This document shows positions 1 through 64,000 of a stretch of DNA of 64,000 nt, piece by piece. Position numbers and translations under genes: made by a program. The notes under the pieces were generated by a model. It had not been told where the DNA came from. It saw nothing but the letters and a program-made list of their open reading frames with translations, and did no database searches. Source of the DNA: Pseudidiomarina gelatinasegens (GTDB lineage: Bacteria; Pseudomonadota; Gammaproteobacteria; Enterobacterales; Alteromonadaceae); the NCBI RefSeq assembly GCF_004025325.1, contig NZ_RSFE01000002.1:1-64000 (forward strand), in the 5' to 3' direction. The first letter of the stretch is position 1; every line of letters starts with the position of its first letter.

Positions 1-1042
1 CAGATAAATCAGTTTTTCTTGGGAAGTATTGCCGAACCAAACTATTAGTATTTTCGTTTGTGCCTCGTTGCCATGGTGATTGGGGGTCGCAAAAGTAAAC
101 GGGTATACCAATTTCTTTTGTTAGATCGGCATGCTTAGCTAGTTCCATACCGCGATCCCAGGTGAGCGATTTCCGGTATTCTGCCGGCATCTGTTTAAAT
201 ATTTTTAACAGCGCCCGGTAAACCGACTCCGCGTCTTTGCCAGCTAATTTCAATAGGATAGTAAAGCGAGCTTTTCTATCGACAAGCGTGGCGATATGTG
301 TGTTTTTAGAGCCCGAAACGAGATCCCCCTCCCAATGACCAAGGGAGGCGCGATTCTCTATGTCTTCATCGCGCTCACGGATTGAGAGTCCATTGACAAT
401 AGTTGTAAAGGTTCGGTCTCCACTACGGCGGTGATAGCGGCTATGTCGCATAGGATGCGAGCGACGCAGATGTTGCGCAAATGAAAAGTGAATAACGGCC
501 TTTGAACGTACATATATCGACTTATAAATCGTTTCATATGATACATGCATAAATGGGGTGCAAGGGTACTCAACTCGTAACCAGCCAGCGATTTGTTCTG
601 GAGACCATTTAAGCTCGAGCTTCGACATAACAAGCTTTCGGAGCACTTTATTGATTTCGAGTTGCCCTAGTTTTGGTCTTTTTGCCATACGTTTGGCGCG
701 GTTATCGGCATCAACTGCTTTGTAATAACGTCGTCCTCGATTACGGGAGACTTCACGTGAAATTGTTGAAGGCGAACGTTTTAGCATTACAGCAATTTCA
801 CGTAGAGACATTTTAGCAGATAGGGCCACTCGAATTTCTTCTCTTTCGGCTAAGGTCAGGTGCTGTTTATTTCGTATTCGAGGTTTTGGTTTTATACCGC
901 CACTTTCGCGTAGGGCGGTGAAAACAGTACCAGGTGCAGCATCTAATACTCGACCAATATCACTGAAACCAGTACCTTGCTTCCATAAAGTAAAGACAAG
1001 ATCCCTCTCATCTTGTGTGAATATACGTTTTGCTCGTTTCAT
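1..1042 (-). CDS. IS30-family transposase, 3' end outside the window
   Basis: An uninterrupted frame runs leftward from ATG at 1042 to the window edge (347 codons visible). It encodes an IS30-type DDE transposase that cuts and joins the element's ends. Visible parts are an N-terminal helix-turn-helix (about residues 8-35), a second one (about 62-100, with LREIAVMLKRSPSTISREV), and a catalytic core with HWEGD (D240), TWDRG (D296) and GTNEN (E330). The 33 residues between the last D and E are the DD(33)E spacing of the IS30 family. No stop or frameshift appears in the visible part, so the gene may be functional. Only roughly the last 40 residues should be missing. Confidence 0.92.
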   Translation of the reverse strand, partial: MKRAKRIFTQDERDLVFTLWKQGTGFSDIGRVLDAAPGTVFTALRESGGIKPKPRIRNKQHLTLAEREEIRVALSAKMSLREIAVMLKRSPSTISREVSRNRGRRYYKAVDADNRAKRMAKRPKLGQLEINKVLRKLVMSKLELKWSPEQIAGWLRVEYPCTPFMHVSYETIYKSIYVRSKAVIHFSFAQHLRRSHPMRHSRYHRRSGDRTFTTIVNGLSIRERDEDIENRASLGHWEGDLVSGSKNTHIATLVDRKARFTILLKLAGKDAESVYRALLKIFKQMPAEYRKSLTWDRGMELAKHADLTKEIGIPVYFCDPQSPWQRGTNENTNSLVRQYFPRKTDLS

Positions 1043-1104
1043 CAGAAGTACTCATGCAAATTAGTAGTATAGTAAAACTGTTGCATTGACCACTTGAATC
1101 TACA
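1..1104 (-). mobile_element. IS30-family insertion sequence, cut by the window's left edge
   Basis: The right boundary is set at 1104. Read on the minus strand from there, the DNA begins TGTAGATTCAAGTGGTC and continues AATGCAACAG, closely matching the terminal repeat I remember for E. coli IS30 (TGTAGATTCAATTGGTC..., then AACGCAACAG). The transposase starts 62 bases inside this end and runs out of the window. Immediately outside the end, the reading frame of an IS3-family orfA resumes, so this element landed inside another insertion sequence. The other end and any target duplication lie outside the window. Confidence 0.88.
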
Positions 1105-1355
1105 GCGGCTTTTTTTAAAATGTCACGCTCTTCTGTGACGCGTTGGAGCTCTTTGCGTAGTCGCTTCAACTCGGCCTGTTCCTCATTACGGCTCTTGTTT
1201 GCCTCAGCATCCGGGCCAAATTTCTTAACCCAGGCATAAAGGCTGTGAGTTGAAACATCGAGCCGCTTGGAAACATCAGCTACCGAGTGACCTCGGTCGG
1301 TGATCTGGCGGACTGCTTCGATTTTAAATTCGTCGGGGTATCGTTTGTTGGTCAT
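1105..1355 (-). pseudogene. IS3-family transposase OrfA, disrupted by IS30
   Basis: The protein starts MTNKRYPDEFKIEAVRQ at ATG 1355, preceded by AGGTG. It has the helix-turn-helix of IS3-family OrfA (SVADVSKRLDVSTHSLYAWVKK, given here as two pieces SVADVSKRLDV and STHSLYAWVKK). A leucine-zipper-like stretch with LKRLRKELQRVTEERDILKK follows. After ILKKAA the frame crosses into the IS30 terminal repeat and the remaining residues are not OrfA, so the protein is broken. OrfA normally binds the element's ends and forms the OrfAB transposase by frameshifting with OrfB; neither can happen here. Confidence 0.85.
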
Positions 1356-1417
1356 AAGCACCTCTTGTATGCCATTATCTATGGCTACGAGGTGTCTAGC
1401 AAATCAGTGGCGATTCA
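1105..1417 (-). mobile_element. IS3-family insertion sequence fragment (left end plus part of orfA)
   Basis: Between the IS30 end (1104) and about 1417 lies the 5' end of an IS3-family element: about 60 bases of leader and the first 83 codons of orfA. Its outer end, read on the minus strand, starts TGAATCGCCACTGATTTG near 1417, which looks like a terminal repeat of this family. The orfB part is not in view; it may lie beyond the IS30 copy or be deleted. The exact outer boundary is uncertain by a few bases. Confidence 0.72.
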
Positions 1418-2101
1418 GTGTCATCGGTTCAATCAATTGCGAGTACACAAGCAAAATCTAATATTTGTAATGACTTGGGGTACAAAGCATCAGATATCCT
1501 TCAAGCAAATTGCATTATCTGGGTTGAAGGACCATCCGATCGCATATACCTGAATTTTTGGCTTTCTAGCAAAGCTCCAGATTTGGTTGAAGGGATTCAT
1601 TATTCGATAATGTTTTACGGCGGAAAGTCGTTTAGCCATCTGTCAGGGGTGGATAATGACGTATCCGATCGAGTAGAAGACTTTATTTCGATTAGAGCTT
1701 TGAATCGTTACTCAGTAATAGTATTTGATAGTGATAAAGCATCATCACAATCTCGCCTTTCATCAACCAAGCAAAGATTAAAACAAGAGTTCGATAACGG
1801 CCCTGGCTATACTTGGGTAACTGCAGGGCGGGAGATTGAGAACTATTTGGACGCAGAAGCTCTCGAAATGAGTATTCAAGAAGTCCATCCTTCAGCGGCA
1901 AAAATACATGATAAAGGGCGATGGCAGAATTTGCTAAAGTATGAATAGAAAAGGAGCGCGGAGATCAAGATGGCTGACAAGGTAAAAGTTGCTCGGCACT
2001 TTGTGAGCAATAACAGCGCTAATTTTGATGTTTTAGATCTAAAAGCTAGGATTAGTCAGTTAACCTCATTTATCAAAGTAGCAAATGGAATGGAGAGCTA
2101 G
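1418..2101 (+). pseudogene. OLD-family (TOPRIM) nuclease remnant: 5' end lost to IS3, internal TAG
   Basis: The frame is open from the IS3 boundary. It carries a TOPRIM domain like the C-terminal half of OLD-family ATP-dependent nucleases: NCIIWVEGPSDRIYL (the acidic EGPSD motif), SVIVFDSDKAS (the D-x-D motif) and TWVTAGREIENYLDAEAL. The N-terminal ABC-type ATPase half is absent and was presumably separated by the insertion sequences at 1417. The frame meets TAG at 1946-1948, but then continues open in the same frame for 50 codons (KRSAEIKMADKVKVARHF...) to TAG at 2099-2101. This suggests a nonsense mutation in an already dead gene. OLD nucleases are often phage-defence genes. The family call is from motifs only. 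Confidence 0.75.
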
Positions 2102-2205
2102 TAGCACTTAGCCGTTTTGAATAAATATTCAAACGCTCATTTGTTGAGTAGCGACTTTGTAATGCAACTGGACATTGGGCGAATTAAGAATGAAAAATTA
2201 AACAT

Positions 2206-2251
2206 GGTCACCGGTTGGTCACCATTTGGTCACAAGCCCCATTATGGTCAC
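2206..2251 (+). repeat. Four GGTCAC direct repeats, three at exact 11-bp spacing
   Basis: GGTCAC occurs at 2206, 2217, 2228 and 2246. The first three lie exactly 11 bp apart, so they fall on one face of the helix, and their flanks also repeat (TTGGTCACC, TTGGTCACA). The cluster is about 80-120 bases from the 3' end of the tRNA-Val gene and within non-coding DNA. The arrangement resembles arm-type binding sites of tyrosine integrases next to a tRNA attachment site. That reading is inference; no integrase gene is in view. Confidence 0.55.
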
Positions 2252-2327
2252 AAACACGCACAAAGCATCAAGTCAACCATCACGGCTGCAAGTCAATAAA
2301 TTCAAAGGGTTTGGAACTTTAGAAAGA

Positions 2328-2404
2328 TGGTGCGTCCGAGTAGACTCGAACTACCGACCCCTACCATGTCAAGGTAGTGCTCTAACCAACTGAGCTACGG
2401 ACGC
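2328..2404 (-). tRNA. tRNA-Val (anticodon GAC)
   Basis: Read on the minus strand from 2404, the sequence folds as a complete tRNA. It has acceptor GCGTCCG pairing with CGGACGC, D-arm with GCTCAGTTGGTTAGAGC, anticodon stem CTACC/GGTAG around loop TTGACAT (anticodon GAC, valine), T-arm with GGTTCGA-like TAGTTCGAGTCTA, discriminator A and an encoded CCA at 2328-2330. Its 3' end points left, towards the insertion-sequence remnants. The 3' halves of tRNA genes are common integration sites, and here the tRNA marks the border between accessory and core DNA. Confidence 0.97.
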
Positions 2405-2444
2405 ACATTTTTGGAAGTGGCTCCACAGGCGTGGAACGGGCGCT

Positions 2445-2473
2445 ATATTAGTAATTTCGACGCGCAGGCGCAA
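2445..2473 (-). promoter_or_regulatory. Probable sigma-70 promoter of the tRNA-Val gene
   Basis: On the minus strand TTGCGC (2473-2468) and TAATAT (2450-2445) are separated by 17 bases. They are followed by a GC-rich discriminator (AGCGCCCG), as expected for stable-RNA promoters under stringent control. Transcription would begin about 35 bases before the tRNA 5' end at 2404. The call rests on consensus match and position. Confidence 0.5.
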
Positions 2474-2526
2474 GCGTTTTTTGCCGCCCGCGTGCCGAGT
2501 GTCTAGTTTGTGTGCAACCCCAGCAA

Positions 2527-4014
2527 TTACCGCAGCTGGTGTTTGAGTACCTTGCCGTTGGCGTTGTGTGGCAGTTCATTAACAAACTGATACACCCGCG
2601 GACGTTTATAATCGGCCAAGCGCTCGGCCACATGGGTGCGCAGGGCGTCTTCGTCTAGCGGTTCGTTGAGTACCACGTACGCCTTCACGCTTTCGCCCCA
2701 TTGGTCATGCGGCACGCCAATAACTGCCGCTTCAAGCACCGCAGGGTGGCTTGCCAGTGCGTCTTCCACTTCGCGCGGATACACGTTCACGCCGCCGGTG
2801 ATGATTAAGTCTTTGATGCGGTCTTTTACCCAATAAAAACCATCCGCGTCGCGCACACCGATATCGCCGGTACGTATCCACCCGTCTGCGGTGAATATTT
2901 CTGCGGTGGCTTCTGGGTTGCGCCAGTATTCGCGCATGATGCCTTCGCCGCCGATATGTATTTCTCCGGCTTCATCAACGTCAGCAATGTCACCGTTGGC
3001 GTTAACCACGCGTATTTCGGTAAAGGCTGCGGCGCGGCGGCCAACTGAGCCAGCTTTGTCGCCGTGCTCATGGGGCAGTAACAGGCTGCCGGTTGGGCCT
3101 GCTTCGGTTAAGCCGTACACACAATAAAACTGATCACTGCCAAATGCTTTTTGCACACGGTGGGCATGGTCACCGGCTAATGGACCTCCGCCGTATATCC
3201 AATGCGTCATGCTGCTTAAGTTGGTGTTGCTCACTTGTGGGTGCTGGGCGGTAAGTAAATAGGCCACTGGCGCGCCAAAAAAGTGGGTGCAGCTTTCTTG
3301 TTCCACCAAATTAAGCAATAAATCAGGGGTAAAGGTTGGCGCTATGATGTGGGTACAGCCCATCAGCGTGCCGCCTACCAACGAGAGATTCAAAGGTGCC
3401 GAATGGGTAAATGGCATCAGCGACAGCAATCGACTTTCCGGTGCGTAATTCATTTCGGTGGCGAACATCATGCCCACAAACAAGAGTGCGCGATGGTCAA
3501 ACAATACGCCTTTCGGGCGCCCGGTGGTGCCGGAAGTATAGAGTAGGGTAGCGGATTCGGTAATGGCGTATTCGTCCAGCTTGTTAAAGGCACGGCCGCT
3601 GCTGTTGGTTGTGACAAAGGCCGGCATGTCGTTAATCACCAAATGATTCATGTTGGCTTGTTTGGCCGCCGCCAACGCGCCTGCGCTGGTAAGGTCGCAG
3701 GTAACGATTAAGCTGGCCTCGGCATTGTCAAAAATATAGCCCAGTTCGTTCGCGGTTAATTTTACGTTTACGGGCGCAACAATGGCTCCGAGGCGCTGAA
3801 TGGCAAAATGAGCAACCACAAAGGCGTAGTTATTAGGTAGCACCAAACAAACCCGATCACCGTGCTTAATGTTGTAGTCATTGGCGAGAACTTCAGCGAA
3901 GCCGTTAACGTGTTGATCAAGCTCAAGCCAAGTGCTGCGCACCCCGGTATCAATAACGGCTTCGTAGTCTGGAAACTTACGTGCGTTGCGGGCTACGTAT
4001 GCTGGGATAATCAT
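2527..4014 (-). CDS. Acyl-CoA synthetase (AMP-forming, ANL superfamily)
   Basis: Encodes a 495-residue adenylate-forming ligase that should activate a carboxylic acid with ATP and transfer it to CoA. The start is ATG 4014 (MIIPAYVARNARKFP), preceded by AAAGGA; a longer frame to 4143 would run into the upstream dehydrogenase gene. Visible motifs are the phosphate loop LLYTSGTTGRPKGV (about 157-170), YGLTEAGPTG, GWIRTGDIG, the hinge region KDRIKDLIITGGVNVYPREVE split around KDLIITGG, and a C-terminal NANGKVLKHQ whose lysine is the catalytic one of this superfamily. It begins 10 bases after the AidB-like dehydrogenase stop, so the two form an operon. The substrate cannot be read from sequence; a medium/long-chain or aromatic acid is likely. 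Confidence 0.88.
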   Translation of the reverse strand: MIIPAYVARNARKFPDYEAVIDTGVRSTWLELDQHVNGFAEVLANDYNIKHGDRVCLVLPNNYAFVVAHFAIQRLGAIVAPVNVKLTANELGYIFDNAEASLIVTCDLTSAGALAAAKQANMNHLVINDMPAFVTTNSSGRAFNKLDEYAITESATLLYTSGTTGRPKGVLFDHRALLFVGMMFATEMNYAPESRLLSLMPFTHSAPLNLSLVGGTLMGCTHIIAPTFTPDLLLNLVEQESCTHFFGAPVAYLLTAQHPQVSNTNLSSMTHWIYGGGPLAGDHAHRVQKAFGSDQFYCVYGLTEAGPTGSLLLPHEHGDKAGSVGRRAAAFTEIRVVNANGDIADVDEAGEIHIGGEGIMREYWRNPEATAEIFTADGWIRTGDIGVRDADGFYWVKDRIKDLIITGGVNVYPREVEDALASHPAVLEAAVIGVPHDQWGESVKAYVVLNEPLDEDALRTHVAERLADYKRPRVYQFVNELPHNANGKVLKHQLR

Positions 4015-4024
4015 GGGTTGTCCT

Positions 4025-5692
4025 TTATAAAGTCGGGGTGGCGCGGCTAATAATGGCACGCACATCAAGGCCACTGGGCAAGCTGCCGTAATTAAAGTGT
4101 GCCTGCGGTGCGAGGCGGCTGGCACAAAACGCTTCTGCGACATAATCTGGCGCGTGTTGCAGCAATAGTGCTCCTTGCAAGGCTACGGCCATGCGATCAG
4201 CAAATTGGCGCGCGTGATATTGCCATTGTTCTGGTGCAATGCTGCGAAAATCATGCTGCAGCGCTTCAACAAAGTGATCAAACAAAACATTCGTATTGTT
4301 TGCTTTGGCAAGCTCAACAAAGTAAGCGTCGAGTACTTCAGGTTCTTTTTGAATGGCGCGCAGAATGTCTAAACACTGCACGTTGCCACTGCCTTCCCAA
4401 ATCGAATTTACCGGCGATTCGCGGAATAGGCGCGGCATAATGGTATTTTCCATCACGCCCATACCACCAATGGCTTCCATCGCCTCGTAGGCGTGGTTTG
4501 GTGCACGTTTGCATATCCAGTATTTCCCAATCGGCGTCGCAATGCGGGCCAACAGCCGTTCGTGTTCATTGTCTTGCTGGTCTATAGCCCGTGCCATGCG
4601 CATGGTAAGGGTCATTGCGGCTTCGCTTTCTAAGGCTAAATCAGCTAATACGTTTTGCATTAATGGCTGCTCGCTTAAACGGGCGCCAAATGCTGAGCGG
4701 TGGTGCGCATGGTGCAGCGCTTGCACCGTGGCTTGGCGCATGCCTGCTGATGAACCGATCATGCAGTCGTAGCGCGTCATGGCAACCATTTCAATGATGG
4801 TGCGCACGCCACGGCCTTCTTCGCCAACCATCCAGGCTAAGGCGCCGCGCAGTTCACATTCGCTGGAGGCATTGGCCACGTTACCCATCTTATTTTTCAA
4901 CTGCTGTATTTGCAGGGCATTTTTGCTGCCGTCAGGGCGCCAACGGGGCAATAAAAAACACGACAAACCGCCGGGGGCCTGCGCGAGAACTAAAAAGGCA
5001 TCACACATGGGCGCTGAAACAAACCATTTGTGGCCTACCAGTTCATACGCTTGACCCGGGCCGCTCGCATCAATGGCGTAGGCTTTGGTGGTGTTAGTAC
5101 GTACGTCTGAGCCGCCTTGCTTTTCGGTCATGGCCATGCCGATGGTTAAGCCATGTTTCATCGTATCCGGCACATTGCGGCCATCGTATTGTGGCGCCAT
5201 GATTTTTGCGCCAAATTGCTTTAATAAATCAGGTTGGTGGTGCAACGCCGGAATTGCCGCAAAAGTCATGGTAATAGGGCAACCGTGTGCTGCTTCCACT
5301 TGGGTGTGCAGGTAATATTTAGCTGCGCGCGCCACATGGGCGCCAGGGCCAGGTTTCGACCAAGGGCTGGCGTGCAGGCCTTCGGTGATGGCAATGTCCA
5401 TCAGTTGGTGATAGCTGGGATGAAAATCGACCTGATCAATGCGCTCACCAAAGCGATCATGGGTTTGTAACGTTGGTTTATTGGTGTTGGCTGCAAAACC
5501 AAGCGCAATGCGTTCGGGTAGACCACATTCAGCGCCGAAGCGCGCAATATCTTGTTCCGCCCAAGCTGCGCCTTCGCGTTTTACAGCGGCTTGCAGTGCG
5601 TGATCTTCGGCATACAGGTTGTAATTTTCAAGCGCCGGCGGTTGGTTTTCCACGATGTGGGTTTGGGCAAGGTACTTGTCGCGTTCACTCAT
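4025..5692 (-). CDS. AidB-like acyl-CoA dehydrogenase family flavoprotein
   Basis: Encodes 555 residues. It matches E. coli AidB along its length as I recall it: NYNLYAEDHALQAAVKREG near the N-terminus, PITMTFAAIPALHH, GMAMTEKQGGSDVRTNTTKA, LVGHKWFVSAPMCDAF, and the FAD-site motif SIWEGSGNVQCLDILRA. AidB is an isovaleryl-CoA-dehydrogenase-like flavoprotein that binds DNA and is induced by alkylation. Other members of this clade are catabolic dehydrogenases. Being first in an operon with an acyl-CoA ligase suggests a catabolic role, but an AidB-type protective role is not excluded. The start at 5692 gives the expected N-terminus. Confidence 0.88.
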   Translation of the reverse strand: MSERDKYLAQTHIVENQPPALENYNLYAEDHALQAAVKREGAAWAEQDIARFGAECGLPERIALGFAANTNKPTLQTHDRFGERIDQVDFHPSYHQLMDIAITEGLHASPWSKPGPGAHVARAAKYYLHTQVEAAHGCPITMTFAAIPALHHQPDLLKQFGAKIMAPQYDGRNVPDTMKHGLTIGMAMTEKQGGSDVRTNTTKAYAIDASGPGQAYELVGHKWFVSAPMCDAFLVLAQAPGGLSCFLLPRWRPDGSKNALQIQQLKNKMGNVANASSECELRGALAWMVGEEGRGVRTIIEMVAMTRYDCMIGSSAGMRQATVQALHHAHHRSAFGARLSEQPLMQNVLADLALESEAAMTLTMRMARAIDQQDNEHERLLARIATPIGKYWICKRAPNHAYEAMEAIGGMGVMENTIMPRLFRESPVNSIWEGSGNVQCLDILRAIQKEPEVLDAYFVELAKANNTNVLFDHFVEALQHDFRSIAPEQWQYHARQFADRMAVALQGALLLQHAPDYVAEAFCASRLAPQAHFNYGSLPSGLDVRAIISRATPTL

Positions 5693-5762
5693 GGTTTAAC
5701 TCCTAACAATTTAAAGAAGTGAAACACTATTGAGTTTTTCCGTCAACGCCTATCGTTAGTAT

Positions 5763-6725
5763 CTATTCAATATGCGCAAAACGCGCCAATAGTGCCTCAG
5801 TAAATAAACGTAATTCCAGTTGTGCCAATGGCTTACCGGGGCATACATGAATGCCCGCGCCATAAAGTAGATTCAGTGATGGGTCACGATGCCATTGAAA
5901 CTGTTCGGGCTGTTCAAATACCTGTGGGTCACGGTTGGCTGCACGCCAATCAATTCGCACCATAGTGTCGCTATCAATATGTTGCTCACCAAGCGTCACG
6001 GGGCACTTGGTGCGGCGGCGGTTGCCTGGCAGTGGCGCGGCAATACGCAATACTTCATCAATGGCATGGTCAATGTGCTCAGGCGCCATGCGTAACTGTT
6101 TTTGTACCACCGGGGTGGCCGCTAAAAACTCAATAATAGAACTGGCCGCTGCCGCAATAGTACCCAGCTCGCCGACGGTCCAGTTACGAATCATGCTAAC
6201 CAGATAGTCATCTGACAAGGGTTCGCCATTTAGTCGCAACTGTGTGAGTTTTGTGGTTATTGATTGAGGTGCGCTATTCCCACGTCGTGCGTTTTCCAAC
6301 TGCTCAATGACAAGCTCACTAAATTCTGCCGCCAAAGCGCGCAGTGCAGGGCGGTCCTGAGCTACAGATGCGGCTTTCTGCGCAGCTATCCACTCGGTTA
6401 GGCGTTGCTGAACTGTTACCGGCCAGCCCATAAATGCACATTGAGCCCGAAGCGCAAACTGGTGGCCAATAGTACCCGCTATCTCAACCAAATTATGAGT
6501 CGCTACACTATCGAACAGTCCGTCGATGACCACCTGTAATTTGGGCTGAAACTGTGTGAGCACAGCGGCGCTAAAAAACGGTTCAATGAGTGCGCGGTAG
6601 GTGCGGTGCTCGGTGCCGTCCATGCCATTGGGAACATTTAAATGCGAGGAAACATTGTTACTAAATTGCTCAGGCGCGTGCAGCGCAGCGAGTACATCAT
6701 GGTGACGGGTTAGCACTACGTCCAT
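5763..6725 (-). CDS. Short cytochrome P450 (about 320 residues)
   Basis: A haem-thiolate monooxygenase by motif: helix C DGTEHRTYR (about 37-45), the K-helix EVLR (E224, R227), NRRRTKCPV, and the haem loop YGAGIHVCPGKPLAQLE with the axial ligand at C295. The I-helix reads GELGTIAAAASS and lacks the usual AGxDT acid-threonine pair. The start at 6725 follows a strong GGAGG; an upstream ATG at 6800 adds only 25 residues unlike a P450 N-terminus. At 320 residues it lacks about 60-80 N-terminal residues seen in typical bacterial P450s of about 400, so it may be a minimal or divergent family. It precedes the AidB-like/ligase pair by 70 bases on the same strand. Redox partners are not nearby. Confidence 0.82.
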   Translation of the reverse strand: MDVVLTRHHDVLAALHAPEQFSNNVSSHLNVPNGMDGTEHRTYRALIEPFFSAAVLTQFQPKLQVVIDGLFDSVATHNLVEIAGTIGHQFALRAQCAFMGWPVTVQQRLTEWIAAQKAASVAQDRPALRALAAEFSELVIEQLENARRGNSAPQSITTKLTQLRLNGEPLSDDYLVSMIRNWTVGELGTIAAAASSIIEFLAATPVVQKQLRMAPEHIDHAIDEVLRIAAPLPGNRRRTKCPVTLGEQHIDSDTMVRIDWRAANRDPQVFEQPEQFQWHRDPSLNLLYGAGIHVCPGKPLAQLELRLFTEALLARFAHIE

Positions 6726-6856
6726 GATCACCTCCACAACTGAAGTGTATGTAGGTATCAGTATATGCTGATAAGTCATAAATTCTTTGAGTTTGGTCAA
6801 GCCAATTACCCAAAGTTAATTTATTTGCAAATTTGAACCGGTAACTTATGCTTAAA

Positions 6857-6876
6857 TTCACAATAAAAATTGTGAA
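6857..6876. repeat. Perfect 8-bp inverted repeat in the P450 / membrane-protein divergent promoter region
   Basis: TTCACAAT-AAAA-ATTGTGAA is a perfect inverted repeat in an AT-rich 190-bp region. It lies between the start of the leftward P450 (6725) and the rightward 92-residue membrane protein (6915). It could be an operator for a dimeric regulator serving one or both genes, or a small hairpin in the leader of the membrane-protein gene. No T-tract follows, which argues against a terminator. Confidence 0.5.
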
Positions 6877-6914
6877 AAGTCTTTAAAAATCATAATAAAA
6901 ACAGGAATAAATCC

Positions 6915-7193
6915 ATGGAACAATCAAATACCCCAGCATCAAATAACGTCTCAGCTCCTTATGTAAACCGAGAGCACACAAGTACCGGAAACTGGTTTCT
7001 ATCTATTTTTTTAGTAGGCATACCGTTAGTCGGACTTATTTTATTAATTGTGTGGGCATCGAGTCATTCAACACCTTTAAGTAAACGAAACTGGGCCCGA
7101 GCAATGTTGCTCTGGGTGGTTATCGCGATAGTCTTGTTCATGTTGATGGCAATACTCGGCGGAATTGGCCTTGCAGCTATGGAAGGTTATTAA
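6915..7193 (+). CDS. Small two-helix membrane protein of unknown function
   Basis: Encodes 92 residues; I do not recognise a family. The N-terminal 25 residues are polar (many N, S, T). Two hydrophobic segments follow, about residues 27-49 (WFLSIFLVGIPLVGLILLIV) and 63-88 (AMLLWVVIAIVLFMLMAILG), joined by a short basic loop STPLSKRNWAR. AGGA lies shortly before the ATG at 6915. It is the only gene on this strand between the P450 and nsrR and ends 8 bases from a convergent small membrane gene. It is probably real, because it has a start signal and coherent membrane topology. Confidence 0.65.
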   Translation: MEQSNTPASNNVSAPYVNREHTSTGNWFLSIFLVGIPLVGLILLIVWASSHSTPLSKRNWARAMLLWVVIAIVLFMLMAILGGIGLAAMEGY

Positions 7194-7200
7194 CGCTATT

Positions 7201-7434
7201 CTAGCGCAGAGGCTGACCAAGTTGGTTCTGCGCTATTAACCGCACCACGTAGGAAAGTTTGAATAAGCCAGCTAATAAAATTTGTAAAAAATGAAGTACA
7301 GCAACCACCATCAGGGGAAATTGTGCTTCTAAACCCCAAGCTAAATAAGCTACCAGCGCAAATAAGACAAGGAAAATCACCATTGCCGAATTAGCGCCTT
7401 TAAGTAATTTATGACCGGAACTTTGCTGATTCAT
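7201..7434 (-). CDS. Small membrane protein, divergent from nsrR
   Basis: Encodes 77 residues with two hydrophobic segments (about 18-35, AMVIFLVLFALVAYLAW, and 41-62, LMVVAVLHFLQILLAGLF) and a short polar tail; no family recognised. It is transcribed away from nsrR. The 158-bp region between them carries a sequence at 7460-7482 that resembles an NsrR operator. It may therefore be a nitric-oxide-responsive gene, but that is inference from the site and position only. Confidence 0.65.
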   Translation of the reverse strand: MNQQSSGHKLLKGANSAMVIFLVLFALVAYLAWGLEAQFPLMVVAVLHFLQILLAGLFKLSYVVRLIAQNQLGQPLR

Positions 7435-7459
7435 AACCTACATCCTTAATGCATGTTTA

Positions 7460-7482
7460 TACGTGCATTATGAATGTATGTT
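7460..7482 (-). promoter_or_regulatory. Candidate NsrR operator upstream of the 77-residue membrane protein gene
   Basis: Minus-strand AACATACATTC-A-TAATGCACGTA matches the NsrR consensus I recall (AAGATGCATTT-A-AAATGCATCTT) at 16 of 23 positions. It keeps the imperfect dyad (7 of 11 positions agree between arms). It lies 26 bases upstream of the leftward start at 7434 and would cover that promoter. Confidence 0.45.
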
Positions 7483-7526
7483 TGATGAAGATCAAGGATT
7501 GAGTGATTGGATTATTCTTGTGTACT

Positions 7527-7549
7527 ATAATGCGTTCGAAATGCACCTT
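7527..7549 (+). promoter_or_regulatory. Candidate NsrR operator overlapping the nsrR -10 element
   Basis: The sequence from 7530 on, ATGCGTTCGAAATGCACCTT, matches the second to last positions of the recalled NsrR consensus with four mismatches. It overlaps a TATAAT hexamer at 7526-7531, 62 bases before the nsrR start. This placement would give autorepression, which is common for Rrf2-family regulators. Confidence 0.5.
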
Positions 7550-7592
7550 ATGATTCTGCTTACTGCCTGTGCGGCTTATCTTGGAACCTGTT

Positions 7593-8042
7593 ATGCAATT
7601 AAAAAAATACACGGATTATGGATTACGGATACTCATGTATCTGGCAAGTTTTGATGCCGAGCAGAGCGATGAAAAGCGAAAATTAGCCACCATTCGGGAA
7701 ATATGCGATACCTTCAGTTTATCAGCCAACCACGTGAATAAAGTGGTGCACCACTTAGGCCGGTTGGAGCTGATTGAAACACGCCGCGGGAAAAACGGCG
7801 GTTTCTTATTAGCAAAACGCCCCGAAGATATCTCGTTGGCGTTTGTGATTCGCCAGCTTGAAGGCGACGAGAAGTGGATAGAGTGCGAAAATCCTTATTG
7901 CGTCGCGCTGCCCGCCTGTGAATTAAAAGGTATTGTGGCCCGCGGTAAAGAGGTGTTCTACAACTATCTTAATGACTACACACTTAAGAGTTTGATGGCG
8001 CAGGCGCCCCAACTGCGACAGATTTTTTCAACAGCGTCGTAA
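7593..8042 (+). CDS. nsrR: Nitric-oxide-sensing repressor NsrR (Rrf2 family)
   Basis: Encodes 149 residues starting MQLKKYTDYGLRILMYLA at ATG 7593. NsrR represses NO-detoxification genes and is inactivated when NO nitrosylates its iron-sulfur cluster. A winged helix-turn-helix occupies about residues 1-75 (LSANHVNKVVHHLGRLELI then RRGKNGGF). Three cysteines, C98, C103 and C109, have the C-x4-C-x5-C spacing of E. coli NsrR (C91, C96, C102), which separates it from IscR. The tail LNDYTLKSLMAQAPQL also matches NsrR. A longer start at 7569 is possible but gives an N-terminus foreign to the family. Its 3' end overlaps the convergent VWA gene by 59 bases. Confidence 0.9.
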   Translation: MQLKKYTDYGLRILMYLASFDAEQSDEKRKLATIREICDTFSLSANHVNKVVHHLGRLELIETRRGKNGGFLLAKRPEDISLAFVIRQLEGDEKWIECENPYCVALPACELKGIVARGKEVFYNYLNDYTLKSLMAQAPQLRQIFSTAS

Positions 8043-9195
8043 TCGCGGCACTAATTCCGTCTAGAGTTAGCGGATACATGCGCTGGCTCATTAGCTGCTG
8101 CATGAGATCAATAGATTGATAGTAGCGCCAATGACTGGTGGGCTGAGGGTTTAACCATACAGAATCGGAAAAGTGGTGCAGTAAGCGTTGCATCCACACG
8201 GCGCCAGGTTCTTCATTCCAGTGTTCCACACTGCCACCTGCGTAAGCAATTTCGTACGGCCCCATAGTTGCATCGCCAACGAATATTAACTTGTAGTCGC
8301 GGCCATAACGATTGATCAGCTCAAGCACCGGTAATTTATCTTCGTAACGGCGGCTATTGTCTTTCCAGACGTGTTCATACACACAGTTATGGAAATAGAA
8401 AAACTCGAGGTGTTTAAATTCATTTCGTGCTGCGCCAAACAGCTGTTCGCACTCGTAAATGTAATCATCCATAGAGCCGCCCACGTCAAACAGCAGCAGC
8501 ACTTTTACTGCATTGTGGCGTTCAGGCTGCCATTGTAAATCAAGCAAGCCAGCCTTTTGTGAGGTAGCACGAATGGTGGCATTAAGGTCAAGTTCTTCGG
8601 CGGCTCCAGTGCGGGCAAACTTACGTAATTTGCGCAAAGCTAGCTGTATGTTCCGGTTGGCTAATTCTGCATCACCATCGAGATCACGAAACTCGCGCTT
8701 GTCCCACACTTTTACAGCACGGCGCTGGTTGCTGCCGTCTTGGCCAATGCGAATTCCTTCAGGGTGATAGCCGTAGGCGCCGAACGGCGAAGTACCGCCG
8801 GTACCTATCCATTTATTGCCGCCAGCGTGACGTTTCTGCTGTTCAGCTAAGCGCTCGCGAAAGGTTTTGAGCAGGTCATCAAGGCCGCCAAGGGCTTTGA
8901 GTTTGGCTTTGTCTTCATCGCTAAGCTGACGCTGCAAGCTGCGCTCGAGCCATTCGGCTGGAATCGCTTGCGCCAGGTCGACCTGCTCAACACCTTCAAA
9001 GTATTCAGCAAAGGCTCGGTCGAACCGGTCATATTGACTTTCATCTTTCACTAACACCATGCGGGCTAGAGTATAAAAGTCATCAACGCTCGCGAATACG
9101 AGGCCACGTTCAAGCGCACCCAGTAGGTCGAGCAACTCGGTGAGGCTGGTTTTAAGTCCGTGCTTACGTAAACACAGAAAAAACTCAATGAGCAT
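7984..9195 (-). CDS. VWA-domain protein, CoxE-like partner of MoxR ATPase
   Basis: Encodes 403 residues with a helical N-terminal half and a von Willebrand A-like domain from about 228. That domain holds the metal-site variant FDVGGSMDD (237-243), IFVGDATMGPYE, and W-rich C-terminal blocks (HWNEEPGAVWMQRLLHHF). Proteins of this type pair with MoxR AAA ATPases and are thought to act as chaperone or metal-insertion machines on client enzymes. The gene begins 8 bases after the MoxR gene, so the two are co-translated. No obvious client enzyme is adjacent. The last 59 bases overlap nsrR on the other strand. Confidence 0.85.
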   Translation of the reverse strand: MLIEFFLCLRKHGLKTSLTELLDLLGALERGLVFASVDDFYTLARMVLVKDESQYDRFDRAFAEYFEGVEQVDLAQAIPAEWLERSLQRQLSDEDKAKLKALGGLDDLLKTFRERLAEQQKRHAGGNKWIGTGGTSPFGAYGYHPEGIRIGQDGSNQRRAVKVWDKREFRDLDGDAELANRNIQLALRKLRKFARTGAAEELDLNATIRATSQKAGLLDLQWQPERHNAVKVLLLFDVGGSMDDYIYECEQLFGAARNEFKHLEFFYFHNCVYEHVWKDNSRRYEDKLPVLELINRYGRDYKLIFVGDATMGPYEIAYAGGSVEHWNEEPGAVWMQRLLHHFSDSVWLNPQPTSHWRYYQSIDLMQQLMSQRMYPLTLDGISAAITTLLKKSVAVGAPAPSNS

Positions 9196-9203
9196 AATAA
9201 AAC

Positions 9204-10037
9204 CTAAGCGTTGCGGCGTGACATAAACGCAAGTTTTTCAACTAACTGCACGTCTTGCTCGTTCTTCAACAAGGCACCAAACATGGGCATTAAGCCATCA
9301 CGCTTGTTCAGTTCAGCGGGGTTAATGTCTTCTGCTAATAGCAGTTTTAGCCAATCAATAAGCTCTGACGTAGAAGGTTTCTTCTTTAAATTTGGCACGC
9401 CGCGCAAGTCAAAGAAAACTTCGAGTGCAGTACTGAGCAAGTTCTTGCGAATATCGGGATAATGCACTTGAACAATCTGTGCCAAGGTTTCGGCGTCGGG
9501 GAATTTAATGTAATGAAAAAAGCAGCGGCGCAAAAAGGCGTCGGGAAGCTCTTTTTCGTTATTTGACGTGATGATGACAATGGGGCGATGGTCGGCGCGC
9601 ACTTGCTCGCCGGTTTCGTACACATGAAATTCCATTTGATCGAGTTCGTGCAAGAGATCATTTGGGAACTCAATATCCGCTTTGTCGATTTCGTCAATCA
9701 ACAGTACCGGACGCTCTGGTGCGGTGAAGGCCTGCCAAAGTTTACCGGGCTTAATGTAGTTGGCAATGTCGTGCACCTTGTCGCTACCAAGCTGGCTATC
9801 GCGCAAACGCGACACCGCGTCGTACTCGTACAGCCCTTGTTGGGCTTTGGTGGTGGACTTTATTTGCCAGCGCAGCAGGGGTACCCCTAAGCTTTCTGCC
9901 AACTCTTCAGCGAGCCGTGTTTTACCGGTGCCCGGTTCACCTTTAATAAGCAAAGGCTTTTCGAGCGTAACAGCGGCATTAACCGCAAGGCCGAGGTCAT
10001 CGGCCACGATGTAATTGTCTGTGCTTTTAAAGCTCAT
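9204..10037 (-). CDS. MoxR-family AAA+ ATPase
   Basis: Encodes 277 residues. A Walker A motif GEPGTGKT (33-40), Walker B VLLIDEIDKA (111-120), sensor-1 region VIITSNNEKELPDAFLRRC and a helical lid identify a MoxR-type AAA+ ATPase. It should hydrolyse ATP to remodel a client protein together with the VWA protein encoded immediately downstream. The start at ATG 10037 gives the normal short N-terminus (MSFKSTDNYIVADDLGLAVN). The preceding gene on the same strand is a Fur-boxed periplasmic protein 23 bases away, so the three could share a transcript. Confidence 0.92.
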   Translation of the reverse strand: MSFKSTDNYIVADDLGLAVNAAVTLEKPLLIKGEPGTGKTRLAEELAESLGVPLLRWQIKSTTKAQQGLYEYDAVSRLRDSQLGSDKVHDIANYIKPGKLWQAFTAPERPVLLIDEIDKADIEFPNDLLHELDQMEFHVYETGEQVRADHRPIVIITSNNEKELPDAFLRRCFFHYIKFPDAETLAQIVQVHYPDIRKNLLSTALEVFFDLRGVPNLKKKPSTSELIDWLKLLLAEDINPAELNKRDGLMPMFGALLKNEQDVQLVEKLAFMSRRNA

Positions 10038-10060
10038 GATTTCCTCAGTACGAAGAACAA

Positions 10061-10444
10061 CTAGTTCACGATTTTATTGGATGTGTCTAGGTATTGTTTC
10101 GCGTTCTTCGTTACTTTGTCAAAGTCCATGTGCTCGGAGCCTTTGTGCACGTTTTCTAAAACGTCTTGCAGATCGTCGACTTCTTCATCTAGGCGCTGCA
10201 ATGCCACTTCAAGGGTGTAGGTGAGCTGATGAATTTCAGCCATTTTTTGCGGTGTTAATTCGCCATTTATTACTTCCGTTAATTTTGCATTGTATTCACG
10301 CAGGTTATCCAATGCTTGCTCAAGGTTTTCAGAAGGCTTGCCTTTGAAATGGTCAGGGCGCTTATCATCGTCGCTCGCAAGTGCAGGCGCTGCCGTTAAA
10401 GTTAAAGAAAAGGTCAAAGCAGTTAGTAATGGAATAAGTTTCAT
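10061..10444 (-). CDS. Small exported helical protein (possibly DUF6746 type) behind a Fur box
   Basis: Encodes 127 residues from ATG 10444 (MKLIPLLTALTFSLTLTA). A cleavable signal peptide ending near APALASDD is followed by RPDHFKGKPSENLEQALDNL and an acidic, heptad-like helical body (LEVALQRLDEEVDDLQDVLENV). I believe this matches a family annotated as DUF6746, periplasmic and of unknown role, but the name is from memory. AGGG precedes this ATG; a start at 10462 would place charged residues oddly before the signal peptide. A Fur-like box 43 bases upstream suggests iron-dependent expression. Confidence 0.75.
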   Translation of the reverse strand: MKLIPLLTALTFSLTLTAAPALASDDDKRPDHFKGKPSENLEQALDNLREYNAKLTEVINGELTPQKMAEIHQLTYTLEVALQRLDEEVDDLQDVLENVHKGSEHMDFDKVTKNAKQYLDTSNKIVN

Positions 10445-10486
10445 AGGGCCTCCTACAGCCAATACGATTGATTTGAAAACTCACAT

Positions 10487-10505
10487 ACAAATGAGAATCG
10501 TTATC
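10487..10505 (-). promoter_or_regulatory. Candidate Fur box
   Basis: ACAAATGAGAATCGTTATC (plus strand) matches the classical 19-bp Fur consensus GATAATGATAATCATTATC at 14 positions. It lies 43 bases upstream of the exported helical protein starting at 10444, a usual operator distance. This predicts repression by Fur when iron is sufficient. Confidence 0.6.
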
Positions 10506-10560
10506 AATAAGCTATCATAATTTTAACTGTTCGCCAACTGCTCAGGTGCACTCGCTTAGG

Positions 10561-11586
10561 CTAAGCTCCGGGCTCAAAATTACAGTCTGCAAAGAATTGT
10601 TGCCAATACTCAACGTGATTACGGGTAGCGTCAATCAGTTGATCATCGAGTGCGCCAATTTGTCGCAGATGGTCTTGCCATATGTCAGCGGCGTTGGTAG
10701 CAACAGCTAAGGCTTCTACGTAAGGTGTGAGTTGCCGACTTTGTCGTGTTAGTTCGCCTATATGCTGTTGTACGGGCCCCGAAAAAGTGCTGATAAACAC
10801 TTGCCTCAAAACACGCGCCCTGTTGGGAACCCCAGCGCTTAAACAACCCGCAGGGTCACTCATGTTGGCGACTAACGGTTGGAGTTGCTTCAGGTACTTA
10901 CGGTTTTCCTGCAATGCGCGCCAAAGTTGCGCTATGTAGCGGTCTTTTTCCAGTTGCTCAAGCGCCGTCGAAAGCTCAGCTTCGGTGGGGAGCTCCGCAT
11001 CAGTGTCGATGACCCGCAGTACCGTATTGAGTGAATCGATTCGCGTGGCAAAAATACTGCTGTCGGCAATTGCTAGCGGCCTGTCGGCCATCGAGACAAC
11101 GTTACGAACACTCTTATCGTTGCTTAGAGCCTGCAGTAGCAACATGGGCATAAGTTCGGCTTTGGCTTGAGCCTGTTCCAGTACACGCGCCGCTAAATCC
11201 GGATTATCTTGATCCAGCTCAGCGCTGCATTCATAGAGTGCAGCTAACAGTTTACGGTCGTTATAGTAGCGCATAATACCCGCTTCAAGTCGGCCAAGGG
11301 CACTATTGCGTTCGGCGATCAGTTGGCCCGCCTTGCAGGTGTCCAAGCGCATGGAATCAAGCAGTGATAGCTGCAGCCTTGGTATAGTTAACTGCACGTC
11401 GCGCGCGGTTGGTGCGCGCAGTGCAGTCAAAGGCTCATAAATTATCGGCGCAACAGCCAGTGTATTGGCAACGCGCTGCTGATAGTCATGCAGCTGATGC
11501 AAGCCTGTTGGCGCTGGGTTACAGGCACTCACCATAAACAGGACTATATAGCCAAGAAAGGCGTTTAACGTTACAATTCGTCGCAT
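10561..11586 (-). CDS. DUF3080-like lipoprotein
   Basis: Encodes 341 residues from ATG 11586 (MRRIVTLNAF), which follows AAAGG. A hydrophobic signal ends in the lipobox FMVSAC, so the mature protein should start with a lipidated cysteine. The rest is mostly helical, with few conserved motifs I can name. The pattern and the position next to riboflavin synthase fit the DUF3080 family of gammaproteobacterial lipoproteins, whose role is unknown. A longer start at 11619 would overlap the divergent riboflavin synthase gene. The two genes start only 25 bases apart. Confidence 0.7.
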   Translation of the reverse strand: MRRIVTLNAFLGYIVLFMVSACNPAPTGLHQLHDYQQRVANTLAVAPIIYEPLTALRAPTARDVQLTIPRLQLSLLDSMRLDTCKAGQLIAERNSALGRLEAGIMRYYNDRKLLAALYECSAELDQDNPDLAARVLEQAQAKAELMPMLLLQALSNDKSVRNVVSMADRPLAIADSSIFATRIDSLNTVLRVIDTDAELPTEAELSTALEQLEKDRYIAQLWRALQENRKYLKQLQPLVANMSDPAGCLSAGVPNRARVLRQVFISTFSGPVQQHIGELTRQSRQLTPYVEALAVATNAADIWQDHLRQIGALDDQLIDATRNHVEYWQQFFADCNFEPGA

Positions 11587-11611
11587 TCCAATAGCCTTTA
11601 AAGAAGAATCG

Positions 11612-12208
11612 ATGTTCACAGGAATTGTACAAACTCAAGCCACCGTTGCCCAGCTTAACGACCGTGTTAACTTCCGTCAGTTAACCGTGAAGGTTGCGCC
11701 CGAGTATCTTGCGCAGGTAACGCTGGGTGCCAGCATAGCAATTAACGGGTGTTGTTTAACCGTAGTTGCTTTTACTGAAGACACGGTAAGCTTTGATATT
11801 ATTGATGAAACATTACGATTAACCAACCTCAGCCGGTTAGCCGTGGGTGATACGGTTAACTTTGAGCGCTCATTGAAAGTCGGCGATGAAATGGGTGGGC
11901 ATTATGTGTCAGGCCATATTCACGGACTAGGCTCAATTGTGAAGCGTGAACAAAGTGCAGATAACTTAGCGTTATGGATTGAGTTTCCTGCGCAGTTCCA
12001 AGCTTATGTGTTACCGAAAGGGTTCATTAGCGTAAATGGCGCCAGTTTGACCGTTGGGCAGGTAGAAAGTAACCGTTTTAGCTTACATTTAATTCCAGAA
12101 ACGTTGCGTTTAACCAACTTAGAACAGGCTAAAATGGTCAACCTTGAGTTCGATCAACAAACGATGACGATTGTCGAAACAGTCGAACGTGTGCTGGCTA
12201 ACCGCTAA
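11612..12208 (+). CDS. ribC: Riboflavin synthase, alpha subunit
   Basis: Encodes 198 residues. The enzyme dismutates two 6,7-dimethyl-8-ribityllumazine molecules into riboflavin and a pyrimidine by-product. It begins with the invariant MFTGIV that shapes the active site. It consists of two similar lumazine-binding halves: GASIAINGCCLTVV and FDIIDETLRLTNL in the first, ISVNGASLTVG and LIPETLRLTNL in the second, with GGHYVSGHIHG between. The gene is also called ribE in some annotations. No FMN riboswitch is visible upstream; the start is 25 bases from the divergent lipoprotein gene. Other riboflavin genes are not in the window. Confidence 0.95.
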   Translation: MFTGIVQTQATVAQLNDRVNFRQLTVKVAPEYLAQVTLGASIAINGCCLTVVAFTEDTVSFDIIDETLRLTNLSRLAVGDTVNFERSLKVGDEMGGHYVSGHIHGLGSIVKREQSADNLALWIEFPAQFQAYVLPKGFISVNGASLTVGQVESNRFSLHLIPETLRLTNLEQAKMVNLEFDQQTMTIVETVERVLANR

Positions 12209-12210
12209 TA

Positions 12211-12420
12211 TTAATAAAAATTTTCGTCGTCGCTGGCCACACGAACTAATATTTTGTCGTTCACTTCGTCGAGTTTAACGAGTAAGTGAATATCAGCACC
12301 GCAAGCGCGGCACTCATCTTGGTAATCTTGATCGCCTGCCGAAGCGTCGATGCTCACATGGATATGATGCCCACAATAGGGACAGCTTAGGCTAGCGTCG
12401 TAGAGTTTGTCCGCATTCAT
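12211..12420 (-). CDS. CPXCG-motif cysteine-rich zinc-ribbon protein
   Basis: Encodes 69 residues with two CxxC knuckles, SCPYCGHHI (13-16 region) and ECRACGADI (about 37-40), separated by an acidic stretch. This fits a small zinc ribbon of the CPXCG family, of unknown function. An acidic tail (SDDENFY) ends the protein. It is convergent with riboflavin synthase, the two stops being 2 bases apart. Confidence 0.82.
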   Translation of the reverse strand: MNADKLYDASLSCPYCGHHIHVSIDASAGDQDYQDECRACGADIHLLVKLDEVNDKILVRVASDDENFY

Positions 12421-12519
12421 AATAAGCCTCCCAATGCGTGTTAACTGTTACTATGAGTATGGCCCAGATTGCAGAAATTGCTTGTGATTTGACGGTGATT
12501 TAACGCTGACTTGCCTAAC

Positions 12520-13437
12520 TTATTGAATTCCAAACAACAGTGAAATTCCTGCAACTGCAATGAGTGCGCCGGTAATGCTGCGCGCCGAAAGTGCTTGGCC
12601 GCGCAACCATTGAATCGGAATGAGCCATAGCGGAGCGGTAGCTAAAAGGGTTTGTGCAAGGCCTGGGTTGATATAGGCAATGGCAGTTTGTTGTAACCAA
12701 ATAGCCAAGAAAGTGCCCATAACAATGGCGGTGAGTAGCCAAGGGATGGACGTATGACGAAGTGCTGCGCGGGTGGTGCCAATTAATGAGGGGCGTAACA
12801 CAAGCAGTGCAATAGTTAGCGCAACGGTGCCAGCCAATAGGCGCAACAACGCGGCGTTGAGCGGGTTCATGTCAAACTCTTGCAACGCATGAAAGGACAT
12901 AACGAGGCCAAGCGCCTGACAGAGTGCGGCGCCCACACCGGCGGCTATACCGCTGGCGCTCAGTGCAACGCGCTCAGCATGGCGTGGCTTTTCACTGATA
13001 ACCACGAAAATCCCGAAAATAATCACCAGCGCAGCCAAAATCTCATAGCCACGCATACCCTGTGACAACAATATCCACGCTAACAAGGCTGCAAAGGGCG
13101 GGGCCAGATATTCCAGCAGCATGGTGTGCCAGGGACCCAGCCGACGTAATGCGGAGAAATACAGCGTATCACCCAAGGTAATACCGATTACGCCACTGGC
13201 TAATAATAAGTAAGTAGCGGCATTGCCTTCCAGCGCAACCAGTTGACCAGTGAACCAGCCCGCAAGCAGCAATAGTGGGCATGCGATAACGCCTTTGACC
13301 AAATTCAATTGACTGGCGGACAAAAAACTACCCGCCTGACTATAAAGTAGCGTCGCAAGCGCCCAAAATAATGCCGCTGTAAGGGCCGCAATTGGACCAA
13401 TCAAAGAGGTGACTAGGCTTTCCATGGCGGGCATCAT
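12520..13437 (-). CDS. EamA-family (DMT) transporter
   Basis: Encodes up to 305 residues with about ten hydrophobic helices in two repeats of five, the EamA/RhaT drug-metabolite-transporter fold. Examples are AALTAALFWALATLLY at the N-terminus and GITLGDTLYFSALRRLGP, with a second-repeat echo YINPGLAQTLLATAPLWLI. Substrate unknown; members export amino acids, nucleosides or other metabolites. Three starts (13437, 13434, 13425) are possible and none has a clear ribosome-binding site. The gene is divergent from thrS. Confidence 0.85.
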   Translation of the reverse strand: MMPAMESLVTSLIGPIAALTAALFWALATLLYSQAGSFLSASQLNLVKGVIACPLLLLAGWFTGQLVALEGNAATYLLLASGVIGITLGDTLYFSALRRLGPWHTMLLEYLAPPFAALLAWILLSQGMRGYEILAALVIIFGIFVVISEKPRHAERVALSASGIAAGVGAALCQALGLVMSFHALQEFDMNPLNAALLRLLAGTVALTIALLVLRPSLIGTTRAALRHTSIPWLLTAIVMGTFLAIWLQQTAIAYINPGLAQTLLATAPLWLIPIQWLRGQALSARSITGALIAVAGISLLFGIQ

Positions 13438-13510
13438 ACGCTATAGTGTGGCCTTTCTAAAATAACAAGTGACACTTGGTAGGTGCCACCACTGTGAAAA
13501 GGACAAATTC

Positions 13511-15427
13511 ATGCCTGTAGTAACGCTTCCCGACGGTAGTAAACGTACATTTGATAAACCTGTATCTATTCTCGATGTTGCTCTGGATATTGGCCCCGGT
13601 TTGGCCAAAGCAACAGTTGCTGGTCGCATTAATGGCGAACTGGCAGATGCATGTGACTTAATTACCGACGACGCAACCGTTCAGATCATTACGCCGAAAG
13701 ATGACGATGGTGTTCACATTATTCGTCACTCCTGTGCGCACTTGCTTGGCCATGCGCTTAAGCAAATGTTCCCAGATGTGAAAATGGCGATTGGTCCGGT
13801 TATCGACAACGGCTTTTATTACGATGTTGATATGGAACACACGTTAACTGCAGATGATTTGCAAGCTCTCGAGAAGCGTATGCTCGAGCTGGCAAAAACT
13901 GAATATGAAGTGGTTAAGAATAAGGTGAGCTGGGCCGAAGCGCGCGAAACCTTCGTGAGCCGCCATGAACCGTACAAAGTTGAAATTCTGGATGACGATA
14001 TCAGCAAAGATGATCGCCCAGGTTTGTACCATCATGAAGAATACGTGGATATGTGCCGTGGGCCGCACGTACCAAACATGCGCTTTTGCCAACATTTCAA
14101 AATTATGAAGGTTGCTGGGGCCTATTGGCGCGGTAAATCTGACAACAAAATGTTGCAGCGCGTTTACGGCACTGCATGGGCCGATAAAAAGCAATTAAAA
14201 GCGTATTTGCAGCGTTTAGAAGAAGCTGAAAAGCGTGACCACCGTAAAATTGGTAAAACGCAAGACTTGTTCCATTGGCAAGAAGAAGCGCCGGGCATGG
14301 TGTTCTGGCACAACAATGGTTGGGCTGTATTCCTGGAACTTGAGCGTTTTATTCGCGAAAAACTGCGTGAGTACAACTACCAAGAAGTAAAAGGTCCATT
14401 AATGATGGACCGCGTGTTGTGGGAGCGTTCTGGCCACTGGGAAAAATTCTCAGACCTGATGTTTACAACGGCTTCAGAAAATCGCGAGTATGCGATTAAG
14501 CCGATGAACTGCCCAGGGCACGTGCAAATATTTAACCAAGGCTTAAAATCATACCGTGACTTGCCGTTGCGTATGGCCGAGTTCGGTTCGTGCCATCGTA
14601 ATGAACCTTCGGGTGCTTTGCATGGTTTGATGCGTGTGCGTGGCTTCACGCAAGACGATGCGCACGTGTTCTGTACCGACGCACAAGTGCAAGAAGAAGT
14701 CAGTGGCTGTATTAAGATGGTCTATGAAACCTATAAAACCTTTGGTTTCCAAGACATCGTGGTGAAGCTGTCAACCCGCCCAGAGAAACGTTTGGGTGAC
14801 GACGCGACATGGGACCATGCTGAACAAGCATTAGCTGATGCATTGAAAAACAACGGCATTGAATTTGAATATTTGCCGGGTGAGGGCGCTTTTTATGGTC
14901 CGAAGATTGAATTTACTTTGCACGATTGTCTCGGTCGTGCATGGCAGTGTGGTACTGTGCAGCTCGATTTTGCGCTGCCAGGCCGATTAGGTGCAACTTA
15001 TGTGGGCGAAGACAACGAGCGCCACACACCGGTGATGATACACCGCGCCATTTTGGGCTCGCTTGAACGCTTCATGGGCATTATTATTGAAGAATATGCG
15101 GGTTATTTCCCAACTTGGCTTGCGCCAACGCAGGTTGTGGTGATGAATATTACCGATAATCAGCGTGATTATGCTATCGAAACGGTAAAAGAATTGAATA
15201 AACTTGGATTTAGAGCCATTGCTGACTTGAGAAATGAGAAGATAGGCTTTAAAATCCGCGAGCACACTTTAAAACGTGTTCCATATTTGTTGGTTGTCGG
15301 CGATAAAGAAGTCGAGAACAAAGCGGTTGCGGTGCGTACTCGTCGCGGTGAAGACCACGGTGTTAAAGGGTTACAGCAATTTATTGCAGAACTTAGCGAT
15401 GAAGTAAACAGCCGCAAGATTAGTTAA
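13511..15427 (+). CDS. thrS: Threonyl-tRNA synthetase
   Basis: Encodes 638 residues from ATG 13511 ([14 protein letters not shown]), which has AAGGA upstream; E. coli ThrS has 642. It joins threonine to tRNA-Thr. The domains are TGS (1-62), the editing domain with [15 protein letters not shown] (the HxxxH site), the class II core with [22 protein letters not shown] (motif 2), [11 protein letters not shown] (motif 3), and a C-terminal anticodon-binding domain. It begins the translation gene run ending at rplT, with infC overlapping its 3' vicinity. In E. coli ThrS represses its own translation through a leader; the 5' region here is too short to judge. Confidence 0.98.
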
Positions 15428-15433
15428 TTGACT

Positions 15434-15448
15434 GGAGGAATGACCATT
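15434..15448 (+). promoter_or_regulatory. infC ribosome-binding site with AUU start codon
   Basis: GGAGG at 15434-15438 lies 7 bases before ATT at 15446-15448 and only 1 base before an in-frame ATG at 15440. Spacing favours ATT. The residues that follow (KGGKR) align with the E. coli IF3 N-terminus, whose gene starts with AUU. An AUU start lets IF3 repress its own translation by rejecting non-standard start codons. Confidence 0.85.
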
Positions 15449-15988
15449 AAAGGCGGAAAAAGAACTCAGAAAGCTGCGGACAAAAATCGTATCAATGAAG
15501 ATATTCGCGTCAAAGAGGTAAGATTAATTGGCGTTGAAGCTGAACAGATTGGTGTCGTGAGTATTCAAGAAGCTCTTGAGGCAGCGGAAGCTGCTGGTGT
15601 TGATCTGGTGGAAATTAGCCCGAATGCGGAGCCACCAGTTTGTCGTCTGATGGATTATGGTAAGTTCCTCTACGAGAAAGCTAAGAACGCGAAAGAGCAA
15701 AAGAAAAACCAGAAACAGATCCAGGTTAAGGAAGTTAAATTCCGTCCTGGAACTGACGAGGGCGATTATCAGGTAAAACTGCGCAACCTGACTCGCTTTC
15801 TGGAGGGAGGTGACAAAACTAAAGTCACTATCCGTTTCCGTGGCCGGGAAATGGCACACCAAGAGTTGGGTATCGAACTGCTAGAGCGCATTAAGAATGA
15901 CCTAGCCGAAATCTCAACTTGCGAATCGTTCCCAAGACGTGCTGAGGGTCGCCAGATGATTATGGTTCTGGCCCCTGCTAAGAAGTAA
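15446..15988 (+). CDS. infC: Translation initiation factor IF-3
   Basis: Encodes 180 residues from the ATT at 15446, exactly the length of E. coli IF3. IF3 binds the 30S subunit, keeps it apart from 50S and proofreads the start codon and initiator tRNA. The N-domain shows [15 protein letters not shown], the linker is lysine-rich ([14 protein letters not shown]), and the C-domain shows [16 protein letters not shown] and [12 protein letters not shown]. It starts 18 bases after thrS stops, and rpmI and rplT follow, the conserved operon. The rare start codon is the basis of autoregulation in E. coli and is likely so here. Confidence 0.97.
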
Positions 15989-16085
15989 CTGTGGTTTGCA
16001 AGTAGGGCGGTTATTGATGGCAATATGCCAGCAACAACCAAACTCACCCTGTTACACTTGTTGTTAACAATGCGGAGTTATTTTC

Positions 16086-16283
16086 ATGCCGAAAATGAAA
16101 TCGAAACGAGGCGCAGCGAAGCGCTTCAAAAAAACCGCTTCAGGCGGGTTTAAATGTAAACAGTCTCATTTGCGTCACATCCTGACCAAAAAGAGCTCGA
16201 AGCGGAAACGTCACCTACGTGCGAAAAGCATGGTGCACGTGTCTGACGTAGGCTTAGTTCAGCGTATGTTACCATTCGCGTAA
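16086..16283 (+). CDS. rpmI: 50S ribosomal protein L35
   Basis: Encodes 65 residues, the usual size: [20 protein letters not shown], a basic core [19 protein letters not shown] and VQRMLPFA at the end. L35 is a small late-assembling protein of the large subunit. It lies 97 bases after infC and 18 bases before rplT. In E. coli L20 represses this cistron through a pseudoknot that starts in infC; whether the equivalent RNA structure exists here needs folding. Confidence 0.97.
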
Positions 16284-16301
16284 GGGAAGGAGAGATAGCA
16301 A

Positions 16302-16655
16302 ATGGCACGAGTTAAACGTGGTGTGACAGCGCGCGCGCGTCACAAGAAAGTCCTGAAGCAGGCGAAAGGTTATTATGGTGCTCGTTCACGTGTTTATCGC
16401 GTAGCGAAGCAAGCAGTTATCAAAGCAGGTCAGTACGCATACCGCGACCGCCGTGCGAAGAAACGTCAATTCCGTCAATTATGGATTGTTCGTATCAACG
16501 CTGCAGCGCGTCAAAACGGTTTGTCATACAGCCGCTTTATCAATGGCTTGAAAAAAGCATCTGTAGAAATCGATCGTAAAATCCTTGCTGACATCGCAGT
16601 TCATGACCAAAACGGTTTTGCTGCGTTGGTAGAGAAAGCGAAAGGCTCTCTGTAA
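16302..16655 (+). CDS. rplT: 50S ribosomal protein L20
   Basis: Encodes 117 residues: [72 protein letters not shown]20 binds 23S rRNA early in 50S assembly and is the translational repressor of rpmI-rplT in E. coli. A strong AGGAGAG lies before the ATG. The gene ends the operon at a clear terminator. Confidence 0.98.
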
Positions 16656-16671
16656 GTAAGTTGAAAAGTTG

Positions 16672-16701
16672 AAAAAGGGAGCGTAATCGCTCCCTTTTTT
16701 T
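16672..16701 (+). terminator. Rho-independent terminator after rplT
   Basis: AAGGGAGCG-TAAT-CGCTCCCTT forms a perfect GC-rich hairpin followed by a run of T. It closes the thrS-infC-rpmI-rplT transcript and separates it from pheS. Confidence 0.93.
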
Positions 16702-16770
16702 ATGCTTTTTCGGTATCATTGAGCACTTTGATATCTTGACGAAAGCAAAGCGAAACCGCGTTGGTCATAA

Positions 16771-17763
<993 letters not shown>

Positions 17764-17778
17764 AAGCCGGGTAAGCAG

Positions 17779-20166
17779 ATGAAATTTAGTGAACAGTGGT
17801 TACGTACCTGGGTCAATCCTGCACTTGATAGCGTGGCGTTGTCAGAGCAGTTGAGTATGGCAGGTCTTGAAGTTGACGGCATTGAGCCGGTGGCTGAAGT
17901 ATTTTCTGGCGTGGTGGTTGGCGAAGTTGTCAAATGTTGGCAGCACCCTGATGCCGATAAACTGCAAGTTACCGAAGTGAACTTAGGTACTGATGAGCCG
18001 GTAACAATTGTCTGTGGCGCACCAAACTGCCGCCAAGGTCTCAAAGTTGCTGTAGCAACTGTGGGTGCGGTATTACCTGGTGATTTTAAGATTAAAAAAG
18101 CGAAGTTGCGCGGTCAACCTTCACACGGCATGTTGTGCTCAAACTCAGAGTTGGGTTTAAGTGATGATCACGACGGTATCATTGAGCTGCCAGCGGATGC
18201 GCCGGTGGGCACAGACTACCGTGACTACCTAGACCTGAACGACGTTATTTTAGATGTTGATTTAACACCAAACCGCGCGGATTGTTTAGGTGTGCGTGGT
18301 ATTGCCCGTGAAGTTGGCGTGTTAAACCGTTTAGAAGTGAGCGAACCGGAAATCAACGCAGTTGCTGCTAGCCACGATGAGCAACGCGCGGTGGTACTTG
18401 ATGCACCCGCTGCATGCCCACGTTATTTAGGCCGTATTGTTCGTAATATTAACCTAAACGCAGACACCCCGTTGTGGTTGCAAGAGCGTTTACGCCGCAG
18501 TGGCATTCGTAGCATTGACCCAGTTGTTGATATCACCAATTACGTGTTGATTGAGCTGGGCCACCCCATGCATGCGTTCGATAACGATAAACTGCAAGGC
18601 GCGGTGCATGTACGCATGGCTGAAGCCAATGAAAAACTGACGTTGTTAGACGGCACGGAAGTAACCTTGCAAAACGACGTTCTAGTCATTGCTGACGAAG
18701 CAAAAGCTCTAGCAATGGCTGGTATTTTTGGTGGCGAAGGCACTGGTGTGACTGAAAGCACCAGCAACGTCTTTTTAGAAAGCGCATTTTTTGATCCAGA
18801 CACCATTGCTGGCCGTGCGCGTCGGTTTGGGTTGCATACCGACGCATCGCACCGCTATGAGCGCGGTGTAGATCCAGAATTACAGCGCACGGCGATGGAA
18901 CGAGCCACCGCACTATTACTCGAAATTTGTGGTGGCGAAGCTGGGCCAATTGTTGAAGCAAAATCAGATAAGCATTTGCCGCAAGCTGCACAGGTGACCC
19001 TGCGTGCAGAGCGTTTAGCACGTGTGTTGGGTATCAATATTGCTGCCACTGAAGTCACTGAAATTTTACAACGCCTAGGGTTTACCGTCGCGATTACCGA
19101 CGCTGGTTGGGATGTGACGGTACCAACGTTCCGTTTTGATATCAGCATTGAAGAAGATTTGATTGAAGAAGTTGCGCGTATTTACGGTTATCACCGTATT
19201 GAAGCGGCGGCGCCTGCGGCACAGCTGCGGATGATTCCGCGTCAAGAAGCACAACTTAGCGCGAGCACCTTCAAGAGCACGTTGATTGATCGCGGTTACC
19301 AAGAAGCAATTACGTATAGCTTTGTGGACCCGAAGCATCAAGCTATGTTGTTTGATGAAACGGCTGCGTTAACTTTGCCGTTTCCAATTTCATTGGACAT
19401 GTCGTCTATGCGCGTTAGTTTGTGGCCGGGCCTTATCGGTGCTGTCGCGCACAACCAGAAACGTCAGCAGCAAAGCTTGGCATTTTGTGAAACTGGGTTA
19501 CGTTTCTTGCCCGATGAAAAAGCCGAAAATGGTGTGGTACAACAGCCAATGGTTGCCGGTATTCGTGCCGGTAAAGCGCATGCTGAGCACTGGAGTGATG
19601 GCGAGCGTGCGGTAGATTTTTACGACATTAAAGGCGACGTTGAAGCCTTATTAGCACTCACGGGTGCTGCGCATGAGTTTCGCTTTGTTGCGGATTTGCA
19701 CCCGTCACTTCACCCAGGTCAATCGGCGGCTATTTTCCGTGGCGATAAACGGGTGGGTTACATTGGCGCGGTGCACCCACAGTTTGAGAAAAAGCTTGGT
19801 TTGAATGGCCGTACCTTTGTGTTTGAAATGGAGCTCGCAGCGATACAACAGCGCTACGTGCCGCAAGCACAGCCGATTTCCAAGTACCCGTCAATTCGCC
19901 GTGATTTGGCGATTGTGGCTAAAGATACCATTGCAGCAGGCGAAATTATCGCTGCAATTGAAAATATTGGCGTAAATCATTTAGTTGGCCTAAACTTATT
20001 CGATGTATATCAAGGGGCTGGCGTAGCGGATGGGCATCGCAGTTTAGCCTTATCGTTGACACTGCAGCATCCAGAGCGCACTCTTGAAGACAACGAAATC
20101 AATGCAGCGGTAGCCGCTGTGGTTGAAATGCTCACATCTGAATTCGGGGCAACCCTAAGGGAGTAA
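17779..20166 (+). CDS. pheT: Phenylalanyl-tRNA synthetase, beta subunit
   Basis: Encodes 795 residues, the full family length. In order: an OB-type tRNA-binding domain (about 39-150, VVVGEVVKCWQHPDADKLQV in pieces), the B3/B4 editing domain (about 200-400), B5 domains, a catalytically inactive class II-like core, and a C-terminal FDX anticodon-binding domain (SKYPSIRRDLAIVAKD). It completes PheRS and clears mischarged Tyr-tRNA-Phe. It is followed after 3 bases by ihfA, so pheST-ihfA form one operon as in E. coli. Confidence 0.98.
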   Translation: MKFSEQWLRTWVNPALDSVALSEQLSMAGLEVDGIEPVAEVFSGVVVGEVVKCWQHPDADKLQVTEVNLGTDEPVTIVCGAPNCRQGLKVAVATVGAVLPGDFKIKKAKLRGQPSHGMLCSNSELGLSDDHDGIIELPADAPVGTDYRDYLDLNDVILDVDLTPNRADCLGVRGIAREVGVLNRLEVSEPEINAVAASHDEQRAVVLDAPAACPRYLGRIVRNINLNADTPLWLQERLRRSGIRSIDPVVDITNYVLIELGHPMHAFDNDKLQGAVHVRMAEANEKLTLLDGTEVTLQNDVLVIADEAKALAMAGIFGGEGTGVTESTSNVFLESAFFDPDTIAGRARRFGLHTDASHRYERGVDPELQRTAMERATALLLEICGGEAGPIVEAKSDKHLPQAAQVTLRAERLARVLGINIAATEVTEILQRLGFTVAITDAGWDVTVPTFRFDISIEEDLIEEVARIYGYHRIEAAAPAAQLRMIPRQEAQLSASTFKSTLIDRGYQEAITYSFVDPKHQAMLFDETAALTLPFPISLDMSSMRVSLWPGLIGAVAHNQKRQQQSLAFCETGLRFLPDEKAENGVVQQPMVAGIRAGKAHAEHWSDGERAVDFYDIKGDVEALLALTGAAHEFRFVADLHPSLHPGQSAAIFRGDKRVGYIGAVHPQFEKKLGLNGRTFVFEMELAAIQQRYVPQAQPISKYPSIRRDLAIVAKDTIAAGEIIAAIENIGVNHLVGLNLFDVYQGAGVADGHRSLALSLTLQHPERTLEDNEINAAVAAVVEMLTSEFGATLRE

Positions 20167-20169
20167 GCT

Positions 20170-20466
20170 ATGGCGCTGACCAAAGCAGAAATGGCAGAAC
20201 ATTTGTTCGAGAAATTTGGTTTGAATAAACGTGATGCAAAAGATCTGGTCGAAAACTTCTTTGAGGAAATTAGACGTTCTCTGGAAAGTGGGGAAGAGGT
20301 GAAACTTTCGGGTTTTGGTAACTTTGAGTTACGCACCAAAAACCAACGACCGGGACGTAACCCAAAAACGGGTGAAGACATTCCAATTTCTGCGCGCCGG
20401 GTGGTTACCTTCCGTCCTGGTCAGAAGCTTAAGCAGCGTGTTAGCCATGCGAAGAGAGCTGAATAA
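20170..20466 (+). CDS. ihfA: Integration host factor, alpha subunit
   Basis: Encodes 98 residues: [20 protein letters not shown], the beta-arm with [14 protein letters not shown] whose proline intercalates DNA, and a typical C-terminus. With IhfB (start of gene at the right window edge) it forms the DNA-bending heterodimer. It is the last gene of pheST-ihfA and ends in a strong terminator. Confidence 0.97.
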
Positions 20467-20480
20467 GCGAATGCAATATA

Positions 20481-20510
20481 AAAAAAGCCGCTCAGATGAG
20501 CGGCTTTTTT
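20481..20510. terminator. Bidirectional terminator between ihfA and chrR
   Basis: AAAAAAGCCGCTCA-GA-TGAGCGGCTTTTTT is a perfect inverted repeat with A-run and T-run flanks. It can stop both the rightward pheST-ihfA and the leftward rpoE-chrR transcripts, whose stops lie 14 and 17 bases away. Confidence 0.93.
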
Positions 20511-20527
20511 GTTTCTAGCAACAGTAC

Positions 20528-21199
20528 TTACTTAAAGAATAAGCTACTGAATGGGTTGAGTAGCCGACTTAAGCCTGTTGTGAAATGCAAGGGCCCTTCA
20601 AGCGCGGCAATGGTTAAGCAGTCTTCATTTTGTGTGGCAGGCGAGTGCTTATGGTTGCCGTCCAATAACATGAAATCACCATCGCGGTATTCATTGTGTT
20701 CATCATTAAACACACCATTAACCACCAGCGTCGCTTCATTACCTTTGTGCGTATGCTCAGGGAGTGATGCATGCTCAGCCATATAAATAAAGTTAAGCAT
20801 TTCCTCGCCGCCCACACGAACTGGGGCACGCCATAGTTTACCCGGCAGTCTGCTCCACTCACCAATGTGGTGATGGTTACGTGCTAAGGTTGGCGGTAAC
20901 GCAAAGCGCTGCCCTTCAAGATATAAACTGTCGTTCGCCGCTATTGGTACAGAGTCAGCAGGTACTTGCGAATTAAATATCGCCTGCAACATTTGCTGCT
21001 CGTCGAAGCTAGCGCGGCGAGCCAACTGCTCGTTGTCGCCAAACAGTTTGCTAGCCATCTGTTCTTCGATGTCCTGAACATGTGACTGGCAGTGAGCGCA
21101 CATATCAACATGCGTTCCAACCATCATCAACATGGCAGGGCTTAATTCGCCAGCGGCATAGAGCACTAAGTGCTGTTCTGAAGGATGGAATTTAATCAT
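20528..21199 (-). CDS. chrR: ChrR-type zinc anti-sigma factor with C-terminal cupin domain
   Basis: Encodes 223 residues. The N-terminal anti-sigma domain has the zinc ligands of Rhodobacter sphaeroides ChrR shifted by one: H5, H30, C34 and C37 (GTHVDMCAHC). The C-terminal half (about 115-190) is a cupin with metal-site residues in LPEHTHKGNEATLVV (H149, H151, E155) and GNHKHSP (H183, H185). ChrR holds its ECF sigma factor inactive and releases it on singlet oxygen, a process needing the cupin domain. It overlaps the sigma gene by 8 bases, ensuring coupled translation. Confidence 0.9.
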   Translation of the reverse strand: MIKFHPSEQHLVLYAAGELSPAMLMMVGTHVDMCAHCQSHVQDIEEQMASKLFGDNEQLARRASFDEQQMLQAIFNSQVPADSVPIAANDSLYLEGQRFALPPTLARNHHHIGEWSRLPGKLWRAPVRVGGEEMLNFIYMAEHASLPEHTHKGNEATLVVNGVFNDEHNEYRDGDFMLLDGNHKHSPATQNEDCLTIAALEGPLHFTTGLSRLLNPFSSLFFK

Positions 21200-21773
21200 C
21201 GTGCTTTATCAACTCTTTCAACTTCTGCAATGCTAAACGGGTGCGAGACTTTACCGTACCCAACGGAATTTCAAGGGCATCGGCAACTTCTTGCTGCGAT
21301 TTGCCTTCAACGTAAATCAGCTCTATCACAGTCCGTTGCGCTTTGGGTAACTGCTCACAGTACACAGCAAGTTGCTGCATCAGTAAGTCGTTGTCCAATG
21401 CGTAGTCGTCGTCAAGTGAGTCATTTTGCTCAGCTAACACAGGCCATAAATCATCGGCACTTAAGTCGTTTTGACGGTGTTTGTTTTTACGCAATAAATC
21501 AAAGCGAATATTACGGGCGATGGTGAATATCCAAGTAGCTGCAGAACCGCGGTCAGGCTTAAACAAGTGCGCTTTGTGCCACACGTTCGTCATGGTTTCT
21601 TGAACCAAGTCCATTGCAGTTTGCTCGTTACCGAATTGACGCGTTGCGTAAGCTTGCAAACGCGGTGCGAAATAACGAAATAATTCGCTAAACGCGGCGC
21701 GTGATTGCTCTGAAGCTATCTTCGCGAGTAAATCGGCAGCATGTTCCGGGTTGTCCGGCTGCGCAGAAGGCAT
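21192..21773 (-). CDS. rpoE: ECF sigma factor paired with ChrR (sigma-E, ECF11-like)
   Basis: Encodes 193 residues from ATG 21773, which follows GGAAA; an upstream ATG at 21812 lacks a ribosome site and adds 13 residues. Sigma region 2 reads RQFGNEQTAMDLVQETM then WIFTIARNIRFDLLRK; region 4 reads LPKAQRTVIELIYVEG and QQEVADALEIPLGTVKSR. Such sigma factors control the singlet-oxygen response in Rhodobacter. The promoter just upstream (TGATCC-N16-CGTA) suggests self-activation. The likely targets are its own operon and the photolyase/lipid operon at 22.7-31.1 kb. It is not the envelope-stress RpoE of E. coli: no rseA or rseB follows. Confidence 0.92.
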   Translation of the reverse strand: MPSAQPDNPEHAADLLAKIASEQSRAAFSELFRYFAPRLQAYATRQFGNEQTAMDLVQETMTNVWHKAHLFKPDRGSAATWIFTIARNIRFDLLRKNKHRQNDLSADDLWPVLAEQNDSLDDDYALDNDLLMQQLAVYCEQLPKAQRTVIELIYVEGKSQQEVADALEIPLGTVKSRTRLALQKLKELIKHDD

Positions 21774-21854
21774 AGTTTTCCGTTTTGTTATTAGGTCAGT
21801 TGCTGTCTGCATAGTAAGTTATACCCACTGGGATATTCAACAATTACTCTCTTT

Positions 21855-21880
21855 TACGTGCAATAAACTTAAGCGGATCA
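21855..21880 (-). promoter_or_regulatory. Predicted ECF-sigma (RpoE/ChrR) promoter of rpoE-chrR
   Basis: On the minus strand TGATCC (21880-21875) and CGTA (21858-21855) are separated by 16 bases, 82 bases before the rpoE start. TGATCC is the -35 element I recall for ChrR-controlled sigma factors. The site lies directly after the stop of the LON-domain gene, so rpoE-chrR can be transcribed independently and autogenously. Confidence 0.7.
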
Positions 21881-21891
21881 CCAAATGTTGT

Positions 21892-22491
21892 TTATTCTTG
21901 GCTCGCTTTCACTAAATCGCGTAAAAACGTTAACGCGCCATCGACGTTCGGGTTTTGCAATAATTCTTGCTTGGTTTGTGCGCCGACCGGTATCAGCTCC
22001 AACCAACGTAAACAAACCCAATCGGCTTGCTGCAACTGCGCATCGGTATAATCTACAGCCAACTCTGGGTAGGTTTTGTAAATCTCTACCAACTGGTCCG
22101 CTAAGAATGCGTCATCGTAGCTAAGCGGTTGTGACGGCCATACCGGATGGTCTTCAAAATGACCAACGCGCAAGCCGTCCGCTTCCACCGTCGTATCAGT
22201 AATACGGAATAGTCCTTGACCAGATACTGTAATGCCCAGTAAGCCATCAGGTAGTTGCTCAAAATCAACAATGGTTACTGCAGTACCGATTGGATGTATG
22301 TGTGTATTATTACCGGTGTTACCTTGATCATTTAACATGCACATACCGATAGGCCGGCAGTTGGTGCCATTGCATGATTCTTTTACCATACGCACGTAGC
22401 GCGGCTCAAAAATGCGCAAGCGCATGGTTCCGCCGGGTAATACATGGCCGGACAAAGGAAACAGTGGAATAGTTTGCTGCGCATCAGACAT
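21892..22491 (-). CDS. LON-substrate-binding-domain protein
   Basis: Encodes 199 residues from ATG 22491 (MSDAQQTIPLFPLSGHVLPG), with GAGG upstream; a longer frame starts at 22554 but has no ribosome site. The sequence is the N-terminal domain of Lon protease standing alone: PLFPLSGHVLPGG, RLRIFEPRYVRMV, then GIGMCML-like PIGMCMLN. No ATPase or protease domain follows, so it is not a protease. It lies between rpoE-chrR and the photolyase operon and is probably a member of the same stress regulon. Molecular role unknown. Confidence 0.85.
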   Translation of the reverse strand: MSDAQQTIPLFPLSGHVLPGGTMRLRIFEPRYVRMVKESCNGTNCRPIGMCMLNDQGNTGNNTHIHPIGTAVTIVDFEQLPDGLLGITVSGQGLFRITDTTVEADGLRVGHFEDHPVWPSQPLSYDDAFLADQLVEIYKTYPELAVDYTDAQLQQADWVCLRWLELIPVGAQTKQELLQNPNVDGALTFLRDLVKASQE

Positions 22492-22560
22492 ACTGAATTT
22501 TACCTCGTTATTTGCACTGTTGAACTTACGCGGCATGCGGTTAAATGGATTCATTTAGGG

Positions 22561-22585
22561 TGAACTTTTGTAGCAATTTCTCGTA
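22561..22585 (+). promoter_or_regulatory. Possible ECF-sigma promoter of the photolyase/lipid operon
   Basis: TGAACT (22561-22566) and CGTA (22582-22585) are 15 bases apart, about 80 bases before the operon's first start codon. They resemble the rpoE promoter (TGATCC-N16-CGTA), differing at two positions of the -35 and one base of spacing. The match alone is weak; the position and the known co-regulation of such genes support it. Confidence 0.4.
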
Positions 22586-22665
22586 TTTTTCGTAAGGGTA
22601 GAATCAATAATAATGGTTTATAGGCGTTTTAAAGGTAATAACAGCAACCGAAAAGGAGTGTGCCG

Positions 22666-23601
22666 GTGGCAATAAAAGTTGGTATCAGTGCTTGTTTGTT
22701 GGGTGATCAAGTACGCTTTGATGGTGGGCATAAGCGTTCAGACTTTTGCGCTAATGAACTGCAACGGCATGTTGAGTTCGTTAAGTTGTGTCCTGAAGTT
22801 GGTATTGGTTTGCCAGTACCACGGCCAACCATTCGGTTAGAGCAGCATTCTAATGGTGTGCGCGCAGTCATTCCAAAAACTGGCGACGATGTTACCGAGC
22901 GTTTGGCGCAGTTTGCCGACAAAGCTGATGGGCACCTAAAACAAATTAGCGGGTATGTGTTATGCGCAAAATCACCCAGCTGTGGTATGGAAAGGGTGAA
23001 GCTGTACGACCCAGAAACCGGATACGCTCGCAAAGAAGCGCAAGGTATATTTGTGCAGCGTTTGCGCGAGTTGCACCCAGCCTTACCATTGGAAGAAGAC
23101 GGCAGATTGAATGATGCGCCGTTGCGCGAAAACTTTATTATGCGTGTATTTGTATTCAATGCGTGGCAGCAATTGCCACAGCCACTGCGTAAGTCTGACT
23201 TGCTAAGCTTTCACACTGAACTGAAGTTATTGCTACTCGCGCATAACCAGCAAGAATATCGGCGTTTGGGCAGGGTGGTAGCTGAGCAAAGCGAGATTAA
23301 TGAAGCTTTTGCCAAGCAATACATTGAAGCCATCATGGCTGCATTAGGTCAACCGGCAACGCGTGCCAATCACACCAATGTTTTGCAACACATTCAGGGC
23401 TACTTTGGCGATCAACTCACCAAGCAACAAAAAGCAGAGCTGAGTGAATTGATTCTCGATTATCGCGACGGCGTGCAACCGTTATTAGCGCCTTTAACTT
23501 TGTTGCGGCATTATTTGCGCGAGTATCCAAACAGCTATCTGTCAGGCCAGCGTTATTTGAATCCATATCCGGCTGACTTAAAGCTGAGGTACGCATTATG
23601 A
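22666..23601 (+). CDS. DUF523 / DUF1722 (YbgA-like) protein
   Basis: Encodes 311 residues from GTG 22666; the ribosome site GGAGT lies 6-7 bases before this codon, while GTG 22660 is too close to it. The N-terminal DUF523 domain (about 1-150) has conserved cysteines in GISACLLGDQVRFDGGHK, FVKLCPEVGIGL and LCAKSPSCGM, suggesting a metal or cluster site. The C-terminal DUF1722 domain (about 190-305) is that of E. coli YbgA, which is also encoded next to photolyase. Function unknown. Its stop overlaps the phrB start by 4 bases, so it opens a ten-gene operon. Confidence 0.88.
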   Translation: MAIKVGISACLLGDQVRFDGGHKRSDFCANELQRHVEFVKLCPEVGIGLPVPRPTIRLEQHSNGVRAVIPKTGDDVTERLAQFADKADGHLKQISGYVLCAKSPSCGMERVKLYDPETGYARKEAQGIFVQRLRELHPALPLEEDGRLNDAPLRENFIMRVFVFNAWQQLPQPLRKSDLLSFHTELKLLLLAHNQQEYRRLGRVVAEQSEINEAFAKQYIEAIMAALGQPATRANHTNVLQHIQGYFGDQLTKQQKAELSELILDYRDGVQPLLAPLTLLRHYLREYPNSYLSGQRYLNPYPADLKLRYAL

Positions 23602-25007
23602 GTGATTATGCAGGGGTATGGTTTCGTAACGACGTAAGGCTAACCGCCAATCCAGCCCTGTCTGCGGCTAGCCAAGTAAATGGGCAGCAGCGTGATATTC
23701 CAGCCTTGCTGCTACTTTGTCCACAACAAATGGAAGCGCATGACTGGGCACCGATAAAATGGGATTTACTGTGTCGGCACCTTGAAAGTTTTGTGGATGA
23801 TGCCGCTGCCAAAGGGATTTCGTTAACCATTGAAGTGATTGATTCGTGGTCAAACGCAGCAAAAAGTGTGAAGCGTTTCGCACAAAAACATGAGTTAACC
23901 GCACTGCATTACAACGCCGAGTATCCGCTGCATGAACAGAGCCGAGATCGTGCCGTAACGGCCGTGCTCGAAGAACATGGCATTTCGGTGGAGCGGCATC
24001 ATGGCAGCCTTGTCGTTCCGCCCGTATTAACCACGCAAGCCGGCAACATCTATCAAAAGTTTACCCCGTTTTCACGCGCGTGGCGCGAGTACGTCAGTCA
24101 AAATGGCATACCACAAACTGACACCTTACCGGAGCGCACAGCGGTTGCGCCAGCTACGATGCCCGCTGTCGATTACCCGCGCCGCGATTCCAGCGCCTGG
24201 GTGGTGGGTGAAAAAGCGGTTCAGCAAGCGCTGCGTGACTATTTGGCGGCACCGGTCGAGGGCTATGCTGCGGAGCGGGATATTCCGAGTTTAGATAGCA
24301 CATCGAGGTTATCTCCGTACTGGGAATTAGGCCTTCTGTCACCGTGGCAAGCCGTGAGCTTATTGGCTGAGATGAGTCCGCAATTTCCTGCGGGCCTCAA
24401 TAAAGGTGCAGATACCTGGTTAAACGAGCTGATTTGGCGTGAGTTCTATTTGCACTTGATGCAGCATGTGCCACGCTTAAGTCATGGCAAAGCATTCTTA
24501 CAACATACCGACGCGATGCGCTGGCACCGAGACCAAACTCTTTTTGAGGCATGGTGCAAAGGTGAAACGGGCTATCCAATTGTGGATGCAGGTATGCGTC
24601 AGTTAGCTAGTGAGGGCTGGATGCATAATCGGGTACGCATGATTGTTGCGCACTTTTTGGTGAAAGACTTACTGATTGATTGGCGTTGGGGCGAGAAATT
24701 TTTTATGCAGAACTTGATTGATGGCAACTTTGCTGCGAACAACGGCGGGTGGCAGTGGAGTGCATCTACAGGCACTGACGCAGCGCCATATTTTCGTGTG
24801 TTTAACCCAACCCTGCAAAGTGAGAAAGTTGATCCTGACGGTAGCTACATTCGTAAATGGGTCAAGCAATTAAAAGATTGTCCGGCCAAGCAGATTCATG
24901 CACCAGCGGCGTGGTTGAAACAGCAAGGACGCGATGATTACCCGACTCCAATAGTTGATCACAAGCAGGCGAGGGAGCGGTTTTTAGCAGCATTCAAAGC
25001 GCTATAG
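23598..25007 (+). CDS. phrB: Deoxyribodipyrimidine photolyase (CPD photolyase)
   Basis: Encodes 469 residues. Photolyase uses blue light and reduced FAD to split UV-induced cyclobutane pyrimidine dimers. The N-terminal alpha/beta antenna domain starts VWFRNDVRLTANPALSAAS. The C-terminal FAD domain contains WLNELIWREFYLHLM, GYPIVDAGMRQLASEGWMHN (20 residues), RMIVAHFLVKDLL and NNGGWQWSASTGTDAAPYFR, all typical of class I CPD enzymes. It is translationally coupled to the preceding gene. Placement behind a ChrR/sigma pair is a known theme of singlet-oxygen regulons. Confidence 0.96.
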   Translation: MSDYAGVWFRNDVRLTANPALSAASQVNGQQRDIPALLLLCPQQMEAHDWAPIKWDLLCRHLESFVDDAAAKGISLTIEVIDSWSNAAKSVKRFAQKHELTALHYNAEYPLHEQSRDRAVTAVLEEHGISVERHHGSLVVPPVLTTQAGNIYQKFTPFSRAWREYVSQNGIPQTDTLPERTAVAPATMPAVDYPRRDSSAWVVGEKAVQQALRDYLAAPVEGYAAERDIPSLDSTSRLSPYWELGLLSPWQAVSLLAEMSPQFPAGLNKGADTWLNELIWREFYLHLMQHVPRLSHGKAFLQHTDAMRWHRDQTLFEAWCKGETGYPIVDAGMRQLASEGWMHNRVRMIVAHFLVKDLLIDWRWGEKFFMQNLIDGNFAANNGGWQWSASTGTDAAPYFRVFNPTLQSEKVDPDGSYIRKWVKQLKDCPAKQIHAPAAWLKQQGRDDYPTPIVDHKQARERFLAAFKAL

Positions 25008-25046
25008 CGGTTAAGTGAACAACCAATAGCAGCACAGGAGAACAGC

Positions 25047-25484
25047 ATGACAAGTGTGGCAGATATTGTTGAGCAGCTTGAACACCTCTATGACGACTTA
25101 AACGCCGAGAGTATTGACGCGTTAGATTCATTGTATTGTGACGACGTGAGTTTTGTTGACCCAATTCACCACGTGGAAGGTTTGGATAACCTCAAAACAT
25201 ACTTCCGCAACACGATTAAGGGTGTTGAGTACTGCCATTTCGCCTTTGCTGATCGCGCTCGTCAGGGCGATGATGTTTTTGTGACTTGGCAAATGCGTTT
25301 GAAACATCCAAAGCTCGCCGAGGGGCGCGAAATTGTTGTGCCGGGCACCAGCCATTTAAAGCTGCAAAACGATAAGATTTTATCCCAAACCGATTATTAC
25401 GATGCCGGCGCCATGCTCTATGAACACTTGCCCTTTATTGGCTTCGTGATTAACAAAGTGAAAACGCGAGTAAAATCATCATGA
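25047..25484 (+). CDS. NTF2-like / SnoaL-like protein
   Basis: Encodes 145 residues with the cone-shaped NTF2-like fold pattern: an N-terminal helix (VEQLEHLYDDLNAESIDALD), YCDDVSFVDPIHHVEGLDNL, and strand blocks DVFVTWQMRLKHP and GTSHLKLQNDKI. Related proteins bind small hydrophobic ligands or act as isomerases. AGGAG precedes the ATG. It overlaps the SDR gene by 4 bases. The same small protein commonly accompanies photolyase, SDR and CFA-like genes in this type of operon (recollection). Exact function unknown. Confidence 0.82.
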   Translation: MTSVADIVEQLEHLYDDLNAESIDALDSLYCDDVSFVDPIHHVEGLDNLKTYFRNTIKGVEYCHFAFADRARQGDDVFVTWQMRLKHPKLAEGREIVVPGTSHLKLQNDKILSQTDYYDAGAMLYEHLPFIGFVINKVKTRVKSS

Positions 25485-26197
25485 ATATTTTAATTACTGG
25501 CGCAACATCAGGCATTGGCAAACAGGTTGCATTGGACTATGCCGCTGAAGGGCATACCGTTATCGCATGTGGGCGTAACACCGATGTACTTGCTGAACTT
25601 GAGCAGCGTTTTCCAGAAAATATCGCTGCACAGCGTCTGGATGTCACCGATGCTGATCAAACCATGCAAGCGCTATCAAGTTATACCGACATCGATGTCG
25701 TAATTATGTCTGCGGGCGTTTGTGAGTATGTTGATATTGATCGTTTTGAAGCTGCAATGTTTGAACGGGTTTTTAACGTCAATGTCTTTGGCATGATGCG
25801 CTGCGTAGAAGCATTATTGCCGAATTTAAAGCGTGGCAGCCAGCTGGTTCTGGTTGGCAGTACCGCTCGATTGTTACCGTTTACCCGGGCCGAAGCCTAC
25901 GGTGGTTCGAAGGCTGCTATGCAGTATATCGCGCGTACCTTACAGGTTGATCTGCAACCCCGTGGTATATGCGTGCAAACCGTGTCACCTGGTTTTGTCG
26001 AAACCCCAATGACCGATGCTAATGACTTTGAAATGCCAATGCGGGTCAGCGTTGAATTTGCCTCTGATCGAATCCGTAAGGGAATTCGTAAAAAAGCGAC
26101 GGATATTACTTTTCCGACAACATTCGGTTTGTTTTTAAAGTTAATGTCGCGCCTGCCTCAGGCATGGCAAGTGGCGCTTTCGAAGCGCATGACGTAA
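25481..26197 (+). CDS. Short-chain dehydrogenase/reductase
   Basis: Encodes 238 residues of the classical SDR fold. The cofactor motif is TGATSGIGKQVALDY near the start, then VVIMSAGV (an NAG variant), the catalytic serine in LVLVGSTARL and the YGGSK active site (Tyr-x3-Lys). An NAD(P)-dependent oxidoreductase acting on a carbonyl or alcohol is expected. In the operon it sits between the NTF2-like and flavin oxidoreductase genes, so a lipid-derived substrate is plausible. Confidence 0.9.
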   Translation: MNILITGATSGIGKQVALDYAAEGHTVIACGRNTDVLAELEQRFPENIAAQRLDVTDADQTMQALSSYTDIDVVIMSAGVCEYVDIDRFEAAMFERVFNVNVFGMMRCVEALLPNLKRGSQLVLVGSTARLLPFTRAEAYGGSKAAMQYIARTLQVDLQPRGICVQTVSPGFVETPMTDANDFEMPMRVSVEFASDRIRKGIRKKATDITFPTTFGLFLKLMSRLPQAWQVALSKRMT

Positions 26198-26219
26198 TTC
26201 CTAACGGAGTAGTTTTTAC

Positions 26220-27500
26220 ATGAAGATTGCCATAATCGGCTCAGGTATTGCGGGGTTAACATCCGCGTACCTGTTGAACAAAGAGCATCAGGTTACTGTT
26301 TTCGAGAAGAATGACTATGTTGGCGGGCACACACGCACCGTAACGGTTAACGTACATGGCAAAGATTACGCCATTGATACCGGATTTATTGTATTTAACG
26401 ACCGTACTTATCCCAATTTTCGCGCGCTGATGCGCGAGTTAGGGGTGGCCTGGCAAGATACTGAAATGAGTTTCAGTGTGCACGACCCTAAAAGCGGTTT
26501 GGAATACAACGGGCATAATCTCAACACTTTGTTTGCGCAACGAAAAAATCTGTTTTCGCCGAAATTCTATCGGCTTATAAACGGTATTCTGCGCTTCAAT
26601 AAGGCAGCCAAGCAGGCGTATGAAACAGGCGCAAACCTGGATGAGTTAACCTTAGGCGAATTCCTGCGCGAGCAAAACATCCCGCAAGAAGTAAGCGAGC
26701 TTTATATCTTGCCAATGGTGGCAGCTATTTGGAGCGCTAGCCTACAAGAAGCGGAAGCATTCCCACTTGGGTTTTTCCTGCGCTTCTTCTCCAATCATGG
26801 TTTATTAAACGTGGCAGACCGGCCGCAATGGCACACCATTATTGGTGGTTCAAGCGCATACATTGAGCCGCTAACGCAGAGCTTCGCTGAAAATATTCAC
26901 TGCAGTGCCAATATTATAGCGGTACACCGCCAGGTAACAGACCGAGAGGGCGCTGTAACGCTTGAGTTTGCCGACGGTACACTGCAGGACTTCGATGAAG
27001 TTGTGTTTGCATGTCACAGTGACGAAGCACTTGCTCTATTAGCTAACCCGACAGCTGAAGAGCGGTCGGTGTTAGGCGCTATACCTTATCAAATGAATGA
27101 AGTGGTACTGCATACTGACGTGCGTTTGTTGCCGCGCGCCAAACTGGCTTGGGCGAGTTGGAACTATTTATTGCACACTGATACCGATGCGCGCACGCGT
27201 CCAAGTTCTGTAAGCTATAATATGAATATCCTCCAACGTATCGAGGCACCCGAAGTGTTCTGTGTAACGCTTAATAATACCGCCGCTATTCACCCCGAAA
27301 AGGTGCTTGGTACTTATCATTACGCGCATCCCGTATACAGTGTCGCGTCAATGCAGGCACGGGCTCAGCGTGAACGCATCTGCGGTAACAACCACACGCA
27401 CTTTACCGGCGCTTATTGGTATAACGGTTTCCATGAAGATGGTGTGCGTAGTGCTGTCGATGTAGCGAAGCGCTTCGGAGTAACTTGGCATGTTGGCTAG
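26220..27500 (+). CDS. FAD-dependent oxidoreductase (flavin amine-oxidase/desaturase-like)
   Basis: Encodes 426 residues. A dinucleotide-binding motif MKIAIIGSGIAGLTSAYLLN opens the protein, followed by VFEKNDYVGGHTRTV and DTGFIVFNDRTYPNF; LPMVAAIWSAS and the C-terminal GAYWYNGFHEDGVRSAVDVA complete the family pattern. These flavoproteins resemble phytoene desaturases and amine oxidases and are nearly always linked to DUF1365 and CFA-like genes, suggesting action on an acyl chain or lipid. It overlaps the DUF1365 start by 11 bases. The substrate is not known. Confidence 0.9.
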   Translation: MKIAIIGSGIAGLTSAYLLNKEHQVTVFEKNDYVGGHTRTVTVNVHGKDYAIDTGFIVFNDRTYPNFRALMRELGVAWQDTEMSFSVHDPKSGLEYNGHNLNTLFAQRKNLFSPKFYRLINGILRFNKAAKQAYETGANLDELTLGEFLREQNIPQEVSELYILPMVAAIWSASLQEAEAFPLGFFLRFFSNHGLLNVADRPQWHTIIGGSSAYIEPLTQSFAENIHCSANIIAVHRQVTDREGAVTLEFADGTLQDFDEVVFACHSDEALALLANPTAEERSVLGAIPYQMNEVVLHTDVRLLPRAKLAWASWNYLLHTDTDARTRPSSVSYNMNILQRIEAPEVFCVTLNNTAAIHPEKVLGTYHYAHPVYSVASMQARAQRERICGNNHTHFTGAYWYNGFHEDGVRSAVDVAKRFGVTWHVG

Positions 27501-28233
27501 TGCCATTTTGAGTGGCCGAGTGCATCATGCGCGCTATCGGCCCACCAAACATGCCTTTGACTACAGCATCACCCAGTGGTGGCTTGCGTTGGACGAACTG
27601 GACCAAGTAGCGAGCCAAAGTCGCTGGTTGTCAGTGAATAAGTTTGCGCCACTGTGGTTTCGTCGCAGTGACTACATACGCGGCAGTGACGGGGACCTCG
27701 CCGAAACGGTTCGCCTTGAGATAGCTAAACGGATAGGCAAGCCTGTTCAAGGTCGCGTCTTCTTTTTAGGTGCGCTGCGCACTTTCGGGTTATATTTTAG
27801 CCCGCTGAATTGCTATTTCGTGCAACCGGAAGGCAGTGATACCTTCAGCTACATGCTGGCCGAAGTCAGTAACACGCCATGGAATGAGCGCCACTATTAT
27901 GCGCTCGATTTGAATGAAGCTTTGGTGCATGACAAGGCATTTCATGTATCGCCGTTTAACCCTGTAGATATGCGCTATCATTGGCAGCTTATCCCACCGC
28001 AACAAACCCCTCACCACCGGTCAATGATTCACTTAGATGTGCATAAAGAAAAGCGCCATTTCAGCGCGACTGTGAAATTAACGCGGGTTGAATTGAACTC
28101 GAAATCGATTCGCAACGTATTATTGAGGTATCCGATAAATACGCTCAGTACAGTCAGTGCAATTTATTGGCAGGCTTTGCGATTGTGGTTAAAGCGCACC
28201 CCCGTGTATGCGCACCCCAATACCGATAAGTGA
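27490..28233 (+). CDS. DUF1365 family protein
   Basis: Encodes 247 residues beginning LASAILSGRVHHARYRPTKH, with the family's hallmark HHARYRP motif, LDELDQV, GRVFFLGALRTFGLYFSPLN (20 residues) and a conserved YFVQPEG. DUF1365 proteins are encoded beside flavin oxidoreductases and CFA-like methyltransferases throughout Proteobacteria, but have no established activity. Overlaps at both ends (11 bases upstream, near contact downstream) indicate one translational unit, so it may form a complex with its neighbours. Confidence 0.88.
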   Translation: MLASAILSGRVHHARYRPTKHAFDYSITQWWLALDELDQVASQSRWLSVNKFAPLWFRRSDYIRGSDGDLAETVRLEIAKRIGKPVQGRVFFLGALRTFGLYFSPLNCYFVQPEGSDTFSYMLAEVSNTPWNERHYYALDLNEALVHDKAFHVSPFNPVDMRYHWQLIPPQQTPHHRSMIHLDVHKEKRHFSATVKLTRVELNSKSIRNVLLRYPINTLSTVSAIYWQALRLWLKRTPVYAHPNTDK

Positions 28234-28250
28234 AAATAAGGGTTAGTTTC

Positions 28251-29489
28251 ATGTACAAAGAAGATGCATTAGCGGTTATGCAGAACGATTTAACAAGTGT
28301 AGACAAAGTACTACGAAAGACCGTGTTGGGCCTTTTGGGTAAACTTACCGAAGGCTATTTAGTGGTCAAAGAGCGCGGCGAAGTTGTTGGTAAATTCGGT
28401 TCTGAAACCAGCAGTTTGAAGGCTGAAATTGATATTCAGAAACGCGATTTCTACCGTCGTTTTTTATTCGGTGGCAGTATTGGCGCGGCTGAACTGTTTA
28501 TGGATGAAAGCTGGACCACACCGAACCTGACTCACGTGATTCAAATATTTGCACGCAATTTGCCTGCTCTTGATGCGGCCGAGGCCAAATTGAGCTGGTT
28601 GCTATTACCAATTCAAAAATTTCAGCATTGGCGTCGCAATAACAGCAAACGCCAAGCGAAAGAAAATATATCTGCCCATTATGACTTGGGTAACGACTTG
28701 TATCGGGCGTTTCTAGACCCGTCGTTACAGTATTCGAGTGCGGTGTACCCGCGCGTTGATGCCGATTTAGCCGAGGCACAACAACATAAACTTAAACGCC
28801 TTTGTGACAGTTTGGAACTGAAACCGGAAGACCATTTATTGGAAATTGGCACAGGTTGGGGCGGCTTAGCGGTGTTTGCGGCCAAACATTATGGCTGCCA
28901 TGTGACCACCACAACCATTTCGGAAGAGCAGTTTCGTTATACGGAAGCACTGATTGCCAAAGAAAACTTGGGCGACAAAATTACCTTATTGAAAAATGAT
29001 TATCGCGATTTAACAGGTACCTACGACAAACTGGTTTCGGTTGAAATGATTGAAGCGGTTGGCCGTAAATACATGGCCACATTTTTTAATACCTGCAACC
29101 GGTTGTTAAAGCCCAACGGTAAAATGGCTCTGCAAGCCATTACCATTGCTGATCAGCGCATGAAAAGTTACGCCAACTCGGTAGACTTTATTCAAAAGTA
29201 CATCTTTCCAGGTGGCTTTTTACCGTCAATAACCATGATGAGCGAAATGTTTACGAAACACACCAGTATGGTGATTCGTCACGTTGATGATATTGGGTTT
29301 GATTACGCCAAGACGTTGGCCGATTGGCGGGTAAAGTTTAACAAGGCGCATCCGCAATTGATGCAACACGGCTACGACGAACGCTTCGGGCGCATGTGGA
29401 ATTATTACCTGTGCTATTGCGAAGGTGGATTTCTTGAACGCGCGGTGTCGGCTGTTCAGTTAGTTGCGACGAAGCCGCAATGCCGTTAA
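28251..29489 (+). CDS. cfa: Cyclopropane-fatty-acid synthase family methyltransferase
   Basis: Encodes 412 residues from ATG 28251, which follows AAGGG; a GTG at 28230 overlaps the previous stop and is less likely. The enzyme uses S-adenosylmethionine to methylate unsaturated acyl chains of membrane phospholipids. Visible are the family signature ISAHYDLGNDLYRAFLDPSL (20 residues), YSSAVYP, the cofactor motif LLEIGTGWGG, VEMIEAVGRKY and a C-terminal aromatic cluster (RMWNYYLCYCEGGF). In R. sphaeroides a CFA-like operon belongs to the ChrR/RpoE regulon, and related enzymes make branched or furan fatty acids. This protein may therefore not make simple cyclopropanes. Confidence 0.92.
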   Translation: MYKEDALAVMQNDLTSVDKVLRKTVLGLLGKLTEGYLVVKERGEVVGKFGSETSSLKAEIDIQKRDFYRRFLFGGSIGAAELFMDESWTTPNLTHVIQIFARNLPALDAAEAKLSWLLLPIQKFQHWRRNNSKRQAKENISAHYDLGNDLYRAFLDPSLQYSSAVYPRVDADLAEAQQHKLKRLCDSLELKPEDHLLEIGTGWGGLAVFAAKHYGCHVTTTTISEEQFRYTEALIAKENLGDKITLLKNDYRDLTGTYDKLVSVEMIEAVGRKYMATFFNTCNRLLKPNGKMALQAITIADQRMKSYANSVDFIQKYIFPGGFLPSITMMSEMFTKHTSMVIRHVDDIGFDYAKTLADWRVKFNKAHPQLMQHGYDERFGRMWNYYLCYCEGGFLERAVSAVQLVATKPQCR

Positions 29490-30031
29490 ATAAAGGCAGC
29501 GTTAAACGTTGGCTACCCAAACTGGTCGGCCTGTTTTTATTCGATCTCGTTTGGATAAGCGCTGTCGCAGGACGCTCTGAATGGCTGCTAGCGACGCTAT
29601 TATTGGTTTGCCTTCAGGTTGCCCTGGCAATTCGCAGTAGCGCCTTTAGCTGGCGTTTGTACGCGTTGTTTGTGGCGTTAGGGTTAGCACTTGAGGCTAC
29701 GGTGGTTGGCGTTGGCATATTGACCTTTGACGGCGGCTTTTTGCCATGGTGGTTAATTTTGCTTTGGCTCGGTTTCGCCGGCATGTTGATGAACACCTTA
29801 AGTGATTTAGCGGGTCGCCCAGTATGGGCAGCCTTGCTTGGTATAGCTTCTGGCCCGCTAACTTACGCAATTGGAATACGTTTGGGCGCGGCAGAATTAT
29901 TGCGCGCTGAATGGCTGCTTTGGGTCGTTTACGCCATGTTGTGGGCCGTTTATATGGTTATTTTCGCTTTGCTAATGCAACGCTTCGTTGTCGCACAGCC
30001 GAAAACTGAAGGAGGGCACGATGAAAATTAA
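29480..30031 (+). CDS. DUF2878 integral membrane protein
   Basis: Encodes 183 residues and overlaps the CFA-like gene by 10 bases. About five to six hydrophobic helices alternate with short loops, including LPKLVGLFLFDLVWISAVAG, GFLPWWLILLWLGFAGML and the conserved-looking NTLSDLAGRPVWAALLG. The pattern and operon position fit DUF2878, a membrane family of unknown function found with CFA-like genes. It could hold lipid-modifying enzymes at the membrane. Confidence 0.8.
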   Translation: MPLNKGSVKRWLPKLVGLFLFDLVWISAVAGRSEWLLATLLLVCLQVALAIRSSAFSWRLYALFVALGLALEATVVGVGILTFDGGFLPWWLILLWLGFAGMLMNTLSDLAGRPVWAALLGIASGPLTYAIGIRLGAAELLRAEWLLWVVYAMLWAVYMVIFALLMQRFVVAQPKTEGGHDEN

Positions 30032-30542
30032 AGCCTTTTGGTTGGCGCTAACTTGTGCCGTACTGAGCGTACAGCCAGTTTATGCAAGCCAATGCAGCGT
30101 TGCCGCGTTCGATGAACTCAAAACGGTGGGTGAAACACGCTTAAAGGTCTGGTTTTGGGATGTGTATGATGCCGAACTTCGCACTGACACCGGTGCTTAC
30201 CAAGACTCAGCACAGCGGGCGTTGCAGTTGAGCTACTTGCGCAACATTGATGCCGATGATCTTGTTGATACCACGGCTGAAGAATGGCAACGCTTGAAAA
30301 TTGAAAATACCGAAGCACATGAACAATGGCTAGATGCACTGCGCGGTATGTGGCCTGATGTGCGTGAAGGCGACTGCATAACTGTAGTTGAGAATGATGC
30401 AGGTCATGCCGAGTTTTATGGCCCTGAAGGTCGGTTGGGAATCATTGAGTCAGCCCAGTTTACCGACGATTTCTTAGCCATTTGGCTCTCTGAAAACTCA
30501 CGATTTAAAGATGAGCGGAATGCGCTCATAGGAGCACAATAA
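30021..30542 (+). CDS. Exported chalcone-isomerase-like protein
   Basis: Encodes 173 residues from ATG 30021, preceded by a strong GGAGG. A signal peptide (MKIKAFWLALTCAVLSVQP, cleaved near VYASQ) leads a domain like bacterial chalcone-isomerase-like proteins: FDELKTVGETRLKVWFWDVY, DAELRTDTG, ALQLSYLRNIDADDL. These periplasmic relatives of a lipid-binding fold are non-enzymatic as far as I know and may bind fatty acids. It overlaps DUF2878 by 11 bases and the next gene by 1 base. Confidence 0.83.
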   Translation: MKIKAFWLALTCAVLSVQPVYASQCSVAAFDELKTVGETRLKVWFWDVYDAELRTDTGAYQDSAQRALQLSYLRNIDADDLVDTTAEEWQRLKIENTEAHEQWLDALRGMWPDVREGDCITVVENDAGHAEFYGPEGRLGIIESAQFTDDFLAIWLSENSRFKDERNALIGAQ

Positions 30543-31078
30543 TGAACCGCGTAATGGTAATAAAAACAGCTTTTATTGCTGCCATAGTAGCTTTATTAGT
30601 TGGGTGTTCAGCGCAAATTGAAGATTACCAAGGTGAACAGCCCCAGTTAAAACTTGAAGAGTTTTTCAATGGCGACCTAGTTGCTTACGGCATGGTGCAA
30701 GACTATAGCGGTAAGGTTATTCAACGGTTTCATGCGGATTTAAAAGGCACTTGGAACGGCAATGAGGGTGTTTTAGACGAGCAGTTTTATTATGCCGATG
30801 GCAGCCAGCAAGAGCGTATCTGGTATATCACAAAAACCGGTGAAAACAGCTATGAAGGGCGAGCTAGCGATGTTGAAGGTGTCGCTGAAGGCACTACGGC
30901 AGGAAACGTATTGAACTGGAGCTACACACTGATCATTGAACGTGATGGTGAACCCTTTGCGGTTAATTTAGATGATTGGCTGTATCTGGTTGATTCTGAC
31001 AACATGATTAATCGTACTCAGATGTACAAATACGGCCTGCCAGTGGGGGAGATAACCCTTTATATTGGTAAGAAATAA
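30542..31078 (+). CDS. DUF3833 lipoprotein
   Basis: Encodes 178 residues. The signal ends in the lipobox VALLVGCSAQ, so it should be membrane-anchored. The body has LKLEEFFNGDLVAYGMVQDY, a DUF3833 hallmark, followed by KVIQRFHADLKGTWNG and FYYADGSQQERIWYITK, resembling a lipocalin-like beta barrel. It is the last gene of the photolyase/lipid operon and ends before a terminator. With the chalcone-isomerase-like protein it gives the operon an envelope arm. Confidence 0.85.
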   Translation: MNRVMVIKTAFIAAIVALLVGCSAQIEDYQGEQPQLKLEEFFNGDLVAYGMVQDYSGKVIQRFHADLKGTWNGNEGVLDEQFYYADGSQQERIWYITKTGENSYEGRASDVEGVAEGTTAGNVLNWSYTLIIERDGEPFAVNLDDWLYLVDSDNMINRTQMYKYGLPVGEITLYIGKK

Positions 31079-31106
31079 CGGGTAAGAAATAACGAACAAA
31101 AAGTAA

Positions 31107-31145
31107 TAAAAAAAGGGAAATAAGCGTGCTTATTTCCCTTTTTTG
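31107..31145. terminator. Terminator closing the photolyase/lipid operon
   Basis: AAAAAGGGAAATAAGC-GT-GCTTATTTCCCTTTTTT is a perfect long hairpin with T-run on both strands. It can also terminate the leftward Ala/Lys-rich gene that stops at 31171. Confidence 0.93.
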
Positions 31146-31170
31146 TAGGTGTTATGACTGGTTTTAAAGC

Positions 31171-31620
31171 TTAATCATAGCCGCGTGGTAAACGCGATAA
31201 GGTGCTATCTTGCTCTAAGCGCTGGCGCCACAATTCTTTTGCTGTAAGCCCACCATTTGCACTCTTGCTAACTTTTGCTTTTGCAGCTTTTGCAGCAGGC
31301 TTTTTAGCGGCCGCTTTTTTAGCTGGTGCTTTTTTAGCAGGTGCTTTCTTGGCCGGTTCTGCAGCTTTCTTGGCTTCTTTTTTGGCTGCAGTTTTTGCTG
31401 CGGGCTTAGCTGCTGCTTTGGTTGCCTTGGCAGCTGGTTTAGCTGCTTTGCCACCGGCTAATGTCTCGGCTTCTTCAGCAAGTTGAGCTAGGCGTACATT
31501 TTTGCCGCCATCAACGCTATACCAGCCGCCTTTCGCTTCAACTTTCGGTTTTTTGCCGTGAGCTTGCTGGTATGCTGCAGTAAAATCAGCAAGCACTTGG
31601 TCTTTATCAAGTTTGCTCAT
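31171..31620 (-). CDS. Ala/Lys/Pro-rich histone H1-like protein
   Basis: Encodes 149 residues. The N-terminal 50 residues look folded (DKDQVLADFTAAYQQAHGKK, WYSVDGGKNVRLAQLAEEAE). Residues about 55-115 are a low-complexity tail of AAKPAAK, KKAPAKK and AKKPAAK repeats, like bacterial H1 homologues. The C-terminus ends in GGLTAKELWRQRLEQDS. The tail is strongly basic and probably binds DNA or RNA. GC and base use in the repeat differ from neighbours only because of the residue bias. It is flanked by terminators, a single-gene unit. Confidence 0.75.
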   Translation of the reverse strand: MSKLDKDQVLADFTAAYQQAHGKKPKVEAKGGWYSVDGGKNVRLAQLAEEAETLAGGKAAKPAAKATKAAAKPAAKTAAKKEAKKAAEPAKKAPAKKAPAKKAAAKKPAAKAAKAKVSKSANGGLTAKELWRQRLEQDSTLSRLPRGYD

Positions 31621-31767
31621 GGATATTATCCTATCGCTATTACGTTAGTGTGTTCCATTTTTATACCGTTTTTTGAGCATATTGTCTAATGTGTGAAACA
31701 TTCGTCAGCAAAATATGCTAAAAACATCCGATATTCATCGAAATTCAAAGGCTGAAACGAGGACATT

Positions 31768-32523
31768 GTGCAACGTTCAGAGCTACAAAATTATCTCAGT
31801 GATTTATTACAAATAGACCGTATTCGTGATTTTTGCCCGAATGGTCTGCAAATTGAAGGCCGCGAGCAGGTCAAAACCATTGTCACTGGCGTAACAGCCA
31901 GTCAGGCATTGGTTGACCAAGCCATTGCGCTTAAAGCAGATGCGATTTTGGTTCACCATGGTTACTTTTGGAAAAACGAACCTGCCGTTATTACCGGCAT
32001 GAAAAAACGCCGGATTCAAGCTTTGCTCAAAGCCGACATTAATCTGTTTGGCTACCACTTGCCGTTAGATGTACACCCGGAATTTGGGAATAACGCACAG
32101 TTGGCGAAGCTATTTGGCTGGCCGCAGCCGCAAGCACTATTGTCGGCTGAACCTGAGGGCGTTGTGATGGGCTGCAGACTGCCCGCGCCGATGAACTCAG
32201 TTGAGCTGGGCGAACATCTTGAAAGCTGCTTACAACGCACGCTAACGGTGCGAATTGATAATGACACACCAATTCATAACGTTGCGTGGTGCACGGGCGG
32301 TGGGCAAGGTTATATAGACCAAGCCGCAGCGGCTGGTTTTGACGCCTTTATTAGCGGTGAAATTTCAGAGCAAACAACGCACAGTGCGCAGGAGCAAGGT
32401 GTGGCCTATTTTGCGGCTGGCCATCATGCGACTGAACGCTACGGCATAAAAGCCTTGGGTGAGCATTTAGCGAACCGGTTTGATCTGCAGCATCATTTTA
32501 TTGATATCGATAATCCGGCCTAA
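31768..32523 (+). CDS. Nif3/YbgI-family dinuclear metal-centre protein
   Basis: Encodes 251 residues from GTG 31768 (preceded by GAGGA). Length and motifs match E. coli YbgI: IRDFCPNGLQIEG, AILVHHGYFWKNE with metal-ligand histidines, FGYHLPLDVHPEFGNNAQLA and the C-terminal FAAGHHATERYGIKAL. Members form hexameric toroids with two metal ions per subunit; GTP cyclohydrolase I type 2 and DNA-repair roles have been suggested, but the role is unresolved. cmoM follows 6 bases later. Confidence 0.92.
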   Translation: MQRSELQNYLSDLLQIDRIRDFCPNGLQIEGREQVKTIVTGVTASQALVDQAIALKADAILVHHGYFWKNEPAVITGMKKRRIQALLKADINLFGYHLPLDVHPEFGNNAQLAKLFGWPQPQALLSAEPEGVVMGCRLPAPMNSVELGEHLESCLQRTLTVRIDNDTPIHNVAWCTGGGQGYIDQAAAAGFDAFISGEISEQTTHSAQEQGVAYFAAGHHATERYGIKALGEHLANRFDLQHHFIDIDNPA

Positions 32524-32529
32524 TACATC

Positions 32530-33297
32530 ATGTCGAACGACCATAGTTTTGAGGGAATAACTGGAAAGTTTTCTCGTAATATTTATGCCACCAATAAAGG
32601 CAAACTGCGCTTAGCTGTGTTGCAGCGTGATTTGCAGCCATGGTTGGATGCTGCGGGCAATAAATCCTTGCGCGTGCTGGATGTAGGCGGGGGCATGGGG
32701 CAATTGTCACAGATGTTTGCACGCGCGGGCTATCATGTAACTCATACCGATATTTCTCCAGAAATTGTCGCTGAAGCAAAAAGTTTGCATGAACGTGAGG
32801 GGCTCTCAGCGCATTATGAATATCATGTTGCCCCCTTGCAGCAACTGCCGGACTTACTGAAGCAACGTTTCGATGTGGTGTTGTGTCATGCGGTACTGGA
32901 ATGGCTTGCTGACCCGCAACAAGCGCTGGCTACATTAAAAACATTTCTGGCGCCAGCAGGGCAGTTGTCGCTGATGTTTTACAATCGCGATGCCAAAATA
33001 CTAGCAAATATCATTTTCGGTAATTTTGACTACGTGCAAGCTGACTTAAAGGTTAAAAAGACGGTTCGAATGAGCCCGCAACAACCTCTTTCGCCAGCCG
33101 ACGTGGCGCAGTGGTTGGAACACCTTGGTTTGCAGGTTACGCAAAAGACTGGCGTGCGCTGTTTTCACGACTATTTGCGCAACCGCGATGACCAGCAGCG
33201 CTTTGATGAGTTATTAGCGCTGGAGCTACGCTACAACCAACAGTCGCCATTTGTTGATATTGGCCGCTACCTGCACTGGCAAATTAACCATGCCTGA
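32530..33297 (+). CDS. cmoM: tRNA uridine-34 carboxymethoxy methyltransferase CmoM
   Basis: Encodes 255 residues. It matches E. coli CmoM (formerly SmtA) closely from memory: GKFSRNIYATNKGKLRLAVL, cofactor motif VLDVGGGMGQLSQ, LCHAVLEWLADP, LSLMFYNRDAKILANII, FGNFDYVQADL and TGVRCFHDYLRNR. CmoM uses S-adenosylmethionine to convert cmo5U at the wobble position to its methyl ester in several tRNAs, extending decoding. The other cmo genes are not in the window. Its end overlaps the next gene by 8 bases. Confidence 0.94.
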   Translation: MSNDHSFEGITGKFSRNIYATNKGKLRLAVLQRDLQPWLDAAGNKSLRVLDVGGGMGQLSQMFARAGYHVTHTDISPEIVAEAKSLHEREGLSAHYEYHVAPLQQLPDLLKQRFDVVLCHAVLEWLADPQQALATLKTFLAPAGQLSLMFYNRDAKILANIIFGNFDYVQADLKVKKTVRMSPQQPLSPADVAQWLEHLGLQVTQKTGVRCFHDYLRNRDDQQRFDELLALELRYNQQSPFVDIGRYLHWQINHA

Positions 33298-34171
33298 TAC
33301 TGTTGTTATCTACTTTAATGCGCTAAGTAGCCGTGCGCGACGATTTGCACGGCACTATGAAGCCTATTTCGAAGCCTATTTTGTGCGCCAGCAAAACGCA
33401 GGTTCGGTGGTGGTTTTACCAAGCTCGGCAAGTCGTCATCACGATATCGAGCTGCTGCGAGAAGCGTGCCAAACAGCCAATGAGTGTGTGGTGATTGGTG
33501 GTGATGGAAGTGTCAATATTGTCGCAAACGTGGTGGTTAAAACACCGGTGAAATTAACGGTTATCCCCGTTGGTACCGGTAATGACTTTGCCCGTGACCA
33601 CGGGTTGCGCAATTGGCGCTGGCGAATGCGAACGCCTATCACAACATCTATAGAGTGTTTGGGCGTTGCCAACACATGCTATTTTGTCAACCACGTTGGC
33701 ACCGGCTTGAGTGTTGATTTAATGCATTTACAGCCAGCATGGCTGAAACAAAGCGCAGGGCGCTTGAGCTATTCAATTGCCTTGTTGCGCTATCTATTCG
33801 GCTCGTTCAACCATCGTTCGCGGGTGCACCATGAGCAGCATTGGGATGACGGTCAAATCGTGGCGCTCGGGCGGTATATCGGCGGTGGTATACCGGTGCA
33901 TCCAAATGCGAATAGAAGCACAGGTATATTGGCACGCATTGGTATTCCTCAAATGGGGCGCTGGCAGCAACTCAAAGCATTATTGCGGGTTGTGCAAAAT
34001 AAAGTTGAGCAAACACCAGCACTCGAATTTAGTACGGCAAACAAGTTTTCTATTGGAGACAGTGAACATCCGGTAGAGCTAGACGGCGATATTCACTTTC
34101 AGGATCCAGTAAGTGTTTCGGTGCTTACTGAGGCAATTTATGTGACGGTGCCTGCGGGGCAACGTTTGTGA
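33290..34171 (+). CDS. Diacylglycerol-kinase-family lipid kinase
   Basis: Encodes 293 residues from ATG 33290 (MPDTVVIYFNALSSRARRF); the longer frame to 33251 would lie inside cmoM. The ATP-binding signature of the DAGK/sphingosine-kinase fold is clear: CVVIGGDGSVNIVANVV and LTVIPVGTGNDFARDHGLRN. A C-terminal beta sandwich ends with VELDGDIHFQDPVSV. It probably phosphorylates a lipid such as diacylglycerol. E. coli relatives are YegS and BmrU. The 8-base overlap couples it to cmoM, although the functions are unrelated. Confidence 0.9.
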   Translation: MPDTVVIYFNALSSRARRFARHYEAYFEAYFVRQQNAGSVVVLPSSASRHHDIELLREACQTANECVVIGGDGSVNIVANVVVKTPVKLTVIPVGTGNDFARDHGLRNWRWRMRTPITTSIECLGVANTCYFVNHVGTGLSVDLMHLQPAWLKQSAGRLSYSIALLRYLFGSFNHRSRVHHEQHWDDGQIVALGRYIGGGIPVHPNANRSTGILARIGIPQMGRWQQLKALLRVVQNKVEQTPALEFSTANKFSIGDSEHPVELDGDIHFQDPVSVSVLTEAIYVTVPAGQRL

Positions 34172-34202
34172 TTCGATTTTGAACGAACTGGGGAGTAGTA
34201 AC

Positions 34203-35075
34203 ATGAGTATGACATGCGCATTTATCGGCTTAGGCGTTATGGGTTATCCCATGGCAGGTCATTTGCAGCGCGGCGGTTTTACCACCACGGTGTATAACCG
34301 TACCCAAAGCAAAGCCCAAAACTGGGCCAGTGAATATGCTGGTACGTCTGCCGGTACACCAGCGCAAGCAGCCGAGGGCGCAACCCTGGTCATGCTATGC
34401 GTTGGCAATGATGATGATGTACGTAGTGTTGTTTATGGCGACGATGGCGTTTTGGCGACCATGAAGGCCGGCAGTATTTTGGTTGATCACACCACGGCAT
34501 CGGCGGAACTTGCGAAGGAAATCGCAGAAGCAGCCAAAGAACGCGGCATCGGTTTTCTGGATGCGCCTGTATCAGGTGGTCAACAAGGCGCAGAAAACGG
34601 TGTGTTAACAGCTATGATCGGCGGTGATCGTGACGCCCTAGAGCGCGCTGATGCTGCCTTAGCTTGCTATGCTAAAACCCGCGAATATATGGGCCCAGCA
34701 GGGCATGGTCAGTTGGCTAAAATGGTTAATCAAATCTGCATTGCCGGGGTGGTACAGGGCCTGTCAGAAGGGCTGCAACTGGCGCGTAAAGTCGGGCTCG
34801 ATCCGGATACCTTGATTAATGCGATCAGTCAGGGTGCGGCAGGCTCATGGCAAATGAAAAATCGTTATAGCACCATGTGGGCGCAACACTATGAGCATGG
34901 TTTTGCCGTTGATTGGATGCGTAAAGACTTGAAGATCGCTTTGAGCGAAGCTGAACGTCAAGGCTTGAGTATGCCAATGACTGCACTCGTGGATCAGTTT
35001 TATGCAGAGGTACAGAAAATGGGTGGGTCGCGTTGGGACACTTCCAGTTTGCTGGCACGTTTAGAACGTAAATAA
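34203..35075 (+). CDS. NAD(P)-dependent beta-hydroxyacid dehydrogenase family protein
   Basis: Encodes 290 residues from ATG 34203, with GGGAG upstream. Hallmarks of the 3-hydroxyisobutyrate-dehydrogenase family are the cofactor loop FIGLGVMGYPMAGHLQRGG, VDHTTASAELAKEIAE, FLDAPVSGGQQGAENGVL, GPAGHGQLAKMVNQICIAGV with the catalytic lysine, and KDLKIALSEAERQGLSMPM. Substrates include 3-hydroxyisobutyrate, tartronate semialdehyde and succinic semialdehyde; the sequence does not decide. It ends at a terminator. Confidence 0.9.
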   Translation: MSMTCAFIGLGVMGYPMAGHLQRGGFTTTVYNRTQSKAQNWASEYAGTSAGTPAQAAEGATLVMLCVGNDDDVRSVVYGDDGVLATMKAGSILVDHTTASAELAKEIAEAAKERGIGFLDAPVSGGQQGAENGVLTAMIGGDRDALERADAALACYAKTREYMGPAGHGQLAKMVNQICIAGVVQGLSEGLQLARKVGLDPDTLINAISQGAAGSWQMKNRYSTMWAQHYEHGFAVDWMRKDLKIALSEAERQGLSMPMTALVDQFYAEVQKMGGSRWDTSSLLARLERK

Positions 35076-35091
35076 ATTTTGCCTAAAAAAG

Positions 35092-35118
35092 AAAAACCCA
35101 GCCGAAGCTGGGTTTTTT
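35092..35118. terminator. Bidirectional terminator
   Basis: AAAAACCCAGC-CGAA-GCTGGGTTTTTT forms a compact hairpin with A-run and T-run flanks. It lies between the dehydrogenase stop at 35075 and the convergent DUF1329 stop at 35142. Confidence 0.9.
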
Positions 35119-35141
35119 ATGTGTTCGATTTTCATTAAAGC

Positions 35142-36497
35142 TTAACGAATACCCATACGGCGAAGTGCGCCGGTAGAGAAGTCGCCACGCTCTGGCTCGA
35201 TATCGAAGTTCATGTATTCACTTTCTTCGTTCGCCAGGCCAAGCAGAATGTAACGACCAGAGTTCAGGTCATACAATGCTTCAGCAGCCATCCACGGGGT
35301 GTCGTGATAGTAGAACTGGGTGTTGTAAGCTTCAGCTACACGCCACAACTCACCACGACCGTCGTAATGGTCAATCACAGATGCTGTCCACGTGTCTTCA
35401 TCAATGAACATGTGGCGCGTTGCATAGATATGACGCTCACCGTCTTTCAAGGTACCTTTCACTTCCCAAACGCGGTGCTTCTCGTAACGCACGTAGTCTT
35501 GGTTCATGTGGCCCGGGCCAATGATGTCGTCATAGCTTAGGTCGGTATCCATCAACTTGTAGTTGTTGTATGGAATCAGCATTTCTTTTTTACCAACCAG
35601 TTCCCAGTTGTATTTATCTGGGGCGCCGTTAAACATATCAAGGCCATCAGAAGTACGTAAGCCATCTGAAGCTGTACCTGGACCGTCATAGGCTACTGAT
35701 GGAGCTTTACGAACACGGCGTTGACCCGCGTTGTACAGCCAAGCGCGACGTGATTCTTTTACTTGGTCGATTGTTTCATGAACCAACAGTACGGTACCGG
35801 TAAGACGCGACGGTGCCAATACTTCTTGCAAGAAGTAGAACAACACGTTGTCGTCAGCTGCTTCACGGCCAGTTTTCAGGTATTCAGGAAATGCCAACGA
35901 CTCGCGCAGAAGTACTGGAACGAAATCACCGTTTTCAAGCACTGGGAATTGGTTAACCAAGCGCTGTACCGCGCCACCGCGATAACGGGTAACGTGGTTC
36001 CAAATCACTTCTAAACCATTTTTTGGCAAAGGGAATGGAATGTGTTTATCAAAATTCGATAAACCATTACCGCCAGCAACAAGTTCAGCGTTGGCTGCGT
36101 TTTTCGCAATCACGTCATAAACTTCTTGTGGGTAAGCCGCGGTGCGGTGGGTTGGATAGACATGCATTTTGTACTCAGGGTACTTTTCAAACATGGCCAT
36201 TTGACCTGCTGAGAGCAGATCTTGATATTGTGAGACGTTTTCCGCAGTAATGGTGTACAGCGGTTGTTCGTCAGCAAATGGGTCAGCAAGGCGTTCTGGC
36301 GCTTCACCTTCTGCTTGCAAGCTATAGCCGCCGTCCCAAGCTGGAATACTACCGTCTTGGTTAGCTGCTTTTACTGCACCGACCGGAGTCAAGTCATTAC
36401 CGAGGCGGGCAGCTTCTTCAGGGCTAACTTTAGCCATGACACTCACTGACACCACAGATAGCGCGAAAATACCGGCTTTCAGCATCATTTTATTCAT
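35142..36497 (-). CDS. DUF1329 exported protein
   Basis: Encodes 451 residues with a signal peptide (MNKMMLKAGIFALSVVSVSV, cleaved near MAKVSPEEA). Recognisable family blocks are SPEEAARLGNDLTPVGAVKA (20 residues), IPAWDGGYSL, NGLEVIWNHVTRYRGG, RRAWLYNAGQRRVRKAPS, DRYNWELVGKKEMLIPYNN-like sequence and RHMFIDEDTWTASVIDHYDG (20 residues). DUF1329 proteins resemble outer-membrane lipoprotein-sorting folds and are thought to bind hydrophobic ligands in the periplasm. They usually cluster with DUF1302, YCF48-like and MMPL genes; the last two are divergent from this gene here. Confidence 0.88.
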   Translation of the reverse strand: MNKMMLKAGIFALSVVSVSVMAKVSPEEAARLGNDLTPVGAVKAANQDGSIPAWDGGYSLQAEGEAPERLADPFADEQPLYTITAENVSQYQDLLSAGQMAMFEKYPEYKMHVYPTHRTAAYPQEVYDVIAKNAANAELVAGGNGLSNFDKHIPFPLPKNGLEVIWNHVTRYRGGAVQRLVNQFPVLENGDFVPVLLRESLAFPEYLKTGREAADDNVLFYFLQEVLAPSRLTGTVLLVHETIDQVKESRRAWLYNAGQRRVRKAPSVAYDGPGTASDGLRTSDGLDMFNGAPDKYNWELVGKKEMLIPYNNYKLMDTDLSYDDIIGPGHMNQDYVRYEKHRVWEVKGTLKDGERHIYATRHMFIDEDTWTASVIDHYDGRGELWRVAEAYNTQFYYHDTPWMAAEALYDLNSGRYILLGLANEESEYMNFDIEPERGDFSTGALRRMGIR

Positions 36498-36723
36498 TGT
36501 GCTTTTCCTTGTTGTTCTAGATACGCATTCTTTATACGCAATAAAGCTACATCAAATCTTAACAAATTTAAATGCCCAACTGATACTAGCGTTAGAACGA
36601 GGTTCGTTGTAAGGTAGCAGCTGGTTTGACCTCTAGTTATTTTTCCATAGCATGTATCGCGAATTGGAAATTTGCAACTATTTACCAAACAATTATAAGA
36701 CTCAGAATTATCAAGAGGGTTCC

Positions 36724-37896
36724 ATGATAAAAGCTACAGCGTATGCTGGGGCATTTGTTGGGGCGGCAATGCATGCACTATTGCCGGCCGCACAAGCCGA
36801 TACTGTCACTGACTATGAAGTCATTTATGCACCAGCAATGCAGGCCACTAAAGCGCCTAAGACAGTGCTTACAGAAATTACGTACGCTGGCGATAGAACC
36901 ATCGCAGTTGGCGATTACGGCGTAATTATTTTCCGCGATAGCAATGATCAACCTTGGCAACAAGCCGAAGTTCCTACCAGTGTACTGTTCACCTCAGTCG
37001 ATTTCGCTGACGCAAATCAAGGTTGGGCCGTGGGCCACCATGGTGTGATTGCAGCCACCACTGACGGCGGCAAAACCTGGCAACGACAACTCGATGGCTT
37101 TGAGTACATTCAATTACAAAAAACGCATTTTGAAAACTTGGTGGCGGAACTAACTGCGCAGCAAGATGAATTTGATGGCTCTGATCCTGATGCGGAAGAG
37201 GCGTTATACGTCGCTTTGGATAACGCAGCATTTGCCCTCGATATGGCGTTGGTTGCGGAAGAAGAAGGCCCAACTAAACCATTTTTAGATGTGCGTGTAT
37301 TATCCTCGCAAGTGATTTTAGCGGTAGGCGCCTATGGTTCGCTTATTCGTTCAACGGACGGTGGTGCCAGCTGGCACATTCAGGATAATTACGTTGAGAA
37401 CCCGGATGGCTTTCATTTTAATGCGTTGGCTGCGGATAATGACTATGTGTATTTAGCTGGCGAAAGCGGTCAGGTGTTTCGCAGTGCTGACCAAGGCTCT
37501 ACCTGGGAAACTTTGGATTCGCCGTATTATGGATCGTTTTTCGGCCTTCATGTGGATGCTCAAGGAAACCTCTGGATTGTTGGTTTGCGCGGCAATATTT
37601 TCATGAGCGCTGACCAAGGCGAAAGCTTTAGTCAAATTAAACTGGAAGACACTGTGAATATTAATGCAGTTGTTGATGCTGCAGCTGGTGGCGTTTATTT
37701 AGTTGGTAACGCCGGTGTGATTGGCTGGGTAAATCAGCAAGGCGATATCGAAAATATGACACACGCGTCTGGCGCCGCACTCACTGACCTGATCACCAAT
37801 AAAGATGGCAGTTTGACGGTGGTGGGGCAGCGTGGTGTGATAGAGATTCCGCAATTTAGCTCAATTCAACAAACGACAACAACAAAGGAACAATAG
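36724..37896 (+). CDS. Exported YCF48/BNR-repeat beta-propeller protein
   Basis: Encodes 390 residues from ATG 36724 (GAGGG upstream). A signal peptide ends near LLPAAQADTV. Repeats of the BNR/YCF48 type, each with an (A/S)DxGxTW-like box, include ATTDGGKTWQRQLDG, RSTDGGASWHIQDN, RSADQGSTWETLDS and MSADQGESFSQIKL, forming a probable beta propeller. An acidic helical insertion lies at about 135-180. YCF48 is a photosystem II assembly factor in cyanobacteria; in this setting it is a periplasmic partner of the MMPL transporter encoded 3 bases downstream. Molecular role unknown. Confidence 0.85.
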   Translation: MIKATAYAGAFVGAAMHALLPAAQADTVTDYEVIYAPAMQATKAPKTVLTEITYAGDRTIAVGDYGVIIFRDSNDQPWQQAEVPTSVLFTSVDFADANQGWAVGHHGVIAATTDGGKTWQRQLDGFEYIQLQKTHFENLVAELTAQQDEFDGSDPDAEEALYVALDNAAFALDMALVAEEEGPTKPFLDVRVLSSQVILAVGAYGSLIRSTDGGASWHIQDNYVENPDGFHFNALAADNDYVYLAGESGQVFRSADQGSTWETLDSPYYGSFFGLHVDAQGNLWIVGLRGNIFMSADQGESFSQIKLEDTVNINAVVDAAAGGVYLVGNAGVIGWVNQQGDIENMTHASGAALTDLITNKDGSLTVVGQRGVIEIPQFSSIQQTTTTKEQ

Positions 37897-37899
37897 CCG

Positions 37900-40233
37900 A
37901 TGTCTGAACAGTCTATTGAAACTAAAAGCGTATGGTTAGAGCGCGCGCTCTTCAACTTCCGCCCGTTGTGGTTTGTGATGTTTGCTGTTGCAACCGCTTT
38001 TTTAGCTTGGCATGCAAGTATGGTTCGCCCAGAGGCGAGCTTTACCAAAATGATTCCAACCCAGCATGAATTTATTCAGAACTATTTTACCCACCAAGAA
38101 GACTTAGCCAGCTTAGGGAACGTGGTTCGAATTGCAGTTGAAACCACTGAAGGCGATATATTTACCGCTGAATTTCAAAAAACACTGCAAGAAATTACTG
38201 ACGAAGTATTTTTTATTCCCGGCGTTAACCGCAGTGGCTTAAAAAGTGTGTGGACGCCGAATGTGCGCTGGAGTGAAGTAACCGAAGAGGGTTTCGTTGG
38301 CGGGCCGGTTATTCCAGACAACTGGGATGCCTCAGAAGAGTCGCTGGATAAGCTACGCACCAACGTGCTGCGCTCAGGTGAAGTGGGAAATTTAGTTGCC
38401 AACAACTTTAAGTCGGCGCTAATTTTTGTACCCCTGAATGAAATAAACCCAGATACCGGCGAAGCGCTGAATTATCAGGAGTTCTCGCAAAAATTAGAAG
38501 AGAACATTCGAGATAAATACCAAACTGAAAACGTCAAAATTCATATCACCGGTTTTGCCAAAGTTATTGGTGATTTAATTGAAGGTGCGTATCAAGTTGG
38601 TTTGTTCTTCTTTATCGCGATAGTTATCACCTTGCTGATGCTTTATTGGTACAGCCGTTGCTGGCGCAGTGCGTTTGCGGTGTTGTCGTGTTCAATAATC
38701 GCGGTGGTATGGCAGTTAGGTATTATTAAGCTGATAGGTTCGGGCATTAACCCGTACTCAATGCTGGTGCCATTTCTCGTGTTCGCTATCGGGGTGAGTC
38801 ACGGGGTACAGATCATTAATGCGATCAGTAACAACCGTGTTGATGGCCATGACAAATTTGCAGCCACTCGGTTGGCATTCCGTTCGCTCTATATCGCAGG
38901 TTTAACTGCGTTAATCTCTGATGCCATTGGTTTCACCACCTTGATGGTTATTGATATTGAGGTGATACAAGAGCTCGCAATTGCCGCAAGTATTGGTGTT
39001 GCGGTGGTGGTACTGACCAACTTAGGTTTGTTGCCCATTATCATGTCGTATGTTGGCATTTCGCCAAAAGGCACTGAATACACCCGTAAAGCCCGCGAAC
39101 AAGATCATCCTGTGCTCACCACCTTTAGCCGCTTTTCGCAGCCCAAATGGGCTTACAGCGCGCTGGTATTGGCATTGGTTGGGGTTACTTGGGGGCTTGT
39201 GTATAGCCAGCAATTAAAAATTGGTGACTTAGACGCCGGGGCACCGGAGTTACGCCCAGACAGCCGTTATAATTTGGATAATAAGTTTATCGTTGATAAC
39301 TACAGTTCCAGTACCGACATTTTCGTCGTGATGGCTGAAACGGCGCCGAGCCAATGTATTGCGTACGACAACCTTGAAGTTATGGACCGTTTTACCTGGC
39401 ACATGGAAAATACACCGGGTGTGCAAGACGTAAAATCAGTGGTTTACGTGGCTAAAATGGGCTCGTTTGGTTTGAATGAGGGTAACCTCAAATGGTTTAG
39501 CCTTAATCGTAACCAGTATGTACTGAACGCCAACACGGGGCGTACGCCGCCAGGGTTAATTAACCCCGACTGTTCAATGGTGCCGATTATCATTTACTTA
39601 AATGACCATAAAGCAGAAACATTGCAAACAGTGGTTGCGTCGGTGAATGCATTTAACCAGCAATATCAGCAAGAAGGTTTAGAGCTGTTGATGGCTGCGG
39701 GTAACTCAGGCATTGAAGCCGCCACAAACTCGGTGATTGAAGCCGCTCAAACCAAAATGCTGTTGTGGGTTTATGGTGTAGTTATTGTGTTGTGTTTGAT
39801 TACCTTCCGCAGCATTCGTACCGTAACCTGCATTATTTTACCGTTGATGCTGACAACCATCATGAGCCAAGGCTTAATGGCGGTACTCGGTATTGGTGTG
39901 AAAGTAGCGACGTTGCCGGTTATTGCGCTCGGTGTGGGGATTGGTGTCGACTATGGTATCTATATTTACACCAAAATCCGCGAAGGCTTGGCGCAGGGCA
40001 TGCATTTGAATGACAGTTACAAATATGCGCTTGATAGCACCGGTAAAGCGGTTGGCTTCACTGGGTTAACGCTAGCTATTGGTGTTGCGACTTGGATTTT
40101 CTCACCAATTAAATTCCAAGCGGATATGGGTATTCTGCTTACCTTCATGTTCTTATGGAACATGCTGGGTGCGTTGATTCTCATTCCAGCCTTAGCGCGC
40201 TTCTTCGCGCGCTTCGGTAAGCCTATCCACTAG
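37900..40233 (+). CDS. MMPL/RND-family transporter
   Basis: Encodes 777 residues. The topology is RND-like: one N-terminal helix (PLWFVMFAVATAFLAWHASM), a large periplasmic loop, a sterol-sensing/MMPL helix bundle (about 215-390, LVPFLVFAIGVSHGVQIINA), a second loop and a second bundle with VIALGVGIGVDYGIYIYTKI (20 residues) carrying the conserved GxxxDY. It probably uses the proton gradient to move hydrophobic molecules such as lipids or hopanoid-like compounds. It is co-transcribed with the YCF48-like gene. Its stop overlaps the convergent GMC oxidoreductase by 4 bases. The substrate is not known. Confidence 0.9.
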   Translation: MSEQSIETKSVWLERALFNFRPLWFVMFAVATAFLAWHASMVRPEASFTKMIPTQHEFIQNYFTHQEDLASLGNVVRIAVETTEGDIFTAEFQKTLQEITDEVFFIPGVNRSGLKSVWTPNVRWSEVTEEGFVGGPVIPDNWDASEESLDKLRTNVLRSGEVGNLVANNFKSALIFVPLNEINPDTGEALNYQEFSQKLEENIRDKYQTENVKIHITGFAKVIGDLIEGAYQVGLFFFIAIVITLLMLYWYSRCWRSAFAVLSCSIIAVVWQLGIIKLIGSGINPYSMLVPFLVFAIGVSHGVQIINAISNNRVDGHDKFAATRLAFRSLYIAGLTALISDAIGFTTLMVIDIEVIQELAIAASIGVAVVVLTNLGLLPIIMSYVGISPKGTEYTRKAREQDHPVLTTFSRFSQPKWAYSALVLALVGVTWGLVYSQQLKIGDLDAGAPELRPDSRYNLDNKFIVDNYSSSTDIFVVMAETAPSQCIAYDNLEVMDRFTWHMENTPGVQDVKSVVYVAKMGSFGLNEGNLKWFSLNRNQYVLNANTGRTPPGLINPDCSMVPIIIYLNDHKAETLQTVVASVNAFNQQYQQEGLELLMAAGNSGIEAATNSVIEAAQTKMLLWVYGVVIVLCLITFRSIRTVTCIILPLMLTTIMSQGLMAVLGIGVKVATLPVIALGVGIGVDYGIYIYTKIREGLAQGMHLNDSYKYALDSTGKAVGFTGLTLAIGVATWIFSPIKFQADMGILLTFMFLWNMLGALILIPALARFFARFGKPIH

Positions 40234-41861
40234 TGTTGTTCGTTCGATGTATCGGCGTCGGCTAAAATATAGTCGGCGCCAATATCGGCAATAACCATTG
40301 TTGGCGCGTTCGTATTTCCACTCAAAACCGTCGGCATGATTGACGCATCAATAACCCGCAATCTATTGACCCCATTGACGCGAAGCTTGGCATCAACCAC
40401 AGCTTGCGCATCATTACCCATACGGCACGTGCTGGTGGGATGATAAATCAAACCAATATTGCTCTCGATTCGCTCCAAAAGCTCTTTATCTGATTGCGTT
40501 GGGCCAGGCCATACCTCACCGCCATTGTGTTGTTTAAGTGGGGCTTGCTGCATAATTTCTCGAACTTGATGAACCCCTGAAAGCAGGGCGGCACGGTCCT
40601 GTTCATTATTTAAAAAGTTATAACGAAATGTCGGTGGCTCCGCGGGATTGTCGCTAGCCAAAAGCAGCTCACCTCGGGCCTTTGGCCGTAATACGCAGAC
40701 ATGACAGGCAAAACCGTGACGAAATGCCGGGCGCAAGTCCCACCCGCTGTCATTGAACCGGGTGGAAACAAAATGAAGTTGTAGGTCTGGGTCGTCCAGT
40801 TCAGGGCTGCTTTTTAGAAACCCACCTACTTCAGCGGGCGATACAGCCAGCGGGCCGGTTCGCTTAGTACGATACTGCCACCATGCAGCGGCCATTTTGA
40901 GAAGTCCAAGCGGTGTTAGGCTAATGCCGTCTTTGCACCGATTGCGATAATGCACCATCACATCGACGTGGTCTTGCAGATTTTTGCCGACATCGCTGCT
41001 GTCCGCTATCACTTGAATATTATGCTGCTGCAAATGCTCGGCTGGGCCGATACCTGATAGCATCAACAGTTGCGGTGAGTTGATTGCGCCACCGCTAATA
41101 ATTACTTCACGTTCAGCTCGCGCCACGTAAGCCTTGCCGTTTTGACGGAATTGGATACCGGTTGCCGTGTTGCCTTCAAAGGTGACCCGTTCAACCAAGC
41201 TATTGGTAAACACCGTCAGGTTTGGCCGCGCCCGCGCTGGGTCAAGAAATGCCTTGCGTGCACTCCAACGGGCGTTGTTGTATATCGTGAACTGAAATGC
41301 GCCAACACCATAAAGCGTGGCGCCATTGAAGTCGGGGTTATGTGGAACGCCCGCTGCCACACCGGCATCAATAAACTTTTGGGCTGCGGTGAAATAGGTT
41401 GGCACATCGCTGACATGCAGGGGGCCTTTATCGCCATGAAACGCGTTGGCGCCGCGTTGATTGCATTCCAGCTTACGAAAGCGCTGCAATACATTCGACC
41501 AGCCCCAATCCGACGAGCTATTTGCTGCCCAGTGTTCATAGTCACTGGGCACACCGCGCGTATAAATCATGGCGTTAATCATACTGCTGCCGCCAAGGCC
41601 TTTGCCGCGTGGTGTGTAGAGGCCTTTACCGTTTCGTAAGGGTGGGGTGTCCTGACTGCGATAAAGCCAATTAAACGCGCGACTGTGCATAAAGCGGATC
41701 ACGCCACCGGGCATGTCGCTGAACGATGACTTGCCGTCTCCACCCGCCTCAAATAGCGCGACTTTAAAACGTCCATCTTCGGTAAGTCGATTTGCTAACA
41801 CACACCCGGCGGTACCGCCGCCAACAACAATGTAATCAAAATGCAGTGACGCTGGGCTCAT
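40230..41861 (-). CDS. GMC-family FAD oxidoreductase (choline/alcohol dehydrogenase-like)
   Basis: Encodes 543 residues. Features are the FAD motif [20 protein letters not shown] (20 residues), GMC signature 1 [20 protein letters not shown] (20 residues), signature 2 [20 protein letters not shown], and the C-terminal active-site block [10 protein letters not shown] with the catalytic histidine, plus [20 protein letters not shown]. It oxidises an alcohol, possibly a long-chain or terpenoid one; choline is possible, but betB or a choline transporter is absent nearby. It is convergent with the MMPL transporter, and sbcB lies just upstream on the same strand. Confidence 0.9.
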
Positions 41862-41890
41862 GGCGTATCCCTTTAGTGTCTTGTTAGAAA

Positions 41891-43324
41891 CTACAAACTT
41901 TGTACGTAGTGGTACAAGTCCTGCAACAACCTCATGTTTTTGCTGGAACTTGCGTGCTGTTGTGACAGTTGTTCAAGTGTGTGCATAAATTGTTCGGCGT
42001 TTAACGCACGCCCCGGTGGCTCCATCAATCGATTCTGGCAGAACGTGCGCCAGCGCTGCAACTCATTGTCAGTGAGCGTTGCTGGGTAGTTTCGTGCGCG
42101 AAAACGGAACAGCATTTCAGGTAAACGTTGATCAACAAAATTAAGTTCAAGGCCAGCCAGTTGATTCGGTTCGGTAGCACGAATTATGGCCATGTTTGAA
42201 CGATCTTGATCACTAAAAAAGTCGCCGCCATACAGCATCAGGTCGGGGTCATTGGTTGGCTCAAATTCACGGCTGTGAATGGTTGCTGCAATTAAGCGCT
42301 CGCGCAACTCGGGGTTGGCCAGAAGCTGCTGACGGTGCTGCTCAATCACGTCGAAGTTAATATTCCAACGAGCTTGAGCCTGCTCATCAATGACTTTCAG
42401 CGGCGCGACAAAAGGGCATTTGTTTAACGCAAAGCTGCCGCCCCCGAAGTGTTCAAGCCCTTGCTCGGAAAGTTCGGCACGGCGGCTGAATCGACGCTCA
42501 ACCAATTCGCTGTCGGACAGGGTTGCAATGTGCTCTGGATTGCAGCGCAAATCCCAATAAATAACCGTGTTAGGTTGTTCTGGGTGAAAAGCCAACGGCA
42601 TAATGACGCTTAAATAGCCGTTGTTTGCGCCATAAAAGCCACTGATATGCGCTAACGGAGTAAAGGTTGTCAACTGCACCAATTCTTTTACGGCCTGCTT
42701 GCGGCGTAAGCCATAGGCATAATCAAACAAGCGTGGTTGCGCTGTTTTCACTTTTTTAGCAATGGCGATGGTGGCATACACATCTGCCATGGCGTCATGA
42801 GCTTGGCCATGTTCAATGTCATTGGCACGGGTAAGCTCTTCTAGCCTCATGCTTACACGGCCATCATCATGGTAAGGCCATTCGATACCCTCAGGGCGCA
42901 GCGCATAACAGGCCCGCATTAGATCAATTAAGTCCCACCGCGAATTATTGTCCTGCCACGTGTGCGCATAAGGGTCAATGAAGTTTCGGTAAAACAAGTT
43001 GCGCGTAACTTCATCATCGAAGGCGATATTGTTGTAGCCGATAATGGTGGTGTTAGGTTCACTCATTTGTGCAGCAATTTTCTCAGCAAAAGCTGATTCG
43101 CACATGCCTTGAGCTAGAGCGTGCTGTGGCGTTATACCAGTAATTAAAACAGCCTGAGGGTGCGGCAGAAAGTCGGGCGTTGGTTGGCAATAAATGGTTA
43201 AGGGGCGGCCAACGGGTTCGAAATCTAAGGTGGTTCGCAAGCCGGCAAACTGTGCCGGCCGATCGGTTTGTGGATTCGCACCCCAAGTTTCGTAATCGTG
43301 CCAATAGAAAGTCGGCTGAGTCAT
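41891..43324 (-). CDS. sbcB: Exonuclease I
   Basis: Encodes 477 residues from ATG 43324 (MTQPTFYWHDYETWGANPQT); E. coli ExoI has 475. It degrades single-stranded DNA 3' to 5' and acts in mismatch repair and recombination. The DnaQ-like DEDD core is visible in HDYETWG, then GYNNIAFDDEVTRNLFYRNF (20 residues) and HDAMADVYATIAIA; SH3-like and C-terminal helical domains follow (LYGGDFFSDQDRSNM, FRFRARNYPATL). A longer frame to 43348 has no better start. Confidence 0.96.
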   Translation of the reverse strand: MTQPTFYWHDYETWGANPQTDRPAQFAGLRTTLDFEPVGRPLTIYCQPTPDFLPHPQAVLITGITPQHALAQGMCESAFAEKIAAQMSEPNTTIIGYNNIAFDDEVTRNLFYRNFIDPYAHTWQDNNSRWDLIDLMRACYALRPEGIEWPYHDDGRVSMRLEELTRANDIEHGQAHDAMADVYATIAIAKKVKTAQPRLFDYAYGLRRKQAVKELVQLTTFTPLAHISGFYGANNGYLSVIMPLAFHPEQPNTVIYWDLRCNPEHIATLSDSELVERRFSRRAELSEQGLEHFGGGSFALNKCPFVAPLKVIDEQAQARWNINFDVIEQHRQQLLANPELRERLIAATIHSREFEPTNDPDLMLYGGDFFSDQDRSNMAIIRATEPNQLAGLELNFVDQRLPEMLFRFRARNYPATLTDNELQRWRTFCQNRLMEPPGRALNAEQFMHTLEQLSQQHASSSKNMRLLQDLYHYVQSL

Positions 43325-43545
43325 CGTTTTCCCGTTACTTTGCAGCATGTAGTCATACTAGCAAGATTACCTTATGCACCTTTTAATGACAAAGATTAAC
43401 AACTTACACAATAACTATTCGACAACGTGGCACGTAAACCAGCAGCCCGCGTTAAATGGCCGCTATTTCGGGATCGGTGTCCCTTGCTCAGTTGCCAGCA
43501 GCAAGTTAGAGTTGAAGGCTATAGCTTTTCAACGTTGAGGCAACT

Positions 43546-44601
43546 ATGAAACACCTGAAACTCCCTACAACAGCACGCTCGCTTTTAGTATCTGCGGTTT
43601 TGGTATCTGGCGCGGCGTTACTTGCACCGAATGCACACGCTCAAGACGCGAACGATACCGCTAAGTTTTCAATTGCTATTCACGGTGGTGCAGGAACCAT
43701 CACGCGTGAGAGTATGACGCCAGAGCGCGAACGCGCCTATACGGCAAAGCTTACCGAAGCAATTAACGCAGGGCACGCGGTTCTTGCCAAGGGTGGTACC
43801 AGCATGGATGCGGTGGTGGTTGCCGTACAAATTATGGAAGACTCACCACTTTTTAACTCCGGTCGCGGTGCTGTGTATAACTGGGATGGGATTCATGAGT
43901 TAGATGCATCAATCATGAACGGCGCCACTCGCGAAGCTGGTGCTGTGGCCAGCGTGAAAACGGTGAAAAGCCCGATTGCTTTGGCACGTAAAATAATGGA
44001 AGAGTCAGTACACGTGATGCTTAGCGGCGAAGGCGCTGAAACCTTTGCGCAAGAGCAGGGCTTAGAGCTGGTTGACAACAGTTACTTTAATACCGAATGG
44101 CGTTACGAGTCGTTACAACGCATGAAGAAACAAGTTGGCAACCCCCAAGATAAGCAAGCTTGGGCAACGATGGATGATAACTTTAAATACGGCACTGTGG
44201 GTGCTGTTGCCCGAGATAAACATGGCAACTTGGCAGCTGCGACGTCAACGGGTGGTATGACCGGTAAGCGTTATGGTCGCGTTGGTGATTCGCCGATTAT
44301 TGGTGCGGGCACATGGGCTGACAATGCCAGCTGTGCGGTTTCTGCAACAGGGCACGGTGAATACTTTATTCGCTATCAAGTTGCCGCAGATATTTGTTCA
44401 CGCATGAAATACCAACAACTCGATGTGGTGACAGCTGGTGATACAGTGATTCATGACGTGTTGTTGCCAGCAGGTGGCACCGGCGGTGTTATTATTGTCG
44501 ATAAAGACGGTAATGTGCATATGCCATTTAATACTGAAGGTATGTACCGCGCTAAGCGCGTTGCAAATCAACCGGTTGAGGTTGCCATTTACAACGATTG
44601 A
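43546..44601 (+). CDS. Exported isoaspartyl peptidase / plant-type L-asparaginase
   Basis: Encodes 351 residues. A signal peptide (SLLVSAVLVSGAALLAPNA, cleaved near HAQDAN) precedes an Ntn-hydrolase of the IaaA family: IAIHGGAGTITRESM, GHAVLAKGGTSMDAVVVAV, NSGRGAVYNWDG and DASIMNG. The autocleavage nucleophile is predicted to be the threonine in FKYGTVGAVA, followed by AAATSTGGMTGKRYGRVGDS (20 residues). It would hydrolyse isoaspartyl dipeptides or asparagine. Cytosolic IaaA in E. coli is exported less obviously; here the leader is clear. It is a single gene before a small CBS-domain gene. Confidence 0.9.
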   Translation: MKHLKLPTTARSLLVSAVLVSGAALLAPNAHAQDANDTAKFSIAIHGGAGTITRESMTPERERAYTAKLTEAINAGHAVLAKGGTSMDAVVVAVQIMEDSPLFNSGRGAVYNWDGIHELDASIMNGATREAGAVASVKTVKSPIALARKIMEESVHVMLSGEGAETFAQEQGLELVDNSYFNTEWRYESLQRMKKQVGNPQDKQAWATMDDNFKYGTVGAVARDKHGNLAAATSTGGMTGKRYGRVGDSPIIGAGTWADNASCAVSATGHGEYFIRYQVAADICSRMKYQQLDVVTAGDTVIHDVLLPAGGTGGVIIVDKDGNVHMPFNTEGMYRAKRVANQPVEVAIYND

Positions 44602-44642
44602 CTATACTGAATGCATGGTTGGTGAATAGTGAGAGGTATACC

Positions 44643-45062
44643 ATGCATTCATTAAAAGTTGTGGATTACATGAATCGGCATCCGGTTCGTTTTGCGCCTG
44701 ATATGTCAATTGAGGCCGCCGTGTCGATATTGCTGCAAAGCAGTCAGCGTGGCGGGCCTGTAGTTGATAAGCAAAATAAACTGGTTGGCTTTTTGTCGGA
44801 GCAAGACTGCTTAGCTACGATGCTGCGTGACACCTACCACAATGAACAAAGTGCTACGGTTAGTGATTGCATGTATCAAGGTGAAGTTGTAACGGTCGAT
44901 GCAAACACGTCGGTAACCGATTTAGCGCAGCAGATGACCGCCAACAAGCCGAAGATGTACCCGGTAATCAACACGGACAGACAGTTGGTTGGGGTCATCA
45001 CCCGTACCGATATACTGCGTGCAATAGACCTTCATTTACGTGATGGCTTCACGCATCGATAA
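44643..45062 (+). CDS. CBS-domain pair protein
   Basis: Encodes 139 residues from ATG 44643, preceded by GAGAGG. Two CBS motifs make up nearly the whole protein: KVVDYMNRHPVRFAPDMSIE with GPVVDKQNKLVGFLSEQDCL, and VSDCMYQGEVVTVDANTSVT with YPVINTDRQLVGVITRTDIL. Such stand-alone Bateman modules bind adenine nucleotides and act as energy or redox sensors for partners. No partner is evident. The frame upstream to 44598 overlaps the peptidase gene and lacks family residues. A terminator follows. Confidence 0.88.
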   Translation: MHSLKVVDYMNRHPVRFAPDMSIEAAVSILLQSSQRGGPVVDKQNKLVGFLSEQDCLATMLRDTYHNEQSATVSDCMYQGEVVTVDANTSVTDLAQQMTANKPKMYPVINTDRQLVGVITRTDILRAIDLHLRDGFTHR

Positions 45063-45092
45063 TATATGCCGTTAATATTCTCCGTTAACATC

Positions 45093-45128
45093 AAAGGCTG
45101 ACGCTGGTAAACTAGCGTCAGCCTTTTT
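45093..45128 (+). terminator. Terminator between the CBS gene and hrpA
   Basis: AAAGGCTGACGCT, an 8-base loop, then AGCGTCAGCCTTT and more T form a long stable hairpin. The hrpA start codon is only about 18 bases beyond it, so hrpA must have a promoter within or very near this region, or depend on read-through. Confidence 0.9.
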
Positions 45129-45145
45129 TATGATTTAGGACACAC

Positions 45146-48100
45146 GTGCGCGCCATTCAATTTCCAGCTGACTTACCCGTTGTACAAGAAAAACAAACGA
45201 TTCAAGCCGCCATTGAGAAGCATCAAGTGGTGATCATAGCGGGTGAAACGGGATCAGGGAAAACCACTCAGTTACCGAAGATGCTGCTTGAGTTGGGGTA
45301 TGGTAACGCTGATGAAGGGCGCATGATTGGTCATACGCAGCCGCGGCGGTTAGCGGCTCGAAGCGTAGCAGCACGTATTGCGCAAGAACTCGAAACTGAG
45401 CTGGGTGCGGTGGTGGGCTATAAGGTGCGTTTTCACGACCAAACGGCGCCAGGCACACGCATTAAACTTGTTACTGACGGTATGTTGTTGGCCGAGCTCC
45501 AAAATGATCGGCTGCTGTCTAAGTACGATGCAATCATTATTGATGAAGCGCACGAACGCAGTTTGAACATTGATTTTCTGCTTGGTGTATTAGCCACCAT
45601 ATTACCCAAACGCCCTGAATTAAAACTGATTGTTACGTCAGCGACCATAGAAACAGAGCGGTTTTCCAAACATTTTAATCAAGCACCAATTATTACTGTC
45701 AGCGGGCGCACCTACCCAGTAGAAGTGCGCTATCGGCCGCTGCAAGACGCCGACGCCAGTGATGATGACGCAGACGTAGTGCAAGGCGTGTGTGATGCGC
45801 TACTGGAGCTGCAGCGCGAAGCGGCAGGGGACGTATTGCTATTCGCCAGTGGCGAGCGCGAAATCCGTGATTTTGCTGAAGCGATTAGTGAGTTAAAACT
45901 GGCGAATACCGAGATATTGCCGTTATTCGCACGGTTATCCGCGGCGGAGCAAAATCGAATATTTCAATCGCATAGCGGCCGCCGAGTCGTGATTGCAACC
46001 AACGTTGCCGAAACATCGCTGACGGTACCGGGAATTCGCTATGTGATTGACCCAGGTACTGCACGGATAAGCCGTTACAGTTACCGCACCAAAGTACAAC
46101 GACTCCCCATAGAGAAAATATCACAAGCGAGTGCAAATCAGCGCGCGGGCCGTTGTGGCCGGGTGGCACCTGGCGTATGTATTCGCCTATACAGCGAAGA
46201 AGATCTGTTGGCCCGCCCGGCTTATACCGACCCTGAAATTCTGAGAACAAATCTAGCGGCCGTTATTTTGCAAATGACGTCAGCCAAGCTAGGCGATATT
46301 CGCAAGTTTCCGTTTATTGAGCGCCCAGATGAACGGTATATCAATGACGGCTTGAACCTCTTACAAGAGTTGCATGCGTTAGCTTCGGCAGCGCGCCCTA
46401 AGAAGAATAAGCGCGGTTATCAAGGGCCGCGCTTAACGGCTGTTGGGCGACAACTTGCGCAATTACCATTGGATCCCCGTTTGGCGCGTATGGTGCTTGC
46501 GGCGAACGAGTTCGGTTGCATGCAAGAAGTGATGGTGATGGTTTCTGCGTTGAGTATTCAAGACCCGCGCGAGCGCCCACAGCAGGGAGCGCAAAAAGCC
46601 GATGAATTTCACCAGCGCTTTCACGATAAAGATTCTGACTTTATGGGCTTTTTGAAGCTCTGGCAGTATTTATCAAACTTGCAACATGAATTATCGAAAA
46701 CGCAATTCAGAAAGCGCTTAAAGCAAGAGTTTCTGCATGTTCTGCGCGTGCGTGAATGGCAGGATGTCTATACCCAGGTGCGGCAAACCGTGCGTGGGCT
46801 AGGGTTTCGTATCAATCAAGAACCGGCCAGTTATGAAGCCATTCATCGTGCTTTGTTAACCGGTATGCTTTCGCAATTAGGGCAGAAGCAAGAGGGCCAT
46901 GAATACCTTGGTGCCCGTAACCGTAAATTCTATATTTTCCCTGGCTCTGGGCTATTCAAAAAGTCACCTAAATGGGTCATGGCTGCTGAGTTGGTTGAAA
47001 CCTCCCGTCTGTTTGCGCGGATGAATGCGCGTATTGAGCCTGAGTGGATTGAGCCAGCTGCCGAGCATCTGGTAAAGCGTAATTATTTTGAACCGCATTT
47101 TTCCAAGAAGCAGGGCTCTGTCGTTGCCGATGAGCAAGTGACTTTGTTTGGTTTAATTATCGTACCACGCCGCAAGGTGCAGTACGGACCGATAGACGCC
47201 GTTGCCGCACGTGAGATTTTCATTCGTGAAGGGCTGGTTCAAGGTGAGTTAAAGCGGCCACTGCCATTTGTTGCGCATAATTTAGCGTTGATTTCGCAAG
47301 TACGTGAGCTTGAAGATAAGTCGCGTAGAAGAGATATTTTGGTTGACGATGAAGCGTTATTTACAGCCTACGACCACGATATTCCGGCCGGTATTTATAA
47401 TGAACAACTGCTGGCAGGCTGGTGGCATAAGGCTGTAAAACAGCAGCCGAAGTTACTGCAGTTTGAGCGTGATGACCTGATGGCGCAGGATGCCAGCCAT
47501 GTAACATCGCTGGACTATCCGGATACATGGCAGCAGGGTAACTTAAAGCTGCATGTACGTTATGTATTTGACCCCAACGCTGAAGACGATGGGGTAACCG
47601 TTGAAGTGCCGGTGGCGTTGCTGAATCAAGTGAAGCCTGAGGGTTTTGACTGGCTTATTCCAGCATTACGTACTGATCTTGTTGTGGCCTGGATAAAGTC
47701 GCTGCCAAAAACATTGCGACGCAACTTTGTGCCGGCACCAAATTATGCGCAAGCCTTTATTGCGGATTGCAGCGCGGAACTTATCGCCAACCAAGCGCTT
47801 TTGGATGCACTCGCTGCCAAATTGCGGCGCATGACAGGGGTGACCATACCCACTGATGCATGGGATGCTGCGCAGATACCGCGTCATTTGAAGGTGAACT
47901 TTGCGGTGGTTGATGAACAAGGTAAAACGTTACGTCAAAGCCGAGACCTTATGCAGTTGCAGCAGAACATGCAGGGCCAGGTAAAAGACGCATTAAAGCA
48001 AGCGGTTGCGCAGCCAAACGACAAGCAGCAGCGTGCCGCCACCGAATGGGTGTTCGGGGCATTACCAGAAATTCTGGAGCAACAACAGCGTGGCTATGCG

Positions 48101-48886
48101 ATTAAGGCATACCCGGCGTTAGTTCCAGACGGTGATGGAGTGCGTCAGGAGTTGTTTGACACGCTGGCACAGGCTGAACAAGCCCATAAACAAGGCTTGC
48201 GTCAGCTGCTGTTAGCCCAATTACCTTCTCCGGTGCGCTATTTACAGCAATCGCTGTCGAATAAGGCGAAGCTGGCGATGTACTACAATCCTTGGGGAAA
48301 AGTCGATGATTTGATTCAGGACTGTATTGTCGCTGCGCTGGACGCAATGATTGATGCCCACCCAGCGCGAAATACCGATGCGTTTAAAGCGTTGTATGAG
48401 CTGGCTAGGGCTGAACTGAATGAACGTGTGAGTGCCATTGCGCAGGCAGTGGAGCCTTGCTTGATGCAAAGTCAGGCCATTCGTAAGCGGTTAAAGGGCA
48501 AAGTGAGTCTGGATCAAATTCAAGCCCACGGTGACATTAAAGATCAACTTGATCATCTTGTTTATAAAGGATTCGTGAGTGATGTTGGGGTAGAGCGATT
48601 GGCAGATATTCCGCGCTATTTGAAGGCTATAGAACGGCGCTTAGAGAAGTTACCGGTTGACCCAAATAAAGATCGGCTACACACCCTAACCATTACGGAT
48701 TTACAGCAAGATTATCAGGCATTGCTAAGTAAATTTCCAAAAGGTCAGAAGTTGCCAGAAGGTGTGCGAGATATTCGTTGGATGATAGAAGAGCTGCGTG
48801 TGAGCTTTTTCGCGCAGACGTTAGGCACCCGTTTTCCTATTTCAGAAAAACGGGTGCGCCAGGCATTAACGAGCGTACAAGCCTAA
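45146..48886 (+). CDS. hrpA: ATP-dependent RNA helicase HrpA
   Basis: Encodes 1246 residues from GTG 45146 (AGGA upstream). The DEAH helicase core is intact: GETGSGKTTQLPKM (about 33-46), DEAHERSLNIDFLLG, TSATIETERFSKHF and ANQRAGRCGRVAPG, followed by the winged-helix/ratchet/OB region and the long C-terminal HrpA extension (LRVSFFAQTLGTRFPISEKR, 20 residues). HrpA resolves stalled or collided ribosomes and processes some fimbrial mRNAs in E. coli. The E. coli protein (1300 residues) has about 70 more N-terminal residues; here a terminator stands immediately upstream, so the shorter form is genuine. Its 3' end overlaps grxA by 21 bases. Confidence 0.95.
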   Translation: MRAIQFPADLPVVQEKQTIQAAIEKHQVVIIAGETGSGKTTQLPKMLLELGYGNADEGRMIGHTQPRRLAARSVAARIAQELETELGAVVGYKVRFHDQTAPGTRIKLVTDGMLLAELQNDRLLSKYDAIIIDEAHERSLNIDFLLGVLATILPKRPELKLIVTSATIETERFSKHFNQAPIITVSGRTYPVEVRYRPLQDADASDDDADVVQGVCDALLELQREAAGDVLLFASGEREIRDFAEAISELKLANTEILPLFARLSAAEQNRIFQSHSGRRVVIATNVAETSLTVPGIRYVIDPGTARISRYSYRTKVQRLPIEKISQASANQRAGRCGRVAPGVCIRLYSEEDLLARPAYTDPEILRTNLAAVILQMTSAKLGDIRKFPFIERPDERYINDGLNLLQELHALASAARPKKNKRGYQGPRLTAVGRQLAQLPLDPRLARMVLAANEFGCMQEVMVMVSALSIQDPRERPQQGAQKADEFHQRFHDKDSDFMGFLKLWQYLSNLQHELSKTQFRKRLKQEFLHVLRVREWQDVYTQVRQTVRGLGFRINQEPASYEAIHRALLTGMLSQLGQKQEGHEYLGARNRKFYIFPGSGLFKKSPKWVMAAELVETSRLFARMNARIEPEWIEPAAEHLVKRNYFEPHFSKKQGSVVADEQVTLFGLIIVPRRKVQYGPIDAVAAREIFIREGLVQGELKRPLPFVAHNLALISQVRELEDKSRRRDILVDDEALFTAYDHDIPAGIYNEQLLAGWWHKAVKQQPKLLQFERDDLMAQDASHVTSLDYPDTWQQGNLKLHVRYVFDPNAEDDGVTVEVPVALLNQVKPEGFDWLIPALRTDLVVAWIKSLPKTLRRNFVPAPNYAQAFIADCSAELIANQALLDALAAKLRRMTGVTIPTDAWDAAQIPRHLKVNFAVVDEQGKTLRQSRDLMQLQQNMQGQVKDALKQAVAQPNDKQQRAATEWVFGALPEILEQQQRGYAIKAYPALVPDGDGVRQELFDTLAQAEQAHKQGLRQLLLAQLPSPVRYLQQSLSNKAKLAMYYNPWGKVDDLIQDCIVAALDAMIDAHPARNTDAFKALYELARAELNERVSAIAQAVEPCLMQSQAIRKRLKGKVSLDQIQAHGDIKDQLDHLVYKGFVSDVGVERLADIPRYLKAIERRLEKLPVDPNKDRLHTLTITDLQQDYQALLSKFPKGQKLPEGVRDIRWMIEELRVSFFAQTLGTRFPISEKRVRQALTSVQA

Positions 48887-49132
48887 ATGTTCGCGGGCAT
48901 AAGCTTCAAATTCATCGCAGCCACCGATGTGTTTTTCATCGATAAATATCTGTGGCACGGTGAGTACCGGTTTACCAACGGTTTTTTCTAAGTCGGCTTT
49001 GCTGATCCCTTCGGCCTGCATGTCGATGTAATTAAACTCGAAATCATCACGATTTTCTTCCAGCTTTTCAGCGATTTGCTTTGCGCGTACACAAAACGGA
49101 CAGCCGGGACGGCCAAAGATTACAGTAAACAT
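48866..49132 (-). CDS. grxA: Glutaredoxin 1
   Basis: Encodes 88 residues. It matches E. coli Grx1: MFTVIFGRPGCPFCVRAKQI (20 residues) with active site CPFC, VPQIFIDEKHIGG with the cis-proline, and a short helical tail. It uses glutathione to reduce ribonucleotide reductase and other disulfides. Location beside nrdA-nrdB-yfaE on the same strand fits that role. It is convergent with hrpA and overlaps its last 21 bases. Confidence 0.95.
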   Translation of the reverse strand: MFTVIFGRPGCPFCVRAKQIAEKLEENRDDFEFNYIDMQAEGISKADLEKTVGKPVLTVPQIFIDEKHIGGCDEFEAYAREHLGLYAR

Positions 49133-49241
49133 TCGCTACTCCTCGTTTCGAAAGCAATAATTGCTGCTGATTGTCCTATAAATTAGGGTGGGATTCCAAT
49201 GACTTTAGTTGATTTGGGTTATCGAAAAGTTCGATAGTCGA

Positions 49242-49505
49242 CTATTGATTGATTTCAATATCAGTGGCGGGTACGCAACAGCAAGCTAAACAGTCGCCAG
49301 GACGAATAAAAGCGAGTGGGTCATTGACGTAATTCACATCGCCGGAGACAAGTTGCACGCGGCAGGCACCACAAAAACCATTGCGGCAATGATAGTGGGG
49401 GTCTAACCCAGCTTGTTCCATAGCTTCGAGCAGGGTTGTACCTTTTGAAGCGTCAACGGTCAGCTCATGCTGACCGTTGACTTTAACCTTATAGAGCTGG
49501 CTCAT
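49242..49505 (-). CDS. yfaE: 2Fe-2S ferredoxin YfaE
   Basis: Encodes 87 residues from ATG 49505 (MSQLYKVKVNGQHELTVDAS, 20 residues). The plant-type [2Fe-2S] cluster cysteines are in HCRNGFCGACRVQL with a fourth in GDCLACC. YfaE maintains the diferric-tyrosyl radical of NrdB in E. coli. It is the last gene of nrdA-nrdB-yfaE, 7 bases after the nrdB stop. The longer frame to 49559 lies inside nrdB. One extra cysteine pair at the end (CLACCCVP) is normal in this family. Confidence 0.94.
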   Translation of the reverse strand: MSQLYKVKVNGQHELTVDASKGTTLLEAMEQAGLDPHYHCRNGFCGACRVQLVSGDVNYVNDPLAFIRPGDCLACCCVPATDIEINQ

Positions 49506-49512
49506 AGGACGT

Positions 49513-50643
49513 TTAGAGTTCGAAGTCTCCCAAGTCTGCAGCACTGACTTCACTGTCAATTTGACCGACTAGATATGAAGTAATTTCAGATTCTTGTGGC
49601 GCAACTTGAACGTTGTCTGATACCAAGTACTTGTTCATCCATGGTAGCGGGTTGCTGCGTTGCTTGTATGGTGCATCGAAACCAATGGCCTCCATGCGCA
49701 TGTTGGCAATGTACTCAACGTACTGGCACAACATTTCTTCATTCAAACCAATCATTGAGCCATTACGGAATAAGTAATGTGCCCATTGCTTTTCTTGTTC
49801 GACGGCTTTCATGAAAATCTGCAGGGCTTCTTCGCGTAGCTCTTCAGATATTTCTTTCATTTCAGGGTCGTCTTTACCGTATTGCCACAAGTTTATGATT
49901 TGCTGAGTTGAAACCAAGTGAAGGTTTTCATCACGGGCAATAAGGCGAATGATTTTTGAGTTGCCTTCCATTAAATCGCGTTCAGCAAACGCAAAGGTGC
50001 AGGCAAAACTTACATAAAAGCGTACCGCTTCCAATGCATTCACGGAGTTGATGCACAAGAACAACTTCTTCTTGAGTTCACGAATGGTGACATTATGAAC
50101 TTCGCCGTCAACTTCCCATTGACCTTCGCCGTGCGTTTGCCACATTTGTGTATAGAAGATCAGGTCATCGTAGTACTGAGAAATATCGTTGGCGCGTTTT
50201 TGAATTTCTTCGTTGATGACGATGTCTTCAAACACTTCACTAGGGTCAGTAAACAAGTTACGCAATATATGTGTATATGAACGCGAGTGAATGGTTTCGA
50301 AGAACGACCAGGTTTCTATCCAAGTTTCAAGTTCTGGAATAGAAACAATCGGAAGCAGCGCAATGTTAGGGCTACGACCTTGCACAGAATCAAGCAACGT
50401 TTGGTATTTTAAGTTTGAAATGAAAATGTGCTTTTCACTGTCAGTTAACGCGTTGAAGTCAACCCTATCACGGCTAACATCAATTTCTTCTGGACGCCAA
50501 AAGAAACTGATTTGCTTTTCGATAAGCTTTTCAAAAATACTATGCTTTTGTTGGTCATAACGCGCTACGTTCACCGAGTTACCAAAAAACATCGGTTCCA
50601 GTAGCGGGTTAATTTGATTCTTATTAAACGTCGAATAACTCAT
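49513..50643 (-). CDS. nrdB: Ribonucleotide reductase class Ia, beta subunit
   Basis: Encodes 376 residues, the E. coli length. NrdB carries the diiron-tyrosyl radical cofactor for reduction of nucleoside diphosphates. Iron ligands and radical site are visible: [17 protein letters not shown], the radical tyrosine in [29 protein letters not shown], and [16 protein letters not shown]. The C-terminal peptide that docks to NrdA is AADLGDFEL. It lies 34 bases after nrdA and 7 bases before yfaE, one operon. Confidence 0.98.
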
Positions 50644-50677
50644 ATCTTAGCGCACCTTTTACTGTTCTTCTCGAGCG

Positions 50678-53017
50678 TTAAATTTTGCAGGCTCCGCCGG
50701 CGCAATCATCGTCTTCTTCTATTATTGCCACGGTAGCTTGTTGATTTTCTTGTTCGCGCGTTTTGGCATCTACTTTGTCACGCAAATCAACTTGATTGTC
50801 AGAAGCACCGTCTCGAGTATTGTGGTAGTACAAAGTCTTCACACCCAGTTTGTAGGCATACAACAAATCTTGCAGCAACTGGCGCATAGGAACCTTGCCG
50901 CCTTCAAATTTGCTTGGGTCGTAGTTGGTATTTGCTGAAATGGTCTGGTCGACGAATTTTTGCATAATACCAACAAGCTCGATGTACCCTTTATTGCTCG
51001 GAATTTGCCACAGCAATTCGTAAGCCTCTTTCAGTGTTTCGTACTCTGGAACCACCTGTTTGGTGATGCCATCTTTCGATGCTTTAATACTGATGTGACC
51101 ACGTGGCGGTTCAATGCCGTTGGTTGCATTCGAAATTTGTGATGAGGTTTCTGACGGCATCAATGCCGACAACGTTGAATTACGCATACCGTATTTCTTA
51201 ATGCCAGCGCGCAAGCCATCCCAATCTAAATGCAATGCTTCGCTGCAAACCGCGTCGAGGTCTTTTTTATAGGTATCGGTTGGCATAATGCCTTTCGAAT
51301 ACGTGGTTTCGTTAAATTTAGGACACGCGCCAAGTTCTTTCGCTAAGTTCATTGAAGCCTTCATGAGATAGAACTGAATGGCTTCAAATGTACGATGCGT
51401 GAGGGCGTTGGCTGAACCGTCTGAGTAACGAACACCGTGTTTCGCCAGGTAGTACGCGTAGTTAATGACACCGATACCTAAGGTACGACGCCCCATGGTG
51501 GCGTTACGCGCTGCCGGCACTGGATATTCTTGATAGTCGAGTAGGCTGTCGAGCGCGCGCACGGCTAATTCAGCCATCTCTTCTAAGTCATCCAGTGAGT
51601 TGATCGCGCCTAGGTTAAAGGCGGACAGCGTGCAAAGGGCAATTTCACCTTCTTCATCGTTCACGTGCGCCAACGGTTTGGTTGGCAGGGCGATTTCCAG
51701 ACATAAGTTGCTCTGGCGAATCGGCGCCACTTTCGGATCAAATGGGCTATGGGTGTTGCAATGGTCTACGTTTTGCAAATAGATACGGCCAGTGCTGGCG
51801 CGTTCTTGCATAAATAAGCTAAATAATTCAATCGCTTTAATACGCTTTTTGCGAATCGACTCGTCGGCTTCGTACTGTTTGTATAAGCGTTCAAACTCGT
51901 CTTGATCAGCAAAGAAGGCATCGTACAGACCTGGTACGTCAGAAGGGCTGAACAGTGTGATGTAATCGTCTTTGATCAAGCGCTGGTACATAACCCGGTT
52001 AAATTGCACGCCGTAATCTAAGTGGCGCACGCGGTTTTCTTCAACGCCACGGTTATTTTTCAGCACCAACAGGCTTTCTACTTCAAGATGCCAAAGTGGG
52101 TAGAATAGGGTGGCTGCGCCGCCACGAACCCCACCTTGCGAACAGCTTTTAACAGCTGTTTGGAAGTATTTATAAAATGGGATACAGCCGGTGTGGAAGG
52201 CTTCGCCACTGCGAATTGGGCTACCCAATGCACGAATACGACCGGCATTGATGCCAATACCAGCGCGTTGTGACACGTATTTCACGATAGCGCTAGCAGT
52301 TGCGTTAATTGAATCGAGGCTGTCGCCAGCTTCAATCAATACACACGAACTGAATTGACGCGTTGGTGTACGTACGCCCGACATAATTGGCGTTGGCAAT
52401 GAAATCTTGAACAGCGAGGTGGCGTCATAAAAACGTTTTACGTAGCTCAGGCGCGTTTCTTTCGGGTAGTTTGCAAACAAGCAGGCAGCAACCAACAAAT
52501 ATAAGAACTGAGCGCTTTCGTAGATTTCGCCGCTGACACGGTTTTGCACCAAATACTTGCCCTCAAGCTGCTTGACTGCGGCGTAAGAGAAATTTAAATC
52601 ACGGGCGTGATCGATGAAATCATTCATCTGTTCGAATTCTTCTTTGCTGTAGTCATCAAGCAAATGCTTGTCATAGCGACCGCCAGCAACCATTTTTGTA
52701 ACTTGATCATACAAATGCGGCGGCTCAAATTTGCCATAAGCTAATTTGCGCAAATGGAATATTGCGAGGCGAGCTGCCATATATTGATAATCAGGCGCTT
52801 CTTCAGAAATTAAATCTGCAGCTGCCTTGATAATGGTTTCATGAATGTCTTCAGTTTTAATGCCGTCGTAAAACTGAATGTGAGATTTGATTTCAACTTG
52901 TGAAACTGACACGTTGTTGAGCCCTTCGGCAGCCCAACTGATAACGCGGTGGATTTTGTCCAAATTCAGGGGTTCACGTTCGCCGCTACGTTTAGTTACG
53001 AAGAGCTGTTGATTCAT
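50678..53017 (-). CDS. nrdA: Ribonucleotide reductase class Ia, alpha subunit
   Basis: Encodes 779 residues from ATG 53017 (MNQQLFVTKRSGEREPLNLD, 20 residues), matching E. coli NrdA from its first residue; an ATG at 53026 adds three residues. Both starts lack a strong ribosome site. An N-terminal ATP cone binds the activity effector, PTPIMSGVRTPTRQFSSCVL (20 residues) and NLCLEIALPTKP hold active-site residues, and the tail DDDCAGGACKI has the exchangeable cysteine pair. Two NrdR boxes upstream point to control by NrdR. Confidence 0.97.
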   Translation of the reverse strand: MNQQLFVTKRSGEREPLNLDKIHRVISWAAEGLNNVSVSQVEIKSHIQFYDGIKTEDIHETIIKAAADLISEEAPDYQYMAARLAIFHLRKLAYGKFEPPHLYDQVTKMVAGGRYDKHLLDDYSKEEFEQMNDFIDHARDLNFSYAAVKQLEGKYLVQNRVSGEIYESAQFLYLLVAACLFANYPKETRLSYVKRFYDATSLFKISLPTPIMSGVRTPTRQFSSCVLIEAGDSLDSINATASAIVKYVSQRAGIGINAGRIRALGSPIRSGEAFHTGCIPFYKYFQTAVKSCSQGGVRGGAATLFYPLWHLEVESLLVLKNNRGVEENRVRHLDYGVQFNRVMYQRLIKDDYITLFSPSDVPGLYDAFFADQDEFERLYKQYEADESIRKKRIKAIELFSLFMQERASTGRIYLQNVDHCNTHSPFDPKVAPIRQSNLCLEIALPTKPLAHVNDEEGEIALCTLSAFNLGAINSLDDLEEMAELAVRALDSLLDYQEYPVPAARNATMGRRTLGIGVINYAYYLAKHGVRYSDGSANALTHRTFEAIQFYLMKASMNLAKELGACPKFNETTYSKGIMPTDTYKKDLDAVCSEALHLDWDGLRAGIKKYGMRNSTLSALMPSETSSQISNATNGIEPPRGHISIKASKDGITKQVVPEYETLKEAYELLWQIPSNKGYIELVGIMQKFVDQTISANTNYDPSKFEGGKVPMRQLLQDLLYAYKLGVKTLYYHNTRDGASDNQVDLRDKVDAKTREQENQQATVAIIEEDDDCAGGACKI

Positions 53018-53060
53018 GAGGCGCATCCATATTCGTTGTTGTTATGATTTGTTAGTCTAG

Positions 53061-53118
53061 CCACAAGATATGGTGTCTTAGGGGGTCGCTCGTGCGTTTT
53101 TTACACAATATCTTGGGT
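53061..53118 (-). promoter_or_regulatory. Pair of NrdR boxes upstream of nrdA
   Basis: CCACAAGATATGGTGT (53061-53076) and ACACAATATCTTGGGT (53103-53118) each match the NrdR consensus ACACWATATATWGTGT closely. They are 42 bp apart start to start, four helical turns, so two NrdR dimers would sit on one face. The nearer box is 44 bases before the nrdA start. This predicts repression of nrdAB by NrdR when dATP is high. Confidence 0.85.
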
Positions 53119-53396
53119 TGATCGAATGACCTGTATCCTAGCACTTATCGCACACTGATCAAGTGAATTTACTGTGGTGAAATGACTGATTTGGATCGGG
53201 ATTAGTAGAGGCTTTCGCTAAAACGCTTGTCAATAAAGCGACTTAGGAAAATCAAGATATAAAAATTTATTTCTTATTATTTTTTTGTCTGTTAACAGCT
53301 ATGTTCAGATAACAAATTTATAAGCCACGTATAACAAGGCTTTTACAAGATTTTTACGGTTTTAACCACTGATGCACAAGATGTTGTGGTTGAGCG
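53119..53396. other. AT-rich intergenic region between nrdA and the HAD phosphatase gene
   Basis: This 278-bp stretch has no convincing gene. Being behind the NrdR boxes, it probably holds the nrdA promoter. TTATCGCACA near 53150 is a poor DnaA-box match. Long T/A runs near 53260-53290 may curve the DNA. A hairpin TGTGGTTG...CAACCACA at 53386-53411 overlaps the stop of the phosphatase gene but lacks a T-tract. Confidence 0.4.
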
Positions 53397-54062
53397 TTAT
53401 TTCAACCACAAGCTGGTTAGTTCTGCAGGGTGATCAATATGGGCATCTGCGCCCCAGTTTTGCGGCTCATCCTGCGCACTAATATAACCATATCGTGCCA
53501 ATACGGTGAACATATCCGCGCGACGACCCGCTTCAATGTCGCGTTGTGCATCACCCACGTACCAACATTGATGTTTTGGCACGCCAAGTAACTGAGCCGC
53601 ATGCAGTAATGGTGCGGGGTCCGGCTTCGCAACAGTCAGCGTATCGCCGCTAATGATAACCTTGATTGCAGCCAGTTCTGGATAGTGGGGAATCAATTGG
53701 GTCGTTAAGGCGTGGGGCTTGTTGGTGACAATAGCCACGGCGATATCTTGGGCGTGAAGTTGCAGCAATAACTGTGTGACGCCATCGAATAGTTGAGTGT
53801 TTGCAGCAATGTTGCGGGCATATGCGGTTAGAAACGCATCCCGTAATTCATCGCGGCGGCGCTCAAACTCATCACCGTAAGCATAACGCAACAAACCGGC
53901 GGAACCGTGCGATGCTAACGGTGTATATTCTGCAGCTGATACCAGCGGCCGCTGTTCTGCTTGAAGCACAGTATTTAAAGCAGCGCCTAAGTCGGGTGCC
54001 GTGTCGAGCAGGGTGCCATCAAGGTCAAATAAGACAGCTGTGGGCGCAGTTGCGCGTTTCAT
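53397..54062 (-). CDS. HAD-superfamily phosphatase (Gph/MupP-like)
   Basis: Encodes 221 residues from ATG 54062 (MKRATAPTAVLFDLDGTLLD, 20 residues); ATG 54086 lies inside ubiG. HAD motifs are FDLDGTLLDT (I), VAIVTNKPHAL (II), the lysine in TVAKPDPAP (III) and CWYVGDAQRDIEAGRRA (IV). Family members hydrolyse phosphoglycolate or, in Pseudomonas, N-acetylmuramate 6-phosphate (MupP), whose gene also follows ubiG near gyrA. Context therefore favours MupP, in peptidoglycan recycling, but sequence alone does not separate it from Gph. It starts 2 bases after the ubiG stop. Confidence 0.85.
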   Translation of the reverse strand: MKRATAPTAVLFDLDGTLLDTAPDLGAALNTVLQAEQRPLVSAAEYTPLASHGSAGLLRYAYGDEFERRRDELRDAFLTAYARNIAANTQLFDGVTQLLLQLHAQDIAVAIVTNKPHALTTQLIPHYPELAAIKVIISGDTLTVAKPDPAPLLHAAQLLGVPKHQCWYVGDAQRDIEAGRRADMFTVLARYGYISAQDEPQNWGADAHIDHPAELTSLWLK

Positions 54063-54064
54063 AT

Positions 54065-54775
54065 TTAGTTGGGTTTGCGCAGGCATACGATATAGTTCAC
54101 ATCCACATTGCTTTGATCAAGATAAAAGCCACGCCAAGGCAAATAGTGCATACCTGTCATGGAAAGCGGGTCTAAACCAGCTGCATCGGACATGCGCAGC
54201 AGTTCGGAAGGTTGAATAAATTTTTGGTGCTGATGGGTGCCTTTCGGAACCCAGCCGAGTACGTATTCGGCAGCGACGATACCAAGTAACCAGGATTTCA
54301 CGTTGCGATTTAAGGTCGAAAAAAACACGTAACCACCGGGTTTTACTGCATCGGCTGCCGCTTGCACGATAGCGCTCGGGTCGGGAACATGCTCAAGCAT
54401 CTCCAGGCACGTGACCACGTCGAACCGTTGTGGATGCTCGCTGGCAAACTGTTCGGCGGCGATACATTGGTAATCAATTGCTAATTTGCTTTCCAACGCG
54501 TGTAAACGGGCAACCTGCAAGGATTGCTCGGCTAAGTCGATACCGGTAACTTTACCGCCGGCGCGCGCTAACCCCTCAGCAAGCAGGCCGCCACCGCAGC
54601 CAATATCAAGCACCTGCTTTGAAAAAACACCATCGCAATGTTGCATGATGTAATCAAGGCGCAGCGGATTGATTAAGTGAAGCGGCTTAAACTCGCCTTC
54701 GGGGTCCCACCAACGTGAAGCGATGGCACTAAATTTTTCAATTTCTGCAGGATCAACGTTCGAATTTGCTTTCAT
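54065..54775 (-). CDS. ubiG: Ubiquinone biosynthesis O-methyltransferase UbiG
   Basis: Encodes 236 residues from ATG 54775 (MKANSNVDPAEIEKFSAIAS, 20 residues); the frame to 54817 adds 14 non-family residues. UbiG performs both O-methylations of the ubiquinone ring. Typical blocks are RWWDPEGEFKPLHLINPLRL (20 residues), the cofactor motif VLDIGCGGGLLAEGLARAGG (20 residues), CLEMLEHVPDP and GYVFFSTLNRNVKSWLLGIV (20 residues). It is divergent from gyrA, as in E. coli, with the HAD gene immediately downstream. Confidence 0.96.
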   Translation of the reverse strand: MKANSNVDPAEIEKFSAIASRWWDPEGEFKPLHLINPLRLDYIMQHCDGVFSKQVLDIGCGGGLLAEGLARAGGKVTGIDLAEQSLQVARLHALESKLAIDYQCIAAEQFASEHPQRFDVVTCLEMLEHVPDPSAIVQAAADAVKPGGYVFFSTLNRNVKSWLLGIVAAEYVLGWVPKGTHQHQKFIQPSELLRMSDAAGLDPLSMTGMHYLPWRGFYLDQSNVDVNYIVCLRKPN

Positions 54776-54920
54776 AGGGCTTCTGCTAAGGCTTAAAAGT
54801 CGGTACAGTGTACTCAACCTACAGGGATAAAAAAAGATGCGATAGCAGCCCTCTACGGGTACAATGCGTAATCTTACGAATTATAAGAAAGAAGACAGAT
54901 CGTTTAGGGATATAACTACT

Positions 54921-57563
54921 ATGAGTGATCTCGCCAGAGAAGTCGTTCCGGTCAATATTGAAGATGAGTTAAAAAGTTCTTACCTCGATTATGCCATGAG
55001 TGTAATTGTAGGCCGTGCATTGCCGGACGTTCGTGATGGTCTCAAGCCAGTTCACCGTCGCGTTTTATTCGCGATGAACGAATTGCGCAATGACTTTAAC
55101 AAGCCGTATAAAAAGTCAGCGCGTATTGTCGGTGACGTAATTGGTAAGTATCACCCCCACGGTGATAGTGCTGTTTACGACACGATTGTACGGATGGCAC
55201 AACCGTTTTCGCTACGTTACATGTTGGTCGATGGCCAAGGTAACTTTGGTTCTGTAGACGGTGACTCGGCAGCAGCAATGCGTTATACCGAAATTCGTAT
55301 GGCTAAAATTGCCAGCGAATTACTCTCCGATCTCGACAAAGAAACAGTCGACTTTGTGCCAAACTATGACGGCACAGAACAAATTCCAGATGTATTGCCA
55401 ACCCGTGTTCCCAATCTATTAGTAAACGGCTCGTCCGGTATTGCGGTAGGTATGGCGACCAACATTCCGCCGCACAACTTAACTGAAGTTGTAAATGGCT
55501 GTTTGGCAATGATCGACAATCCGGATATTCAAATTGAAGAATTGATGGATTATATACCTGGCCCTGACTTCCCAACTGCGGCAAGTATTTCAGGTCGTGC
55601 AGGTATTATTGAAGCCTACAAAACTGGGCGTGGCCGCATTCATTTGCGTGCAACCGCCGAAGTTGAAACCGATAGCAATAATCGTGAAGCAATCATCGTT
55701 ACGGAAATTCCGTATCAGGTGAACAAAGCCCGATTGATAGAGAAAATTGCTGAGCTGGTTAAAGAAAAACGCTTAGAAGGTATCAGCGGTTTGCGTGATG
55801 AGTCTGATAAAGACGGCATGCGTATTGTTATCGAACTAAAACGTGGTGAAGTTGCTGAAGTTGTCCTGAATCACCTGTATGCCAATACCCAAATGCAAGT
55901 GGTATTCGGTATTAACATGGTTGCTTTGGATAAAAACCAGCCACGCCTGTTTAACCTGCGCGACATGCTTGAATGCTTCATTCTGCACCGTCGTGAAGTG
56001 GTTACCCGTCGCTCGGTTTATGAGTTGCGTAAAGCACGTGAGCGTGCCCACATCCTTGAAGGGTTAGCGATTGCGCTGGCTAACATTGATGAAATTATTG
56101 AATTGATTCGTCGTTCACAAACTGCTGCTGATGCAAAAGCTGGATTAAGCAGCCGTGCGTGGAATCTTGGCGATGTAGCAGCAATGCTTGAACGCGCAGG
56201 TGTTGACGCGGCGCGCCCTGACCACCTCAGTGTGGAATTCGGTATTCGCGATGGCCAATATTACTTAACTGAAGAACAAGCCCAAGCGATTTTGGACTTG
56301 CGCTTACACAAGTTAACAGGCCTTGAGCACGAGAAAATTCTTGAAGAATACAAGTCGTTGCTGCAACAGATTGAAGAGTTGCTGTACATCTTGAATAACT
56401 CAGAACGTTTGATGGAAGTTATCCGTGAAGAGTTAGAGAAGATTAAAGCTGAATATGGTGATGCGCGCCGCACAGAAATCACGGCTGCTGCCCATGATAT
56501 CAGCATGGAAGACCTGATTAATGAAGAAGACGTGGTGGTGACCTTGTCACATCACGGTTATGTGAAGTATCAACCATTAACTGAGTATGAAGCGCAACGT
56601 CGCGGTGGTAAAGGCAAGTCCGCCACGAAGATGAAAGACGAAGACTTCATTGAACGCTTATGGGTTGCCAATACACATGACACGATTCTGTGTTTCTCAA
56701 CGCGGGGTCGCATTTACTGGATGAAGGTTTATCAATTACCGCTGGCAACGCGCACTGCGCGCGGCCGTCCAATTGTAAACTTGTTGCCGCTAGAAGCTGA
56801 TGAGCGTATTACCGCAATTCTGCCAACGCGTGATTATCCAGACGACAAATACATTGTTATGGCCACCCGCAAGGGTACGGTTAAGAAGACACCAATGGAA
56901 GCCTATTCGCGCCCGCGCAGTGGCGGTATTATTGCCCTGAACTTGAATGATGGGGATGAACTGATTGGTGTTGACGTGACGACTGCCGGTGATGAGATCA
57001 TGTTGTTCTCAGACGGCGGCAAAGTGGTGCGCTTTAGTGAAGATCAAGTGCGCTCAATGGGTCGTACCGCAACCGGTGTACGCGGTATTCGCCTTGCTGA
57101 AGGGCAAAGCGTGGTATCACTCATCGTGCCGCGAACCATTGAAGACGAAGTACCAAGCATTCTTACAGTAACTGAAAACGGGTTTGGTAAACGTACGCCG
57201 ATTACCGATTATCCGGCGAAGAGCCGCGCCACTAAAGGTGTCGTTTCAATCAAAGTAAGTGAACGAAATGGTCAGGTTGTTGGTGCCATGGAAGTGGTTG
57301 AAGCCAACCAGATTATGCTTATCAGCAACAAAGGCACGCTGGTACGGACGCGCGTTCTTGAAGTGTCGGTAGTAGGGCGTAACACCCAGGGTGTTCGCTT
57401 AATTCGTACCGGTGCAGATGAACAAGTTGTCGGCATGCAGCGTATTGATGAAGTTGATGAAGATGATGAAACCGATGCGTTGCTGAACGAGCCTGTAGAA
57501 GGTGAAGAGAGCAGCGAGCCATTAGACGATGATGCGGACGATGACGCAGTAACTGAGGAATAA
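54921..57563 (+). CDS. gyrA: DNA gyrase subunit A
   Basis: Encodes 880 residues from ATG 54921 ([20 protein letters not shown], 20 residues), with AGGGA upstream. GyrA cuts and rejoins DNA for ATP-driven negative supercoiling with GyrB. The catalytic tyrosine is Y122 (AAAMRYTEI). The quinolone-resistance region [20 protein letters not shown] (20 residues) has S83 and D87, the susceptible residues. The C-terminal beta pinwheel starts around 535 and includes the GyrA box [10 protein letters not shown]. The acidic tail [12 protein letters not shown] is usual. A longer frame to 54864 adds residues without homology. Confidence 0.98.
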
Positions 57564-57567
57564 TTGC

Positions 57568-58650
57568 ATGGGTGCCCCGTTTAACTTTTCTGCGGGGCCG
57601 GCAATGCTGCCGGCAGAAGTTATGAAACAAGCCCAAGAGGAATTCCTTAACTGGAACGACTTGGGCATTTCAGTACTCGAAATTAGTCATCGTGATCCAG
57701 CATTTATTCGGCTTGCCGAGCAAGCCGAGCAGGATTTGCGTGACTTAATGGATATTCCCGATAATTACCGCGTGTTATTTATGCATGGTGGCGGTCGCGG
57801 ACAATTCAGTGCTGTGCCACAGAATATTGCCGGGCCGAACTCCACGGTAGATTATTTGAATTGTGGCATTTGGTCTGAGTTTGCCATTCGTGAAGCCAAA
57901 AAGTATGTGCAGCATGTCAACGTAGTGGGTGCTGCAGTTCAAACGGATCAGGGCAAAGCGATTGCGTCGGCCGATGCATGGCAACTTTCAGAAAACGCCG
58001 CCTATTTTCATTATTGTCCGAACGAGACAGTTGATGGCATTGCGGTGCATGAAATACCTGATGTGGCAGCACCGCTGGTTGCCGATATGTCTTCTAATAT
58101 TCTCTCTGAACCGCTTGATGTCAGCCGCTTTGGTGTGATTTATGCGGGCGCACAAAAAAATATCGGGCCGTCGGGCTTTGCTATTGCGATTGTGCGTGAT
58201 GACTTGCTCGGCCATCCGCAGGGCAATACCTCAACCATCATGGATTATACAGTGCAAGCCAAGGAACGTTCGATGTACAACACGCCGAACACCTTCGCGT
58301 GGTACTTGTCGGCACTTGTATTTCAATGGCTCAAGCGCCAAGGTGGCATTGCTGCCATGGGGCAGATGAATCATGCAAAAGCAGCGAAACTGTATGACTT
58401 TATTGACAGTTCTGACTTCTATAGTAATCCAGTTAACCCTAACTATCGTTCCATAATGAACGTACCATTCTTGCTAGCGGACGAACGCCTTGACGGTGAA
58501 TTCTTGCAGCAAGCCCAACACGCTGGGTTGTTAGGATTAAAAGGCCATCGGTTTGTCGGCGGTATGCGCGCAAGTATTTATAATGCGATGCCGATGGCTG
58601 GCGTTGATGCGCTGGTTGAATTCATGCGCGAATTTGAGCGTAAGGCCTAA
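57568..58650 (+). CDS. serC: Phosphoserine aminotransferase
   Basis: Encodes 360 residues (E. coli 362). It transaminates 3-phosphohydroxypyruvate in serine synthesis and a related step in vitamin B6 synthesis. Marks are [49 protein letters not shown] and the PLP lysine in [18 protein letters not shown] precedes the ATG, 4 bases after the gyrA stop, so it may share the gyrA transcript. The order gyrA-serC then hisC-aroA is the typical gammaproteobacterial layout. No pheA or tyrA lies between. Confidence 0.97.
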
Positions 58651-58784
58651 AAACATAAAAGCGTTATTCGGTTTTCGTCCGTTCACTTTGTTCACTGTTC
58701 GTCCGTGCTTCGCACTGTTCGAATAGCGCAGCGGACGAAGAACGAAGTGGACGAACAACGAAGTAAACGAACAACGAGAGCTTT
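58651..58784. repeat. 16-bp tandem repeat with inverted partner between serC and hisC
   Basis: Nearly three copies of a 16-bp unit lie at 58735-58780: ACGAAGAACGAAGTGG, ACGAACAACGAAGTAA and ACGAACAACGAGAG. The left half (58677-58722) contains their imperfect reverse complement (TTCGTCC, GTTCACTTTGTTCACTG, TTCGTCCGTGCTTCG). A transcript would fold into a long irregular hairpin. The ribosome-binding GAGAG of hisC is the end of the third repeat, so the fold might affect hisC translation. The DNA is non-coding in all frames I checked. It could also be a degenerate mobile intergenic repeat; no other copy was noticed in this window. Confidence 0.75.
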
Positions 58785-59891
58785 ATGACTGATTTTAATG
58801 CAAAAGAATTGGCGAACCTTGGGGTTCGTACGTTAAGCCCCTATCAAGCGGGAAAGCCTATCGAAGAGGTTGAGCGCGAACTTGGGATTAAAAATATTAT
58901 TAAGTTGGCCTCTAATGAGAATCCGCTGGGTTTGAGCGAGAAGGTGAAGCAGGCATTACAAGATGCTTTGCAGGGGTTAGCCCGTTACCCCGATGCCAAT
59001 GGTTTTTATTTAAAAACTAAACTGGCCGAAAAGTTTGGCGTGAATACCAATCAAATCACTTTAGGTAATGGTTCGAATGACGTGCTGGAGTTATTGGCGC
59101 GTACGTTTGTTGATGCCAGTCACGAAGTGATCTTCGCGCAACACGCCTTTGTCGTTTATCCCCTAGTTACCCAAGCCATTGGCGCCAAAGGCGTTGCAGT
59201 GCCGGCGAAAGACTATGGCCATGACTTGCCTGCGATGTTGAAGGCGATTACGCCGAACACGCGGATGATTTTTATTGCCAACCCAAACAACCCAACCGGT
59301 ACTTTTCTAACGAAAGAAGAACTGGCCGAGTTTATCGCAAAAGTACCTTCCAATGTATTGGTAGTGCTGGACGAAGCGTATTATGAATACGTTGAAGCAG
59401 CCGAACGCGCCCCATCCGTTGAATGGGTAGCAAAGTATCCGAATTTAATCGTCAGCCGCACTTTTTCCAAAGCATATGGGTTAGCGGGGCTGCGGGCAGG
59501 GTACGCAATCTCGCATCCTGAAGTGGCTGATTTAATGAACCGTATTCGTCAGCCGTTCAATATGAATAGCTTAAGTCTGCGCGCTGCTGAAGTGGTGCTC
59601 GATGACCAAGATTATCTTGATGAATCAATTCGCGTTAACCAAGAAGGCATGAAGCAGTTGGTGGCGTTTTGCGAGCAGAAGGGTTTAAATTATATTCCTT
59701 CTCATGGCAACTTCTTGACCATTGAAGTGGGTGATGCAGCGGCAGACATTTATCAAAAGCTGTTGCATGCTGGCGTTATTGTGCGCCCAGTTGCCGGTTA
59801 TCAGTTGCCGCGCCATTTGCGCGTAAGCATTGGTCTGCCTGCAGAAAATCAGGCATTTATTGATGCCATGACGACCCTATTGCATGGCTGA
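58785..59891 (+). CDS. hisC: Histidinol-phosphate / aromatic aminotransferase
   Basis: Encodes 368 residues. PLP-fold type I aminotransferase with KLASNENPLGLSEKVKQAL, RYPDANGFYLKTKLAEKFGV (20 residues), FIANPNNPTGT, VLDEAYYEYVEAA and the PLP lysine in SRTFSKAYGLAGLRAGYA. HisC acts in histidine synthesis, but this copy is next to aroA and serC, where the HisC2 subgroup is often an aromatic amino-acid aminotransferase. No other his genes are in the window. Its stop overlaps the aroA start by 8 bases. Confidence 0.9.
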   Translation: MTDFNAKELANLGVRTLSPYQAGKPIEEVERELGIKNIIKLASNENPLGLSEKVKQALQDALQGLARYPDANGFYLKTKLAEKFGVNTNQITLGNGSNDVLELLARTFVDASHEVIFAQHAFVVYPLVTQAIGAKGVAVPAKDYGHDLPAMLKAITPNTRMIFIANPNNPTGTFLTKEELAEFIAKVPSNVLVVLDEAYYEYVEAAERAPSVEWVAKYPNLIVSRTFSKAYGLAGLRAGYAISHPEVADLMNRIRQPFNMNSLSLRAAEVVLDDQDYLDESIRVNQEGMKQLVAFCEQKGLNYIPSHGNFLTIEVGDAAADIYQKLLHAGVIVRPVAGYQLPRHLRVSIGLPAENQAFIDAMTTLLHG

Positions 59892-61188
59892 TACCGGTTC
59901 AATTACCCTCAAAAAGCTGCGGCAATGTCATGGTAACGTGACCTTGCCGGGTTCCAAAAGTATTGCGAACCGCGCATTGCTCATGGCTGCGTTATGCGGC
60001 GCAGGGCAAAGTACGGTGCTTACCAACGTATTACGAAGCGATGATACCCAGCGCATGTTGGAAGCATTGGGAGACTTGGGGGTGACTGTTACCATTGCCG
60101 AGCATGATCCAACCCATATCACCGTTTCTGGCTGCGAGGGGAAATGGCCACAGCATCCTGCAGCGTTAGATTTGGGTAATGCGGGTACCGCTATGCGGCC
60201 GCTGCTGGCCGTACTGAGTGCAACCTTACAAGGCAATCGTTGCATACTAACCGGTGATGCGCGCATGCAAGAACGCCCCATTGCAGCGTTGATTGAATCC
60301 TTGCGCGCTGGCGGTGCTCACATTGATTGTCTGCAGCAGGAAGGTTACCCGCCGCTTGAGATTTCCGGTGGCTTAACCAGTGGCATGATTGAAATTGATG
60401 GCACCGAGTCCAGCCAGTATATTTCAGCCCTATTAATGGCGTTGCCGTTACTCGAAACAGACAGCGTACTCAAGCTAACGGGAACCGTGGTTTCATGGCC
60501 ATATATTGAGCTAACGCTGTCAATGCTCGAACGCTTTGGCATTGTTGTGCACCAAATCTGCCGCCAAGAATTTATGATTCCAGGCCAGCAGGTTTACCAA
60601 AGCCCTGGTGTTTACTGGGTGGAAGGCGATGCCAGCGCAGCATCCTACTGGCTCGCGGCGGGTGCTCTTGGCGGCGGACCACTGACGGTTCATGGCGTGG
60701 GGCGTCATAGCATTCAAGGCGATGTGAAATTTGCTGATTATCTGGCACAAATGGGCGCGCAAGTGACCATTGAAGAACATTCAATTACGGTTAAAAAGGG
60801 TGTTTTACGTGCGCTTGATGCCGACCTCAATGCAATTCCAGATGCCGCGATGACCTTTGCCACGCTTGCATTGTTTGCGCAGGGGACTACTCACATTCGT
60901 AATATTGCCAATTGGCGCATAAAAGAAACCGACCGCTTGCAAGCGATGGCAGCAGAACTGCGTAAGGTAGGCGCGCATGTTGTCGAAACCGAAGAGGCAA
61001 TTTCAATTACGCCACCAGCACATTTGCAACATGGAATTATCGATACCTACAACGATCATAGAATGGCTATGAGTTTTGCATTGTTAGGTTTTAGCGAGGT
61101 TGGAGTGACCATTTTAGACCCCAATTGTTGCCGGAAAACCTACCCAAATTTCTTCACGGAATTTTGCCAGATCACGCAAAGTTCATGA
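59884..61188 (+). CDS. aroA: 3-Phosphoshikimate 1-carboxyvinyltransferase (EPSP synthase)
   Basis: Encodes 434 residues. The enzyme joins phosphoenolpyruvate to shikimate 3-phosphate in the chorismate pathway. Characteristic blocks are VTLPGSKSIANRALLMAALC (20 residues), the phosphoenolpyruvate loop LGNAGTAMRPL, RMQERPIAALIESLRAGGA, GTESSQYISALLMALP and the C-terminal YNDHRMAMSFALLGF. The GNAGTAMRPL loop is of the class I, glyphosate-sensitive type. It is not fused to tyrA as it is in Pseudomonas. cmk follows. Confidence 0.97.
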   Translation: MADTGSITLKKLRQCHGNVTLPGSKSIANRALLMAALCGAGQSTVLTNVLRSDDTQRMLEALGDLGVTVTIAEHDPTHITVSGCEGKWPQHPAALDLGNAGTAMRPLLAVLSATLQGNRCILTGDARMQERPIAALIESLRAGGAHIDCLQQEGYPPLEISGGLTSGMIEIDGTESSQYISALLMALPLLETDSVLKLTGTVVSWPYIELTLSMLERFGIVVHQICRQEFMIPGQQVYQSPGVYWVEGDASAASYWLAAGALGGGPLTVHGVGRHSIQGDVKFADYLAQMGAQVTIEEHSITVKKGVLRALDADLNAIPDAAMTFATLALFAQGTTHIRNIANWRIKETDRLQAMAAELRKVGAHVVETEEAISITPPAHLQHGIIDTYNDHRMAMSFALLGFSEVGVTILDPNCCRKTYPNFFTEFCQITQSS

Positions 61189-61274
61189 ACATTTCACCGA
61201 AGTATCACCAATTTAGGATGCAATTTTCTGCCAGTTCCGTATAATTGCCGCGCTTTTATTTGGTAGAGGATCGC

Positions 61275-61976
61275 ATGACCAAAAACACACCCGTTATCAC
61301 GATTGATGGCCCGAGTGGCTCTGGCAAAGGAACTGTCAGTCGCATTCTTGCGGACAAACTCGGTTGGCACCTGCTCGACAGCGGCGCGATTTATCGCGTT
61401 TTAGCGTTGGCTGCTTTGCATCATGGCTTTGCACCGGATGATGAAGAAAGCCTTGTGGCATTAGCCGGTTCATTGGATGTGAAATTTGATGTCGAAGAAG
61501 ATCCGGAGCTAACGCATATTATTCTGGAAGGCGAAGATGTCACCATGACTATTCGTACACAGGATGTTGCGAATATGGCGTCCAAAGTTGCAGCTTTACC
61601 TCGCGTTCGTGAAGCGCTACTGCGCCGTCAGCGTGCGTTTAAAGAGTTACCTGGCTTGGTTGCTGATGGCCGCGATATGGGCACTGTGGTGTTTAAAGAT
61701 GCTGCGGCAAAGATTTTCTTAACTGCCAGCGCCGAAGAGCGTGCAAGACGTCGCTTTGAGCAATTGCAGGAAAAGGGAATAGATGCTAAAATCGACCAAT
61801 TAATCACCGAAATTCGCGAACGCGATGATCGTGACACCAACCGCTCGGTTGCGCCAATGCGTGCTGCTGAGGGTTCGCTATTTATAGATTCAACGAATTT
61901 GAGCATCGATGATGTGGTGGATCAAATTCTTGAGTTTGCTCACGGCAAACTCTCAAAATCTGAGACCGGTAGCTAA
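61275..61976 (+). CDS. cmk: Cytidylate kinase
   Basis: Encodes 233 residues from ATG 61275, with GAGG upstream; the longer frame to 61245 is not preferred. Phosphorylates CMP and dCMP with ATP. The P-loop is [20 protein letters not shown] (20 residues), followed by [32 protein letters not shown] and [15 protein letters not shown]. It precedes rpsA as in most Proteobacteria. Confidence 0.96.
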
Positions 61977-62089
61977 TAGTAGCTGCCAGCTTAGGGGTCT
62001 GTAGCAAGGAATGCGAACAGATTAATTTGAACAACCCCGCCATTCGGGAGTGCTTGGTGGACGTACTTAACTGAAAGTAGTTAACACAT
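61977..62089 (+). other. rpsA leader region
   Basis: The 113 bases before rpsA contain no standard ribosome-binding site near the ATG (AGTAGTTAACACATATG). In E. coli the rpsA leader folds into hairpins that replace a Shine-Dalgarno sequence and let S1 repress itself. The lack of a ribosome site fits the same mechanism, but the fold was not computed. Confidence 0.45.
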
Positions 62090-63769
62090 ATGACAGAAAA
62101 TTTTGCACAGCTGTTTGAAGAAAGCCTAAAGACGGTCGAAACTCGCCCGGGTTCAATTGTTAAAGGCACCATCGTTGCGATTAACCGCGACGTAGTACTT
62201 GTAGACGCAGGCCTGAAATCTGAAAGCGCTATCCCTGTTGAACAATTCCGTAACGCTGAAGGCGTTGTAGAAGTTCAAGTTGGCGACCAGATTGATGTAG
62301 CTCTTGACGCGGTTGAAGATGGTTTCGGCGAAACAATCTTGTCACGCGAGAAAGCGAAGCGTTACGAAGCTTGGTTACAGCTGGAAAAAGCTTATGAAGA
62401 CCAAGAAACTGTTACCGGTTTAATTAGCGGTAAAGTTAAAGGTGGCTTCACTGTTGATTTAGGTGGCGTTCGTGCGTTCTTACCAGGTTCATTGGTAGAC
62501 GTTCGTCCAGTTCGTGAAACGACACACCTGGAAAACAAAGAATTAGAGTTCAAAGTTATCAAGCTTGACCAGAAGCGCAACAACGTTGTTGTTTCACGTC
62601 GTGCAGTTATTGAAACTGAGAACAGTGCAGAGCGTGACGAACTGCTTGAAAACCTACAAGAAGGCCAAGAAGTTAAGGGTATCGTTAAGAACCTTACTGA
62701 TTACGGCGCATTCGTAGATTTAGGCGGCGTTGACGGCTTGTTGCACATCACTGATATGGCTTGGAAGCGCGTTAAGCACCCAAGCGAAGTGGTAAATGTT
62801 GGCGACGAAATCAATGTGAAAGTATTGAAATTCGATCGTGAACGCACTCGTGTATCACTCGGCCTGAAGCAATTGGGCGCTGATCCATGGGCTGATATCG
62901 CAGCACGTTACCCTGAAGGGCATCGTTTGACTGGTCGCGTGACCAACTTAACTGACTACGGTTGCTTCGTTGAAATCGAAGAAGGCGTTGAAGGTTTGGT
63001 TCACGTATCTGAAATGGATTGGACCAACAAAAACGTACATCCTTCTAAAGTTGTTAACTTGGATGACGTTGTTGAAGTTATGGTTCTTGAAATCGACGAA
63101 GAACGTCGTCGTATTTCACTTGGTTTGAAACAGTGTAAAGCTAACCCGTGGGAAGAGTTCGCGAAGAACTTCAACAAGGGCGATAAAGTTTCAGGCAAGA
63201 TCAAGTCAATCACTGACTTCGGTATCTTCATCGGTCTTGATGGCGGTATTGATGGTTTGGTTCACTTGTCAGACATCAGCTGGAACGCTACTGGTGAAGA
63301 AGCGGTTCGCGACTTCAAGAAGAGCGAAGAAGTTACAGCTGTAGTTCTACAAGTTGACGCTGAGCGTGAGCGTATCTCTTTAGGTATTAAGCAATTAGAA
63401 GAAGATCCGTTCAACAATTACCTAGCGGCCAACAAAAAAGGTGCTATTGTTAAAGGCAAGGTCATCGAAGTTGATGCCAAAGGTGCCAAAGTTGAGCTAG
63501 GTGATAGCGTTGAAGGTTATGTTCGAGTTGCTGATATTTCACGTGAGCGCATCGAAGATGCAACCACTGAATTGAAAGTTGGTGACGAAGTTGAAGCTCG
63601 TTTCATGGGCGTTGACCGTAAGAACCGTACCTTAAGCCTGTCAATTCGTGCTAAAGACGAAGTTGAAGAGAAAGAAGCTCTTGATACAGTGAACAGCAAG
63701 CAATCAGACGATGCTGATTTCACTAACGCAATGGCTGAAGCCTTCAAAGCGGCTAAAAGCGACGATTAA
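62090..63769 (+). CDS. rpsA: 30S ribosomal protein S1
   Basis: Encodes 559 residues with six S1 RNA-binding domains, as in E. coli (557). Repeats include [20 protein letters not shown] (20 residues), [20 protein letters not shown] (20 residues), [20 protein letters not shown] (20 residues), [20 protein letters not shown] (20 residues), [20 protein letters not shown] (20 residues) and [20 protein letters not shown] (20 residues). S1 helps mRNA bind and unfold on the 30S subunit. No domain is missing. ihfB follows, the usual order. Confidence 0.98.
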
Positions 63770-63822
63770 TACACGCTTTACACGGACCTGAATGCATTGA
63801 CGCATTAGTAGAGGAGCATGTG

Positions 63823-64000
63823 ATGACAAAATCGGAACTGATTTCCCAGTTAACGAAGTTGTACCCCGAGCTTTCTCCGCGTCAGGTTGAAGATGCGGTG
63901 AAGGAACTTATCGAACAGATGGCTCAGTATATGGCCTCTGGTGGGCGTATCGAGATACGCGGATTCGGAAGTTTCTCGCTGCATTATCGGGCTCCGCGTG
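63823..64000 (+). CDS. ihfB: Integration host factor, beta subunit (3' end outside the window)
   Basis: The first 59 codons are visible: [20 protein letters not shown] (20 residues), then [38 protein letters not shown]. The order cmk-rpsA-ihfB and the residues identify IhfB, partner of the IhfA encoded at 20.2 kb. GAGGAG lies 8 bases before the ATG at 63823. The gene runs off the right edge after the start of the DNA-binding arm. Confidence 0.95.

Follow-up and report, generated by a model that had tools for sequence, protein, structure and literature searches.

What occupies the space between serC and hisC in Pseudidiomarina gelatinasegens, and does it act on the gene that follows? Intergenic palindromes are usually described one family at a time. 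The window, a stretch of 64,000 nucleotides, contains just before hisC a 16-bp repeat, for which the original prediction offered three meanings: a hairpin controlling translation, a tract of variable copy number, or a member of a dispersed repeat family. Our results favour the third. With moderate confidence, we consider the element a genus-restricted palindrome of the mobile type, whose place in certain gaps is taken by other palindromes in close relatives, and which would form a hairpin in the message. The novel point is this exchange of occupants, at the hisC gap and at others like it.

Structure of the serC-hisC spacer

The spacer comprises everything from the serC stop codon (TAA, 58648-58650) to the hisC ATG, that is, positions 58651-58784 of the window. 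Its features and flanking genes are as follows.

57568-58650, plus strand: serC, the upstream gene (open reading frame of 360 aa; NCBIfam serC above cut-off)
58657-58780, plus strand: palindromic element of family A, from AAAAGCG to CAACGAGAG (sequence, BLAST and covariance model R1; limits approximate, set by reading of family A copies)
58681-58704, plus strand: left arm of the inverted repeat (repeat search)
58733-58777, plus strand: tandem repeat, 16-bp unit in 2.8 copies, which overlaps the right arm (TRF)
58749-58772, plus strand: right arm of the inverted repeat (repeat search)
58776-58780, plus strand: GAGAG at the element's end, candidate ribosome-binding sequence of hisC (sequence)
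58785-59891, plus strand: hisC, the downstream gene (open reading frame of 368 aa; NCBIfam hisC above cut-off)

The tandem and mirrored repeat before hisC is real. TRF reported a period of 16 with 2.8 copies and 89% matches, and the score of 69 was the highest of the 23 rows in the window. The inverted arms, 24 nt long and 75% complementary, make an imperfect palindrome with the tandem repeat in its right half. The last 16-bp unit continues into GAGAG, a plausible but weak candidate for the ribosome-binding sequence. The predicted RNA fold of positions 58645-58800 reached -49.7 kcal/mol, compared with -35.35 ± 3.54 for shuffled sequences (z = -4.05), and none of the 200 shuffles folded as well. 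Special conservation of the spacer was considered and dropped: its identity (86% between the window and G011, 82% between the window and G012) falls inside the range of 46-91% found for the other spacers 60 bp or longer. The upstream gene serC is present in six of six close relatives.

Elsewhere in the window, a perfect 14-bp tandem repeat of 2.0 copies (31067-31094) runs across the end of one open reading frame, and a 15-bp repeat of 3.1 copies (31301-31347) lies inside a small minus-strand one. At the convergent junction 31078-31171, a segment of ~1.9 kb is present in G011, G018 and G024 and absent in the host, G020 and G023 (G012 was left out of this scoring).

Dispersal and range of family A

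A genome search with the short repeat, as originally suggested, misses the family: the 14-base core occurs once in the host genome, and the family becomes visible through the whole element only. A BLAST search of the host genome with the whole element (E up to 10) gave 67 matches, a total that counts the element's own locus, weak hits and, for single copies, hits on both strands. R1, a covariance model built from 16 host copies, returned 77 rows at 43 places, or at least 42 after merging one pair that consists of overlapping contig ends with 109 identical bases. Across the genus, family A was found in 20 of 26 genomes, with a single match in one of these. It was not found in any of the 37 genomes sampled from the other genera of this bacterial family (the wider search covered 39 genomes, that is, these 37, the host and one A-free congener). 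The proposal of a dispersed family is thus borne out by copies across both the host genome and the genus. The element had no match in the plasmid collection and hence no plasmid relative there, and a known RNA family was set aside, since Rfam 15 gave no match within window positions 57000-61000 at E up to 1.

As read by eye, family A copies begin around AAAAGCGTTATTCG and finish around CGAATAACGCTTTT, and ends of the form AAAAGCG / CGCTTTT, resembling a terminator base with its T-run, are common among them. Judged by its sequence, family A is a dispersed, non-coding palindrome of ~100-145 bp, of the mobile type and restricted to Pseudidiomarina; its coding context was checked at six host junctions and in the relatives' stretches. 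As a dispersed, non-coding, intergenic palindrome it falls within the 100-160 bp of ERIC/NEMIS-type MITEs. The suggestion of a copy-number-variable tract stood in part. The number of 16-bp units differs among three species, as read from the alignment with one genome per species, and a fourfold tandem does occur in G020, but it consists of a different palindrome.

Two further observations concern the host assembly. On contig C21 (L157:1863-2480), an A, a partial A and a short A palindrome lie before and between three tRNA-Glu genes, and the five relatives scanned at this site have two or three tRNA-Glu genes. The start of contig C2 (L015) and the end of contig C25 (L012) carry the same A copy and flank, and these contigs probably overlap.

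Different palindromes in the same gap

The serC-hisC junction could be read in 24 of the 26 genus genomes (no hisC locus was obtained for G008 and G019). In 15 of these the spacer is 8-45 nt long with no element seen, and in nine it is 82-401 nt long and filled with repeats. Seven of these nine are the close relatives, window genome included. Family A occupies the gap in the window genome, G011 and G012, and a short A-like palindrome in G023. A second family, B (consensus CGATATTAGCTATTAG...CTAATAGCTAATATCG), occupies it in G018, G020 and G024, with four tandem copies in G020; the G024 spacer was read from L036, because hisC is cut by N in the sequence used for our 32-junction table. The G015 spacer reads as a chimaera, half B and half A-like, and G009 holds another repeat, different from A and B.

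The flanks of these spacers can be almost the same. G012, with A, and G018, with B, have two differences in the last 120 bp of serC and none in the first 120 bp of hisC. In a tree of 13 genes near hisC these two species group together (96.2% identity), G020 is 92% identical to both, and the other four species are ~78% identical to these three. Judging from these comparisons, different palindromes can stand in for one another in the hisC gap of close relatives, and the gap behaves like a socket with a changing plug. In the portions surveyed of the literature (PMC2267715, PMC3733652, PMC2229807, PMC2817692, PMC4125073), there is no report of families A and B, nor of orthologous gaps that alternate between palindrome families.

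The claim that A and B are wholly unrelated was dropped, because each covariance model detects the other family weakly. R1 scored 16.9-21.6 bits on B loci and ~70-150 bits on its own members, while the B model, R2, scored up to 26.5 bits on A loci and 88-122 bits on its own (own-member scores are for the best matches listed). This weak mutual detection may reflect shared ends or a distant common origin. By sequence, A and B are different families, at most distantly similar.

Exchange at other junctions

Exchange of occupants recurs at many gaps, namely at five further host junctions and along ~200 kb of three relatives. At rodZ-ispG, ndk-rlmN, hscA-fdx, upstream of hscA and downstream of uvrB, the gaps alternate between A, short A, B and REP (RodZ scored below the NCBIfam cut-off and the other named genes above it; G020 was left out at hscA-fdx and upstream of hscA, and G024 at hscA-fdx). 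Within window positions 20.5-60 kb, only two of 32 junctions hold any of these families, after removal by hand of five open reading frames that were spurious or at the edge. These are the hisC gap and 43348-43546, which holds A or short A in six of seven species and none in the host. Filled gaps are therefore rare, yet shared.

In orthologous stretches of ~200 kb from G018, G012 and G020, 141 junctions were comparable: 110 lack these families in all three species, 31 are filled in at least one, and two are identical in all three (30 and two, respectively, under a stricter motif rule). Under the strict rule, 13 of 21, 13 of 22 and 10 of 27 sites filled in both members of a species pair have no family in common. 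If junctions are treated as independent, only 2.0, 2.07 and 1.05 such sites are expected by chance (p ~1e-12 each), a 6-10-fold excess. Many of these pairs are B versus REP, and others A versus B. The family labels derive from hand-made motif counts that miss variant REPs, and REP-like hairpins at G018 sites 89155 and 181118 and at G012 site 180595 were scored as empty.

Gene orientation is not special, since genes are codirectional at 25 of 31 filled and 88 of 110 empty junctions. Across the 200-kb stretches, the three species are about equally distant (~91-93%), so the older occupant cannot be read from the tree. The close relationship (96%) of G012 and G018 near hisC is not general either, which makes the direction of each swap uncertain.

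Old alleles, fresh insertions, or exchange

How would different palindromes come to occupy one gap? In the reading we favour, an incoming palindrome would land in or beside the resident one, after which the resident, or half of it, would be lost, and the new alleles would spread by ordinary recombination between related strains. Chimaeric and nested spacers look like intermediates of such insertion followed by loss: as read, G012 site 92389 holds a REP pair and the right half of an A, ndk-rlmN of G012 and G020 holds a REP inside a short A, and host locus L012 has a B-like left arm beside a full A. Inspection by eye of the copies and swapped sites, whose flanks are palindromic, established neither a target duplication nor a clean empty site for A or B, and no transposase was found for either family. 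Swapping by template switching at shared ends was rejected as a mechanism. The sequence just outside the palindrome was compared across A/B swaps, and 22 of 600 permutations did as well on the left and 134 of 600 on the right, a marginal result confined to the left side.

A possible alternative, which we rate as less probable, is an old allelic polymorphism, in which ancient A and B forms of the spacer are shuffled purely by homologous recombination in the flanking genes and ectopic insertion has ended. Copies at the same locus do match across species, in comparisons that, like the REP densities below, cover part of the relatives' sequence. The hisC A copies of the window and G011 are each other's closest match (91.5%, 184-186 bits, as against at most 149 for copies at other loci), and the G012 copy is closest to that of the window (91.7%, 153 bits; other loci 138). 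For the hisC B copies, the best matches are among the three species themselves (G018, G020 and G024; 128-159 bits, 82-87%), with other loci at no more than 85 bits once G020's own tandem copies are set aside. At rodZ-ispG, three A copies match at 87-92% (170-201 bits), clearly above all others (94 bits or less). These cross-species best matches at hisC fit old alleles with recombination. The flanks are compatible as well: 150-bp flanking identity at differing sites (means of 91-94%) is like that at empty junctions (90-93%), as expected with close-relative donors. However, the hisC A copies of G011 and G012 (88.8%, 136 bits) are not nearer to each other than to paralogs: several elements from elsewhere score higher, up to 149 bits. 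Moreover, at rodZ-ispG the B copies of G020 and G024 resemble elements from other loci more than they resemble one another, which suggests that ectopic copying occurs, and the chimaeric and nested spacers require insertion. Allele descent across species and copying from other loci thus both seem to take place.

Rather unlikely, in our judgement, is independent insertion, in which selfish palindromes repeatedly hit a few gaps where they are tolerated and harmless, and older copies decay. The filled sets are indeed nearly nested, as if usable gaps were limited: G018 and G012 share 21 of 22 and 28 filled sites, G018 and G020 share 22 of 22 and 31, and G012 and G020 share 28 of 28 and 31. Yet tolerance looks wider than the occupied set. 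For each species pair there are 31 junctions where both spacers measure 40 bp or more and neither holds any of the families, and gaps that in G018 are 3 and 22 bp long contain REPs in G012 and G020.

More speculatively, and somewhat doubtfully, the exchange we favour could be taken further: gaps between co-oriented genes might be sockets that do, or must, hold a large hairpin, with a shared machinery replacing the resident by a palindrome of another family and leaving the flanking genes untouched.

The distribution of the two families bears on such shared factors. Of the 26 genomes, 19 carry both A and B, six carry neither and one carries A alone (Fisher p = 3e-5, uncorrected for kinship). The absences fall at four places on a tree of the serC and hisC proteins (24 of 26 genomes, no support values). 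This co-occurrence suggests a common factor or a common distant origin. A possible permissive background is the lack of SbcD, half of SbcCD, which in the excerpt consulted is described as a nuclease that cuts palindrome hairpins in E. coli (PMC4125073). SbcD was detected in only two of the 26 genus genomes (G015 and G002) and not in the host genome, which is 99.98% complete, while 13 of 14 control genomes gave a match, eight of them over the cut-off. As a simple switch it was rejected: G015 and G002 carry both families, and SbcD cannot explain the A/B distribution, because species without A and B lack it too. Its near-general absence (24 of 26) may be what permits palindrome exchange.

Possible effect on hisC and the message

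The element is probably transcribed as a hairpin between the serC and hisC cistrons, because both genes are codirectional and the element fills the gap. If it acts at all, it would affect how the serC-hisC message is processed or how stable it is, rather than switching hisC translation. Like the swap mechanism, this function is something we infer from sequence comparison.

An attenuator or terminator that separates hisC from serC transcription is improbable. The AAAAGCG / CGCTTTT ends of many A copies do close with a T-run, but the window copy ends in GAGAGCTTTATG with a short T-run only, and hisC begins so soon after it that a promoter would not fit in between.

Least probable of all is the hairpin controlling hisC translation, perhaps opened by ribosomes ending at serC, since for five of the six species the comparison with shuffled spacers shows no significant excess closure of the hisC start. 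The strong fold of the spacer is in its favour, as is the pairing, in the 156-nt fold, of the start codon with CATAAA at the stem base; this pairing is lost in a longer fold. Opening the start region takes 7.9 kcal/mol, compared with 7.0 ± 2.1 for shuffled spacers, and a ribosome parked on the serC stop codon shifts the opening energy by only 0.4. Among 100 shuffles, the number at least as closed at the start was 25 for the window, 74 for G011, 29 for G012, 11 for G023 and 33 for G018; the sole exception was G020, with its fourfold B (3 of 100).

Orthologous gaps with near-identical flanks and different palindromes make it possible to ask whether what selection maintains is a hairpin as such and not a particular sequence. 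Before a single biosynthetic gene there is a natural series of A, short A, B, four B copies and none. The same system could show by what route one large palindrome takes the place of another, and whether genomes become receptive to palindromes once SbcCD is lost.

Comparison with known palindromic elements

REP and BIME elements are likewise intergenic palindromes, located mostly between unidirectional or convergent genes according to the part of the source consulted (PMC3733652). GTAG-REPs occupy some of the same gaps in the relatives, as a set separate from A: the GTAG (or CGTC) tetranucleotide beside a short hairpin is absent from family A. A search for Y1_Tnp found none in the host genome (G000, 99.98% complete) and none in G009, G023, G005 and G024, all of which bear A, while 19 of 26 genus genomes have it. 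Family A is therefore not a REP, because its host has no Y1/RAYT gene. The distribution of Y1_Tnp also differs from that of families A and B: the transposase is present in five of seven genomes without B and absent in five of 19 with both. None of ten RAYT regions of relatives matches A or B. For the four whose repeat structure was listed, GTAG-REPs surround the gene in G011 and in one G012 region, and other inverted repeats in the second G012 region and in G018. A REP/RAYT origin of A was accordingly rejected, given the missing GTAG head, the host without Y1_Tnp and the RAYT regions without A or B.

GTAG-REP motifs per 100 kb number ~31-43 in G012, G020 and G011, 6-7.5 in G023 and G024, 2 in G018 and 0 in the host, values roughly doubled because a palindromic motif is counted on both strands. 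RAYTs lie in REP surroundings in G012 and G011, and the G020 RAYT has the same length as that of G012 (205 aa). In codirectional junctions of G012, G018 and G020, 35 REPs start no more than 40 nt past the end of a gene, and for 29 of them GTAG provides the TAG stop codon; the excerpt of PMC3733652 likewise states that GTAG-REPs often supply the stop codon.

Family A is more similar in kind to ERIC (IRU), described in parts of two sources as an imperfect palindrome of ~127 bp that is intergenic, forms one long stem-loop and is transcribed with its neighbours, with a mode of movement that is not settled (PMC2267715, PMC2229807). On the sequence side, the comparison with ERIC consists of the Rfam search, which gave no match. 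ERIC has TA termini and a target duplication, neither of which is established for family A, and the surveyed portions of the literature hold no report that one orthologous gap alternates between palindrome families. The Correia/NEMIS elements of Neisseria, likened to A by description, are palindromic miniature elements of ~107-155 bp between genes (PMC2229807, in part). They have 24-bp terminal repeats and a target duplication, again not established for A, and their hairpins are proposed in the same excerpt to be RNase III substrates. If family A has an effect, then by analogy with the proposals for ERIC and NEMIS (PMC2229807, PMC2267715) it more probably works on the intercistronic message.
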